Origin: Siderastrea radians | Lineage: Eukaryota > Cnidaria > Anthozoa > Scleractinia > Rhizangiidae | DNA: 64,000 bases | Direction: 5' to 3' | Assembly (NCBI GenBank): GCA_964017195.1 | Contig: OZ024888.1 | Location: forward strand, 11,913,701-11,977,700 | In this document: positions 1 through 64,000 of the stretch, one piece after another | Position numbering within the stretch: position 1 is the first letter of the stretch | How the letters are laid out: each line of letters opens with the position of its first letter | Translations under genes and position numbers: made by a program | The notes under the pieces: model-generated | Database searches by the model: none | What the model saw: the letters and a program-made list of their open reading frames with translations, nothing else | What the model was told of the DNA's origin: nothing

Positions 1-911
1 AAAAGGAAAGGCGCGCTCCGCAAGCCAAAGGGGAGGACAGTGTCGAAGTAGTACAGGCCATTCCATTTCATGCCTAGGAGTTCCCAGTCAGACGGATGGA
101 CCGGGATATTGCGAAAGGCAGACTTTATGTCCAGCTTAGACATAAAACACCCTTGACCAAGTTTCTGGATGATTGAGACGGCATTGTCAACAGTTATATA
201 GTGCAGTGAACACTCATCAGGGCTAATATGGGCATTGACACTTGTGGGGTGGTGTTTGGGATATGAAAGGTGAAAAATAGTACGCCAGTCAGAGGAGTGT
301 TTCTTTGGAATGACCCCGATAGGATAAACCTGCAGGTTGGAGAAGGGAGGGGATGTGAAAGGGCCAGCAGTGTGGCCCAGTTGAACCTCTTTTAGAATAT
401 TTTTACTGATGGTAGAGGGGTTGTCCTTAGTAGAACAGAGATTAGAGTATTCTTTGGGGATACGGGGACCCTGGTAACCAATTTTGAAACCTTGAGAAAG
501 ACCCGTAAGGAGAGTGTGAACAGCCACCGGATCAGGGTGATCACACAAGTAGGAAGAAAGTTTTGGGATGTTGATAGGAGTAGAGGGGGATAACCTTGAC
601 AAGTAATCAGGTGCGGCTTCGGGAAGAATGGCTAGAGCGGCTAGTTGGCTTTGGCTGAGATCCTGAGGGAGACAGGTCATCGTGGTCCTTTCCTGAGTGG
701 GCTGCAGTGCATCCAGGTTTATTGCATTGGTGCCTGTAGAGGCAGGGAATGCGAGCACATGGGACCCCTTTGTTGAAATTGTAGCATAATTCCGCTCGGT
801 TTGGCCCCTGGGAATCCTTGGACCTGGGGGAAAGGGGGCAGGAATCGGTGAAATGGTCTGAACTGCTACAAGATTTACAGATAATAGCCTTTGGGAGACC
901 AGTGAATGTAT
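1..911 (-). CDS. DIRS-like reverse transcriptase (pol), partial
   Basis: A reading frame with no stop runs from just after a TAG at 912-914 to the window edge. It contains reverse transcriptase core blocks: a KLDIKSAFR motif A around 112-138 and, at the very edge, YYFDTVLPFGLRSAPF, the block typical of DIRS-group polymerases. Upstream blocks include VYPIGVIPKK and WRTIFHLSYP. The frame is offset from the gag frame and overlaps it by about 300 bases, so expression probably relies on a frameshift, reinitiation or splicing. No disabling stop is seen in this segment, but the catalytic YxDD-type block and everything after it lie outside the window. Confidence 0.75.
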   Translation of the reverse strand, partial: MHSLVSQRLLSVNLVAVQTISPIPAPFPPGPRIPRGQTERNYATISTKGSHVLAFPASTGTNAINLDALQPTQERTTMTCLPQDLSQSQLAALAILPEAAPDYLSRLSPSTPINIPKLSSYLCDHPDPVAVHTLLTGLSQGFKIGYQGPRIPKEYSNLCSTKDNPSTISKNILKEVQLGHTAGPFTSPPFSNLQVYPIGVIPKKHSSDWRTIFHLSYPKHHPTSVNAHISPDECSLHYITVDNAVSIIQKLGQGCFMSKLDIKSAFRNIPVHPSDWELLGMKWNGLYYFDTVLPFGLRSAPFL

Positions 912-1902
912 CTAAATACAACTGGACATCCCGTTCCCCCCATTTCTTTGAGAGGTTGTGGGAAGCCCGGCGCCTGAACTCAACATCGTACACATACCAA
1001 GCCATTCCCGGGAATTTCCTCGCTGACTCACGGATCAGCTGCTGGTATGAAAACAAGTCCGCCCCACGGGTAGGGTAAGAAGAAAGGATCACCGAAGAGT
1101 ATATAGCGAAGGCATCGAGCCAACGATCGATGCTGTTAATTTTGGGGCGTTGGGCAGGGGAAGGCAGGGGTATGGTGAGGCCCTCGTTTCCAACCTGAAG
1201 CTTGAGGTTCGAGTTTACACGATCGCGTAGCAGGGAGGAAAATGGGAGTAGACTACCAAGGTCCACGTACTCACCGTTCGTGATGGCTGATATCTGATGA
1301 TTTGAAAGGTGACTAGCCAGCGAGGGCAGCCTGTAGCTGGAGTGGATGGAGGCCACGTCTTCCGGATCGCCGAGGTCGATTGAAGAGTGAACACCATTGT
1401 GACGATTGTGTCCGCCATCTTGTCCGCCATTAAATAACTGCGTTGGAGGAGGAGTGGGTTCTAATACTTGGTCGGTGGGAACTGGGACGAGGCTTTCGGT
1501 GCTTGGCAGTGCTTGCGCCGAGTCCTGCTCGGACTCGGATCTTGGGTGGAGGATTGCCAGCCTGGCGTCCACAATGGAAGTTATCATAGCCGACAACTGA
1601 TCAGAAACTGGTGGCGCAGAAGTAGCAGGAATACTGCCCGGAGAGTCGCTCTCTTGTAGTCGGGCGATGAGGGCAAGGCGTGAACCGGTTTGGCTGAGGT
1701 GCCGTTGGGACAGCATAACGCGAAGTGTCTCCGTTGGCATGGCTGTGTAGTTTACAGAGAGATTGTTGGTCAACGGTTGTGATGGAACGGCACCAGAAGT
1801 AGAACGGCCGTGTCCGGTTTGCTTGGCGGTTGTTGTGGAACGGTTGCCACGAGATCTGCGTTGTTTAGGCATGGTCAATAGCTGAGAAAACGTGCGCCAC
1901 AA
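607..1902 (-). CDS. DIRS-like gag protein with SAP-like and CCCH finger motifs
   Basis: An uninterrupted 431-aa frame; the start at MPKQRRSRG (position 1872) may be preferred over the first ATG. After a basic N-terminus, a helical SAP-like segment (about residues 50-85, LRVMLSQRHLSQTGSRLALIARL) suggests nucleic-acid binding. The middle holds the conserved DIRS gag block (IDRWLDAFAIYSSV, then YDVEFRRRAS). The C-terminus has two Cys/His clusters, CKSCSSSDHFTDSC and a CCCH-like array from CYNFNKGVPCARIPCLYRHQC to HSGKDH. It presumably packages element RNA. It lies directly upstream of, and overlaps, the polymerase frame. The intact frame argues for fairly recent activity. Family assignment is by motif recognition only. 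Confidence 0.75.
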   Translation of the reverse strand: MWRTFSQLLTMPKQRRSRGNRSTTTAKQTGHGRSTSGAVPSQPLTNNLSVNYTAMPTETLRVMLSQRHLSQTGSRLALIARLQESDSPGSIPATSAPPVSDQLSAMITSIVDARLAILHPRSESEQDSAQALPSTESLVPVPTDQVLEPTPPPTQLFNGGQDGGHNRHNGVHSSIDLGDPEDVASIHSSYRLPSLASHLSNHQISAITNGEYVDLGSLLPFSSLLRDRVNSNLKLQVGNEGLTIPLPSPAQRPKINSIDRWLDAFAIYSSVILSSYPTRGADLFSYQQLIRESARKFPGMAWYVYDVEFRRRASHNLSKKWGERDVQLYLDTFTGLPKAIICKSCSSSDHFTDSCPLSPRSKDSQGPNRAELCYNFNKGVPCARIPCLYRHQCNKPGCTAAHSGKDHDDLSPSGSQPKPTSRSSHSSRSRT

Positions 1903-1990
1903 AAAGCAAAGAACAACCTAGCTTGAAGAGTAGCTTACAACTGAGACAGGGTCACAAGACAAGGGGATTTTACTAACTGGTGATTGCATG

Positions 1991-2539
1991 CCGAGATCAC
2001 ATGGAAGCGTGAGGGGAAAAATGCTGGGAGCTTTGTCATACAGGTTTAGAGGGTAACAAAATAACTACTTCCGGTCATACATTGCCCCCAGACTATTGCC
2101 CAATAACTGAAACCTTGAGATAACAGAGCCAGTGACAAATGAGTTATGGGTTTGACATTAACCACAGAGAACATTAACAACAGTTTAAATGCTTAAACTT
2201 CGAATTTATTATATGTCTGTTCCTGACACTTAACTACTTCAAAATGAGCTGTGGCGGATTGAGATGGATGAAACAGTTTACCCGAACGTATTCAAAACTT
2301 AGCAGTTTTATTTAACACAAAAAAATTATATCACACAAGAAAAAGTAAAAACTTTCAAAGGAACTGTCTCTTTTCATTTAGCTTCAAATCATTCCAACTA
2401 TTTGAATCAAACGTACTTTCACATATTCTATATTTCCGCTTTACCAGCCGGCCATTAACATCGCTTATAAATGCCCGTGGGCATTACGGGAAAATACGGC
2501 TCCAAGTATTGGCCAATCACAGCGCGCCTTATATATTTA
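1991..2539. other. Unassigned interval
   Basis: AT-rich sequence between the retroelement and the tandem repeat. I see no coding exon, RNA gene or clear terminal repeat. A leader or terminal repeat of the DIRS-like element may extend into its left end. Confidence 0.4.
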
Positions 2540-3315
2540 CAAGTACAAGTCAGCGTTAACTGTTTACTCTGTGAATAAAATCCTAAGTGTGACCATTCAA
2601 ATAAGAGTTTTAAAGAATGCTTTCCTGTAGTTAGTTTTTGCTGTACAAAGTGGCTCTAACTTTTGTGTCAGTGGATAAAATTCCGAGGTTTCTCCAATCG
2701 AGGTGGTTCTAAATTTTCAGATTGTGGATAAAATGCTAAGTGTGGTCATTAAAATAAAAGCTACTGAGCATTGCTTCCCTGCGGTACAGTTTATTATGCT
2801 GTTCAAGGTAGACCAAGTTGGCCCAAACTTTTAACTCTGTGGACAAAATCTTAAGTGTAACCATTCAAATAAGAGTTTTAAGCAGTAATTCCCTGCGGTT
2901 ATTTCTTGTTATGCTGTACAAGGTGGCTCTAACTTTTGATTCCTGTGGATGAAATTCTAAAGTGTGACCATTAACATGAAAGCTACTGAGCAGTACTTTC
3001 TTGTGGTGCTGTTTATAATGCTGTACAAGGTGGTTCTAACTTCTGAGTCTGTGGATAACATTCCGAGATGTAACCGTTCAAATGAAAGCTATTGAGCAGT
3101 ACTTTCCTATGATTCTGTTTGTTATGCGTCCAGAGTGGTTTTAACTTTTCAAATTATGGATGAAATCCTAAGTGTGGTCATTTATGAACGCCGCTGAGCA
3201 TTACTTCTCTTCAGTACTGTTGGATGTAACTTTTAAGGCTATGAAATGAAATTATTTGTGTGGCAATTTAAATGAAAAATACTAAAAGCTACTGAGCAGT
3301 AGCTCTTTTTTTCAG
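2540..3315 (+). repeat. Tandem array of ~105-bp degenerate monomers (family R105, block A1)
   Basis: Successive units share the phrases GTGGATAAAATCCTAAGTGT, GACCATTCAAAT, AAAGCTACTGAGCAGTACTT and GCTGTACAAGGTGGCTCTAAC, recurring at roughly 105-115 bp, with some units shortened by deletion. The same monomer recurs at 4080-4515, 5285-5760, 24245-25050 and 61730-62370. No coding potential. Confidence 0.85.
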
Positions 3316-3334
3316 TTTGGTGGAAACAGCCATA

Positions 3335-3632
3335 GTTTCATTCGTTCATTCATTCATTCATTCATTCATTCATTCATTCATTCGTTCATTCATTCATTCA
3401 TTCATTCATTCAATCACTCATTCATTCGTTCGTTCGTTCGTTCATTCATTCAACCATTCATTCAATCATGCATGCATTCATTCAATCATTCATTCATTCA
3501 CTCATTCATTCATTCATTCATTCAATCATTCATTCATTCATTCATTCATTCATTCATTCATTCATTCACTCATTCATTCACTCATTCATCCATCCATTCA
3601 TTCATTCATTCATTCACTCATTCATTCATTCT
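3335..3632 (+). repeat. (TTCA)n tetranucleotide microsatellite
   Basis: About 300 bp of ATTC/TTCA units with scattered point changes (TTCG, ATCA, CTCA). The array is open in several frames, giving Ile/His/Ser/Phe repeats that are not genes. Confidence 0.95.
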
Positions 3633-3639
3633 AACGGTT

Positions 3640-4080
3640 GGGTGTCCTTATATTTTAGAGGACATAATTATCTAAATTAAATGAAGAGCTTTCTAAAATG
3701 TTGAAAAAGAGCAATAACTCCTACGTCAACATCGGCTCCTTCTATTTGTTTATTTACTTATTTATTTATTTATTTATTTATTTTATATATAAAGCTGTTG
3801 TTTGCTCAAAACATTTGATTATAAATTCTCCTGGAAAACTTTACTTCTAAGTGTTTAAAAAACGAACATTTGGTAACAAGAAATAGCTTCAGGTTGGTTT
3901 ATACCAGGAGAAAAAGGGTTGAACCTGTAAACTTTTTCTCAGACTTAGCACGTTTCCTATTGAATCGGGCACCTGCTTTTCATTGTTCCTATGATAAAAA
4001 GGGCAACCCTTCTTGATACCTTTTAATATCGGGATAGAAAAACAAACACTCCTTTTGATAATGTGGTTATTTTTGGTACA
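3640..4080 (+). repeat. Conserved head of the R105 dispersed repeat (copy A)
   Basis: The block from the AAATTAAATGAAGAGCTTTC phrase through ACTTAGCACGTTTCCTATTGA and CAAACACTCC is recognisable at 22680-22860 plus 24025-24240 and again at 61410-61730. In each case it lies just before the tandem monomers. This shows a composite dispersed element with a fixed head. A (TTTA)n tract at about 3747-3784 lies inside it. Confidence 0.75.
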
Positions 4081-4717
4081 ATGTACGAGGTGGCTCTAAC
4101 TCTTAAGTCTGTAAATGAAATTCTGAAGGGTGACCATTAATATGTAAGCTACTGAGCAGTACTTTGGTGTTTTGCTGTTTACTATACCGTACAAGTTGGC
4201 TCTAAGTTTAATTCTGTGGATAAAGTCCTATTGAGTATGACTATTCAAATGACAGTTTTAAGCAATACATTCCTGTGGTTATTATTATTATTATTTTTTT
4301 TTGTTATGCAGTACTTTTGAGTCTGTGGATTAAATTCCGAGAGTCACCAATCAGGTGAAAGCTATTGAACAGATCTTTTCCAATGTTTCCTATGTTTCAG
4401 TTTGTTATGCTGTACAAGGTGGTTCTAACTTTTCAGATTATGGATGAAATGCTAAGTGTAGTCATCAAAATAAAAGCTACAGAGCATTACTTCCCTTTGG
4501 TAGTGTTTATTATAGTCATTTTACTAGGCATTGTGGCGTATTTTGCGGGCTTAAATACTTTAGCCCGCTCAGATCACCAATCAGAAGGGCGAAAATTTAG
4601 TTACCAACCAATCAAAAAACTGGAAACCTTTCAAATGTTCGCGCTGTTTTCTCTGTCAGTTCTGCTTACTTCACTCGCTTCTTTGCCGGCTCTTGAGTTT
4701 GTGCAAAAAAAAAAAAA

Positions 4718-4909
4718 ATGGCCGATCCTCAGTCTTCCCAGTTGGATGAAGAAGATTTAAACAACTTCGAAGAAGCTGTGAGTGAAAATAATGCCTGTAG
4801 TAGCTCCACGCAAAGCGGGGAAGTCGACGAGCGAAACTCAATTGTCCGTTCAGGAAATTATGCTAAACTGCTAATTCACAAATTGTACAATCAACAACAA
4901 CACTACTAA
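4718..4909 (+). CDS. Small acidic ORF of unknown function, possible first exon
   Basis: A 63-codon frame beginning ATGGCCGATCC, a good initiation context, directly after a 13-A tract. The product is acidic and Ser-rich (DEEDLNNFEEAV) and ends in NQQQHY. No domain is recognised. CCAAT-type boxes lie 110-150 bp upstream. It could be a first coding exon or a chance frame; no convincing downstream exon was found. Confidence 0.25.
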   Translation: MADPQSSQLDEEDLNNFEEAVSENNACSSSTQSGEVDERNSIVRSGNYAKLLIHKLYNQQQHY

Positions 4910-5163
4910 ATGACTTATTTTCTGCTGGTTCTACTAAGGTTTGTATCATTTTTCTTTCAAACATTTTGGAGCAGAAACTCTTTCTAAAAATATTTTCCGT
5001 TTGTATTCTGTCGGCCTCTGTAGTGTTTGTTTTGAAAACATTAAGTGCAATAAAATTAAACGCCGTGTCGGTTTAGTCAACTCATCACTCACTATGCTGC
5101 TAATATTTCTTTTCTAATACCCTATAAATGATTATAATTATAGTAATAGAGTTCATGTTCTTC

Positions 5164-5263
5164 GGGCGTAAATATGTTTTTGGCCTTTCTCAGAGCTCAT
5201 TTCTCCTCGCCTGCGGCTCGGGCTAAAATGAGCCTGAGTCTGGCCAAAAACATATTTACGCCC
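5164..5263. repeat. Foldback with perfect 22-bp arms
   Basis: GGGCGTAAATATGTTTTTGG at 5164 is mirrored by its reverse complement ending at 5263. A further inner pairing (GCTCATTT / AAATGAGC) makes a long hairpin of about 100 bp. It resembles a small foldback MITE. Confidence 0.8.
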
Positions 5264-6240
5264 GCCAACATCAATTCTCTTGTTATATTACTTTTTGAGC
5301 CTGAAGATTGAAATTCTAACTGTGGTCATTCAAACAATTAAAAGATACTGAAAGCTACTGAGCAGTACTTTCCTATGATTCTGTTTGTTATCCTGCACAA
5401 GGTGCCTCTGACGTTTGAGCCTGTGGATGAAATCCTAAAGTGTGACCATTCAAATGAAAGCTATTGAGCAGTACTTTCCTGCGGTAATGTTTATTAAGGT
5501 GTACGAGTTGGATCTAACTTTTAAGTCTAAGGATTGAAATTAAAAGTGTGACCATTCACATAAAAGATACTAAAAGATTCTAAATAAAGTGTTACTTTTC
5601 TGTGGTACTGTTTGTTTTGCTGTACAAGGTGAATCTGACTTTGGAGTCTGGGATGACCATAGCTACTCAGCAACATTTTCCTGCGGTACTGTTTATCATG
5701 CCGAACAAGGTGGTTCTAATGTTTAGGTCTGTGGATAAATTAAAACAAGTTAGTATGACTATTTCAATAAAAGCGATTACACGGTACGTGCATGACATTT
5801 TTCTTTGTCCATGCATGGCAAAAGAACATCTACAAAAGTATTTACTCACATTTGAGAGCTATTGTGATTTAAAGGGTCAAGTTAGTACTGTTCGTTTTTC
5901 CTTACTGGTGGCCTGAGCCATTTTAAGTCTTTTAAGTTATAACGTTAGGGAGCATCATGTGTAATTTGAAAGCACAGACTATAGTGTCACGTGCAGTGAT
6001 TTCAGTGGCTAGTCTATTCTACCCTGTAACTCATCCTGTGATTCTCTCACTCTTTATCAGTCGGGTGTCCTTTACATGCCAACTTTTTCTGGTATCCAAG
6101 AACACAAAGAAGCAAACAAACACAAGCAACAAACCCAGCGCCGGCAGGAAGCAGTTCCTATACTACATTCTTAAATTCATTTTAGCCTTATCTGTTGGAA
6201 TACTTAAGATTTTCATTGAAGTGAAGGTGAATGGTTAACA

Positions 6241-7953
6241 ACTATCAAGCGAAATCGCGCGAAGTATCTAAATTAGTGCTTAGCCGAAGAGGCCGATTTA
6301 GCAAATCTGGGGGGGGGGGGGGGATATTCTGCAAGATTGAGCAGGATAATTGTTTTATTCTTCAACAAATTGTTACCATGTACCTTTTTCAGAAAAGTCA
6401 GGCATGAAAAAAAGACACATCTCAAGTTAACACAGCGGCCATCACAGCAAATCGAAGTTTTCTGCAGTTCACATCGATACAGGCCTATTTACTTACTTGG
6501 TTTTCGTAATCACAACTGAAAAGAATGCGTTAATTTGTTTTTGTTGGATTGTATTTACGTGTCAGTTGAATGTAATTTACGCAAAAAATAGCGAAACTAA
6601 GTTGACCCATTAGCTGCCTTGGATAAGCAAAGGAAAATAGGAGACGTCTGCAGGCACGCTATGCCTTGAACATCTATGGCTGATTGTTATTCAAGAGAGA
6701 TAAAGAAAAGATTGTCTTAACAAGGAAAGGAAACAAAAGGTGACAAATTTTTACTGTTTAGAAAAGAAAAAAACAGACGTTTTGATATTTTAGTTCACCC
6801 GGAGGTAATGCGAAGACGTAAATGACCGTGATAATAGAAGAGTAACCACACAACACTAACCTTTATTAACTTTGGAATGTCAAAGAGATCGTATCTAATA
6901 TCAGGACGTTTTCACAAGAGAGTCACTTGAGAGTTCTCAGCGCAGCTTTACCAGCACAGAGTATGGCACAGTGACGGCACAAATTTAAAAATAATCTATT
7001 TTCAGTTTTCAATAGCGCACTTCGTTCTAACAGAAAAAAAATAAATGATCATGACTTACACCGAAGAGCTGCGCTTAGCTGAATTAAGTCTTTTTTAATA
7101 TGTATTTCTCGTGTCTGGAACACTTTAACCGGCGAAAACGAAACGTTTATCTTCCAGCTTCAGATACCAGTTCTCGTCAGCAAACGATAAAGCAGTTCTG
7201 ACATCCCTGTGTTTTTGGCTAATTTTTTCGCCCGGCTTATATCTCCGCTGTGATTCTCCGAAGTTCGACGTACTGAACATAGCCTTGTAGCGCTTCGACT
7301 ACTCATTGCATGCATTCTAAATACCACCCTAAGAAAGAGAAATTAAAAAAAATACAAAACACGCCTAGCCTGCCTGCAGTATTCTGTGACGCTGTTAAGG
7401 GGCAATAGGCTTTGACGATACAAGAGTTGAACAAAACCACGGGATCTCGTCCGTCTGCAGTTTTTATAATTTGATGTACCGTTCAAAAACTCATTAATAA
7501 TTCATTAGAAAATACAAAGGAAATTATAGTTTAACGAGTGTCTTTATATCTGATAAAGACACGGCTAAAATTTATGTCCAATTTTCATGGCCAAAATAAC
7601 CCAAAATCTAAATATCAGTGCAAGAATAAAAAGATCTACATCAGAGGTTTTTGAAGCCCTTCAATAAACTCGCAGTTCGTGCTTTATCAATTCTAAGACA
7701 CTCAGCTTCGCCTCGAGTTTTAAACTTGATAAAGCACTGCTGCTCGTTTATTAAACATTACTTAATTCTACTGGAAATCTTGTCGTACGGTTAGAAAAGT
7801 AAAAGATTTTGGGGAACTTTCCAAAAAAAGGAACAAAAATAGTTGGTCACCAAAGTTGTTTTTTAGATATATTTACTAAAAGAAAAACTAATTTAGAGCT
7901 TCTTTTCGTGGAGCTCTAGTGTTGCCATTGAAACCAATCATATTCAATTTTAC
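6241..7953. other. Unassigned interval downstream of the collagen-Ig gene
   Basis: No coding exon is supported. It contains a 15-G tract at 6309-6323. At 6630-6660 there is a short sequence (GGAAAATAGGAGACGTCTGC) closely resembling the terminal repeat end of the element at 23136-24010, perhaps a relic. Exons that should follow exon 3 of the collagen-Ig gene were looked for here and not found. Confidence 0.4.
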
Positions 7954-8502
7954 CTTTTTTGACAGTCAGTTCCATAGTAGAAACTGCCTTTGCGAAGATA
8001 TTATTCGATGACGCTACACAGGTGTATCTCCCCGAGTCCTCCACTTTAGGATTCCATATGTTCAGTGTTCCATCCAACCTAACTTATGATCTCCCAATAG
8101 GCAGCTCACCGTTCTCTTTCATCCATATGACTCTTGGCTGTGGGTCCCCGATAGCCTGACAGCGGACTGTGATATTCTGGACTGTGGACACTTGGAGCTG
8201 AGAGGGGGGTCTTGTCATAAACTGGGGCAGTTCCACAACGTTAAGCTGCGTAAATGCCGAGTCTTGACCCAAGTGATTTGAAGCTTCGCACTTGTACGAG
8301 CCAGAATCTTTCTTCTGAGAATTTAGTATTGACAGCTGTCCATCTTTCGCGACAGTTCTGGCTTGAGCAAGATGATTACCGTGCATTTTGAACCACTTAA
8401 TCACCGCAGGAGGGAAGCCAGTCACGTGACATACTGGTAAGGTGATGTTCTTGCCCTTTTCAACGTAGGATGGGCCAAACGAAAGGGAAACCTTGGGTGG
8501 AC
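7954..8502 (-). CDS. Collagen-Ig gene exon 3: two Ig domains, one broken by TAA
   Basis: 549 bp, phase 1 at both ends (acceptor CACCGTAG, donor GTAAAA). The first Ig domain has its Cys pair in LPVCHVTGFP and DSGSYKCEASN. The second begins TVRCQAIGDPQPRVIW and is cut by a TAA at 8084-8086 after ELPIGRS. It then continues in the same frame as VRLDGTLNIWNP and EDSGRYTCVASS. A single base change of a Tyr-like codon would explain the stop. Confidence 0.75.
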
Positions 8503-8964
8503 CTACGGTGAATGAGAGCAATAATCTATAGATTTAATCAAAAATAACTCATTTATTTGCAAAGCAAATGTGAGATTTGCCGCCAGGAAAAGAAGATGCT
8601 GGTGGAGAACAACGAAAACCTTGGAGCAAATATGACAACATCAATGATCAATGCCAAGCCAGTTTAGCTAATTCTCAATGAAAAAGTAAAACTGGAATTA
8701 ATACTTTCGGGACGTTCTACAGTTCACACGCAGTAGAAAGTGAACAAACTGAAATCGATACAAAATCATTTAATAGCAACGATTTGAAAAGTTAACCAAA
8801 TGTTGGCATTACCATATACGTTACCAGAAACTTCTGAGTTTCTGTCGTTACCTGATTCTTTACTTTATTTAATCAAAATTCGATGATTAACTCAAAACAA
8901 AAAGTTTCGTTTGGAGTAACTTAGTGTGTGTTTTAAAATTGAAGCAGGTTTTGATATGACTTAC

Positions 8965-9639
8965 TTTGTACGACAAGACTCGCAACTGTCTCTTCCCTTC
9001 CCAGAATGTTACGCGCCACGCATTTATATTTCCCAGAATCCTCAAGCCGCGCGTCCTTGATCTGAATCAGACCTTCTGACGTCACCTTAGTTCTGTTGCT
9101 AGGTAACGTTTCATTCACTCGGCACCGAGCTACTTGTGGAGCGGGATTTCCCGAAGCAGAGCACAGTAACGAAGCAGTGTTGCTTTTGTTCACAGTCAGT
9201 TGAGAAGTGGAAACGGTTACTTTTGGTGCAGAGATGGATTCTCCTGGTTCACCTTTCATTCCTGGAATCCCCGGTGCACCAGTATCTCCTTTAATCCCTT
9301 TTTCTCCTCTTAGTCCTGGTGGGCCTAAAGGTCCTTGCTTTCCACTTCTGCCAGGCTGTCCCATTACTCCTTGCGAACCTTTTCTACCTCTCTTCCCTTG
9401 GTCACCTTTGTCACCTTTGGGTCCATCTCTCCCCTGCAGTCCTGGCAGTCCACGAGGGCAGAAGTTCCCACTGCTGTGACACACCTTTTCAAAGTTCGAA
9501 GTCACAGCTTCCTCCAGAACCTGTTTTAGATTTTCCGACTCATTAAAAGGAGTTCTGCTGGCAAGGCTTCGTGAGAACCTGTGCAGTTTAACCTGATTAT
9601 ATGCCAGATTCTCTTCAACATGTGAGACAGCTGGTTTCT
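8965..9639 (-). CDS. Collagen-Ig gene exon 2: stalk, 24 Gly-X-Y triplets, first Ig domain
   Basis: The acceptor is CTTCCTTAG and the donor GTAAGT. The exon is 675 bp with phase 1 on both sides. After a helical stalk and a Cys pair (VCHSSGNFC), 24 Gly-X-Y repeats run from GLPGLQGRD to GEPGES. A complete Ig domain follows, with Cys in LLCSASGNP and in the [11 protein letters not shown] motif. Trimerisation through the collagen stalk is expected. Confidence 0.8.
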
Positions 9640-11098
9640 CTAAGGAAGCAAGTAAATAAGTATCAATGACAATGAAATTTTGGAAAGCATAACTGTTTAT
9701 AATTTCAATATTGGGTTGAACATAAGATTCTACTGATGAAATCCTAAGGCTGTTTGTTTGTTTGTTGTTGTTTTTTTTAGCGACAACTAAACCGTAAGGT
9801 GGGACAACTGACAGATGAGTTTCTTTGTTCCTTAATTTTGATTATTAGACAAGTTCACTAAGAAACCGTAACAAAAGCCGTGAAGTTGTGACTACGTTGT
9901 AAGATATTTGGTTGCCACCGATAGTCAGGTAAAACTCAACTCAACTCAGAAGTTTCTCGATGTACACTGCAGAGTTTGACAAATTCGCCTTGCAGAAAGG
10001 ACAAAAACAACTTAAGAGAAAAAGACAGAATAATGCATAGACTAACAACCACGCGGCCCTCATACAGACACAGTTGAACCATATTTTCACACTTCATGTA
10101 GAAGTGGTACAAAACTCGAGGAGGTTGTACAAAACTCGAGTCACTAACGCCATATTTAAGAATTCTATTTTCATGAATTCTTGAAATATTCTTTAAAACA
10201 AATATAATTTTAAGATAAGTGTTTCTAGCAACAACTTTGTTAGCACTTGCCAACACAAACCAACTACTCAGAGAAACGAAAGAGATCTACAACAAAGTAC
10301 TAATTTTCACTTAAATTGCCATGCTTCATCAACAGACCAAATGAGGAAAGGAGGGCATCAGCTTTGTCTCGAGGTCCATACAATAAAAAAAAGTAATAAA
10401 AGAAATAAGAAATGTATTTTTCCCCTCCAAGAATTCCGATTTGATATGATCCACTCACATTGATAAAGGGATTCACATTTTTTTTGCAAGTAAATGCAAC
10501 CCGTTGAGGGAGTTTCATCAAAATTATGACATCTTGTTTCAATCGCTGTTAAAAAGTTTTATCAACCGAGGCGCCAAAGTGTGAAGTTTTGAAGAACATA
10601 AACTTTATTATCTATGAAGAAAGCAGAAAAAATACACATTACTAGAGAATGTGTGAGTTTCTCCCTCTCTAATCTGACTTCATTCGTTGGGGGCGGGGAG
10701 GGGGGGAGTTGCAGTTGTTTTCAAGAGCGTGAAGTCATAACCTAAAAAAATATACAATATATCATACGCTATCTCAGACTTACCCTTCAAACTTTTCCAT
10801 ATTTGGGGATCAAAATGACGAAAATATTTCCTTCCTTTTAGACTAGTATGCAAAACATACCTTATTTGAGAGCTAAAGCAGCTCTAACTTAAGAACGAAC
10901 TTGATGTTATCTCCTCCCCCCCCCCCCCCCAGGCCCACTGAAACCCGTTCTTCTCCTCCAGAACCTCAATAACTCCTTTAAAAAAAGGTAAAGAGTCTTT
11001 TGCATTAAGTATCTGATTATGTCCGATGTTATTAAATGCAAAATACAAACTCAATTGAGGAGACGCCTATGTTGAGTGGAAAGAAATCTAAACTTTAC

Positions 11099-11345
11099 CT
11101 TTGATCGAAGTGTCCGCCATTGCCTCTTTTAGGTGAGAAACGACTTCCTCGACAGCTATCAACCTTTCTTCCTGATCATTAAACTTCACCTCGATTCTGA
11201 TGAATCCAGCAGAGTAAAGAAGCAAGCAAAAAACAGACAATACTGTGCCAGGGCACACAGAAAAACTGTGGCTTTTAGAAGACATTTTGTCATTGGAATA
11301 ATCAAACGTGCTCGATGGAAATGATCTGTTACAGCAGGTCTGCAA
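11099..11345 (-). CDS. Collagen-Ig gene exon 1: cytoplasmic tail, signal anchor, coiled start
   Basis: Starts at ATG 11345 or, more likely, the in-frame ATG at 11285 (MSSKSHSFS). A hydrophobic stretch of about 18 residues is followed by charged sequence predicted to be helical. The exon ends AAA G at a GTAAAG donor (phase 1), matching the AG acceptor before 9639, which begins with two bases completing a Glu codon. Confidence 0.65.
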
Positions 11346-13204
11346 TCCTACACTGATTAAACTTAATACCTCTTTAGATCAATAGAATGCCGCACAGACA
11401 AGGTTTTAAAATAGAAATTTACAATAGGTAAATAGATCAGAGTCACTGTTTTCAATGTGCGGCGTGATGTTTCAATAGCTAAAATAATACAAATAAAACG
11501 CATTTGTCTTGGTGTAGGAGGAGGATACCCCCTTCAACATTTTCGCTTTCCAATACTTTTAATTGGGGAGGTCAGTCAAACAGTGAAAAGCGATTGCAGC
11601 CACTACAATGTTTGACCTGGGTCGGTGTACTATCAGTTTCAGCAACGTGGAATACAAAAGCGTATTATCTTGGCAGTGTGGGAAGATTATTTTTAAGGCC
11701 GTCCAACAGAGGATGCCGCCTTTCTTAGGCATTTTAAATAGCACACTTAGACCACTTAAATAGCACACTTAGACCACACCTCCCCACAGATCAAGGATGG
11801 AAAAATGGCGCGTTTTTCCCTTCGCGCGACTTCGTTATGGATTTGAGGTGTGTGTGTGAGGGGGAGGGGGAGTTGAGGGGGTTTCTGTTCCAAGATTGTC
11901 CAAGATGTCCAAGATTGTCAATCTTGGACATTTTAAATGGAACACATAGAGCACCCCTTCCTCCCCCCCCAAAAAAAAATGATTGAAGATTGAAAAATGG
12001 CGCGTTTTTCCCGTCGTGCGACTTCATCATTAATTTTGGGGGTTGTGGTTGGGGGGAGGTTTCTGTTATATGTCCGAGTTTGTAGCTACGCTACCATATC
12101 CTTTCACGTACGATAATCAGATATTTTACATAACATTCTAGGTTTTCAAACTAGGGCGACAATTGATGGCCTTAGGCTAGATTTCGTGGCTGGAGTTAGT
12201 TCAAGTCACAGTTGTTGGCTATACATCAAGAGAAAAAAAGAAAATGGCTTTATTTGTGCTCCCATAACCCTATGTTAACCTTACAGGTAGTCGAGAGAAA
12301 ATCAAAATACGTGAGTTTGAGTTCTCAATAAACTCTGTGAGTGTTTGTATCATTTTCTATGACTTCCACTTCCTACTTTGAGTTGAGATGTTTATGTTAG
12401 ATTAAGGGCACAAGAAAGGCTATCCAATATGACTTCTCTGTACTGGACACGCGCACAAAGTTTTTCAAATGATTTAATTTGAATTAAACCTTGTACGCAT
12501 GTTAAATACGGAAAAAGACGTCGTGGTCGTAATTCGTCAACAAAGAAATTGGAATGACCACAAAACAGTAAGAAATTTTTTTTCTCCCATGTGTTCAATT
12601 TTTTTCAGTGTTCTGAGTAATCACTTGTTGAAACGGCCACCACATGTAACAAGCGTTTCCTCGGCGCGATAACGTGTGCTATGCAGGCTATGAAACCACC
12701 AAATTAACTTTCAGCTTTGCTCACATTTCACATCTTCCACCAAAGGTACGACGAGATAACAATTTAATCTCAGCGGTTACAGTACGTCTTTTGAAACCAG
12801 TTGCCAAAAATATATAAATGAATGACCTTCACCTTCACCTATCTTCTTCATGCCATGAGGCACAATAAGGCCTAAACACCCCCCCCCCCCGGCAAGGCAA
12901 CAAATAATGACTGGTCCATTGGTTAAAGGAGTAACGAGCAAACCCTGTTTCACAAGCTTTTTTCCAACCAACATTACAGTAACAGTGGGGGAAACAAATT
13001 ATAAACATTGATCACGAATAACTGGTAAGTAAGTCTACTTTGTCGTATTGGGTGCTTAGAAAGGGTTAAATTTGAAACACAGCTGTGCCAAGAACTCCAC
13101 ATTGCAAGTTTAATAACATCTTTATTGCTATGGGATGAAAACTTGCTGATAGGAAACCAACGTTACAAGCAACACAAAACAAGAATGCGAAATATTGTGA
13201 ACTA
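11346..13204. other. Unassigned interval with local direct repeats
   Basis: No gene is supported. A ~22-bp unit (AAATAGCACACTTAGACCAC) is tandemly doubled at about 11736-11776. A larger pair at 11780-11900 and 11980-12070 shares GAAAAATGGCGCGTTTTTCCC and a G-rich tail, spaced about 200 bp. A 12-C run lies at 12879-12890. The collagen-Ig promoter is expected in the left part but shows no distinctive motif. Confidence 0.5.
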
Positions 13205-13490
13205 AAGGCGCTGTTACACTAGGAAATTTTCCTTGCAACTTGTCCAGCAATTTAGTTGCGCTGTTGCGACACAAGTTGTACGCAACGTTCCTAGTGCAAC
13301 ACCTCTACACAACGCTAGAAAAGTTCGTTGCTGCGTTGCCGGAGGATCATTGCGAAAAGTAGAACCGACTTCTACTTCTCGCAACGATTGCGGCACCAAA
13401 AAAGTTGACAATTTCTCCTGCAACTTGCGTATCGCAACAAAATTGCGAGACAGGTTACCAGAAAGATTGCCTACTTTGTAACAGCGTCTT
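13205..13490. mobile_element. MITE with inverted ends AAGGCGCTGTTACA
   Basis: The left end AAGGCGCTGTTACACTAGG and the reverse complement of the right end (AAGACGCTGTTACAAAGTAG) match at 13 of the first 14 bases. The interior has a biased, partly self-complementary composition rich in GCAAC/GTTGC. No coding capacity. A target duplication could not be settled. Confidence 0.65.
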
Positions 13491-13711
13491 AACACTCGCT
13501 CTTAAATTGTATTTAAAGCCAACTTTCTGGCACACACAGTAGAAAATTATAACTGACATAAGACAATGAAATAAATTGCCAAAAGGGCATTATCTGTTTG
13601 CACCCCCAAAAAAATTTCACCAAAGAAAGGATTGCAAAACAACTTTAAAAACCGACAGCGAATAATATAATTTTCTTTCGTCAGTCAGTGAGTCAGTCAA
13701 TCTACCAATAA

Positions 13712-13910
13712 GGGTATCAGCTGTTGTTATATAGACAAACACTGGATATGAGCAAGTGCGCGCTCTGATTGGCTCTTCACTAACAGGTTATCAGCTGTTA
13801 TTATATAGACAGCCCCTGGATATGAGCAAACACGCCCGCTAATTGGCTCTCTACTCACTGGCTATCAGCTGTTATAACCTACCAAATAATTTTTCGTGCG
13901 CTCATTGGAT
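13712..13910 (+). promoter_or_regulatory. Tandem ~74-bp monomers at the 5' end of the L1-like element
   Basis: Units beginning GGGTATCAGCTGTT (13712), GGTTATCAGCTGTT (13786) and GGCTATCAGCTGTT (13860) share TATATAGACA, CTGGATATGAGCAA and GATTGGCTCT-type phrases with a 74-bp period. They lie about 330 bp before ORF1. By analogy with the 5' monomers of some vertebrate L1s, they may be the element promoter; this is inference. Confidence 0.5.
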
Positions 13911-14216
13911 GAAATACATCAAGTCGGACGGCGGGTATCGCCCGATTTAATTGCCGAGAGAAAAACAAGAAAGGAAGCCCCTTTTTGAGGTTTTTGACTT
14001 TACACATGTAATTACAGTATATTAAAATCGAGTAAACTAACCAACTTGTATTTGATTTGCTGCAAATGTGCTGTGACACTCTCACTGTCTGTTTCTCTTC
14101 ACCACAGTAAAACTCACTTGTCAGTAGAAATTAACGGAGGACTGGGTCGAGGCATGCTGAGCGGATAGTCGTGTTTGTAAAGCTCTCCGTATTTTAAATG
14201 TTTTTACTAACAATTT

Positions 14217-14990
14217 ATGGCTGACGAGACTTCAAATCTTAAAAGAAACGAGCGTGGAAGTGATTCAAGCATCTCTGATAACGAGCTGAGGTCCCCAGAA
14301 GAAAAAAGATCCAGAGATAAGCCTTTGAAAGTTGACTTAGCGTCTTCTTCAGGTGACATAATTTCGGAACACGTGGAAATGACTCACGACGACCTCGGTA
14401 AGAAAATTGACCTTATTCTTTCAAGTCTCGAGGCCGTGAACTCGAAACTGGAGTCAATAGGTGCAGTAGTCAAAAGCTTAGAAGAGAATCTCAACAAGGT
14501 ACAAAGCAGAGTTGAAACGCTCAAGCAAGACCAGGCGAAGTCGAAGGTCACCATTAATGAAATGCAGAATGGCCTCCAAGCTTTGAACACCATTGTCGAA
14601 GAAAGTAGGACCGTCGATGATGGAGTAAAGAAATACTGCGATGAAAATATAAGGAATTGCAGGACAAATTATTATATGCAGAGGTTTACCAACGGCGCGA
14701 AAATCTCCGCTTTTGCGGTATTAATGAATCGCCTGAGGGAAAGGAAGATGCCTGCTCTACTCTTCGAGGATTCTTTGAGCAGGTGCTCTGTATCCAGCCA
14801 GACGAAATCCAACAGACTGAGTTCCAATGGGTGCATAGAGTGGAGAAAACAACGAAGACGGAAGGTCACGACCGATAATAGCGAGGTTTTTGTGATATCA
14901 AGACCGAGAATTCATCTTCTCCAAGACGAGTCTTTTGAAAGATTCCCAGTTTCGCATCTCAGCGGATTTGCCGAAGGAGATCGTTAAAAG
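14217..14990 (+). pseudogene. L1-like ORF1 protein (coiled coil plus RRM-like), frameshifted
   Basis: Begins ATGGCTGACGAG. A low-complexity acidic head is followed by a long heptad-rich coiled coil (about residues 60-125, e.g. LDLILSSLEAVNSKLESIG-like). Around 14650 the frame shifts. The RRM-like core (LLYAEVYQRRENLRFCGI, later FQWVHRV) continues in another frame at about 14657-14878. This order is that of L1 ORF1 proteins, which trimerise and bind element RNA. Confidence 0.7.
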
Positions 14991-15652
14991 GCGCGGGAAT
15001 CAGTCAAAGAGGTTGTTAGAGGCGAGAAAATCCGGTAAGCTTGCATATTTCAGCCGTGCAGAGCCCGATAAGCTTTACATTAACGGTGATTTGGTACTAT
15101 TATGAAGTCAACTGACTTTAATGTTTTTGGTTAGCCTTCGTAGTCTTTACTCAGTTGTTTTTCGATAGTCATTTAAAATTAATAGAATGAATTGAAAGTT
15201 TGAAAGTTGAAATGGTGCTTAGTGGAACTTTTTGACTATACGAATTTATAGAGTTTATCGCTACAGGGAAGGTAACATCTATCTTTTCACTTTATATTTA
15301 AGCCGTAAAGTACATAGCGTTCTGTTGGAGAGCTGACACGCAACACGATACGGATAGTTATTTTCTTTCTTGAGTAATTCAGTTCGGTGTTTCAGTTACT
15401 TTTCTCGATTCGATCCACAGCAGCAAAGCAGTATTTTCTGGCTGCTGTTAAATATGTTTTTCAGTTTTCAGTGTTTCGTTTTGCATGTCGTTGTTTTTTT
15501 CTTTTTTTGTGATGTAATTAACTGCATAAAACGTTGTTGGTTTAACATAAGGTCAAATGCAAATTCAAGGTTATTCTCACTTAAAACTGGCTATACAATT
15601 AATGAATCTACTTGTTTAAATGGGTGGTTTTTGAATGGATTGTTGTTTAAAT

Positions 15653-18600
15653 ATGGCTCCTAAAAATATTAACTTTAAGTTATTGTCTTTAAATGCTCGA
15701 GGGATTCGGTCTTTTGAGAAACGGAAGGCATTGTTTGGGTGGTTAATGAAAAATAATGCGGATATTTGTTTTTTGCAAAGAATCATATAGTACTCCTGAG
15801 GTGGAAAACGTTTGGAAATCTCAATGGAAAGGGGAAATGTTTTTCTCTCATGGTACGGTCCATAGTAAGGGTGTCCTCATTCTTATTAAAAATAACTTGG
15901 AATTCGAACTGAAACCCTCAAAAATTGACAAAGATGGGCGTTTTATCTTTATAGAAGCAAAGGTTCAGGAATATCCCTTTCTTTTTGTCAACCTTTCTGC
16001 CCCAAACAAAACGAACGAGCAATTAACCTTTTTTGAAGAATTCAGACAAGAACTGGACAATTGTTGTTTAGAGGAAGATTGTAATATTGTTATTGGTGGG
16101 GATTTTAACGCTATTTTCGATCCCGATTTGGATGGTAATGGCGGAATTCCAAAACGAAAAGAATCAGTTAAGAACATAGAAAGCATATGTATTATCAATG
16201 ATTTAGTTGATATATGGAGGGTTAGAAACCCAAAGAAAAAACGTTTTACTTGGCGTCAGAAGACTCCTGTAATTCAGAGGACAGGGTCTGGAAGGGGGGG
16301 TCCTGATCCCACATTCCCGCTCCTTTTTCACGAGAATCCCGCATCCCGCACTTTTTTCTTCTCTATCCCGCATCCCGTTTTTTCTTTCCCAAAAATACAT
16401 TTAAAAAAGACTAATTTCTACAAAAGCTAATAAATTTAAGATGTATATTCGCCCTTTCGATTGATATTTTGCACTCGCCTGGTTGATTCGCTTTTGCCGC
16501 TAGAACGTTTACTTGGGTCGAGGCGATTTCCCGAATTCCCGACAGACAAGCAAAAAAATCTCGCATCCCGTGCCCAAATTTTGGCGAATCCCGCTTCCCT
16601 GGTAGAAGTCAAATCCCGAATCCCGTCAAGATATTTTGCGTTTTCCCGAATCCCGCACCGTATTTTGGCCAAATCCCGGATCCCGACAATACCCTTCCAG
16701 ACCTTGAGAGGAGGCTGGACTACTGGCTTGTAAGCAGTGGTATGCAGGAGGATATTGATAATGTTGATGTCATTCCATCGCTTAAATCCGACCATCCCGC
16801 AATTGTGCTATCTCTGAATGGAATTGAAAATGGACCCCGTGGTCCTTCTCGTTGGAAGCTTAATTCTAGCTTATTGGATGATAAGGAATATGTGTCTTTG
16901 ATTAATACGAAATACCCATTATGGAACGATGAATTCAAAGAAGTCAAAGACCCAAGGCTTTTTTGGGATCTGATGAAGTACAAAATTCGCCAAGAAAGCA
17001 TTTTTTATAGTAAGATGAAGCCAAAAGAGCGAAGGTCAAAAATGGCAACTTTAGAGTCAAGACTTAACGACTGCCAAAAAATGTGTGATCAAGATCCCTC
17101 ACCAGAAAATATGAACATGTTTGAAGTCATAAAAACAGAGTATGAGCTCCAGAATGACTACATCACCCAGGGGGCAATAATACGAACTCGAGCCACCTGG
17201 TACGAACAAGGTGAAAAAAGCAGTAAATATTTCTTAAATTTAGAAATTCAAGGGGTAAAAAAAGTTCAATTCGGAAATTACTTAAAGATGACGAATCTTT
17301 AACTTCAGACCCTAAAGTGATTATGAAAGAACTTCGTTCCTTTTATTCTGATCTCTACCAAAATAAGTCCAATGAAAACAGTAATGCCTTGACAGATTCA
17401 CTTCTGAGTAATGTACATATTCCTAAATTAACTGTGGAACAAAGGAACAGATGTGAAGAAAAATTAACGGTAGGGGAATGCTTTAACACTTTAGAAAACT
17501 TTTCAAAAGAACAAAGCCCCCGGAATGATGGTCTCACGGTAGAATTTTATTTAGTGTTTTGGCCGCTTTTGGGCAAACACCTGATCGATTGTTATAATTA
17601 TGCACATGAACATGGCGAGCTTTCCAGTTCTCAAAAACAAGCCGTAATTACTTTGTTGGAAAAGAAAGGCAAGGATAAAAGGTTGATAAAAAACTGGCGT
17701 CCTATTTCACTTATCAATGTCGACGCTAAAATCGCTTCCAAAACGTTAGCCAAACGACTGGAATCAATTTTACCAGAGTTAATTCATTACAATCAAAATG
17801 CGTACGTGAAAGGAAAGTCGATTTTTGACGCGGTAAGAACCATTGATGATATTTTGGAATACACCAAACATAAGAAAATGTCGGGCATTCTTGTTGCTAT
17901 TGATTTCGAAAAAGCCTTTGACTCTCTTGATCATACTTATCTTTTAAAAGTTCTGCACGCATTAAATTTGGGCCATCTTTTATCCAATGGATCCGTACTT
18001 TGTACTCAAATATATCAAGTTGCATCATTAATAATGGCTTTACATCAGATTATTTCGCAGTTGGTCGTGGCGTGCGGCAGGGAGACCCATTATCACCTCT
18101 TCTCTTCATATTAGGATTGGAAATTCTTGCATGCAGTATTCGACAAAATGAAAACATTCAGGGTATTCAAATTGATAATTTGGAGGGAGGTTAAAGTGTC
18201 AGTTTTTGCGGATGACCTGGCTTGCTTTCTCCGAAACAGATCCTCCTATGATTGTTTACAAGATTGTCTTAGTGCTTTCTCGAAGTGTTCTGGTCTAAGA
18301 GTCAATGAGGAGAAGACTGAATTTTTCAGTATAGGCATAAGGAAATTAGAGCGTGAAATGCACCCTTATGAATTTAAAACTTCCATCAAGATTCTTGGTG
18401 TGTACTTTGACTACAATAACGTATCGAGGAATAAATCCAACTTTGACTCTGCCCTTAAATCAATTAAAAAAGTATTAAATATGTGGAAGTGGAGAGGTCT
18501 GACGCTCATCGGCAGAATTCAAATTGTTAAATCTTTCGCCATACCCAAAATTATGTCCAAGGCTGGTCTAATTCCATTGTCAAGTGAATTTATTAAAGAA

Positions 18601-19860
18601 ATTAATAAAGAACTTTATTCCTTTATCTGGAAGGGCAAAGATAAAATCAAACGCTCAGCCTTAATTAATGACATAGAGGATGGAGGTTTGGAAATGCTGG
18701 ATCTTGAATCTATGATCTCTGCTCAACGAATCATTTGTCTGAAGAAATACACTGAGAATTATGAAAGTCCCTGGAAGTATGGTCTGGATTTTTATCTCAA
18801 GAAAGTTGGCGGGAAATTTTTATTACATTGTAATTTTGATTGTCGGAAATTATCCATTTCACTTCCTGTCTTTTATAAGGAGTGCTTACAAGCCTGGTCT
18901 TCTAGTAATAATTATGATTCGTCAACCTATAAAGGGATAATGAACCAAATTATCTGGAACAATAAGTATATTTTGAGTGAGGGAAAATCTATTTTTCAAC
19001 CGATTTACTATAAGCAAGGAATTCTTAAGGTTGGCGATCTTGTTTCGAAGGAGGGTATTTTTCTCCAAAGTGACAAAATTCTCAGTTCCTCTTTATCTCC
19101 TAGTTACCTCTTTGCCCTAATGGGGGTTATTGATGCTATCCCAAATGAATGGCGTTCTATAATTAAAACAAACCCTTATTGTGCTCCCTCTCCGTTGGAT
19201 CAAACTTGTTTTGTATTAACAATCGCTGGTAAAACGATTGACCTTGCTAATATCACATCCAAATTAGTTTATAGGGAATTTCGTTCTTTTAAGCAGACTT
19301 CAGCCACCACTAAAGCTAAAATTTTGAGTAAATACCCGGATCTCTCCATAGACTGGAAAAGGTTATATTCTTTAGCCTTTGAAACTACTTTGGATACAAA
19401 ACTCAGAGAATTTCAATATAAATTGTTAAATCTTATTGTTTTCACCAATAAAAAACTTTACCAGTTCAAAATGGTGGAATCCCCCTTATGTGTTTTCTGT
19501 AATGAAGAAGAGGAATCCCTGGAACATTTATTGTATTTTTGTAAGTCATCAAAATTCTTTTGGAAAGAACTCTTATCTTGGCTCGCAGATGAAACCAATA
19601 TTTTGCTTAATGTCTCTCATCTGGACATTCTTTTTGGAAAATTTGACCTTGGCAAAGATTTTCTCTTTGTTAATCATATTATTTTGCTTGCTAAATACTT
19701 TATCTACAAGTGCAAACTTTCCAAGGCCACTCCATCACTTACAGTCTTCAAAGCTAAGTTAAAGGCAACCTATAAGTTGGAATTATATATAGCAAAAAAG
19801 AACAGAATTCTAATTAATCATCATAAAAAGTGGGATCACCTTCTCTCCTGGCTTTCTTGA
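15653..19860 (+). pseudogene. L1-like ORF2 (endonuclease, reverse transcriptase), interrupted
   Basis: Begins ATGGCTCCT with the endonuclease start (LLSLNARGIRS). The endonuclease continues after a 1-base insertion near 15778 and shows VIGGDFNAIFD. A MITE sits at 16281-16703; excising it restores QRRLDYWLVSS in frame. Single-base losses near 17250 (in an A-run), 17970 and 18185 break the reverse transcriptase, whose motifs are NWRPISLINVD, VAIDFEKAFDS, GVRQGDPLSPLLF and FADDLACF. The C-terminal finger is CVFCNEEEESLEHLLYFC. The stop is at 19858-19860. The domain order is clear, but the reading frame is not functional. Confidence 0.85.
16281..16703. mobile_element. hAT-like MITE inside LINE ORF2
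   Basis: The left end ACAGGGTCTGGAAGGG and right end CCCTTCCAGACC are inverted repeats. Flanks TTCAGAGG (16273-16280) and TTGAGAGG (16704-16711) form an 8-bp target duplication with one mismatch, as for hAT elements. The interior is a run of ATCCCGCA/CCCGAATCCCGC phrases. Removing it restores the LINE reading frame, proving it is a later insertion. Confidence 0.75.
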
Positions 19861-20080
19861 TTGACTTACTTTTACCTTAGATAAAAATTTTCTTTTTTAA
19901 TGCAGTATATATAGTATATATCTTTTAGTAGCGTAGCTGTATTTTGTAAGTAGTGTGGCATTTGTATTAGTATTGTAAGTAGAGTAATGTAACTGTAGAA
20001 ACTGTATTGTATTGTAATTAGTGTACCTGTACTAGTCTTTGTAAGTAGTGTGTGAAATTTCAAATTAAAAAAAAAGTAGA

Positions 20081-20641
20081 GATTAACTGAAGGTTTATAA
20101 AGTAAATGAACCCCTTTCTAGCTTGCTAGTATATCAGAGGATAATGCCCTTAGCTGAAAGATTGTCCTAAAAATTTCACAGTTGACCGAGAAGCGAAACT
20201 GTTCATTTTTCGGACTGTTCATTTATCATATGGACATCTCCTAGATATGAGCGAGGACGGGCTATGATTGGTTTCTTACCCATATGCTAAAAGTTGAAAA
20301 GCCACTCGAGTTGTGTGGCAAAAATGAATAATAATTTTAACAGAAATCCTTTTACTCCTTCATGGTAGTAACATTTCTCAGTTCTAATCCAGGAGTTGTC
20401 TAGCTAAGATATAACAAAACATACATCACTCAATCTCGTGATACATCAGTTCATAACAAACTCGGCGCTGTCTGTCTATGTTTGTTTATGGGTTCATGAC
20501 AACTCGATTTCTCGTCGTGCAAGAATTACCCCTACCCCTCAACTTTGAGGATAAGAATTGTTTAGAAATCAGTTGCCTCGATCTAGGGATTAAACCGTTT
20601 TCTAAAACCAAGACTAAACTAGTAATAATTAAGCTATCATA
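20081..20641. other. Interval between the LINE and the F5/8C exon; isolated LINE-type monomer
   Basis: No gene is seen. About 20230-20280 there is one diverged copy of the LINE 5' monomer (CTAGATATGAGCGAGGACGG, CTATGATTGGTTTC). The 3' untranslated region of the lectin gene should fall in the right-hand part. Confidence 0.45.
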
Positions 20642-20782
20642 TCATTTCAGCACAAATATTTCAGCTCTCAAGCAAGGCCACTGGTTGTATGCGACAGGGT
20701 AAAACCGAACAAATCTGGCTTTCACAGGAGAACTGAGTGAGCGCTTCACAATGCTATTGTCATCTGAGTTTCCTGAAAAAAC
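20642..20782 (-). CDS. F5/8 type C domain exon B with stop, left copy
   Basis: 141 bp including the TGA at 20642-20644, phase 0 (acceptor CTCTCAG). It encodes [16 protein letters not shown], then [20 protein letters not shown], ending EIFVLK. It closes the discoidin fold and the protein. It is identical in length to the right-hand paralogue's exon at 60205-60345. Confidence 0.85.
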   Translation of the reverse strand, partial: VFSGNSDDNSIVKRSLSSPVKARFVRFYPVAYNQWPCLRAEIFVLK

Positions 20783-22917
20783 CTGAGAGTGAGAAGAAAC
20801 AACAAATAGTCAACGGCTTGAAAGCAAAAGTTCTTTAAAAGAATAAAAGTGGTTTATTCACAATGTCCCAAACCCAAAGAGTTGTGAGAAATGGCAGTTT
20901 GTTCTTTTGATTATATAATTTTTATTAAATGTAGCTTCCCAGTGTTAAACGAAGAGCAATCAATTCAGATAATTTACGTACCTTTTCAGCATTGTGTTCC
21001 TTGTAGGCGGTAAAAGTTGCTCCATCTAAAGACAGAGATAACTTGTAGCTGGTAACCCAACTGCCTCCCTTTCCTTGTGTTGCCACTGCACAAACGAAGC
21101 GCGCTGCACCCATATCAACTTGAAGATAGTCTGTTCTGTCAGAACGCGTCTTTGGATACCACACTTGTCCGCTCCTGTTTTCATTCGGTCGGCCGTAGTA
21201 TGGTTGATAACTACTACTATAGAAAGTGCTTGCCGTCATTCTGCCATCAGCTATAGTGTTTCTGTTGGCTACACCTATAGCCTGACATGCTGTAAAACAA
21301 AATAGCAACAATATGAACAATATCTAATTTAAAATGTTTTCGAATAACTTTTTTATCAGGGAAATAAGCGATAGAAAAAGCGAACAACGACATTTGAACA
21401 ATGCAAGATGTAATGGAGACATCGAAACGTTGCTCGCTTTTTCTATCGCTGATTTTAATTTCCTTCTAAAATGGTATTCAAAAAAAGTATGACAGTAATC
21501 AATCATTGGAAGATAACAAAAACTCAGCGGTAAAAAAACTGAATTTTTTAATACTACATAGTGATTTGCCATTTCCATATTTTTAAGTTTGCTAACAAGC
21601 CCTTGGAATTTACGGAGGGTAGCCTTTGAAGAGACTTTTAGGCGTTCTTCGACCCACTTTACCCCCGTGCGGCCTCTTTTTTCCGTACATTATCCATTAG
21701 CTAGGTTAATGCAAAGAGATATGGCTGGTAAAATTTCCCTTCTAGGCAGTTGATTCCTTGTTCATAAGTATAACTTTGGGCTTTAATAACTTCATCTCTC
21801 ACAACTCACTTCATTTCAAATTTTGCTCCCAGGAAATGGTGTCCTGCACTGGTTCGTGTCAATTTGGAAACAAAAATCAGTGACTGGTATCAATAACTTT
21901 ATCCAAACACGTGGTAATATAAAAAATGGTCTGATGGACAAGTCACAGTGCATAAGCAAAGTTTGAAAAGGACTTCAGTTGTCTGTTAAGAAAATAGAAT
22001 TCAACATTAAAGTTATGGAAATGCAATTTCACGGACAACAATAAATATATCACACTTTCACCTCTAAATTTCCACACCCAAAAAGAGACAAAATGTAGAG
22101 CCGCGAATGCCATTTACAGCCAAACTGCCACAAACATAGTTTGCGACATGAAAAGTTAACATTCCCTTCCATTTCGAGGCAATTCCATTTGAGAGGAGTA
22201 CACAAAGTTTTTAATAGCTATTTAACGACAAAAAAAAACACCAAAGCTAATTTTTCTCTCTCTCTCTCTTTTCTTTTTTCGTAGTTTTGCTGACCTTTTT
22301 GGTGCTTTTGTTTCCGCTACTGCGAAAAGTTTACTAGTGTGCTGGATGATAAGAAAAGTAAAAGTTTGCAAAAAAAAAAGTAGATAGGAGACCAGTTCCA
22401 AAATTGCAATCTTAAATTCATTTTAGCATAATATCAGTTTCAAGCATTTTTCTCTAAAAAAAATCACACGCTTTACAAAAAACAGTTAGTCTTTTTTGTT
22501 GAAATATAGTAAACGGATAACAAAAAGATAAACAAAGTGTTGAATTCTAGATAATTCTGGTAGTATTATGGTTAAAAATTGTAAAGATAGTACTTCTGAA
22601 AAAGTTAACCAAAACGCCGCCATCGCAGACCACATTAGAGGCCCGGTAGCGCTACTTATGTTTTAAACATATTTTTACTCATCAAACGTATATCGTAGAG
22701 GGCATAAATATCCAAATTAAAGGAAAAGTTTTTCAAAATGCTGAAAAACAGCAATAACGCAGAAGAGGAGTTGCAGCCACGCCCAAGCAAGAAAATCAAC
22801 AGCGGCTGCTCATTCTTAATTGAAAGAAACCCTTTTTTAAATAAAACTGTTGGTTCCTCAAATAGGATAATAGTAATAATAATAATAATGATAATAATAA
22901 TAATAATAATAATAATG

Positions 22918-22974
<57 letters not shown>

Positions 22975-23069
22975 GAAATGATAAAAATGATAAGTTCAAA
23001 GGAGACTTACAATAGTTCAAAAAAAAGAAACGTTAAAAATATGTCTAGAAAATCATCATCATCATCATC

Positions 23070-23101
<32 letters not shown>

Positions 23102-25089
23102 TTCCGCTGGACACGGTTTACTGCTAGGCGAATGATAGCCTGCGTGCAGACATCTCCTATTTCCTTCCACCCGCGGAAAAGGGACGTCTGCGAAACGGCG
23201 TCGCTAATCGTATTCCAGTATCCTGCTGTTCGGGTTTTAAATTTCGCATAAATTATAACACAGTTTTGTTTTCTGTGCCAGAATCGTTTGCCTCTGATCG
23301 CTCCATGATCGGAGGTCGAACAGGACTAAGAGGAGGAATCTGAATTTTTCTCACAGAAGCATTGCGAACGGCTTTCACAGGAGTTAACGTAACCAGCGAA
23401 CTGAGATCGTTCGACGAACCATCTACCGACTCCTCCAAAAGAATTCGCTTCTCGGGAGAAGCCGCAGTTCCTACGCTGTCCTTTCCTAGTGTCTCGTTTT
23501 TTTTTTTTTTTTTTACTGTAAGTCCTGCCTTGAAAGCTTTGGAACTATAATCGTTAAAAAGTTCGTCCTCGATTTTTCTCACGTTGGCGTAAAGACCCAG
23601 TCTCCGCTTTCGCAACTTTCCCACGCACGATCTACAAATATATGGCGATGTTTCGTGTACGATGAACTGAAAAGAAAGGATTTCTTCCTGAACTTTAAAT
23701 TCACTGCGACTTTTCACAAGGTTTCTGTCGTTGTTTTTCAGAATAGTCGAGAAACACAACACACAATCGGACATGTTTTGATCAATGGAAAACCCCGCTA
23801 AATGTAGATCGCATACATTGTCTCGAGCATTTCCCGACGATAGCCAATCAGAGTTGTTTCTAACGGTGGCTATTGTCAAGCAACCAATAAAAGCACTTTC
23901 CACGAATTCCTGAAAAACAGCAGGATACTGGAACACGATTAGCGACGCCGTTTCGCAGACGTCCCTTTTCCGCGGGTGGAAGGAAATAGGAGACGTCTGC
24001 ACGCAGGCTAGGCGAATGAAAAACAAAGAATTGTAACAAGAAGTAGCTTATGGTTGGTGTATACCAGGAGACAAATGGTTGAATCTGCAGAATATCCATC
24101 AGACTTGGCACGTTTCCTATTGAATCGCGCAGTTGCTTTTCAATGTTTCTAAGATCAAAAGAGCAAGCCTACCTCATACCTTTTACAGTCGGGCGTGAAA
24201 AACAAACACTCATATTAAATTTCTTTTTAATAATGTGGCTCTTTTTGTTACCCTGTACGACGAAGCGGCTCTAACTCTTAAGTCTGTGAATGAAATTCTG
24301 AAGTGCTACCATTTCAAAAAATGAAAGCTACTGAGAAGTACAATCCTAAGTGTGACAGGTTCAAATGATAGTTTCAAGCAATACTTTCCTGTGGTACTTT
24401 TTGCTGTGCTGTACAAAGTGGCTCTAACTTTACGATAGATAATACGTAGATAAAATCTCGAGGTGTGAGCAATCAGCACTTTTCTATGATTCTGTTTGTT
24501 ATGCGTGCAAGGTGGTTCTAGCATTTCAGATTACGGTTGAAATCCTAAGTTTAGTTATTAAATTGGAAGCTGCAGAGCCGTATGACTTCCCTGTGATACT
24601 GTTATTAAGCTGTACAAGTTGGAGCTAACTTTGTGATCATTCAGATAAAAGATACTGAAAGCAATTGAGTAGTAATTTCCTGTAGCACTGTTTGTTGTTC
24701 TGAAGTCCTCAAGTGCGACCATTCCAATGAAAGCTACAGTACTGAGCATTACTTCCCTACGTACTGTTTATTAAGCTGTACAAGTTGAATCTTACTTTTA
24801 AGCCTATGGATTGAAATTCTAGGTGTGACCATCCAAATAGAAGATACTGAGTATAGTGTTACTTTCCTCTGGTACTGTTAGTTGCGCTGTACAAGGTGGC
24901 TCTGACTTCTGACAGTTGACTGTTTTGAGTCTGAGTCTGGAATGAAATCCTCATGTGTGACCATTAAAATGAATGTTATTGATTAGTATAACTTTCCTGA
25001 ACAAGATAGTTCTAACGTTAAAGCTGTAAACAAATTAAAACCGGTCAGTATATGTAATCGCATGAGGCCGAGTAGAATTAAGGATAAAT

Positions 25090-25122
<33 letters not shown>

Positions 25123-28100
25123 CGCGACTCGGGCAATTTGTGAAAACTTTGAAAATACAAGTGAAATTTATCCTAAATTCTACGAGGACTCAATGCGATT
25201 ACTTGTTTATAACACAGAGGGCAAAATTCTCGGAAAACTTTCCATGCACGTTGAAACACAATCAGCCGGCCATCAGAATAATTATAAAAGTACCCGCTCG
25301 TAAACAATTCACCAAACAAGCATTTTAACTGCTGCTCAGCGCACAGAACAAGAAAGACTGACCATTATGTACATCTTAAGAGATAAATACAATTCTAGTT
25401 CATTGACGAAACACACTTATAACCCAATTAACTAAGTAAATTTTATTCACCTGAGTTGCGAAGCTTCCTCTCGGTGGAAAAACTATCGACCACGTCGCTG
25501 TAAGTTTTCAGTAGTTTTAAAACAAATAACAATTTGCTGTTTCCCGTAACACGTATAGGTTCACCTCAGGGGGGGAAAGCAACTTCCCATACATTCTCTT
25601 AAATGAAATCCAAACGATGTTCTCACAACTTGCAAGGCAATCTGTGAGGTTCTAGTCAGCGGATGTCTCCTACGCGTGCGCAGATGTTGCATGTTCCAAC
25701 GGAACCCAGATGCTGAATGGCGGCCAAAGGCGGCGGATTCGGTTTTGTCCCTTCGTTTAGGTAATTGACGAATTGATCGTATTTTACACTTTTATCGTGT
25801 TTTCGTGTATTTTGCTTCTTATGAAGACAAAAGTTTACTCTCGAAGTTTTTTCGTCGCAAAGTAGAACACAGGACACCCAAGCATAACATTTGAATATTA
25901 TTAAAAATGGCGTTTCAAAATATAAGACTTTGTATGGGATTTCGAAGCGAACATTTTGAGCAATACATAACCGCAAACTAACTGAATAAAGTTCATGAAA
26001 CATTACATGGTGTTGTTTGCTATCCTTACAACGCATTTTGAGCAATTTTAGGTCTATTTACCTTACTGTGTATTAGTACATGTATAATACATTGACAAGG
26101 AAGGAGTCATTTGGCCCGATTTAGCCACTATCACCGCTCGACACGTTTCGGAATTCGCTCGAATTTACCCACAAATCTAGTTCAGGCTCCTATTCTGACT
26201 TAGCGACTTGACAAAAGGAAGACATACAAGTGATTTTCTCAAAGCCAATTGCACATACCTCGTGTCCCAAAAGAATTATCCACTGCACAAAATCGTAATA
26301 GCATCTCAAAATAGGCCGCCATGGATGCGTGAGGATCCCGATAGCCCCGTTTGACCGCGGTCGGCACTGGACACCAGTCAAATCATGCCCTTATCGGGAG
26401 GGCCACGCTCGTTTTGGTCGTGTTACAATTGTAGTAACTATGACCCGGTACGGACACAAAATTGTCGCTCCAACGTAGTCTGGTTCGCGTGAGAAAATCG
26501 CTGCGTGTTGCAAGCGGATAGCAAAAATAAATCATTCCCATTTCTGAATTTATATCCATTTTCAGGGTGTATATTTTCTTGTTTTTTTAATAAGTAGGTT
26601 ACCTGACCGGCTTCATGCAAATATAGAAATAGATATTGTATATACAGTTATAACAATTTTAAAATAAAACATTTTCACGCGCGTGAGGATATGAATTTAA
26701 ATGAATTTGCCGACTTCGGTTCGAAAAAATATACCTCAGTGGTATATAAAACCTATCGACGATTCCAAAAAATTGAACACATTCAATTCACGCAGAGTAC
26801 GTATTTAAAATTAACGCAGTAGACTGACCTGTATTACAAACGTTTTGTACATCAACGCAAATATGTTCAATTTACCACGCATGAATAGAAATATAGGAGG
26901 AAGGAGAAACACGGTTCACTTTCTCGTTTTCTTGACTCGTTTTCAGTTTCTAACGGCCAAGATCGTTTTAATTTCTTTCGATAACTTAATTCTCTCCATA
27001 AGGTCACGGAGTCCCGCGCAGCGATTCCACCATTCTCGCGCGAACCAGACTACGTTGGAGCAACAATTTTGTGTCCGTACCGGGTCATAGTTACTACAAT
27101 TGTAACACGACCAAAACGAGCGTGGCCCTCCCGATAAGGGCATGATTTGACTGGTGTCCAGTGCCGACCGCGGTCAAACGGGGCTATCGGGATCCTCACG
27201 CATCCATGGCGGCCTATTTTGAGATGCTATTATGATTTTGTGCAGTGGATAATTCTTTTGGGACACGAGGTATGTGCAATTGGTTTTGAGAAAATCACTT
27301 GTATGTCTTCCTTTTGACAAGTCGCTGAGTCAGAATGGGAGCCTGAACTATATTTGTGGGTAAATTCGAGCGAATTCCGAAACGTGTCGAGCGGTAATAG
27401 TGGCTAAATCGGGCCAAATGACTCCTTCCTTGTCAATGTATTATACACGTACTAACACAGTTAAGTATACGTAAATGGACCTAAAATTGCTCAAAATGCT
27501 TTGTAAGGATAGCAAACAACACCATGTAACATTTCATGAATTTTATTCAGTTAGTTCGTTGTTATGTATTGCTCAAAATGTTCGCTTCGAAATCCCATAC
27601 AAAGTCTTATATTTTGAAACGCCATTTTTAATGATATTCAAATATTATGCTTGGGCTTCCTATGAGTAGAACAGTAGCACTTCGATCAATCCAGTCTGTG
27701 CTGATCGACCGTATAGAATCAGAATTTTCTGAAGCTGGGTTAAAAACTGGGATCGGGTTCAAAGTACTGAGCTGTGAAATGATCTTGTTAACACATAACT
27801 GGATAATATTGATAATAAAAGTCGTATTCTGTGCGTAGGTATTGTTTCCACGCATTAGGTTATAGCGGTTTTGATTGAATTTATTTCCATCGATCTTTTA
27901 TGGCACATTTCCCGTTGCAATTTATTTAGACCACGTTGGAGGAAAACATGCAAACCGAGTACAGCCATAACTGTCTCATCTCATGCTATCAATTCATTAC
28001 AGAATGAGATGTAAAAAAAAACATTGACAGTATTTTTATTTATCACATGCATCAGTTCAGCGATAGACAAAGACCAAAATTACGTCGCGGAGTACAAGAA

Positions 28101-31100
28101 ATAAAATCCTGAATAGTTCAAGCGCTTTCTCTCGGTGAGAAGTTTATTTACGTTGAATTATCTAATTCTAGCATTCAACTTTGAAACGTTTCTCGCAAAC
28201 CTGGTCTCCAAGTATAAACAAGCGAAACGTGACTAGCACTGCCGTACAGCTCGCAGCTGATCCACTCGCCACTGCAACAAACAAGACAGTGCGAAAACAG
28301 AAGCGTCTTCATCGATGTCGCTTCCATGGAATATTCTCTTGTACGAAACTGACAGTAAGTTCCATGAGAGATTAGCCGTTCACCGCTTACTTTCCCCCGA
28401 CAAAATACACAAATTTTGCGAACTATTTCGAATACGTTGATCGTCGATCGGAAATATTTATTATGGCGAACACCGCTGTCCACGTTTTGACTGGTCCGCT
28501 TTGCAAGTTGTGAGAACATCGTTTCTCGGTCCCAGGCCTCGCTTCTATCCCCCCCCCCCTGGGTTCACCTTTACGAATTCCTCTTCAAGCAAACACCCGA
28601 TTTCCATACCATTTTTACCAAACTTCTCGGTTAAAAGTCAAACTTTGAAGCGATCCTTGTCTTGAACAACTCAAAATGCGTTTTTCGTTTCAGGACGCCT
28701 ACAAAATGCCAATCAAATGCGAGTAATTTTGGCGCTTGGCCAATCACGAATTAGTAATTTTGCCCTCGTCCGAAAGAAAATTAAGAAAAAATGCCCTCCG
28801 TCTCAACCAATCAGCATTCAGTAATTTTGCCCTCTATGTTATAAGTTTAAATAAAAGCATTTGAACAGAACGTGATATTGTTTCTTTCTTTTTTTTGGTT
28901 CATTAAAAAAAACACTTAAAGTGCCTATGAAGTAAAAAAAATTTTTGCGTGAATTTCTACCTTATAGTGCCCTTATTCCAAAACGGCAAAAGAAATTTGC
29001 TGGAAAAAAATTTAAAAACCTTTTTTTGGCGCCGAAAGTCATTCGAAATGGCCAAAATTGTATCGCCGGAGACTGGTAACTAGTTTGGCTCTGATGACGT
29101 AGTTGGTGGTTCCAGAGATTTGTTTACACTTAGCATACTGTTGCTATTCAGTGAAGTTCACCACTGTTTTCGAGATTTCTAGCTAAAATTTGGTCGACAA
29201 TTCGCAACGATGTCTAATAGTGACGATATGCTGTCTTCTGCGGCTTCTTCAAGTCAAGAAGAATCGTACGACAGCGACACGTCCGCTGAAATGGAAGTAG
29301 TTGGACGTGTCCAACCTTACGCCGACGAGCCACTCGCTCATTCAAGCGACGAAGAAGAGGACTTGGAAGCTGACCAAGATGGTCTTTCGCCCGCAGTTTT
29401 GTGGTCTAGATTTGAAGGAGAAATTACTGTGGATGAATGGTAAGTACCTTTGTTATTTTTACGAAGAAGGTTAGCAAAAACCCTGGCCAAACGAGGACGA
29501 GAGACGACGATCGAGAGTTGAAACTCGTGGAAAGCTTACCTACGAGTCAATGAAAGTTCATGAGGAGAAACAACTGTCGGAGTTTCAACTTAAATAATCG
29601 ATTACAAACTCTTCGAGAGGGCACAACAGTTGCCGAGAGTGTCTGGGATTTTCAAGCTTGAGATATCCGAGATTCGATGCTTGCGATAGAATTGCGCTTA
29701 CAAATGCACACGTCTGATTTCGTCTCATTTCATTTTTGAGGTGTTCATGCGGAGAATGTGCTGTGGTAAGTCTCTCAGACGCGCTGGAGTATAGGTGCTG
29801 CAGGGAAATAGCACAGGCCAACCAGAAATTGACATTCGATGGGAGTATCGAGCATGTAAAATGCATAACAAAACACGGCGACTTCCCCGCCATGACAAAC
29901 AGGAGTGTTCTCCTACAAGTGGCTCCACTATTGAGAGACAAAAATGGAAAAGGATACCGTCGTCGCGGTGGACAAACAGAAAACCAGTAAGTGTCTAAGA
30001 ATTTGAAATATATTGTAGCTCAAGGCTGACATATATAAAATTGGTTACGGATGCTTTGTGTCTTGATTATGAAAGGGTCACACGACGTCTGTATATATGG
30101 CCTCCAATTTCAGTCCAGATTCACTTTTTGTTATCGCAGTCCTACTAAAACTTCTTATATTTAATCTGTTATCATCAGGTATGTGGTAAATGATCAGAAA
30201 TGCAATAAGCAACCAGCTAGTCCAAACCAAAATCCTCTCAAGAAAGATACCAACACCAAAAATGCAAAAATGTTGAAGAAATAGTTTCACTTTGCATTAT
30301 CCCATGTCATTAGTCCTGATAACTAATGATATTCACAGTGTACTTGTTTTATGACTGTGGGTGGGTGTCTTTGTTCTCAGCTTTTTGAGATGTTTTCAAA
30401 TTGTTTTTTTTTGTTCAGATTTGTGAGAGCAGTGGCATACAGATGGCTTGTCCGTTGGATTTGTGGTTATTTGGGGTGGGACAACACAAGACCACTTCCA
30501 GCCTGTGTCTACCACAATCTGAGACAGAAATTTCCATCTGGTCATGTGCAGGGTTACCAGTCTGCAGGAGAGAGAAGTTAAATGGTTCTGTCAAGGACAT
30601 ACAGTGTACTCTATTTTATTCAAGTTTCTTTTGTCAAAGAGACAACGTACATCAGTTTCATGAACCATCTTTGGATGCCAGTGGTTCAAAAAAGTATGGC
30701 TTAACTTGCAAAGGTTATTTCATAAAAAGAAACACTTGTTACATTCATTTGCTTGTGGAAATCTATTGTGAACTTTACTATGTTAATAACAGCAGTTTCC
30801 TTTTGGAATTGTAAAGACAAAATTGTACATTTTGGAACTTTGCACATACATCTAAGCATTTTTAATTATTCACAAGCAGAACTATGTAGTAGTCTCATGA
30901 ATTTTTGCTCAGGTTAGACTACGAGCAGTCTCTCTTTCCACTCAGAAACAAGCAAGTGACCAAGTACACAAATCGCCTGTGGTGTCGAAATGTGATGTGT
31001 GCCAGCCTGACACATGTCACATTTCAACTCGTTACAAAATTTTGTGCTTGCTCACTTTAATGTTTGTTTTCCTACACTATTTCCTCAGTGGAAAGAGAGA

Positions 31101-34100
31101 GTGGTTGTAGTCTATGTTTGAGTTTATTGGTTACATTATTTTTATTATTTTACCAATACTGAGGTGTATATAATAAAATGTCATTTATTTAATTTATTTG
31201 ATTTGATTAGAAGTGAATTTTACTAGACATTTTGCAGCCTTCACTCAACAGCAATAAATCACTAATTATCATGCACACTAAAGGTCAGTGTGAGGACTTT
31301 GGCTCTTTGTCTTTGAAACTATTTACTGATTACTGATTTGATTTACAGGCACTAGCTTTGTGGCCCTTCATTGGCTTGCCACATGTGCGGCATTTTGCAG
31401 GCTGTCTGGCTCTTTTCTCTCCAGCTTGCACAGTACTTGAAGTTGCTTGTAAGACATCCTGCTCTTCAGCTACAGAAACAATGAAAAAACAATGGGCATA
31501 TTTTTAAATAGCTTATAACACACTTTTAATTTTGATCAGAACACATGCTTTTATGAAGGGAAATCAACCAATCAAAATTTGAGGATAAATTTCTTGTCTC
31601 TGAATTACATCAGCACAGCCACCATAAGACTTTGAGCAGTCCCTCTTTTTGCTCAGGGAGAGTATTTGGTAGATTTGGCAACCTGAATGATCAAAACACT
31701 CAAAAAGTGCAGGGAAACAGGACCTCTTTATCAACACAATAGCTTTTCCAGATCTTTGTAATTCTCTGACCTAACCTTGCAGCAGGTTATGTAAGTGAGC
31801 AAGACATTTTAGTCAAGTGATAACGTGCATTTGAAAATGTATGTTGAATTTGTGCAATGCGAATAATGATTATTTATTATTAATTATTACTTCACCTGCA
31901 GGGTAGAGGTTTGTTGTCTCTCTTTCCTTTCTCTGTGTGTACTGATCAACAGCAGTGGATTTCTTCACACGATCTGGGAATTGTGAGTTGAGTGGCTGAG
32001 GTACTTTGCTGTTATACCTGTCAGCCACACTCTTAAGCTCTTCTTTAGTCAGGTTTAGAAGATCCCTCCGTATCTCTTCAACATAACCTACCCAGAAAAT
32101 AGATTTGTGAATTTTGTGTTCCTATTGGTGTTTTCATATATAACTAAGATCAACCTACATGCAGGACTTAGGACACTTATGTCAAGCTAAAGTACTGTTC
32201 ACCAATGCAACTGTAAAAAAATAAAGTTTATGTAATGTCATGAGTTTGTGTGTGTGACCTTAACTGACAAGATCGCACAGTATTGTGTAACTTACCATAG
32301 GTTGGTGGAACAGCAACTTCCCTCACCACTTCCTCGCCAAGTTTAAATTTTGGATAGGTGACTTTATAATATGCATCACCATCATCAGACTGTTGAGTTT
32401 GTCTGAGCACGTTCTCATTAAAGTGAAGGGAAGCAAGAATGTGCCTGGAAGCAAACAAGACAAATTAAAGAATGTGCCAGGCCATTGACTTTTATTTTCA
32501 TTTTGCCCTCCCATCTTGGTTAGCCTGTTTGGAAGATTTCTTGCAAGGCATGGGTTATTATTGCCCCTCAAGGCCACAGTCTGGAATTATTTAAAAAGGG
32601 GTACAGAGTGAAAATACAGTTGGTTGTGAGACTGCAGTGGGAGGTCGCAGGTCAGCAAAATAAGTAATGTGAAAACATTTGACTCCAAATTACATGCTTC
32701 ACTGGAAGTAAAGCTTATTACCTGCAAAATGTTCCTAACCAGGAGAAGCAGACCATCTTTGGATGCCAGTGGTTCAAAGTAGAATGAAATCCCTCCAGGC
32801 AACTGGTCTGGGCATCTGGAGACAGCTTTTTTATGTCACTTATTAATCCTGTATTCATTAGGAGCTTGTGTAGTTTGTTGTATGCATTTGTCCCTGGGTT
32901 AAATGATAAAGAAAATACTGTAAATGATGGCATGTATAACACAGTGAGAGTTGAACCTTTTATCATTGGATGGGGGGGGGGGGTAATGTATCACAGTAAA
33001 GGAATTGGGTAACTTGGTGACAATATGGGGAATGTGGGGTCCTCCCTCAATACTTAATTATTGTATTTTTAATATATTCCTATTCCTATTCTAATCTGCC
33101 TACAGTTTTCAATATCTTCATGGGCACACTTCTTGAAAAGAGGGGGGGATAGGGGGTCCTCTCTCATTACTTTATTATAATTGTTAAATACCTATTCGAA
33201 TCCACCTGCGGTTCTCAATATCTTCATGGGCACACTTCTTGAAAAGAGGTGAGGGATGATTTTCATGCCTGTTAGCTACATGTTCCATGAAGGACTTCCA
33301 CTTTGCTACAATCATCTCGCCAAAACCCTGCTTTGTGGATGTTGCACACCAATAGAGGTGATTGCGGGCTCCCTTTACCCAATCTGCAATTTTCTCGCAC
33401 CCCTTTTCTTTTCCTAACTTGACCATCTTCTTGGTGATGGATCGAGCAATGTGCCAGATATCAAAATAATGAGAGCACCCGGTCTGGTTCTCTCGGATCC
33501 ATTTGGCAATGCCTCTATGCCGGTCAGATATAAACACTGCTATTTTCAAGCCAACAGATTTCAGATATGAAAATGCACGCTTTGCTCCTTCCAGCTCCAT
33601 CGGAGAGCTGCCACCAGTCTCATTTGCCTGTGATTTGAAAAAATAATATTCAAAATAAGCCTGACCAGTACAATTGGGGGGGGGGGGTGGCTGTGGTGTA
33701 GTGGTTAGCACATTGGACTTCAGATCTGAAGGTTGGTAGTTCCAGGCCTAGTCTTTGCCATTGTGTTGTTTCCTTAGACCAGAAGCTTTACCCAACATTG
33801 TGTATATATGGGTACTGGTGACATACTGCTAGGGGTAACCCTGCGATGGACTAGTATCCCATCCGGGGGGAATAGCAATACTCTCAGTTGCTTCATGGTA
33901 TAGGAACTGGGATAAGCTCTGGCCATGTGGACCTCCTTGTCTCATGTGCGACTTTATCATACCTTATAACCAGTGCAATTATGGCATGCCCAAAAGCAAA
34001 CATGTGCATAATGTCAAAAAAGGGTATGTGTTATAACCTAATTTTCTCAAACAATAGGAATGATACCAAGTTTAGACCCTTTCAACTGCATAATAATAGT

Positions 34101-37100
34101 AATAATAATAACAACAACTGCATTGCTTGAACTTGACTCACTAAACCAGATTATGACAAAAAAATTTTTTGAGAGCATGTTTTATATTCCCCATTATCAC
34201 ATAGCATTTATTTAATTGAGGAGAGAAAACATTTTTGAGATAAGAAAGGAGGCCCGGTGGTGGATATCTTATAATCAAGATTTACCTGAAGAAGCTCAAA
34301 ATGTACCACTTTAAGAATAGTGTTACAGAACATGCTGTAGACACCATATTTGGCACTGTGGCCCATTGAGTCGAAGCGACCATCCCCACTCCAGACAACA
34401 TTCTTCAGGTTCTTGACTTCTGCAATTAGGGTTGCTTGGTAACGTTCCCAATACTTTAGAACAGCAGGAAACAAAAAATTCTTCTGATGAAAGAAGAATG
34501 TCCTGGCAGTAAAAACAGACAACCCCATGTGCCTGAAGACCAGCAGAATTTTGCTAATGGAAGCTCCAGCCATTAGCACAATGAAGCTCAACAAAACATT
34601 TCCTGCTGGATATCTTCCATTAAACATCATGGGCTGCGACCTCCATGTAAATGAATCATCACGACAGCTCAGGCAATACTGCTTGACAATTACCATGGTT
34701 CCCCTCTGTGTCATGGTCACTTTAGGATTTCTTTCCTTGCATTTGAAGCAGAATAAGGAGAACAGGCCAAGAAGATTGGTAAAGAAAACAATGAATTTGG
34801 GCTCCTCATAGCACGGTGTACCAGGTTCAACCCTAAAAATGAAATTCATAGCAAGGGTTAAATTTGCAATAGATAATCAATTAATTGTGAACAAGGTAAT
34901 ATAAGAAGCCTAAACTGGCACTAGTGCTTATAAAATTCTATCTCCTCAACAAGCTTAAGAATAGCAAAATAGGATGCTTTTAGATGACATTAGAAGGCCA
35001 TCTACCACTGTGATACAGACAAGTATTACTGGAAAAAATTACAAACAAGCTACAGGAGAACCACAGGCCAGGAAGCAACTGAGTGTAATATTGCTTTTAG
35101 TCTGCCCCTAGATGGGATGCTAGTCCAGCAAACACTGCACCCTTAAGTTTAATTTCTTTATAAAGGAACAGCATGATGGTATGTACCAGGTCTGAAATTA
35201 CCAACCTCACTGTATTACTTGACTCAATGCCATCCTGCTCTTCTTCACTCTGTGATGAATAGTCCTCCGCAGATGGAGCACTATCCTCATGTGGAGCCCA
35301 GTCAGTCTCCTCAGTTTCAGGAACTTCAATCTCTGGTACTTCCTCCTCCTCCTCAGCTTCAATGGCTGCCTCTTCCTCCACAGGGTCAACATCAGACTCT
35401 GTCTCCACATTCTAATTTTACAGCAAAAAATTACCTTGTTACAAAATATGTTTTGTTTTGTTTATTTGTGTTTTGTTTGTAATTTTAATTTCATAACCCC
35501 AGATGAGGGAAATGTGTAACTTTTAACCTTTGCGAACATTTATTGCAATTTCATGAAACAAATTCCCCCCTAAAAAATACACCGAATTTGATGTCATGAA
35601 ATTTTCCTATGATATAGTAAGCACAAAATCAATTAATCCTGCCACTTCATTAGAAATTAGCATTTATATTAGCAATCAAAACGAAATATCTAAAAAACAT
35701 ACCTGGCTATTTTTGACCTCCTTTAATTCCCTCTGAATTTCAGCATACCGCTTTTGGAGGCGGTTAAATTTCCTCTGCAGGGAGCATGAGCTATAGGAAA
35801 CATGGAGTTCGAATCGAAAGTTGTTTCAAGGAAACAGCTTCAATAAAATTATCACGTTACCGTTAGTTCTGTTGTTCTGTGTCTTTGATTTCTACATCAT
35901 CTTCTGCAAATATCCCTGTTTCTCCCCGATTCTCTGCTGAGTTCGATGGTAGATGCTTGAACCACCCGCCATTTTGAAATTCCCTCAGTCCCAGTTCTAC
36001 CCAGCTAACTGGAAATAAACCTCTCCTGTGAAGCCACTGGGTAGGAAGCACTTGGGCCGTTGCTAGGAGATTTGTGCCACTAGCCAATCGTAGGGCCGAA
36101 AAGACAATTGCTATTGTTTTTCAAATTCGTCTTTAGCTGGTAAGAGCAAAAATAACTTTCCAGTCCCCTGCTAGCAAACATATGTGAGAAAAAGTCGACT
36201 CTCCCCACAAGGCAAGAGTCGGAAACGGAAATAAAATTTTCTTGTCGGGTCTTTTCTGGGAAACTTTTAGGGAACAGTATTATATTGCATTTGCCGAATT
36301 TCGGAGCAGCTGTTGTCTCCCCGAAGAAGCTAGCAGTCACAAAAACAACATACAACATACATGTATTTGTTTGGCCGAAAACAAAAAGCATTAATTTTAC
36401 CATAGAACACAATTTGAAGGTTACATTCCGGGGACGAAAACAGAAGAAGCATTATTTTATAGCCGAGCGCCGAAAGCGAATATTTTGTTTCGTCTCGCTC
36501 TCTGCGCTTGGCTAAATAAACGCTTGTAAGGTCTTGTAATGCAGGCTATCCGAACAGACAGTTTCACTGAAACCATCTGTTCTTGCAACTGCTGATATTA
36601 GGGAGGTGAATTGTCTTAGCTGGGGCAATTGTTTTTCCTCCCTCGTAGTTAACCCGTCGTTTCTTCGCTACAATCGTTCCCGGGAAAGCGGCTCTCAAAA
36701 GACTTCCAAAATTGTTTTTTTTTATGTCTCTGGCAATGCTCCTCGACCTTAACATGAAAATAAAGTGTTTGTAGGCTTCGTCCACACTAATTCCATGATT
36801 TCCCGGCTGATCGGAACAGTTTTCCTTCTCGACAACGCAAAATAATTCTCGCAATATAAAATGGACGTTGAGGTTTTGATCAGCGAGTACACAGGCTCGA
36901 TTCGTTTCGAAAACGGGAAATAAACCCGAAAGTAAATATCTCCTTCACACTGTAAGCGTAAACTAAAGTTAATAATCAAATACGAAAGAACTGGCCACTG
37001 ATGCGATCTGGTTTTCAACTAAAAATGAATTTAAGTTTCGCAATTTGATTCTACTTTTTGAATCTCCGAGAAAACCCCTGAAAGAAGAACCAAGATAGAA

Positions 37101-40100
37101 CCTAATTTGAATTGCAAATTTTAATCCGTTGCACGACGACCTTCCATATATGGAAGTCCGTCGTGCAATGTTCTTACGAGCTCGTGACGATAGCCTGGCA
37201 AAGATAGCCTACCCACTCGCTTTAGGGGTTTTTGGTAAGCTGAGTAGAACTGGGACTGAGTGAATTTCAAAATGGCGGGCGGTTTAAGCATCTACCATCG
37301 AACTCAGCCGCTGAGAGAATCGGGGAGAAATAGGGATATTTGCAGAAGATGATGTAGAAATCAAAGACACAGAACAACACAACTAACGGTAAGGTGATAA
37401 TTTTATTGGAGTCTCGACATCTTTCAGCGCTGTTTCCTTGAAACAACTTTCGATTCGAACTCCATGTTTCCTATAGCTCATGCAGGGAGCGCTTTGACTT
37501 TCTGGTTTCTATACATTTTCCACACTGTGCTGAAGGAGGCACAGAACCAGGAACAGATGATACAGATGACAAAGATGGGGTGGTAGAGTCAGAGTGAAGT
37601 GGTGTTGAGAATGTGGTGTCTGCAGATGTACTTGGGCCAAAGGGTGTGCAAGGGGTGACGGAACCAGAGGAGTGAGGAGTTGTACATGTAAATGGGGAAC
37701 TTGGGCCCCATGGTGGACTAGCAGTGGAGGAGTCTGGAGGTGTGGAGTCTTCTTCGACAGTGACACTGATGTCACTGAAGTTGTTGCTTAACCTTTTCTT
37801 CTTTGGAGGCGGTTGATGTTTAGACTGAATCTCTCTCATGATCTGAAAGGTAAGCGTTGTTTGTAAGACATGTTGAACTTTCTGTTCAATCATACTAGTT
37901 TATGTGTTTCCTTCTAAAACACACTAATTAGAGAAAGAAGGTATTACCTATCAACCCAGTGAATAAAATGTTTTCGAAATAACACAAAACACGGTTTGTA
38001 AATGTTAGCTTATCAAATGCCAGGGAGAATTATGAACATGGTTTTCTTGAGTGGCGCTATAGCTTATTTACTCGTGACTGGTGAACTTTCTATAAGCTTT
38101 ATAGCAAGATGTTGAAACAATATACGCTTGATACCTACTTTCTTATAATTATTAGCGTATAGCACAATTCCTCACTCACCTTTTCTGTATTCAAGAGTAC
38201 AGCTATTTTAATTACGAACAATACCATTACTCGTTTCTCAATAAAAGCTGGTAAAAACCAACTGCCTCAGCTGCCTCAGAAATGAGGGCGCTTTTTACCT
38301 GACAATAACACGTGCTGTAAGAAATAGCAATAGATGCTCACACTTACGTTTCGTTTCTTTCGGGCAGTCAAAGGAGATTTGTATGGCACCACAATATCCT
38401 TTGTAGGCACAGAACCGGGAATCAAATTCTTCTTGAGCTCAATGGAGTGGCCGTGTTCGTTTGTCACAAGGACTGGCTTGTGCTCAAAACAACTTTCCTC
38501 AAAATGAGCTGAACATAGGCACGATGACTTCTTCGGCTCGAAATCTTTTCTGTGGAGACGGACAAATTGCGTCCATTTCCACCTCACACTTTCTTCCTTG
38601 GGGAAGTAATGCATTGAAATACCTGGTGTGCCAGTTTTATTGGCACAGTTGACTTTGTTAGGCCCACCGGCCGAGCAATAGTTCACGCCGCCTTTCTTTC
38701 CCTTCTTCTCCGCCATGACACTCGTGTCTTCAGAACCACCAACTACGTCATTTCCGGTGTAACGTGAGAGTTTTGGCCGAGCGCAAGATGGCGACACTTC
38801 CAATCGTCAAACGCGAAACTTTAGGGCCGGAAAATCGCTACATAAAAGAGTTTCTACTCGACCAAAACCGAATATTTGGGATAATAATGACATAAACAAA
38901 CATATCAGGTAAACTTAATTTTTACTTCATAGGCACTTTAAAAAATATTCACTTGTTTCAAATTTCAGTGCTTTTGCATTGCTAATAAAAGGGACAAATG
39001 AGTAACGGATGCAAAGAATGGCTATAGTACTGTCCTTTAATTTTTCCCTAGCGAGGGCCTGGGTTGTATCATTAATTAGGGAGAGTCCTGTGTAAGTAGA
39101 ATAAGGCTCGAACTATAGAGTCGGGTGTAGTGATTTCAATGGCAAGTGTGTACTACTTTGTCTCTCATCCCGGCTGTAATTCTCTCGCTCTTTATCTGTG
39201 GGGTGTCCTCTACATCTGCATTATTCTGGTATTCACAAACCCAGAGAATAAAACAAACAAACAAAAACAAAACCAACGCTGTCAGTTCCTACATTACATT
39301 CTTAAATTCATTTTTGTGTTATCAGTTAGAATAGTCAACAATTATTGATCGAAGTCGAGGTTAGACCCGAGCAACACATTGTTTTTGTCTTTTGTTTTTT
39401 CGCAGGTTCAGAATTCGCGAAAATCGTGTAAAGTTGACCAGTTAACTGAATTTTTACGGGTGAGATTTTAATAATGTTCCTTAAGACACGTGCAAAAACA
39501 GAGAGCAGTGCAAGGCTCCCCAAAACCAAAAGCACAATAAAACGTGAAAATGCGTGCAGTTACCAAAAGAAATGTAAAAAGCAAAAATTTGTGCAGTTAG
39601 GAAAACAAGTTTAAATGAGTTGATTTGGGAGCAAATTATCACTGTATTTTTTTTTTATCATCTCAGGCAAAGGAGTCGGGTTCCAAATTCGCGATCCTGT
39701 ACCAAAGCGAACTGAAATAACGGAATTAAAACTAACGCAAAAAATTAAAGGCATCGGTAAGGTTAAGGTCAAGGTCAAACGGATTCAACATCATTCAATA
39801 TTGCTGAATACAACTTTGTTTTGTTTTCCGACGTTGAAAGAGGCGGTCAAACAAATTTAACATTGTTTTCCCGCACCTAAGAGCAAAAGAAACTTGAGCC
39901 AACGTCACTCAACAGGGTGCATGATCAATGCGTTTTAACATGTTGAGTTCTGCAACGTTCAATGGTGTTGAATGGAACCTTGTCGATCCCGTTCCTCTTA
40001 GGCCTAGTACTGCCTTGAACATCATGTAAAGAGAACGGTTTTGCTCTCAAAAATATTACTTGAAGTACAAAACGATTAACAGCGGTATTCCCAATAATAC

Positions 40101-43100
40101 GACATTATGTCATTTTTAACGATATTCGGTGGTGACAAGGAGGGCTAAAAGAATGCTTGAGCCCATTCTCACCTTTGACGGTCAGTTGGGAGAGAGAAAG
40201 GGGCGACTTTACCTCGAGTCTGCCGCATTCCTTTAAGAAGACTGTTAATTCACTACGGCCTCCAACAGTATATCATTATCATTATCCAAAAATGTCGTTA
40301 AATCTTTCTCTAACGTCTGAGAGTCCAATGGTCATTGAGCTAGAGTATTTCGAGAAAATCATACCAGGGTCGATAGCCTGTGGTGTGCTCTACTCTATAA
40401 AGCGAATCTTATGACATGGGTTGTGTCGTTATCCAAAATGGTGGGCAAGGTGGTAGCCAATTTGGATTTTACTGCGAACCAGCAATTATCAAAAAACAGG
40501 GAAAGTGTTACAAAGGGATAATGCCTCCTACCTGAGCGCGCGCTGATATGACGCAATATGGCACGTGCAATCAAATTTTAAAATTACTCGCGAGCTTTTT
40601 GTTGAGCTTTTTACTTATTTTCTTAGTCAAGTATATATATAAAAACATAAACCCCTATCATCTAACGATAAAGATTGTAAAGAGGACGACACGTGCGATT
40701 TCTAGAAGCCAGATGTTTAAAGTTTGTTTCAGCTTTTTCCTCGTGAATGCTCAAGTATTAATACACGCATAAAACCGGCGTCAGACAGCAAATCTAAGGT
40801 GCGCAGTCGCAACTCTGAAAAAAAAACTGATCGAACTTATGATTTGGTAAACGCCCAACAGTGCAACCATGAAAGCATATAAGATGTTGGTTTGTTAAAC
40901 ACTCAAGGAGCTTATCATAAGCGTCCTTCTCCTTTTCATCATCATCATCCTCATCGTCATTATCATCATAAGCATCATCAGCGTGACGAAGCAAAATAAG
41001 TTAATAGAAAACAAACAAACAAACAAAACGCAGTAACAGAATAAAGGATTTTTTCTTATCAATACTTTTGGCTAAAAAGCTATCTTTTGGCAGAAACTGG
41101 TACCGTCGGTATTAACTTCTTACCTTTCTTACAGGTTTTGCCATCTCCTGTATAGCCTGCTTTACAAGTGCAGGTGTATGAGCCCACAGTATTTTGACAA
41201 GCAGCATTGATGTCACAGTCGTATGCGTTAGTAGTGCACTCGTCCAAGTCTGAAAACAAACACAAATACATTGAACAAAGGAAACTTACACACTACTTAT
41301 TATTCGTAACAATTTTTTTTAAATTATTTGTTCACGCAGGTTAAAAGAAGGCAGCCAGAGGCTGATGTGGACCTGCGATTACAATTCCTTATGAATATAG
41401 AATTAAAGCATATAAAATATCTGGGAATCTAAAAAGGTAATGAAACAGTAGAATCGCGAACTATGGAAGCTAGAATTATTGCGATTACAAGTATGTCTAG
41501 CAGAAAATTATAAAAGCATACGAAAATGAATAAATAAGTAGATAAATGAGTAAATAACAAGTGAATAAGTAATACAAACTGTATTAGCTCTTAAAAATAA
41601 TAAACGTTAATGTCCTTGTTGGAGAGCATACACGACTCTTTGAGGAAATCGATCGATTTTTTCCAGTAGCTTGGTGTCTTTCTACAATACATAATGATGG
41701 CCTGAAGTGATGCGAAATTGCCTATAATAGCGGGTGGTAATATAGATTTCAAGTTTGGAACAGTGGCCTAATCTGCATGTATGCTGACAGTCAATTCTCA
41801 TGGAAAGTTACAAAATTGATGAAAAGTATTATTAGTATCTTTATTTTTTTCAAGAATGGCTTTTGCGCAAGACATTTCTTCTTCGTCCCTTCGTGACGTC
41901 CTAATGTAGTGACTGACTCAGTGACTGCAGGACATGCGACATGGGACAAGGTCCTGACACGGTGTCCTAGTTAAGCTATTACAAGAAGTGCAAAACCGAA
42001 TTCAAAGCAATTGAATATTTTCTGTCTGAATTTTTTTTTATTTGTTGTGGTTTTGAGAGCAACAATTATATACAAATCCTGGCGATTCTTTGACTGGGTG
42101 TTAATTAACAACAGCGGCATATTCCGCTTATGAAAATCTTCTAGCTGCAACTGCACTTCTTTATACCGGTGTACGAGGTAGACCACGCTTAGAAACACGG
42201 GCTGGCACGTTAAAATCTCTCCTTGAGTTTGGTCTTAAGGTTAGAGAAAATAGCAATTATTGTAGTGTGATGTCCTAATGTGATGTCTTTTTATGTGACG
42301 TCTTTTAGCATGTTGTGTGTGTTGCCTTATTGCGTTACGCCTTTTAGCGTGACCCTTTCTAGCGTGATTCCCTTTTGCGTGAGGCCTATTTAGGTCATAC
42401 CTTTTTTTGCGTGGCATCTATTGGATGATGCCCCCTTTAACAATGCCTTCTTTCTATAGTGGCGCTCTCTATCTCTCGCTCTCCATATTTTTTTTTATTT
42501 TTTATTTTATTTTTTTTTATAGATGTACCCTTCTACTTAAGATAAACTTAGAGAAGTTGAGTATCAATTAATCTACACCAACTGGATTATCGGGTTCTGT
42601 GTATTAGTATCTACCTGTAAAACAAGTAAAGTTGTAGCAGTTTTCGCACGACACATCATTCCAAGTGTAACCATGCTTGGCACCAAGAGTGTGCACGCAG
42701 TCTTCGTTTCTCCAGTTATTTGGCTGCCGTGAAGCCCAAAATCTAAAACTGCTTACTTCTTTGTTCGTCCAAACGAACGATCCTTCTACACTCCTGTCAT
42801 TCAGACCAATCCAGCTTCGTCCACCGTTGTGCCGGTGCTAGATGTATACGTTTTCTTCTTGGTTGTGAACAGTCACTAGACTTGAGCTCATTGCAGTACA
42901 GTTTGATTCAGCGGTCAGCCATGAGGCGCATGTGGAACTTGTGAAGTAGCAGTAACCGCCAAAGTAACCCCATCCTGGCAGGCATACGTCTACGAAGTAA
43001 CAAGATCGTTTGAAAGTCAGTCATGTGTTTAAATTTTTCGGGTTGTTGTGTACGTTCTTTTCTTATATAGAATGCTAGAAAGCTGTGCCAAGGAGTCACT

Positions 43101-46100
43101 CTTTTACTCTAATTAAATGCTAAGTGATTTAGACAGGTGACAAAAAAGTGTACGCAGCGCTGATTATGAAAAAAGTCATGTTTTTAAGTTTTCCATCGAC
43201 AACTTGGCTTAAATAGTAGTTTTATAAGATGTTTTTTTTTCTCTGACCTTCAGAATAAAAATTATGAACTGGTGAAAGAAAATTTGTAGCCATTTCAATG
43301 CTCTGGACTCGACTTTCGATTGACTAATTTAAAAGTTTGTCTCTAAATTTTGTCTGTGTGGCCATGGTAGGTGAAGCCAAAAGATAAGTTACATAATGAT
43401 ATACATGGAGATTAAAATAAATGTCAATTTGGTCATCAATATTTACTCAATATTTATCAATATTTCCTCGTACCTGTCAAGACTGTGTATGACATGGAAA
43501 GCGGGTCATACTTTGACTCGTACAATTCCTTTAGACAAAGTCGGGCCCCTGTCGTGTTGATGTACTGTAAAAAAAAAAAAAAAAAAAAAAGCGAATCAAA
43601 CGTTTGTTGCAGAGCCTGGTTGTTCAGAGATCAGCTAAGCAAGCATTATATAAGTATCTGATTAAAATTATCGTTTTTCACTTATAGCTCACTGATGTGG
43701 ATTTCCGTGAGTTTTGACTCACATTTTGACTTTCGCCGTTTAAAATTCAACTTATATTAGCAATAAAAACAAACTTTTCAACGAGATAGATAGAGATCTT
43801 GGTTACAGCTTTTATTTAACAGAATCTCCAACGACCTCTCCTAGGATATGAGACCAAAGCAGCAATTTATTAGTGCTTTGGGTAGTAATTGCCCCGAGAC
43901 CGCGTCCGGTAGTCTCTTCGGTATATATGCTTTTAACAACTGAAATAATTTTTATTTACCTTATTATTTTAGCCATTTTGGAGTCTCTTAGCTGTTCAAT
44001 AGTTTTATTTTTATTTTTTCTCTCTACAGCCTGTATTGAAATTTGGCTTAAAAAAGAATTGTTACGTTGTTGCAGGAGTAATCAAGTTTTGGTAACTCTT
44101 TATGCTCTATCACAAAACAAACCAATTTCTCCTTATAATTTAATCTAGTTTCCATGAATGTAATAAAGAGAGTTTCCGTTGTCTTACCTCCACCCAAGCA
44201 GTGGGATCTTGATTTCCACCACTCGAGGAATGGTTTGGTGACACAAAAACGCTCGGGGCGTTTTTATACGCCTTAGTGAAGTGGATTTCCTTTAACATAA
44301 GAGAAATATGAAGGACTTTTTTAACTGTCTTTAATAGAAACACACATGTCAATTATTTAACAAATACCTTTCTTTACAACCTCTGTTTTCGTCACCTGGC
44401 CTGAAGGAGAATGCTTTATTCTAAACAAACAAGAATGGAGCCTGAAGCTACTTACCTTGCAGAAGGCGTTGTTGTAATCAGCCGGAGGAAGCTGAGAGTT
44501 TGCAAAATAAACTGAATTGTGTTCTGAGAAGAGTGGCTTATGTAGAGACACAAACGCCAACCATTTCTACAATAGAGAGAACAACAAAGGAACAATGGGT
44601 TTAAATCTAATAATAAAAAGGGTAAATGTTTACACGTTCATTTGAGTTAAGTGGCTTAAGAAGAATCAGAAACAGGCTTTCTTTTCTCTGATAAGGTGAT
44701 CAAGGTGTGATCGAAAAAAATGTAGGGGACCTCTTATAGGCAGACGTAATGAAGTTGTGTTGGTAAGAGAGAAATATACGATTAAAAAATACAGCACTTA
44801 CAACATAAACATCCTCGTGAGAGCCAGCGTAATTTTGCAGTTCTCTTAAACATATTTTGAAAGAAGATTGCGTGATGTCTTCCATCCAAATACTAGCAGC
44901 GTCTCGTTTCAGACCAGCGTGGTGATGTGCCGCGGTAATAAATACGGATGGCTTCTTTGAAAACTTCCCCTTTGAAAAAGAACAGAGAAGTAGAATAATT
45001 AATGCAAAGCGCCCCACTGGTTTGTTGCAAATACGCTCTTAACTGCTGACTCATTAAGGACTATGATCATACTTACACAAGCAATCCCTTTTTAGGAAAG
45101 GTAGAGAAGCATCTCAATATTTTCCAACTGTGCTAACAAAACCTGAAATCTTGAATAATGATGATCTAAGTTTATAAGAGCTATCAACCAAAAGAAACAT
45201 TCTTTTGGAGCTATATGCCTTTCAAGCTAGTAACAGGTTAAGTTTGTCTTGTCTGGAGAAAAGTTCATCAAAAAACTAGCAATTCAAGCACTGCAAAAGT
45301 AGCTAATCATGTAGATATTAGTGATCTCCGCTTTTCGCTGCCTTTGTTTTCCTTTCCATTTGTTTGTTTGTATGATTGTGGCATTTTTTTATTATGCTCA
45401 ATTTCAGCTAAGACGCAGGGAAACCAAAGATCAATCTAAATCACTAACCGAAGGAAAATTCACTGTCTCGCAAGTCGTCCCAGTCCACCACTGTGATATG
45501 CGCACGTCTCCTGTAACTCCACCCACTGGGGCTCCCTGGTAACCAATCCAATCCACTGTCACGTTAGCAGTCGACTTGCGCTCATTGAAACCTGCTGCCA
45601 TCACACACGCAGTAAATCGATCATAATTGATATCCTCAACCCACGACACGGCAGCATCATGAACATACGTCTTGTCACTGGTATCGATGTGATGAACTGC
45701 AATCTGCACTTCAATGGGTTTGTCAGGATAGCAGACATACGGTTGAAAACGAATTACTTCACAATGAGAGTACCCCAGGGATGGAATGTGTGGTATGTGG
45801 CGACGACCGCGTTGAAATGGAAACCCTGCAAAAATTGCATGAGGGACTTAGGCCATGAAAAAAAATTCGCAGCATGTATTCATTAAAAGCGTTATTTTAC
45901 GCGAATCATTTCTGTCAGCAATGTAAAGAATCGTATCAACACGTGCAGTCGGCATGTGTCCGTGCGGTTATTTAACAGCATGACATAAATTAAAATTACG
46001 GGAAAAGCGATCAGGTCGTGAAACAAAAATTATTACAGGAAAGAACGGAGCGCAGTCAGTGCAAGTGCGGGAATTTTAAGGTCAGTAATGCTGATTTTCG

Positions 46101-49100
46101 GTTAACCTTCTAGTGGCTCTGTCGAATGCCAACAACAGAAAGGGTTTAAGGTGCACGATTTGTCACCATACGCCAGGAAACGAGATCTTGTCACGCCGTT
46201 TGTAACGATGTTCGTCGTTTCAGTCTTATGATATTTTCGCCACCATAGTCCTTTGTGACAATCAAAATCGGGTGATTTTAGTAGATTTTCCTGGTGGCTG
46301 TCAAAACATAATCGTAATTTTGTGTGAGAATTATCTGGCGGAAATTTATTATTTATTTACGTAAGCCTGCAAATTCTCATCGATGCCTCTTAGAAAGCTG
46401 CGCATATTAATTTTCTTTACTAAGTTGCATTGATTTGTATGTAGGTCGAGCAAGAACCCGACACCGATCAATTTTTAAACTAAGGCAATTGATTTTTATG
46501 TGAAGAAATGTATGTTAGAGGACGCATGGGACGTGGCGCTTTCATGACTCCGATTATAATTTATTCCAGCTACAGTGGTATCATTTATTAACATTCCCCG
46601 GCTTTATTGAGTTTTCCTTTTGATATTTTACTTACTGTATTTCAAGTATAGAAGGTTTTCAACTAAATATTGTAGCGACATCTTGGGTAATACCAGGTTT
46701 TCTTCAAAACATGATACTGCATTTGTGTTTTGCGTGTAACACAATGCTGGCGGGAAATATGAGGTTTTGAAAATCGCGCGCGTCTTAACGACGTGACCGA
46801 TCTACGATGCTATAGAATCGAGACAAAAAGAGACAAGAGGCCTTTGGTAAGTAGCAATCACAATTACGATTTTGTACATACCTGGAGACGAAATATTAGC
46901 ATCACGCTCTTTATTCTGATTTCCTTAGATAATTTGCTGTACCTGGAAACTTGATCGCTATCATTGCCCTTTAGCTTATTCTGTTTTCCTTGGGTAGAAT
47001 ATACCTGGAAGCGTTAAGTTTGACATCGCGCTTAATCTTATTCTGTCTTCCTTGGGTAGCATATACCTGGAAGAGGAATGCCTAACATCGCGCTTCAATA
47101 GCTTATTCTGTCTTTCTTGGGTAGCAGATACCTGGAAGCGGAATGCCTAACATCGCGCTTTAGCTTATTCTGTCTTCCTTGGGTAGCAGATACCTGGAAG
47201 CGGAATGCCTAACATCGCGCTTTAGTTTATTCTGTCTTCCTTGGGTAGCAGATACCTGGAAGATTAATGCCTAACATCACGCTTTAGCTTATTTTGTCCT
47301 CCTTGGGTAGCAGATACCTGGAGGCGGAATGCCTAACATCGCGCTTTAGCTTATACTGTCTTCCTTGGGTAGCAGATACCTGGAAGCGGAATGTCTAACA
47401 TCGCGCTTTAGCTTATTCTGTCTTCCCTGGGTAGCAGATACCTGGAAGCCGAATGTCTAACATCGCGCTTTAGCTTATTCTGTCTTCCCTGGGTAGCAGA
47501 TACCTGGAAGCCGAATGTATAACCTCGCGCTTTGGCTTATTCTGTCGTTGCAGCAATCAAAAGCGATCGAGCGATGATAACTGGATTAAATACGCGATGT
47601 ATCGTGTCATCTCGCCTAAGCCTTAGCTTGTAGTGTTTGATGCTGGAGAAAGGCAAATAATACCCTGAAAAAATAAAATAAATGTTTTTGGAAATCATGG
47701 CTCTGTCGTAATCATTATTACCAGCTTAGCCTACAAATTAGTAAGCGTAGGTTGCGATATTGTTCGCGCTCGTTTTTGCCTTCGCGAGGAAAAATACCGC
47801 CAGCTACACAGGCCACTAAACAAAGTGACCAAGAAGCCAAATTATTTTTATCCGCCATGAACTGTCATAAACATTACTCAGCATTGTCATCTTTTACAGC
47901 ACCCAACTTATTAAAATAACACCTCATCTCATCTTCGTGAAGCTACAAGGTGTCAAACCATGGCATAAAGTTACTTATGCAAATTAGCTGAGGGCACATT
48001 GAATGTGCCCTCAGCTAATTTGCATAATAGGTTTTGAGCGGCTCAAAGCGCGTCATGTAAAACGCAATATATTGTTACGGTAGTGACTGGAAATAATATA
48101 TCTTATGTTTATAACGTAACTATGTATTGAGTACTGGATGGGTTATTTTCTGCACAGGGTGCAGAGGAGCGAAGTTCGAGCAGAACGTTTAGTTTTCCTT
48201 GCGAAAGACAACCGACCTCGTGCGGAAAGCGAAGCTTTCCGAAGAAAAGTCGTTGCCGTTTGGACAACGTGTTAGCCGACCGCGTAGTGTAAGTCGAGCT
48301 CAGTGACCCTAAGAGCCCACAGTAATTTGACCTGCGATAAAAATCTAGGTAGCGCGAGTGACGCAAGGTCGCAGCAAATTATGTCGGTTGTCTTTCGCAA
48401 GGAAAACTAAACGTTCTGCTCGAACTTCGCTCCTCTGTACCCTGTGTTTTCTGTTGTTTCAATTCACTTGCGTCAAAGTACATGATAAGTTATGAGACTG
48501 TGCTCAATTGAGGGTCTGGACTTCTTTCGTCTTCAATGACGGAAAATTCGCAACTGACGTGTAAACATTTGTCAGGAATTTAGCGGAAGATTTTTTTGGG
48601 AAAATTGCTTTTAAAATGACTCGAAGTTTTGAAGCTTCTAATGGTTTGTCCTTGGAAAATACGAAATTGACTTCTTTTTAATTTGAAGCGTCTAACACAA
48701 GTTTGACAAATTTAAAGAATAAATTGCCGTTACTTACGGCCTCTAACACAAGTTTGACAAATTTAAAGAATAAATTGCCGTTACTTACGAGTGAATTTAG
48801 AGAACTTGATCACTGGTTTCAATGCACAGATGCGCGACTTTTACGAAACGAATGATTCGTCAAAGTAACCGCTTGCTTTCAAAAAATCTGACCTTGAACA
48901 ATGAAGACATCAAGCTGGCTAACGATTTCACCTATCTTGGATCAAAGATGGCTTCCACTGAAAGCAATGTGAAACGGCGCCTTAGCTGGCCGTTTCTCTA
49001 AAGTCTCGGTAACTTTTCGGGCCCGGAGCTATATTTTGAAATCAAACTATTTATAGAATGGTGGCTTGGCTTTAGCCTACAAACCAGCTCGACTGGTTTC

Positions 49101-52100
49101 GTCATCTTACAATTTTACTGCTTAGCTTTAAAAACCAACGCAATTTGAATATTTAGGGTAAACCTTGCGTCCGTAAAAAGCTTTCCGGCCCTGCAAAGTT
49201 ATCGGGACTTTCGAGAAACGGGCCTTTGTTCAGCATTCTGGAAGCTAGAGAAGCTGTGGCGATCCAATACTGCCCCCACACACCTCAAAATGAATCTGTT
49301 GATAACAACCTGACTATCTATCCTTCTATATGGACGTGAAGGATGAACAATAACCAAGAAGCTTGAAGATAAACTCAGCAGCTTCGCCACCAGCTGCTAT
49401 AGAATAATCCAGGGTATCAAGAGACTATAGACTTCACCTCGAACGAAGAAGTCCTCAAGAGAGTAAAACAAGATCAGCCCACCGGGCTGATACAACTACG
49501 ACATCTCCACTTCTTAGGGCACCTCGTCAGGAAACCAGGAATGAATTGGACAGCAAGTACGCCCTTTTAAACCCTAAGAATAGCAAACGTAGGCCCGGTC
49601 GCCCAAAGCTGGTGTTCCGTCAGTACAGTGCCAGCGTAATCAGAAAGACATACCACCAATGCCAGAAGAGATACGAAGCATGTCACAAGGCAGGAAGGAA
49701 TGGATAAAGCTCGTGGCCGACTGCGGTGCAGTTGGATGATGGTGAGGGCTCGGTGCCGTTGTTGTTGTCGTTGTTTACTTATTTTTAGTTTTTGTTTCTC
49801 TCTTTTTTCCTAGGTGTCTTTGGTCGTGTCTTCCTTTGTTTTGGAAAATATTTCGCCTAATCGATGAGCAAAGAGGTCAGTTTTAACAGGAAGCAGCAAC
49901 CAGTGACAAGGTCAAAGTTTGCCTCAATTTCACAAGAAAATTGTTAGTGTGTGTAACGCTGGTCAACTTTACCGTATTTTCTCGATTAAACGCCGGGGAC
50001 GTTTATTTGAAACTCGGCCTCGTAGACCCGGCGTTTACTCGAACCCGGCGCTTATTCGGGGCCCGGCGTTTATTTATTAAATGCATTTTTCAGGTTTATT
50101 TAACCAAGAACCAAATTTCAACAAAAACGTTAAAAAAATGTGAAACAATGTCATCAACTTTGTCTTTTCTAAGTGAATCTCGTAAGCTATTTATCAAAAA
50201 AAAAAGTCACTGACAGAAACAGTGATTGAACTCTTCTCAACGTTACGTTTCTCCGTGCATGAAAGGAGGAAGTGTATCGGTAACTGCTCGACAGCAAACG
50301 TACCGTGCAAGCAATTTTGAACAAGGTGGTGGCGGTTCCTTCTCCATCAGTTCTGAGAAAGGCAAAATTATTGAACGATTCAATTGCAAGAAACTGCTGG
50401 AGAAACGCTGGAGAGACTCTCGAGATGATCCTTGCTTGATACCCGCAGAAAAGTTACCATGATTTAAAAGAGATTGACACGGTACCTGATGCGTCGTTTG
50501 TTTCATCTGGTTTTGTAAAAAGTACTTTTGTAAAAGGTAGTTTGGTTTGAATATAAGTGTATAAATTCAAACATAATGGTAGAAAGAGAACTAGTATACA
50601 GTCACGACACAAAATCCTGATTTAATATACCTATCTCGAATAAACGCCGGGACCTCAAATAAACGCCGGGACCCCGAATAAACGCCGGGGGCGTTTACTT
50701 TAAAATTGGCCCTGTAGACCCGGCGTTTATTTGAACCCGGCGTTTATTCGGGGTCCGGCGTTTAATCGAGAAAATACGGTATATGAATTCTCTCGTTCAG
50801 ACATCTTTTTTTGGAATTTTGCCTGATTCATCAGTGCCCCTCACGGCCAGGGTTAAGATATACTGCAAAATGTCAATTGAAACAATTTCTGCATACATTC
50901 ACAGCTGCCAGGATGCTGTATGGTAAAGTTAAGCTGCAGCAGACACATTTCTTGTTCAAACAGACACTTGTTATCATAAGTCGTGCCGTTTGAAGAACAG
51001 ATTGGTTCTTGATAGGATGGACAACTGTCGACGCACGCACAGCGAGCATCATAAGGACCAAAAGCCTTACAAAGACCATAATAATCACAGGTAACATCCA
51101 GAGAGGGATCCAAGTCTAACATTGTAGTTAACAGAAACAAATATTATATCAGTCTTGAAGGGCACTTAAGCGTGCACGCAGCTTAAGGCAAAAACATTTG
51201 GCTAACAAACACCAAATACTATACTTAGAACTCTGTTTTTAGGTCTGAACCCAAATATTCATATGACTTGTATATGTTTTCCCGAAAGCATGATCAATTT
51301 TTCTGGGCTTTTATAAGTTTTCCAGCACGTGAGAAACATTGACTAAATTTTAAAGACTGATACATTTCTGCTTTTGAGACGGGAAATGCCGGGCAAAGGA
51401 ATCGCTCAGCTATAACCATGTCCAATTCTTCATTTTTGCTAACTTATGACTAAATTTTTTACAGACCTCCAATAACCAAATAGTCGACTTTAATGGTATC
51501 GTTATTGGTAGCGTCACTGTTGTAGGATTTCACACAAATCTCCGTCTCTGTCGTGGAAGTGTGCTAAAAGGAAAAAAAATTGCATTGTATGCTTCATGGA
51601 AGAATACCTTGTATAAATTGCAATGTTTTGAGGCCAAGGCGGATCGAAGGGACCAGACCCTCCCCCCCCCCCCCCCATCCCGATCCCCATCGAAGGGACA
51701 TGACCTCCCCATCCTCATTCCGTCCCCACGCCCTTACCATCGGTTTCTCGGCACCGAATAACAATCCTGGACACAACACTGGAGGCGATTTTCCTCGTGG
51801 AATTTGGGGCCTGCCAAGTGCTATTCCATGCCAGTAACGTGAATGTACATTTCAATGTAAATAGGGCAAAGGCAGTAACAGTAAATTTCACTAATAAACC
51901 AGTCAAGAAGAAGAAGATGAAGAAAAAGAAGAAGAAGAACAACAACAACAACAACAAGAAGAAGAACAACAACAACAACAACAACAACAACAATAACAAC
52001 AACAAGAAAAAGAACAAGAACAAGAAGAAGAAGACGAAGACGAAGACGCAGACGAAGACGAAGAAGAAGAAGAAGAAGAAGAAGAAGAAGAACAACAACA

Positions 52101-53957
52101 ACAACAACAACAACAAGCAGAACAAGAACAATAACAAGAAGCAGGTAAAGTACGTTTTTCATTGAAAGGCGAAACGTGACTGATTGCTTCATCCAAGCTT
52201 CAGAAATTAGACCCGCATGCCTATAAACCAAGGATTAAATCTGGGATTGAAATGATTTTAAAAGTAATAGTACTAGTCTTTTTACCTCGACCCAAGAGGT
52301 AACTGCGTTACATCCACCTGATCCAGACAAGCGCGAGTTGTTTTTGTTATAACTACGTTTTGGAGTCACCACTACCACGGGAGGAGCAAAGAAAGGCTCT
52401 GTGAAGTTAAATTTCTGTAACATAAAAGGTATAATAAAATTACTAACTAAGAGTGATCACACTACTGTGAGTGGCGAGTACAAAACGCTAAGTTGCTTTT
52501 AATAAATTGTTGTGTTTGTTCATCACAAGTCGTCCCATTGAGGATTGGGGCGTAAGTCCTTTCATACTTCATTGTCAGTCTGGTCTGAAAGAAGGTTTGG
52601 AATTTTACCCTGTTGTCGAGAAGAGAAAAGGGGACGATCTGAAAAGGTTTAGGGTTTAGGTGAGAAATGAATGCAGAATAAAAAGTCATCTATTTTGTCC
52701 AAAAATAGGTTGAGGGATTGTCTGCTCTAGCAGGCGTACGTTATCCGGATTGCCAAGGTTACTATACTACTCAATGCTGCCTCTCCTACTTTTCCTCTCA
52801 ACAGGATTTTGGAATAAAGGAGTTGGTAATAATTATATATTTTTTTTCATACAGAAATTAGAAAGTCAGGATGATAACTATAAGTTTCTGTTTTCGGTTG
52901 CTCTTAGTATTTACCTGACAGACCGCGAAATTATTTTGTTGAGATGGAGAGTTGTTGCTCGCAAACACCAAACTGTCGGCCAAAGTAAAGTTTTCAATAC
53001 TCAGATTGGTAAATGCCAACCAATTCTGGAAGAAAACAAAAGAGTAGAATGAGACAGTTACCACTGCTCCTTCTCATCATAAATTGTGTTCTTTGTTAAG
53101 GTGGAACAAACATTTATGTGGTCATGAATCTGAAGCACGATATTAAGTTGCTCCATGATCCACGACAATGGACCAACCATGACAACCGTTCTTTTTCGTT
53201 TGTTTGCTTGTTCGTTTGTTTGTTTTCCTTTTCCTGAGAAGTTGCTAACTTCTCACAATTATCTCAAGACCTTGCAGGTCGTTTTGGCCTGGCCGAAATT
53301 CAACCCTTCTGACCGATACTTGCTGTACTAGCAGATTTAACTTATGGCTAATGATCTGGTCGTGAATTCTTGTTTCGATGTTTCACGTTGTGACTGTTTG
53401 CTTTTTACGCTAAAATAAAGCCACCAGTTCCGTGACTGTCCTGACCTGTCTCATTCCAAGGTTGTAAATTTATGAGGATCATAGGAACTGTTGTTGTTGT
53501 TTTTTGTTGTTGTTGTTGTTGGTTGTTTTACTGTTTTATTTTTTAAGAATAAAAATGAGCGAAAAAACACAACGTTTCGATGTCTCCATGACATCATTTT
53601 CAAGTGAGAAAATAAAATATAGATATGAAACTGATGTCATGGAGACATCGAAACGTTGTGTTTTTTCGCTCATTTTTATCCTTAAATGCTTAACGAAGTT
53701 TAATTTGTTTTTTTACGATATTCGTAAAGTAGGTTAGGAACAACACTGAAGTTTTCAGAGGGAACACTGCATTTATTCAATAATTCACTCACCATTTTTA
53801 TGTTCTGGTGGAGTCCATCAAAAATCTTGGTTTCCCTATAACACAGCGTAAAGCTGCTCTCACTTTGTTCTTCCAGCCAATAGGCGATCGCATCCTGAAG
53901 TCTGTCTGGAACTTGGTGACTTCGTGTCACGATCATGGTTGGAGGAGACAGGAAACG
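20642..53957 (-). CDS. Large modular extracellular lectin gene (H-lectin, Kazal, C-type lectin, EGF, F5/8C)
   Basis: Fifteen minus-strand exons can be recognised: five exons of one H-lectin block (53957-51467), Kazal (51116-50897), an H-lectin exon (45825-45449), a second four-exon block (44969-43474), C-type lectin (42989-42615), EGF (41249-41124) and F5/8C in two exons (21289-20982, 20782-20642) ending in a stop. Nearly all borders are GT-AG and phases agree, with whole modules bounded by phase 1 introns as in exon-shuffled proteins. The product would be secreted or surface-bound and would bind glycans or matrix. The 5' exons with the signal peptide were not found. The last link crosses a ~19.9-kb intron full of transposons and rests on phase and domain order; it could be two genes. 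A TAG interrupts the C-type lectin exon, and one donor (exon at 52638) is unresolved. Confidence 0.6.
20982..21289 (-). CDS. F5/8 type C (discoidin) domain exon A, left copy
   Basis: 308 bp, starting in phase 1 and ending in phase 0 (acceptor GTTTTACAG, donor GTACGT). It encodes the main part of a discoidin fold: [39 protein letters not shown] and [13 protein letters not shown]. This domain binds phospholipids, glycans or collagen in other proteins. It is the terminal module of the lectin gene if the long intron is real. Otherwise it belongs to a separate small gene whose signal exon was not found. Confidence 0.85.
21361..21464. repeat. Foldback element, family sharing ATGGAGACATCGAAACGTTG (copy 1)
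   Basis: AAATAAGCGATAGAAAAAGC is mirrored by GCTTTTTCTATCGCTGATTT. The internal phrase ATGGAGACATCGAAACGTTG is also found in the foldback at 53543-53685. Confidence 0.8.
21470..22680. other. Intronic interval without recognised features
   Basis: AT-rich, with no exon, RNA gene or clear mobile-element terminus recognised. On the present model it lies in the long last intron of the lectin gene. Confidence 0.4.
22868..22974 (+). repeat. (TAA)n microsatellite
   Basis: About 107 bp of ATA/TAA units with occasional ATG interruptions. Confidence 0.95.
23050..23102 (+). repeat. (ATC)n microsatellite
   Basis: About 53 bp of ATC units with one TTC interruption. Confidence 0.95.
23136..24010. mobile_element. 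Long-TIR (Mutator/MULE-like) element with a coding cargo
   Basis: Nearly perfect 95-bp terminal inverted repeats (23136-23230 and 23916-24010, about two mismatches) begin TAGCCTGCGTGCAGAC. The flanks carry an exact 9-bp duplication, GGCGAATGA (23127-23135 and 24011-24019). Long TIRs with 9-bp duplications are characteristic of Mutator-like elements. At 875 bp it is too short for a transposase; the interior encodes a single small minus-strand ORF. The high TIR identity implies recent movement. Confidence 0.8.
23253..23774 (-). CDS. Small Cys-rich ORF carried inside the long-TIR element
   Basis: 173 codons from ATG 23774 to TAA at 23253, wholly within the element and uninterrupted. The N-terminal part has two Cys pairs, [10 protein letters not shown] and [12 protein letters not shown], about 45 residues apart. 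This is a zinc-binding layout reminiscent of ZAD-type or other short treble-clef modules. A helical stretch ([16 protein letters not shown]) and a long Lys- and Ser-rich tail with SPEKR and PLSPVRPP motifs follow. It looks like a captured host exon or a short accessory protein. The function is not known. Frame conservation between mobile TIRs is the main reason to call it. Confidence 0.5.
   Translation of the reverse strand: MSDCVLCFSTILKNNDRNLVKSRSEFKVQEEILSFQFIVHETSPYICRSCVGKLRKRRLGLYANVRKIEDELFNDYSSKAFKAGLTVKKKKKNETLGKDSVGTAASPEKRILLEESVDGSSNDLSSLVTLTPVKAVRNASVRKIQIPPLSPVRPPIMERSEANDSGTENKTVL
25055..25201. mobile_element. Foldback MITE with ~60-bp arms
   Basis: TAATCGCATGAGGCCGAG at the left pairs with the right end read in reverse (TAATCGCATTGAGTCCTCG), and pairing continues through AGGATAAATTT and GTATTTTCAAAGTTTTCACA. 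Only a short loop remains. It directly follows R105 copy B. Confidence 0.85.
25202..25867. other. Unassigned interval
   Basis: No supported gene. It contains a 9-G tract near 25569. Confidence 0.35.
25868..27662. repeat. ~1.8-kb imperfect palindrome with ~640-bp arms
   Basis: Left arm about 25868-26505 and right arm about 27016-27662 are reverse complements with scattered substitutions. Shared stretches include CCCAAGCATAA, TCATTTGGCCCGATTTAGCC, TAGCCCCGTTTGACCGCGG and GACCCGGTACGGACACAAAA or their complements. A ~510-bp spacer separates them. Short open frames on each arm encode near-identical peptides (e.g. [12 protein letters not shown] and [12 protein letters not shown]), which simply reflect the inverted duplication. 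No target duplication was recognised. Confidence 0.85.
27663..28915. other. Unassigned interval left of the 10-kb transposon
   Basis: No confident exon. A 114-codon minus-strand frame at 28175-28519 contains KICVFCRGK and CLVCC motifs but no recognised domain. Direct AATTTTGCCCTC phrases recur near 28755-28835. A C11 run lies at 28549-28559. Confidence 0.3.
28916..28919. other. TTAA target duplication, left
   Basis: TTAA immediately precedes the left terminal inverted repeat of the 10-kb transposon and is matched by TTAA at 38938-38941. Confidence 0.9.
28920..28938 (+). repeat. Left terminal inverted repeat of the Kolobok-like element
   Basis: AGTGCCTATGAAGTAAAAA, exactly complementary to 38919-38937. 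Confidence 0.9.
29210..29439 (+). CDS. P2X7-C-like gene exon 1
   Basis: ATG in the context CAACGATGTCT. It encodes the acidic head ending [14 protein letters not shown], with the Trp codon split at a GTAAGT donor. Confidence 0.8.
29210..30581 (+). CDS. P2X7 C-terminal-domain-like protein carried by the transposon (3 exons)
   Basis: Exons 29210-29439, 29741-29986 and 30419-30581 join in frame (phase 2 introns, GTAAGT donors) to give 212 residues. Residues 1-77 are acidic and Ser-rich ([13 protein letters not shown]). Exon 2 starts at a split Trp and encodes [10 protein letters not shown] and YRCCREI. Exon 3 encodes [29 protein letters not shown] and ends at TAA. WCxCGxC, CCREI, YR-x-x-V-x-W and R-x-x-(I/L)P-x-C-V are the hallmarks of the zinc-binding C-terminal (ballast) domain of the P2X7 receptor, found without the channel in expanded cnidarian families. 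No transmembrane channel part is present. An accessory role for the transposon, such as DNA or protein binding, is inference. Confidence 0.8.
29741..29986 (+). CDS. P2X7-C-like gene exon 2 with the Cys-rich core
   Basis: The acceptor is ATTTTTGAG. It encodes [20 protein letters not shown], then [10 protein letters not shown] and [14 protein letters not shown], ending at a GTAAGT donor in phase 2. Confidence 0.8.
30419..30581 (+). CDS. P2X7-C-like gene exon 3 and stop
   Basis: The acceptor is a T-tract then TTGTTCAG. It encodes [20 protein letters not shown], then [20 protein letters not shown], with TAA at 30579-30581. Confidence 0.85.
30664..30690 (+). promoter_or_regulatory. 27-nt exact match antisense to transposase exon 6
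   Basis: These 27 bases, in the presumed 3' untranslated region of the P2X7-C-like gene, are identical on the plus strand to 32752-32778, where the minus strand codes for transposase exon 6. An RNA reading through here would be perfectly complementary to the transposase mRNA over 27 nt. The identity is certain. A regulatory role is inference. Confidence 0.45.
30913..31120. mobile_element. Foldback MITE in the gap between the two transposon genes
   Basis: TTAGACTACGAGCAGTCTCT and TTTCCACTCAG on the left are mirrored on the right by CAGTGGAAAGAGAGAGTGG and GTAGTCTA. It lies between the convergent genes, in their 3' regions. Confidence 0.65.
31172..31177 (+). terminator. Candidate poly(A) signal of the P2X7-C-like gene
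   Basis: AATAAA about 590 bases after the stop codon. On the opposite strand, AATAAA (plus-strand TTTATT, about 31141) offers a signal for the convergent transposase gene. Confidence 0.4.
31330..31469 (-). CDS. Transposase exon 9: C-terminal CCHC knuckle and stop
   Basis: 140 bp with TAA at 31330-31332 (acceptor TTTCTGTAG). It encodes [20 protein letters not shown], a C-x2-C-x6-H-x4-C zinc knuckle, ending KSNQ. Confidence 0.8.
31896..32087 (-). CDS. Transposase exon 8
   Basis: 192 bp, phase 1 to 1 (acceptor CTGGGTAG, donor GTGAAG). It encodes [20 protein letters not shown] and a basic tail [17 protein letters not shown]. No named domain. Confidence 0.75.
32296..32444 (-). CDS. Transposase exon 7
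   Basis: 149 bp, phase 2 to 1 (acceptor CTTCCAG, donor GTAAGT). It encodes [20 protein letters not shown], then [20 protein letters not shown]. Confidence 0.8.
32722..32893 (-). CDS. Transposase exon 6: catalytic Glu region
   Basis: 172 bp, phase 1 to 2 (acceptor TAACCCAG, donor GTAATA). It encodes [20 protein letters not shown], then [20 protein letters not shown], with the Glu of LEGFHS as the likely third catalytic residue. The 27 bases at 32752-32778 recur in antisense register at 30664-30690. Confidence 0.8.
33036..33260 (-). repeat. Tandem duplication of the exon 5 end and adjoining intron
   Basis: The block with TATCTTCATGGGCACACTTC at 33111 recurs at 33221, together with GGGTCCTC-type flanks: two ~110-bp units, the left one more diverged. 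The left unit carries a decayed extra copy of the exon 5 3' end in the intron. Confidence 0.75.
33192..33627 (-). CDS. Transposase exon 5: central catalytic block
   Basis: 436 bp, phase 0 to 1 (acceptor AAATCACAG, donor GTATTT). It encodes [39 protein letters not shown] and [13 protein letters not shown]. The SDRH and DIWH motifs mark the second catalytic Asp region. Part of its 3' end is duplicated just downstream. Confidence 0.85.
33686..33960 (+). mobile_element. tRNA-derived SINE
   Basis: The head GGCTGTGGTGTAGTGGTTAG resembles a tRNA A box, followed by an anticodon-arm-like stem around TTCAGATCTGAA and a degenerate B box (GGTTGGTAGTTCCAGG). The body carries GCGATGGACTAGTATCCCAT and GAACTGGGATAAGCTC phrases that recur in animal tRNA-headed SINEs. 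It lies in the transposase intron between exons 4 and 5. A small reversed relic of the same body (GATGGGATGCTAGTCC) is near 35110. Confidence 0.7.
34286..34832 (-). CDS. Transposase exon 4: start of the catalytic region
   Basis: 547 bp, phase 2 to 0 (acceptor TTTTTAG, donor GTAAAT). It encodes [20 protein letters not shown], a CLSC pair, [20 protein letters not shown] and the acidic block [20 protein letters not shown]. The latter is taken as the first catalytic Asp region by resemblance to related cnidarian transposases. Confidence 0.8.
35206..35411 (-). CDS. Transposase exon 3: acidic segment
   Basis: 206 bp, phase 0 to 2 (acceptor AAAATTAG, donor GTTGGT). Strongly acidic ([20 protein letters not shown]), ending GIESSNTV. 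The donor choice is dictated by phase; a neighbouring GTAATT would break the frame. Confidence 0.7.
35703..37842 (-). CDS. Transposase exon 2, interrupted by a long-TIR element
   Basis: The acceptor is CCTTTCAG at 37843. Coding runs from [20 protein letters not shown] through a Pro/Ser/Thr-rich stretch to [13 protein letters not shown] at 37482. After the insertion it resumes at 35776 with [19 protein letters not shown] and ends KNSQ at a GTATGT donor. Removing the insert and one 9-bp copy leaves 435 bp, exactly 145 codons, with a continuous coiled coil. Confidence 0.8.
35786..37481. mobile_element. Long-TIR (MULE-like) element inserted in transposase exon 2
   Basis: Arms of about 230 bp at each end are inverted repeats starting ATGAGCTATAGGAAACATGG. 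The flanking 9-bp duplication is GCAGGGAGC (35777-35785 and 37482-37490). Size 1,696 bp. As with the element at 23136-24010, long TIRs and 9-bp duplications suggest a Mutator-like element. The interior has no transposase. A short perfect hairpin (TTGCACGACG...CGTCGTGCAA) lies at about 37127-37168. Confidence 0.85.
36565..36854 (-). other. Possible captured coding fragment inside the nested element
   Basis: A minus-strand frame of about 95 codons reads [20 protein letters not shown] and [20 protein letters not shown], ending NRWFQ. The phrase [11 protein letters not shown] is faintly like a winged-helix (RFX-type) recognition segment. No start codon of good context and no matching exons were found, so it may be a fragment or chance. 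Confidence 0.2.
38348..38803 (-). CDS. Transposase exon 1: THAP-type zinc finger
   Basis: Ends in phase 0 at a GTAAGT donor. From [10 protein letters not shown], the finger reads [33 protein letters not shown] and [14 protein letters not shown]. The C-terminal CxxH and the Trp/Phe/Pro core positions fit THAP. The first Cys pair is spaced by nine residues instead of the usual two to four. THAP fingers recognise the transposon ends in P-like and Kolobok-like transposases. Confidence 0.8.
38919..38937 (-). repeat. Right terminal inverted repeat of the Kolobok-like element
   Basis: Exact complement of 28920-28938. It is followed by TTAA at 38938-38941. Confidence 0.9.
38975..39400 (+). repeat. 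R105 dispersed repeat tail (copy C)
   Basis: GAGGGCCTGGGTTGTATCAT, AGTCGGGTGTAGTGATTTCA and TCTCGCTCTTTATCTGTGGG correspond to 5900-6240 and 62550-62720. Only the tail is present; no monomers are seen next to it. Confidence 0.75.
39401..41123. other. Intronic interval without recognised features
   Basis: No exon supported. A short CAT/CTT-rich low-complexity run lies at about 40938-40982. On the gene model this is intron between the EGF and F5/8C exons. Confidence 0.4.
41124..41249 (-). CDS. Lectin gene, calcium-binding EGF exon
   Basis: 126 bp, phase 1 to 1 (acceptor GTTTTCAG, donor GTAAGA). It encodes one EGF module with the calcium-binding signature [24 protein letters not shown] and [12 protein letters not shown], six cysteines in all. 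The phase 1 exit fits the F5/8C exon at 21289, whose first two bases would complete an Ala codon. Confidence 0.85.
42262..42440 (+). repeat. Degenerate ~16-bp minisatellite
   Basis: Phrases like CTTTTAGCGTGACGC recur about every 15-18 bp (GTGATGTCTTTTTAT, GTGACGTCTTTTAGC, GCGTTACGCCTTTTA, GCGTGACCCTTTCTA, GCGTGATTCCCTTTT). Units are heavily mutated, suggesting an old array. Confidence 0.65.
42615..42989 (-). pseudogene. Lectin gene, C-type lectin exon carrying an in-frame TAG
   Basis: 375 bp, phase 1 to 1 (acceptor TTCGTAG, donor GTAGAT). It encodes a C-type lectin domain: [45 protein letters not shown] and, near the end, [11 protein letters not shown] and WNDVSC. The QPN tripeptide is the ligand-site motif (EPN and QPD are the usual Man and Gal versions) and WND completes the calcium site. 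A TAG at 42838-42840 stands where family members carry a residue (often Gln) before HRHNGG. The rest of the frame is intact, so it may be a recent nonsense change, an allele or a base error. Confidence 0.75.
43474..43564 (-). CDS. Lectin gene, block 2, exon e'
   Basis: 91 bp, phase 0 to 1 (acceptor TTTTTACAG after a long T-tract, donor GTACGA). It encodes [17 protein letters not shown], then SMSYTVLT. It completes the second H-lectin-like unit and hands over in phase 1 to the C-type lectin exon. Confidence 0.75.
44188..44289 (-). CDS. Lectin gene, block 2, exon d'
   Basis: 102 bp, phase 0 to 0 (acceptor GTTAAAG, donor GTAAGA). It encodes [20 protein letters not shown] and ends PTAWVE. It is nine codons shorter than its block 1 counterpart, with the gap in the loop before the Trp. 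Confidence 0.75.
44456..44566 (-). CDS. Lectin gene, block 2, exon b'
   Basis: 111 bp, phase 0 to 0 (acceptor ATTGTAG, donor GTAAGT). It encodes [18 protein letters not shown] and ends YNNAFCK. Same size as its block 1 counterpart at 52915-53025. Confidence 0.75.
44802..44969 (-). CDS. Lectin gene, H-lectin-like block 2, exon a'
   Basis: 168 bp, phase 0 to 0 (acceptor TTTTCAAAG, donor GTAAGT). It encodes [17 protein letters not shown], then [20 protein letters not shown]. Homologous to exon 53793-53957. Confidence 0.75.
45449..45825 (-). CDS. Lectin gene, complete H-type lectin domain exon
   Basis: 377 bp beginning in phase 1 (acceptor TTTTTGCAG) and ending in phase 0 at GTTAGT. It encodes [14 protein letters not shown], then [26 protein letters not shown] and [13 protein letters not shown]. 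These are the strands of the H-type (Helix pomatia agglutinin-like) lectin fold, which binds GalNAc-type sugars in characterised members. It ends with the Cys-containing linker [12 protein letters not shown]. Confidence 0.8.
45826..46894. other. Intron between H-lectin and Kazal exons, left part
   Basis: No exon, RNA gene or mobile-element end recognised. Confidence 0.4.
46895..47546 (+). repeat. 62-bp minisatellite, about 10 units
   Basis: Units of GCTTATTCTGTCTTCCTTGG, GTAGCAGATACCTGGAAGCG and GAATGCCTAACATCGCGCTT repeat with a 62-bp period (e.g. starts at 47101, 47163, 47225). The left units are diverged and the central ones nearly identical. Confidence 0.9.
47975..48027. repeat. Perfect 26-bp-arm palindrome containing two octamer motifs
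   Basis: TTATGCAAATTAGCTGAGGG with CACATT, one central G, then the exact complement. Each arm carries ATGCAAAT, the POU octamer site. Confidence 0.9.
48147..48451. mobile_element. Foldback element with ~65-bp arms
   Basis: CAGAGGAGCGAAGTTCGAGC through CTTGCGAAAGACAACCGAC on the left is mirrored at 48382-48445. The ~170-bp loop is non-coding. Confidence 0.8.
48691..48789 (+). repeat. Tandem duplication, 2 x 48 bp
   Basis: TCTAACACAAGTTTGACAAA to GCCGTTACTTACG occurs at 48691 and 48742, identical, with a 51-bp period. Confidence 0.9.
48880..49745 (+). pseudogene. Relic of a second non-LTR retrotransposon (reverse transcriptase C-terminus)
   Basis: Translated pieces include [20 protein letters not shown], then, after a [52 protein letters not shown] and [12 protein letters not shown] in various frames. 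These are the typical end blocks of CR1/L2-type reverse transcriptases. Stops and shifts make it a dead fragment. It lies in a lectin-gene intron, opposite strand. Confidence 0.65.
48988..49223. mobile_element. MITE inserted in the LINE relic
   Basis: GGCCGTTTCTCTAAAGTCTC at the left and GACTTTCGAGAAACGGGCC at the right are inverted repeats over about 36 bp. The LINE peptide runs on across it. Confidence 0.7.
49972..50779. mobile_element. TA-flanked MITE with CCGTATTTTCTCGATTAAAC ends
   Basis: Both ends read CCGTATTTTCTCGATTAAAC inwards and are flanked by TA (49970-49971, 50780-50781), as for Tc1/mariner-type elements. Multiple direct and inverted AACGCCGGG units (GGCGTTTATT, AATAAACGCCGGG) lie next to each end. 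Small open frames inside are not recognisable as a transposase. Confidence 0.8.
50897..51116 (-). CDS. Lectin gene, Kazal/follistatin-like exon
   Basis: 220 bp, phase 1 to 1 (acceptor CAATGTTAG, donor GTATGC). It begins [16 protein letters not shown] and continues through [10 protein letters not shown] and the Kazal core [21 protein letters not shown] to GSCE. The Cys spacing fits a follistatin-type Kazal module, which in other proteins inhibits serine proteases or binds ligands. The phase matches exon e upstream and the H-lectin exon downstream. Confidence 0.8.
51467..51563 (-). CDS. Lectin gene, block 1, exon e
   Basis: 97 bp, phase 0 to 1 (acceptor CTTTTAG, donor GTCTGT, a weak donor). 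It encodes [17 protein letters not shown], then VDYLVIG. It parallels exon 43474-43564, which also goes from phase 0 to phase 1. Confidence 0.7.
51906..52143 (+). repeat. (AAG)n/(AAC)n trinucleotide array
   Basis: About 240 bp of AAG, AAC and GACGAA units. Apparent Lys/Asn or Ser/Leu-rich frames here are repeat artefacts. Confidence 0.95.
52286..52414 (-). CDS. Lectin gene, block 1, exon d
   Basis: 129 bp, phase 0 to 0 (acceptor TATGTTACAG, donor GTAAAA). It encodes [20 protein letters not shown] and ends NAVTSWVE, parallel to the exon at 44188-44289, which ends PTAWVE. Confidence 0.75.
52490..52638 (-). CDS. Lectin gene, block 1, exon c (3' end unresolved)
   Basis: The acceptor TTTTCAG is followed by [13 protein letters not shown], then [20 protein letters not shown]. 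This segment has no counterpart in block 2. An in-frame TAG follows at about 52471, and the donor that would keep phase 0 for the next exon was not found, so the 3' border is approximate. Confidence 0.45.
52915..53025 (-). CDS. Lectin gene, H-lectin-like block 1, exon b
   Basis: 111 bp, phase 0 to 0 (acceptor CTTCCAG, donor GTAAAT). It encodes [13 protein letters not shown] and ends NNFAVCQ. It has the same length and the same WLAF start as the exon at 44456-44566. Confidence 0.75.
53543..53685. mobile_element. Foldback element, family sharing ATGGAGACATCGAAACGTTG (copy 2)
   Basis: TTAAGAATAAAAATGAGCG and CGCTCATTTTTATCCTTAA are the ends. Arms of about 60 bp include AACACAACGTTTCGATGTCT and its complement. 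Confidence 0.85.
53793..53957 (-). CDS. Lectin gene, H-lectin-like block 1, exon a
   Basis: 165 bp, phase 0 at both ends (acceptor TTTTTCCAG, donor GTGAGT). It encodes [14 protein letters not shown], then DAIAYWLEE, then SSFTLCYRE. The strand pattern of Pro-Pro, Thr-x-x-His, Asp-Ala, Trp-x-Glu and Phe-x-x-Cys matches exon 44802-44969 position for position. Confidence 0.7.
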
Positions 53958-54059
53958 CTGGAAAAATCAAGTATGACAAAGATTTACCTCGAAAGGGGAA
54001 AAATTACGGACGACAGTGCCTACAAATAAGTGGAGTGAGAAAAGGACATAAAAAGTAAC

Positions 54060-54235
54060 AGAAGGTTGTGTTACTATGGATGCATGAATTAATAGATGCA
54101 TGGATGAATAATCATAAAGATGCATGGGTGGATACATGAATGTATGGATGGATGAGTGGATTCTAATGTAAAGGTGAATTTTAAAAAATACAATAAATGG
54201 ACGGATTGGTGGATGGTTGGATGGATAGATAGATC
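54060..54235 (+). repeat. Degenerate GGAT/GCAT-rich array
   Basis: Repeated TGGATGCATG, TGGATGGATGAGTGG and GGTTGGATGGATAGATAG phrases. Low-complexity, non-coding. Confidence 0.8.
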
Positions 54236-54239
54236 AATG

Positions 54240-57200
54240 GGATAAAGGGAGGAAAGAGGGTTGTGGGGTGCCTAGATAAACTGACATATGTCTAAATTAA
54301 GATAAATGGAATAGGTATGGGTGCATGAGTACGTTAGTGGGTGATTTCTTGTGTGCGAGGTTGCGTTAGTGCCTAAGAGCGTCAACGGGAGAGAGCAAGT
54401 GAGCGTGTTACAACGGATTAGTACCGGGATATGTTGCGTGATAGGGTGAGGTTTGTACATGATTGTGTATGTGCGTGTGTCCACTGCAAAAGAGCGTGGG
54501 TGTATGAAAGCACGTGCTTGCGTGACAGTTGGTAACTGCGGGTGCGCATTTGTGAGGATTCGTACGTGGTCTCTCGTGGGTGGGTGGGTAAATGGGTAGA
54601 TAATCTCGCGCTTGACTGGTTAATGAAAATCGGATCTCATGTGAGAGTACACACCTCAACTATGCCGGACCCGTACTTCTTTTTCCTATATAAGCTCATT
54701 TTTTCCCGAATGATTACGTACTTTCAAGCAAATATGTGCCCATCTATATCACGAGGTGTAAAGCTGTGAAATGTTCTCCTTTTGAAAAAAAGTCGAAGGA
54801 ACAGAGCTTTGCTCTTTCCGGGTCTTTTCCGGCTGTTTTTGATGACCCGGCGATGTGTGACGTTATTTAAATTGGGAGTCGCTGTAACAAAACTTCCTAG
54901 TTTAGTTACATTTTCCGGTTCAAATGATTTGAGCTTCCCCAATGAGAAAAATTGTTTTATACATGGTAAATGCAAAAGGACAACCGGTACAACATTTGAG
55001 GTCAATAGGTTTAACCAAAATCTTTGTTATAAGAGCATATTCCACGATAATCACCTTTCTGAATTATCGGATTATATCGCGCTCAATCCTATTTTACTAA
55101 AACAGCTGACCATGGAGTCACCGAGATTTAATACAGATGTTTCAATATAGTCTTTCTACTTCAGTTGTTTAGTGGACATATCTGACAACTTCTTGTCTCT
55201 TAATTAACTTCTGAAAGCTGTCCATGGCCATTCGTGTTTCGTTTATCATTCATGGAGATACTGGAACGAACATGTGCCATCCTCAGTAGATCAGTATAGA
55301 GCCGGTAGTGCTGGGGGGGGGGGGGAGTTCCCTTGCATTGGTTACACAGGCATTTGCCCCCCAAGCGCTATTGTTTTGAGCCATTTTTGCTCTGAAAATG
55401 GATATGAATTTTAACCATTTTGGCCCAAACGTCAGAAGTAGGTACATGTATGGATATTTCAGACCAGTTCTGAAAATGTATATGGATTGTAGAGGCGAGA
55501 GGAAAAAGTGGTATAGAATAATTGCATGTTTTGCCTGAAATAATGCCAGAGTTGGAGAAACGGAAGGAACCCCTCCAACATCAATTTCTTGGAGCTCTCT
55601 ACCCCTGCGTCTCATCTCTGTTTTTTCTCCCTGGGGCCCTGAACTCTTGATTTGGACTATTGACAAGGCCCAACATCTGATCTCAGATAGTTTTTGTTTA
55701 CCGCTAGAATAATTTATTATTAATAGTAAATTGCACAGGTTGGAGTTGTTTTTATCCGACAATTGAACAAGCACCTTGTCTGGTTTCCACTATTTACCTC
55801 ACGAGCTGACAGGCACCATGACAGGGTTAGCCTTTCAGAGTTGATTGAATTCATCAGCTTGTCAATAAAATAACTGAACTGAAAATCATAGCAAGTTTGA
55901 ACGCAATTTGTAATTTCTCTTCCTACAAAACCATATCATGCTCCAGTTTCTTGTCAAATACAAAGCAACCAGACGTCGAAAGGTCGAAACTTTAAGTAAC
56001 AACTACAGTAAAATAAGATTTATGTGCCCCTGTAATCTCAAGTGTAAATTTGGACAAGAGCACCCAACGGCAATCTTTACACATTTGAATTTTTTTTTGG
56101 CCCTGGGAAAAAGGCCCGTTCTTCGGAGCCTGCTACTGTAGCAATGAATTATTACTTCCAGTAGCCAGTCAGGTTCTAAGTTCTGACCTCTTTTGCCAGC
56201 CATGGAAGTTTTAAAATTGTACAATTTTCTCAGTAGTTTGTACGCCCCAGCTTTTACCAGCCAGGAGATTATTTGGCTTACAAGAAAAGCCCCAGGGGCA
56301 TTATGCCCCGCCGTTGTTCTCCCTCACCTCGGGTTGTAAAATATATTATGGTCACTCAAGATACAAGCTCTAGCCTGTCTAGCGAAAGACGCGACAAGCA
56401 TTTGTTTGGTCGAGCGAAAACTGGAGGACCGGGGCAAGTGACCACGAAAAAAAAGCACACACACACACACAAAAAAACCGCCTGACGGCGGGGTAATAAT
56501 TCCCACGGAACTAAAAAACTAAAGACTTGAATTGCTAACAGACAACTCCAAACATTCATTTAAGAAGAAGTATTCACTGATGGAAAATTACTTGCACCTT
56601 GAGTTAGCAAAGTTTTCAAGCCTTACGATTGAAAGCCGCTGAACTCACAAGTAGAAAAGCATTCTTGGCATAAGTCTTCGCTTTACCCTGTTGCTGAATA
56701 TCAATTCTTTTGAGTTCATGATCATAAGCCAACGCAATACACTTCAGCTTTTACTGTTCACATAAATTACCCCTTTGATATGATGGTTGACTTTCGGATG
56801 ATTTTCCGGCAAAGTGAAAAGTCTTTCAATTACCACTGAAACCCACCTCCATATTTCCCAGTGCAGTGATGGGAGCTTCGAAGGAGGCTAGTGCGATGAC
56901 TCACAGAAAGATTTGCAAACATGTGACTGTATGGCTAATCGCTGGAATTTGTTAATACTGACTAGAAGTCTGTTTTATTTAGCTTCACTAGAGGAACATC
57001 ATTTTTTTAGTTCTTCCTCTTAAAGTGCACACCGATTATTTCTACCCGGTAGTTCACAAAACCTTGCTGCAAAGTATGCAATTCATCTGGGTTACGCTTG
57101 CAGTTGGGTTGCACGTGTAAACCAGGACAGAAGGTTTGTTTCGTCTAATCTGTAGTCTAGGCACTTCCGAAGCTCTTTCCTCTGTCACCCATTGCGTTTG

Positions 57201-58580
57201 CACTCGCAAAGTAGCGAATCCATCTTAAGTGCAGCTAGTCTAATTTCGTTGCTGGGATATTGGTCAAGAAACTGATTGATGGAAAAAGCTGTTTTTAAGC
57301 GTATTTTGCTCTTCGTATGCATGAGACAAGTGAATGTTTGAGTTGAAACACTATCGTGTGCATTGATAATGTTAGTCGGACTCGGCGCTTTAGAAATTTG
57401 AATTTCCAAGACGTGGCGATGGGACCTTTCCTAGTATCAGTAGGTAACACCAACCTATAGTAAAGATGTTTTACAATAACTTAAGTAACACATTTTATGA
57501 TAAAATCAATATTTATTTTCTCTATCATAAAACTGCTAAAATAAACATAAACATAAACATAAACATAATCATTTAAGCTATTAAAGAAACGGTTTTGCTC
57601 GGTAGATGGCATAAGATATCTTTTAAGATTAAATCACACTTTTCCGATACACTCTAATTTTGAGTCAAATCCACAATTTTGGATAACGTCATAGTCCCAC
57701 AGCAGAGCCACAACCTATAATATTTGCCTACCTTGTATAGCCATCATGTGTTATCTAACAAAATTGAAGTAAATGATTTTCAAAATACCGATGTTATTTG
57801 TAACACAGCAAAAACCCGGAAAGTGGCTCCATCCACCTCCTTCCCATGTTGTACGACCGTGGGAGCATGAATCAGTTGTTTTCAGAATTTTCTTACGTAT
57901 AGTAAAACCCAGCTTTCTCGCCGTTCTCACTATCTTAAAGTGAAAACTGCTGCTCTTGGAGAAAGTTGCTTAGCATTTTACTTCTGGCTAACTCGAACTC
58001 CCGCTTTCTCAAACAATTTTTGTCTCCCTCACTGCGGAGAGTTCGAAATAAGGGGAGTCTACTCTATTCTCCCTTCGTTCTAATTAAATTTTTATCTAGT
58101 ATGTAAAGGTACTCATTATATATACGTAGGCGTTTTACTAGTTTTTCGAATGTTTATTCCAAAAAAAAAGCCCCATGCGGGAAACAGTAAAACATGTTAT
58201 GAAGTTATTTAACTGAAGTTTAGACCGGCCATGGAGATACCCTGTCTTACACTTCTTTGACTAACTCTCAAACACATTTATTTTAAAAAAAGTTTTAAAA
58301 GCCAAAACTAGACATCAGTCCACAATTACAATAGGCTTTTAGACGAAGTTACTGGTAGTAAATACCAAGCAAACCCTTTCGGTCGGATACTAACCTTAAG
58401 CATAATGATGTTTCTCTTGTTTGTTTCATTTTCCCCACTGAAACAGTTACCGTGAGGAAGTTCATAAAGCTAACTTTTTATCCACAGAAAACATTCCGCC
58501 TAAAAAACATTGGTTGCCTTGACAACATGATAACTTTTGAATAATAACATATTATAGCAAACTGTTTCGATATGAATTTT
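54240..58580. other. Long interval where the lectin gene's 5' exons are expected
   Basis: The signal-peptide exon and any earlier modules of the lectin gene should lie here, but none could be recognised. Open frames at 54782-55150, 55283-55774 and 57185-57409 show no domain. A G13 run lies at 55313-55325, a CA repeat near 56458-56470 and (ATAAAC)n at about 57541-57566. Confidence 0.35.
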
Positions 58581-58581
58581 A

Positions 58582-59181
58582 ACCCTATTCTGCCTGGGCT
58601 TTTTTTGAGTTTCTGAGCCGGGGAGGGGGGGGGGGACAAAGTTGCCCCCCTACAGATCTCGAAAAGTATTAAAGCTCTTGCATTGAAACTTGGCACGTTT
58701 GTAGCAGGTCACTAGCTTAACAAATTGGGCTTATGACGTGTCAATTATGACGTGTCGTGACGTCACCATAACGTCACAAACCCGCCAGTTTGAATTTGAG
58801 GCCGCCATCTTGAATCCCAAACCTGCAGTCCTACAGCTGACAATGACGTCACCAAAGATATATGATTTTGTTCTAAGACACATACTTAGTCAAAAACAAG
58901 CACACAAAAGTAAAAAAATTATCTTCTTCTTACAAACGAACGGGGAAAACCTGAAAAAAGACTGAAAAAAGACAGAAAATAGTCAAAATACACTTCTGAG
59001 TAGACGGTTGCCATGGAAACGTCAGTCATCATAGACACGTCATTGACACAGGAAAATTTCTCTGATAAATTATAGGAAAAGTCACGAGATTTGGTGACTA
59101 TTCGTCCAGCCGTTTAAAATTTAAAATTCTTTAAAGTCAGCGCGGGTACAATGTGCCCCCCTCCCCCAGGCAGAATAGGGT
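58582..59181. mobile_element. TA-flanked MITE rich in CRE-like ACGTCA motifs
   Basis: ACCCTATTCTGCCTGGG at the left and CCCAGGCAGAATAGGGT at the right are perfect inverted ends flanked by TA. The interior has several CRE-type sites: TGACGTG (58735, 58748), GTGACGTCAC (58757), AACGTCAC (58769), ATGACGTCACC (58842) and two ACGTCA near 59017-59040. A half-copy of the end (GGATAGGGTT) occurs near 59277. Confidence 0.75.
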
Positions 59182-59183
59182 TA

Positions 59184-60204
59184 CGAAAAGTCACAAACTT
59201 CGGTGGCTTTTGCTTGGATATTAAGAAAGTTCCAAAGTCATCTCGGGCACATTGCCCACTCAAACACCCCTAGGCTGGATAGGGTTGAGTGGCAAACTAG
59301 GAGAGAAATATTAAAATGTTACTTAGAAACCGATATTTTGTGACCACTCAATAGATTCTGTGATTCTACGTAAGGTAGATTTAAATCTGATTTATATGTA
59401 AACCAGCGGTTACATGTTCTTCAAGCGGATATATTTTTAACCTTCCAACCTTCCAAATAAGCCCCTTTTTGATAAAACAGAAGCCATCTTTCTACGAGCA
59501 ATTCATGACTCGCAGCAAAGCCTCTCTACTTCAGCAACAAAGCCGGGCGGTCAATTTCTCTGTTGAGTTACCTTTGTATCGTTTTCTAACATTCAAATCG
59601 ACCTCTGGATATCCATTGGAACAGAGGAAAATAGGTTTTGAATTTTGATAGCGTAAATATAACTCACTGAAAAGACAGATTCAAATTATTACGCCTTTCA
59701 AAAGGTGTCACGAATAAAGCTCTAACGGCAGTGCACTTCCAAACAATGGTCCGTTGTATATACTGCTGGAAATACAAAAGGCAAAAATTGTGGGCTCCTA
59801 ACGTGGTATAACCACAGTAGCAGTTTGTTAATTAGATATCAGTACAGACCATCTTCCCGGCGCCATAACGATAAACTCGACAATTATTCACCAAAGTGCA
59901 GTGTGCAAGTAATTTTATTCAGCCACCACTGTTCACTGACACAGAGGTAAATAATTATCTTATTTTATACCAAGCAAGTAAATAGCCAGCCCTAAGAAGC
60001 AATTTTCTTTTTCTAATTAACATATGGGCAGTAACTGAGCAGATCACTGGTCTGCTCGGAGGTGTATAGGAAATACAATCCAGAGTTTGATAACCCATTC
60101 AGAACAGGCTTAAAACACTATTCACTTGTGTGGTATATACTAATAGGATGAATAATTCTGAGCCTTCTTACATCTACTGAACAACGGTACAAGAACACAA
60201 CTTT
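59184..60204. other. 3' flank of the right-hand F5/8C gene
   Basis: Non-coding. On the minus strand an AATAAA (plus-strand TTTATT at 59914-59919) lies about 290 bases past the stop at 60205 and could end that transcript. This stretch would also be the intergenic space between the paralogues. Confidence 0.4.
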
Positions 60205-61058
60205 TCATTTTAACGCAAATATTTCAACTCTTAAACAAGGGAATGATTGGTGTGAAACGGGGTAGAAACGAACAAATCTGGCTTTCACGTGACTGCTCAG
60301 TAAATGTTTGACAATACCAGTGTTATCTTTATTCCCCGCGAACACCTGAAAGTAAAGAAAGAAGATCAACTTTCATGTAGAGAAAAGACGCAAGAAATAA
60401 AGAAAAGTTGAATACGTTATCTCACGGAAATTTCAGCTGAACATGCTTAATTTCCACTCACGAAATCGCCTTGAATAAACTATGTATATATCACAAACTT
60501 TCACTTTACACGACAGATTTCAAGAAACATATTTCTGCCGATGTTACTTAGTAGACGTTTAACGGGTCACGATAATAAACAATATTTCCTTAAAGAGATG
60601 TCCTCGTTCGTCACTTGCGCCTATTTGTCACAAAAGACACATGCCAGAACTGGGACGCTGATTCTCATGGGCAAAGTAGTTTTTGAGAACCCAAAACCGT
60701 TTTCCTTAGACTCTACTATGAGCGTATTCTTATGGTTTACTCACCTTTGTATTACCTTTCTCCTTGTAGGAGGTCCAAGTTGATCCATCTGTAGACAGCT
60801 GTAAATTATAGCTCCTGGTCCAGTAGCCGTTTGCCTTTGATCCTTGTGTTGCCACTGCACAAACAAGACGCACTGCACCCATATCCACTTGAAGATAGTC
60901 TGAACTGTCAGAGTTAGTCTTTGGACACCAAGCTCCATTTCCTCTGGCTCCATTCAGTCTGCCGTAGTATGGATGTTCTTTACTATTATAAAAGGACTTG
61001 GACGTCATTCTGTCATCTGGTATCGTGTTGATGTCTGCTACTCCGACAGATAGACATG
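60205..61058 (-). CDS. F5/8 type C domain terminus of a second, paralogous gene (2 exons)
   Basis: Exon A 61058-60745 (314 bp, phase 1 to 0; acceptor TTTGTTTCAG, donor GTGAGT) encodes [39 protein letters not shown] and SYNLQLSTDGSTW. Exon B 60345-60205 (141 bp with TGA) encodes [36 protein letters not shown] and ends EIFALK. The domain, exon borders, phases and last-exon length equal those at 20642-21289. Earlier exons (EGF, lectins or a signal peptide) would lie to the right, partly outside the window. A function in glycan, lipid or matrix binding is inferred from the fold. Confidence 0.85.
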
Positions 61059-61409
61059 CTGAAACAAAGAGGAAAAAGAACGATATTACTTTATATCATG
61101 AGAATTATTAACAGAAAACAGAAGTAGTTCATACATGATAACCGGAAACATGAGTTTCTTAGCCTCCTAAAAGCGGAGACTTTAAGGTTGTCCTTTGGTT
61201 TGGTAGCCTCCCACGCAGTGGTTTTTAGGGGAGTTGTGTTGCCCTCCTCTCCACAAACGCCTGCTTACCGGAGTTCAACGTTCCTTAGCCAATTAGCCTA
61301 GCCAGTCACATTGTATCTACTTATGGCCGGAAGGTTGACTTTGAACGCAGGACACTTGAGCGGGAACACATGCAGTTTGACGCAAGAGAACCAACATTGG
61401 CTCCTCATT

Positions 61410-62830
61410 TTTTTCCCTAATAAAACTGTTGCTTCTACAAAACATTTAATTATATCTTCTCCTCGAAAAATTTACTGCTAAGCGTTTAAAAAAACGGTTG
61501 CAACAACAAGTAACTTATGGTTGGTTTAATTACCAGGAGACAAAGGGTTGCATCTGTACAGTTTCCATCAAAATTAGCACGGTTCCTATTGAAGCGTCGA
61601 GTTGCTTGTCATTTTGTCATTAAAAAATAAAGATAAAAAAGCAAGCCTACTTCATACTTTTTGCAGTCGGACTTGAACTGACAAACATTCACAGTAATTT
61701 CTTTGTGGTTCTTGTTGTTACGCTGTACGAGGCTGGTCTAATTAATGAAAGCTACTAACCTGACTTTTCTGTTTCACTGTTCATCATGCTGTAAAACGTT
61801 GGCTTTAACTTTTGTCTCTGTGGATAAAATCCTAAGTGTGACCAATCAAATAAGAGCCTTTAGCACTCAGACTTTCCTGCGCTACTTTTTGTTACACAGT
61901 GCAAATGGTTCTACCGTTTGAGACCGTGGTTAAAATTTCGAACTGTCACCAGTCAAGTGAAAACTATATTGAGCAATACTTTCCTCTGATTCTGTTTGTT
62001 ATCCTGTACAAGTTAGCTCTTACTTTTGACTCCTTAGATAAAATCCTAAGTGTGACCATTCAAATGAAAGCCACTGAGCGCTAGCAGTACTTTCCTGTGG
62101 TACTGTTTATGAAGCTGTACGGTTTGGATCTAACCTTTAAGTCTATGGATTGCGATTCAAAGTGTCACCATTTACATAAAAGATACTATAAGGTTCTAAG
62201 TACAGTGTTACTTTTCTGTGGTAGTGTTTGTTGTGCTGTACAAGGTGAATCTGACTTTGAAGTCTGGGATGACCATAGCTACTCAGCAATATTTTCCTGT
62301 GGTACTGTTTATCATGCCGAACAAGGTAATTCTAATGTTTGAGTCTGTGGATAAATTAAAACAAATTAGTACGACTATTTAAATGAAAGCAATTGCACGG
62401 TACGTGCATGACATTTTTCTTTCTCCATGCTTTGCAAAAGAACATCTAAAAAAGTATTTACTTGTTTCACATTTAAGAGCTATTGCGAATTAAAGGAATC
62501 AAATTATAAACTGATACAAAGAATCAAGTTCGTACTGTCCCTGACTTTTTTCCCACTGAGGTCCTGGGCCATTTGGGGTTATAACGTTGGGGAGAGTCCT
62601 GTGTGGATTGAACGGCTCAAACTAAAGAGTCGGGTGTTGTGATTTCAGTGGCTAGTCTATACTACTACACTCTGTCCCTCATCTGTGACTCTCGTTGTTT
62701 ATCAGTCAGGTGTTCTTTCATGGCTACTTTCCTGTTCTTCAAGAACCCAGATTGAGAAGAAAATTGCAAACAATAAGAAACAAAAAAAAAACACTGCCAG
62801 CAGAAACCAGGTTCGATATTTACAGTGAAA
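61410..62830 (+). repeat. R105 dispersed repeat copy D (head, monomers, tail)
   Basis: The most complete copy: head at 61410-61730 (AGCACGGTTCCTATTGAAGC), monomers 61740-62370 and tail 62375-62830 including GCACGGTACGTGCATGACAT and GTGATTTCAGTGGCTAGTCTA. It is collinear with copy A. Confidence 0.8.
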
Positions 62831-63004
62831 CCCATTATTCCATGCATGAACGCCTAAAATTATTTCTGGAATGTTTATTGTTCTGGGACCAATCAGATTC
62901 GAGACGTAACAGCAACAAACCGCAAGAGTAATTAGCTGAAAGGTTTCGATCACGAAACGAGTCGTTGGCTTTCGCGTCCACGATAAATTCGGATGTTACT
63001 AAAA

Positions 63005-63412
63005 CGGGGAATGGGGAATGTGGAATGGGGAATGGGGAATGGGGAATGGGGAATGGGGAATGGAAAATGAGGAATGGGGAATGGGGAATGGGGAATGGGG
63101 AATGGGGAATGGGGAATGGGGAATGGGGAATGGGGAATGGGGAATGGGGAATGGGGAATGGGGAATGGGGAATGGGGATGGGGAATGGGGAATGGAGAAT
63201 GAGGAATGGGGAATGGGGAATGGGGAATGGGGAATGGGGAATGGGGAATGGGGAATGGGGAATGGGGAATGGGGAAGTGGGAATGGGGAATGGGGAATGG
63301 GGAAGTGGGAATGGGGATGGGGAATGGGGAATGGGGAAGTGGGAATGGGGAATGGGGAATGGGGAATGGGGAATGGGAAATGGGAAATGGGAAATGGGGA
63401 ATGAGAAATAGT
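63005..63412 (+). repeat. (GGGGAAT)n heptanucleotide satellite
   Basis: About 55-58 units of GGGGAAT with rare GGAAGTG, GGGAAAT or GGATG variants, all G-rich on the plus strand. It is open in all frames as Met-Gly-Asn-Gly-Glu-Trp repeats, which are artefacts. Confidence 0.97.
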
Positions 63413-64000
63413 GGTCAGCGGTAATACCTAAAAAATTAAGCTGGAGTCTGCACAGTACGGTAAAGAGACGAGGACTGCACGTGGTAAGCGAAAGATGGAA
63501 GGTAAGAATGTTTATCGGTCAGTTTTTCCTGAGATTTTGGAATTATTGAGTTTCTGTTTATTAAAATTAACCAAAACTATTGAATTGCAGGTAATGAGAG
63601 TGACAATAATGTCTAGGATCACGAGTTCATCATTATCGACGGGTTGGTGTAAAAAGATTCGTATCACTTTGCGTGCATCTTTTAGCGACGAACCAGTGAC
63701 AGAGGATGATTCTATGTTTGAACTGGCGAGAATGAATCTTTGTTTAAGGTACGAAAACGTAGAATACGGCTTGAAAATTTAAACCGACCGCTGCTTAACT
63801 GTTAGAGCACTTGCTATCGAATTTTGAATTGACTTTAATGGCGTTCATATGTGAGTTACAATCTAGATTCATTTATGGTTTGCAGAAAGAGCTGAATGAA
63901 GTGACTGCAATATTAAGCTGCTCTTCAATTAAAAAGAAAATACCCCAGAGAAGAATTATGGAGAATAGCTCAATATTCTAGTCACTTCACTCAGTTCTTT
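63413..64000. other. Right edge, unassigned
   Basis: A 95-codon plus-strand frame (63495-63782) has IRITLRASFSDEPVTEDDSM but no recognised domain. It could be a relic of an acidic-headed exon. The minus-strand exons of the right-hand lectin paralogue were not found here. Confidence 0.3.

What the first reader, a model, noticed from the sequence alone, without database searches (positions are those of the whole stretch)
28920..38937. A 10-kb TTAA transposon that carries a P2X7-C-like gene next to its transposase
Perfect 19-bp inverted ends flanked by TTAA enclose two convergent spliced genes: a THAP/DDE transposase and a complete 212-aa protein with the WCxCGxC...CCREI...P-x-C-V signature of the P2X7 cytoplasmic domain. 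Known Kolobok-type elements are defined by the transposase; I know of no description of this second gene as standard cargo. If other copies share it, the domain may be a transposon accessory factor. Its expansion in cnidarian genomes would then be partly transposon-driven, and the P2X7 tail might have a mobile origin.
Basis: partly seen in the sequence, partly recalled or inferred. Interest (0 to 1): 0.88.

Follow-up and report, generated by a model that had tools for sequence, protein, structure and literature searches.

The report
Coral Kolobok transposon with KolX gene
This is a coral-like jumping-gene element of a known type that carries, next to its transposase, a gene related to the tail of the human P2X7 receptor; that pairing was described in 2022, so the find is a well-preserved new example rather than a discovery.

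Summary
A 10,018-bp element (28920-38937) has perfect 19-bp inverted ends and TTAA on both sides. It holds two convergent gene models with introns: an open 212-aa protein with the P2X7 ballast domain (Pfam P2RX7_C, 1.5e-8) and a THAP/DDE transposase.

The novelty claim is wrong. Kojima & Bao 2022 (PMC9587614) describe the second gene, KolX, in the Kol0 lineage of Kolobok transposons, list cnidarians among hosts, and derive the P2X7 tail from KolX.

Checks here agree. The predicted KolX fold ranks P2X7 chains first among solved structures. Seven cysteines are kept in 40 of 45 rows covering the domain. KolX and transposase carry neighbouring gene names in five other genomes (5 of 48 named rows), so it is not a one-off passenger.

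KolX's function is unknown; I favour a zinc-stabilised transposase partner. Bolder and untested: it brings guanine nucleotide to the transposase.

The parts
28916..28919 (.). TTAA target-site duplication, left
28920..28938 (+). 19-bp terminal inverted repeat, left (begins AG = 5'-RR)
29094..29112 (+). subterminal 19-bp perfect inverted repeat, left arm, 97 bp upstream of the KolX ATG; holds a TGACGT core
   Evidence: I8; core motif read by eye, meaning recalled
29210..29439 (+). KolX exon 1 (acidic N-terminus with PYxDEP motif)
29741..29986 (+). KolX exon 2 (WCxCxxC, CCREI, CIT)
30419..30581 (+). KolX exon 3 ([13 protein letters not shown]) to stop
38348..38716 (-). transposase exon with THAP domain
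37484..37842 (-). transposase exon, part before the nested insertion (the last bases lie in the 9-bp duplication)
35777..35785 (.). 9-bp target-site duplication GCAGGGAGC of the nested element
35786..37481 (.). nested MULE-like element with long inverted ends, inside a transposase exon
   Evidence: superfamily by recall only
37482..37490 (.). second copy of the 9-bp duplication
35703..35783 (-). transposase exon continuing after the insertion (coiled-coil-like by eye)
35206..35411 (-). transposase exon (acidic linker)
34286..34832 (-). transposase exon with first catalytic Asp (GDGRxDS)
33192..33627 (-). transposase exon with second Asp (SDRH), DxWH and H-x4-H-x10-C-x-H
32722..32893 (-). transposase exon with catalytic Glu (CLEGFHS)
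32296..32444 (-). transposase exon
31896..32087 (-). transposase exon
31330..31469 (-). transposase last exon with C-terminal CxxC...H...C, to stop
38733..38751 (-). subterminal 19-bp perfect inverted repeat, right arm, 16 bp upstream of the transposase ATG
   Evidence: I8
38919..38937 (-). 19-bp terminal inverted repeat, right
38938..38941 (.). TTAA target-site duplication, right

Best explanation
It is a two-gene Kolobok DNA transposon of the Kol0 type in what is most likely a coral genome (nearest named proteins are coral; the species is not known). Shown: TTAA duplication, inverted ends, a THAP/DDE transposase model with the Kolobok signatures, and an open KolX gene whose protein is predicted to fold like the P2X7 ballast domain. 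Shown: this copy's transposase gene is interrupted by a nested element; inferred: the copy moves only if another copy supplies transposase. Inferred: KolX is a transposition accessory protein, a zinc-stabilised module with an acidic, probably disordered N-terminus that acts together with the THAP transposase (end pairing, nuclear delivery or stability) rather than cutting DNA. KolX-like domains were co-opted by hosts (P2X7 tail, Nanor), as Kojima & Bao proposed.
Against: No Pfam transposase family passes its cut-off: the best is Mutator PF20700, E 0.0013, 18.2 bits against 26.5, for one ORF, and none for the joined second piece; the DDE reading rests on the alignment. No Foldseek row passes E 1e-3 (best 1.8e-3). 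By sequence alone P2X7 is weak: E 2.8 from one sequence, below two unrelated chains, and 0.057 by profile. 43 of 48 serially named KolX rows have no such neighbour in the lists; near numbers suggest, but do not prove, adjacency. No functional data on KolX in any call. Other copies in the same genome could not be examined. No Repbase Kolobok reference was at hand.
Confidence: 0.92

Rival explanations
1. Accidental passenger: a host P2X7-C-like gene was trapped once between the ends in this genome.
For: Only one copy of the element could be seen (blastn of the element against the rest of the window found nothing). 43 of 48 serially named KolX rows show no transposase neighbour in the lists.
Against: Neighbouring gene names in five other genomes, four of them named and from Cnidaria and Chordata, and the published Kol0 definition.
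Confidence: 0.02
2. The KolX gene here is kept by the host as a domesticated gene while the transposase decays.
For: KolX is open while the transposase is interrupted. Domesticated relatives are proposed in print (Nanor, P2X7).
Against: Apart from the insertion the transposase pieces also have no stop and canonical splice sites, so the element looks young as a whole. KolX lies inside the ends, with a 19-bp subterminal repeat shared upstream of both genes.
Confidence: 0.05
3. KolX serves the element by acting on the host (for example on silencing or nucleotide-sensing pathways) and not on transposition itself.
For: The P2X7 ballast holds guanine nucleotide and zinc in an immune receptor (PMC9859053, passages). 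I see no nuclease motif in KolX (by eye; Pfam listed none at E up to 1).
Against: No direct evidence. Accessory proteins of other Kolobok lineages are nucleases and a helicase.
Confidence: 0.2

Closest known systems
Kol0 lineage of Kolobok transposons (transposase + KolX); Kojima & Bao 2022, PMC9587614
   Same: TTAA duplication, 5'-RR/YY-3' ends, DDE transposase with D/CxxH and a zinc-finger motif before E, and a second protein homologous to the P2X7 ballast with seven cysteines; cnidarians are on the published host list.
   Different: Nothing essential seen. This copy is 10 kb with many introns and its transposase gene is interrupted by a nested element.
P2X7 receptor cytoplasmic ballast domain (PF20478; Rump et al. 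2020, PMC7016195)
   Same: Predicted fold and the seven zinc cysteines; two GDP-contact arginines (rat R546, R578) line up with KolX R162 and R194.
   Different: No channel part; H547 and K583 of the GDP site are not kept (0 H of 53, 1 K of 52 covered rows); KolX has an acidic N-terminus with a PYxDEP motif.
Xenopus Kolobok transposases (PMC6004289)
   Same: THAP + DDE + H2CH motif (passages).
   Different: That paper's main text does not mention KolX (0 occurrences).
P element (PMC7776569)
   Same: THAP domain, coiled coil, DDE catalysis, subterminal inverted repeats inside the ends (passages).
   Different: 8-bp duplications; the GTP site lies in the transposase itself; KolX is not among the features in the passages seen.

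Membership tests
Kolobok superfamily | TTAA target-site duplication | tested here: met
   TTAA at both ends
Kolobok superfamily | termini 5'-RR ... YY-3' | tested here: met
   AG...CT; rule from PMC9587614
Kolobok superfamily | DDE triad with C/DxxH between second D and E | tested here: met
   D246, D313, DIWH 334-337 (D, W, H invariant), E457 invariant in 17 sequences; no Pfam transposase model passes its cut-off
Kolobok superfamily | zinc-finger (H2CH) motif between C/DxxH and E | tested here: met
   H394-x4-H399-x10-C410-x-H412 invariant in 17; motif named in PMC6004289, zinc finger at that place in PMC9587614
Kolobok superfamily | THAP DNA-binding domain | tested here: met
   PF05485 E=4.1e-12, exon 38348-38716
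Kol0 lineage | second protein KolX with P2X7 ballast similarity and seven cysteines | tested here: met
Kol0 lineage | transposase groups with Kol0 references in a tree | not testable with these tools
   no Repbase references at hand; in a tree of 31 rows (30 of 111 hits, hand-picked) the window and the four linked copies included fall in one group of 14 (100/98, midpoint root)
P2RX7_C / ballast domain | fold of P2X7 residues about 393-595 | tested here: met
P2RX7_C / ballast domain | GDP/GTP site residues | tested here: inconclusive
   R162 in 50 of 53 and R194 in 47 of 52 covered rows; equivalents of H547 and K583 not kept
KolobokP | long terminal direct repeats | tested here: not met
   longest direct repeat shown is 67 nt and internal; 20 largest of 36 families shown
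KolobokP | His-Me finger nuclease gene | tested here: inconclusive
   no such Pfam match in the nine proteins scanned; the rest of the element was not scanned

The most novel reading that the evidence does not exclude
KolX is a guanine-nucleotide-binding cofactor that works in trans for a THAP/DDE transposase, doing what the built-in GTP-binding domain does in P-element transposase; the GDP/GTP site in the tail of P2X7 would then be a relic of a transposition cofactor. The ancestral synteny reported for these domains across animals (PMC7016195) would partly be the transposon's own second gene.
Probability: 0.08. Interest if true: 0.75.

Novelty: new member of a known kind. Interest (0 to 1): 0.33.

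Why it matters
The idea that a vertebrate immune receptor got its intracellular tail from a transposon is striking but was proposed in 2022. This copy adds a complete KolX gene model with clear exons, and the cross-genome linkage and predicted-structure match found here agree with the idea. It also offers a protein pair for testing what KolX does; the word KolX occurs in one paper of the library searched, and the parts of that paper that I read give no functional test of it.

Tried and rejected
Own genome for other copies or the empty site: the same request was sent eight times and never answered, so copy number and dN/dS stay open. Viral and prokaryote contig collections: stretches matching six short peptide patterns (16 and 92) were found, none confirmed as a KolX relative; this was a one-sequence search, and the tool warns that records of the window's own genome may be left out. 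A first structure prediction with 27 sequences was poor (pLDDT 58) and was replaced by one with 82. Sequence search of solved structures was weak (P2X7 E 2.8 from one sequence, ranked under two unrelated chains at 0.29 and 0.38; 0.057 by profile), so the P2X7 link rests on Pfam, the cysteines and the predicted fold. Correlation of KolX and transposase identity over 15 pairs from six linked genomes: Spearman 0.54, p 0.037; the pairs are not independent, so I give it little weight. In the transposase tree the linked rows do not form an exclusive group (label needs 4 changes; 96 of 500 shuffles as low), nor in the KolX tree (5 changes; 187 of 500); many rows without a known neighbour lie among them, so the trees neither prove nor deny co-inheritance. 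Searches of the paper library. Papers seen: PMC9587614 outline and abstract, parts 1-3 of 6 of the text and section 16; PMC7016195 passages and section 11; PMC6004289, PMC9859053 and PMC7776569 passages only; all others search listings only.

Full report
What was claimed.

What is there. The element runs from 28920 to 38937. Its ends are a perfect 19-bp inverted repeat, flanked by TTAA on both sides; with up to 3 mismatches the first 18 bases occur nowhere else in the window. A second perfect 19-bp inverted repeat sits inside each end (29094-29112 and 38733-38751), 97 and 16 bp upstream of the start codons of the two genes. It may be a shared promoter element or a transposase-binding site; neither was tested. 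P elements also have subterminal inverted repeats (PMC7776569, passages).

The second gene. Three exons with GT-AG introns give an uninterrupted 212-aa protein. Pfam P2RX7_C matches with E=1.5e-8, above its cut-off. A one-sequence search of 5.8 billion proteins found 69 relatives; of the 26 rows whose name gives a species, 25 are cnidarian and one is a lancelet (counted by eye; group membership recalled). A profile search found 267, of which the best 120 were listed. In an alignment of 82 proteins the seven cysteines that line up with the conserved ones of P2X7 are all present in 40 of the 45 rows that cover the domain; 37 rows do not cover it. A PYxDEP motif lies in the acidic N-terminus: the pattern Y.[DG]EP[LIA] matches 49 of 82 rows, 74 of which cover the place. 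I saw no mention of it in the parts of PMC9587614 that I read.

The transposase. On the minus strand a THAP exon and eight exons of the catalytic part can be read with canonical splice sites and no stop. Pfam gives no transposase family above its cut-off; the best is Mutator PF20700 at E 0.0013 for one ORF, none for the joined second piece. Over 17 proteins the DDE triad, the DxWH motif and the H-x4-H-x10-C-x-H motif are invariant. These are the Kolobok signatures of PMC9587614 and PMC6004289. 111 relatives were found.

A nested insertion. Inside a transposase exon lies a 1,696-bp element (35786-37481) with long inverted ends and a 9-bp duplication GCAGGGAGC. The length of the duplication and of the ends recall MULE elements; the superfamily was not tested. 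As it stands the transposase gene of this copy is interrupted, so the copy probably depends on others for movement.

Is the second gene a one-off passenger? Unlikely. Among 48 KolX-like rows whose source name has a serial number (counted by eye), five have a transposase row with a number within 10: Oculina patagonica G023278/G023277, Branchiostoma lanceolatum Hypp6571/Hypp6572, Engraulis encrasicolus LOC134437285/LOC134437278, Rhopilema esculentum LOC135692765/LOC135692760 and eukprot gene1880/gene1881. In the first four the listed contig lengths also agree. The other 43 show no neighbour in these lists. Near numbers suggest adjacency; the DNA was not seen.

Known or new? Known. PMC9587614 states that Kol0 Kolobok elements encode two proteins, that the second, KolX, is similar to the P2X7 C-terminal part with seven conserved cysteines, that Kol0 occurs in vertebrates, annelids, cnidarians and sponges, and that P2X7 arose by fusion of a P2X4-like gene with KolX. 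It also takes zebrafish Nanor as a likely domesticated KolX. KolX as a word occurs in a single paper of the library.

How it works. Shown: the parts and their conservation. Inferred: the transposase binds the ends through THAP and moves the element into TTAA, as in related families. KolX, found beside it across animals, most likely acts in the same process as a zinc-stabilised partner. A role in bringing guanine nucleotide to the transposase is a bold possibility, since P-element transposase needs GTP and the P2X7 ballast holds guanine nucleotide, but the loss of part of the nucleotide site speaks against simple conservation.

Side results. The lancelet and anchovy elements are 73% (KolX, 205 columns) and 74% (transposase, 501 columns) identical and lie among cnidarian rows in the transposase tree, next to a Rhopilema row (99/97, midpoint root). 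In the KolX tree they group with Branchiostoma belcheri (100/99), and a moray eel row groups with Nematostella (97/93). That fits horizontal transfer of the two-gene unit, or old lineages kept patchily; not pursued further.

Noticed in passing
proteins P0023/P0090 (Branchiostoma lanceolatum) and P0189/P0085 (Engraulis encrasicolus): KolX and transposase of a lancelet and an anchovy are 73% and 74% identical and lie among cnidarian transposases in the tree: candidate horizontal transfer of a two-gene transposon.
   Followed up: partly
window 30664-30698 and 32752-32786: A 35-base piece of the transposase exon with the catalytic Glu is repeated (91%) downstream of the KolX stop, so that a KolX transcript reaching there would be antisense to transposase mRNA (D4).
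   Followed up: no
window 33082-33148 and 33188-33254: Tandem duplication of the end of a transposase exon, spacing 106 bases, 87% identical (D1).
   Followed up: no
window 35786-37481: Nested MULE-like element with long inverted ends and a 9-bp duplication; its longest ORF lying wholly inside is 126 codons stop to stop, and its ORFs were not scanned.
   Followed up: partly
window 17227-19860: Non-LTR retrotransposon remains: RVT_1 in two ORFs and zf-RVT in one.
   Followed up: no
window 8933-9841: Host-like gene piece with collagen repeats followed by an immunoglobulin domain.
   Followed up: no
PMC7016195, Figure 6 as described in its text: The paper reports an ancestral synteny of ballast-domain genes with two markers, and an Ixodes protein joining a domain printed as TAHP (presumably THAP) to the ballast domain; both may be Kolobok linkage rather than host synteny.
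   Followed up: no
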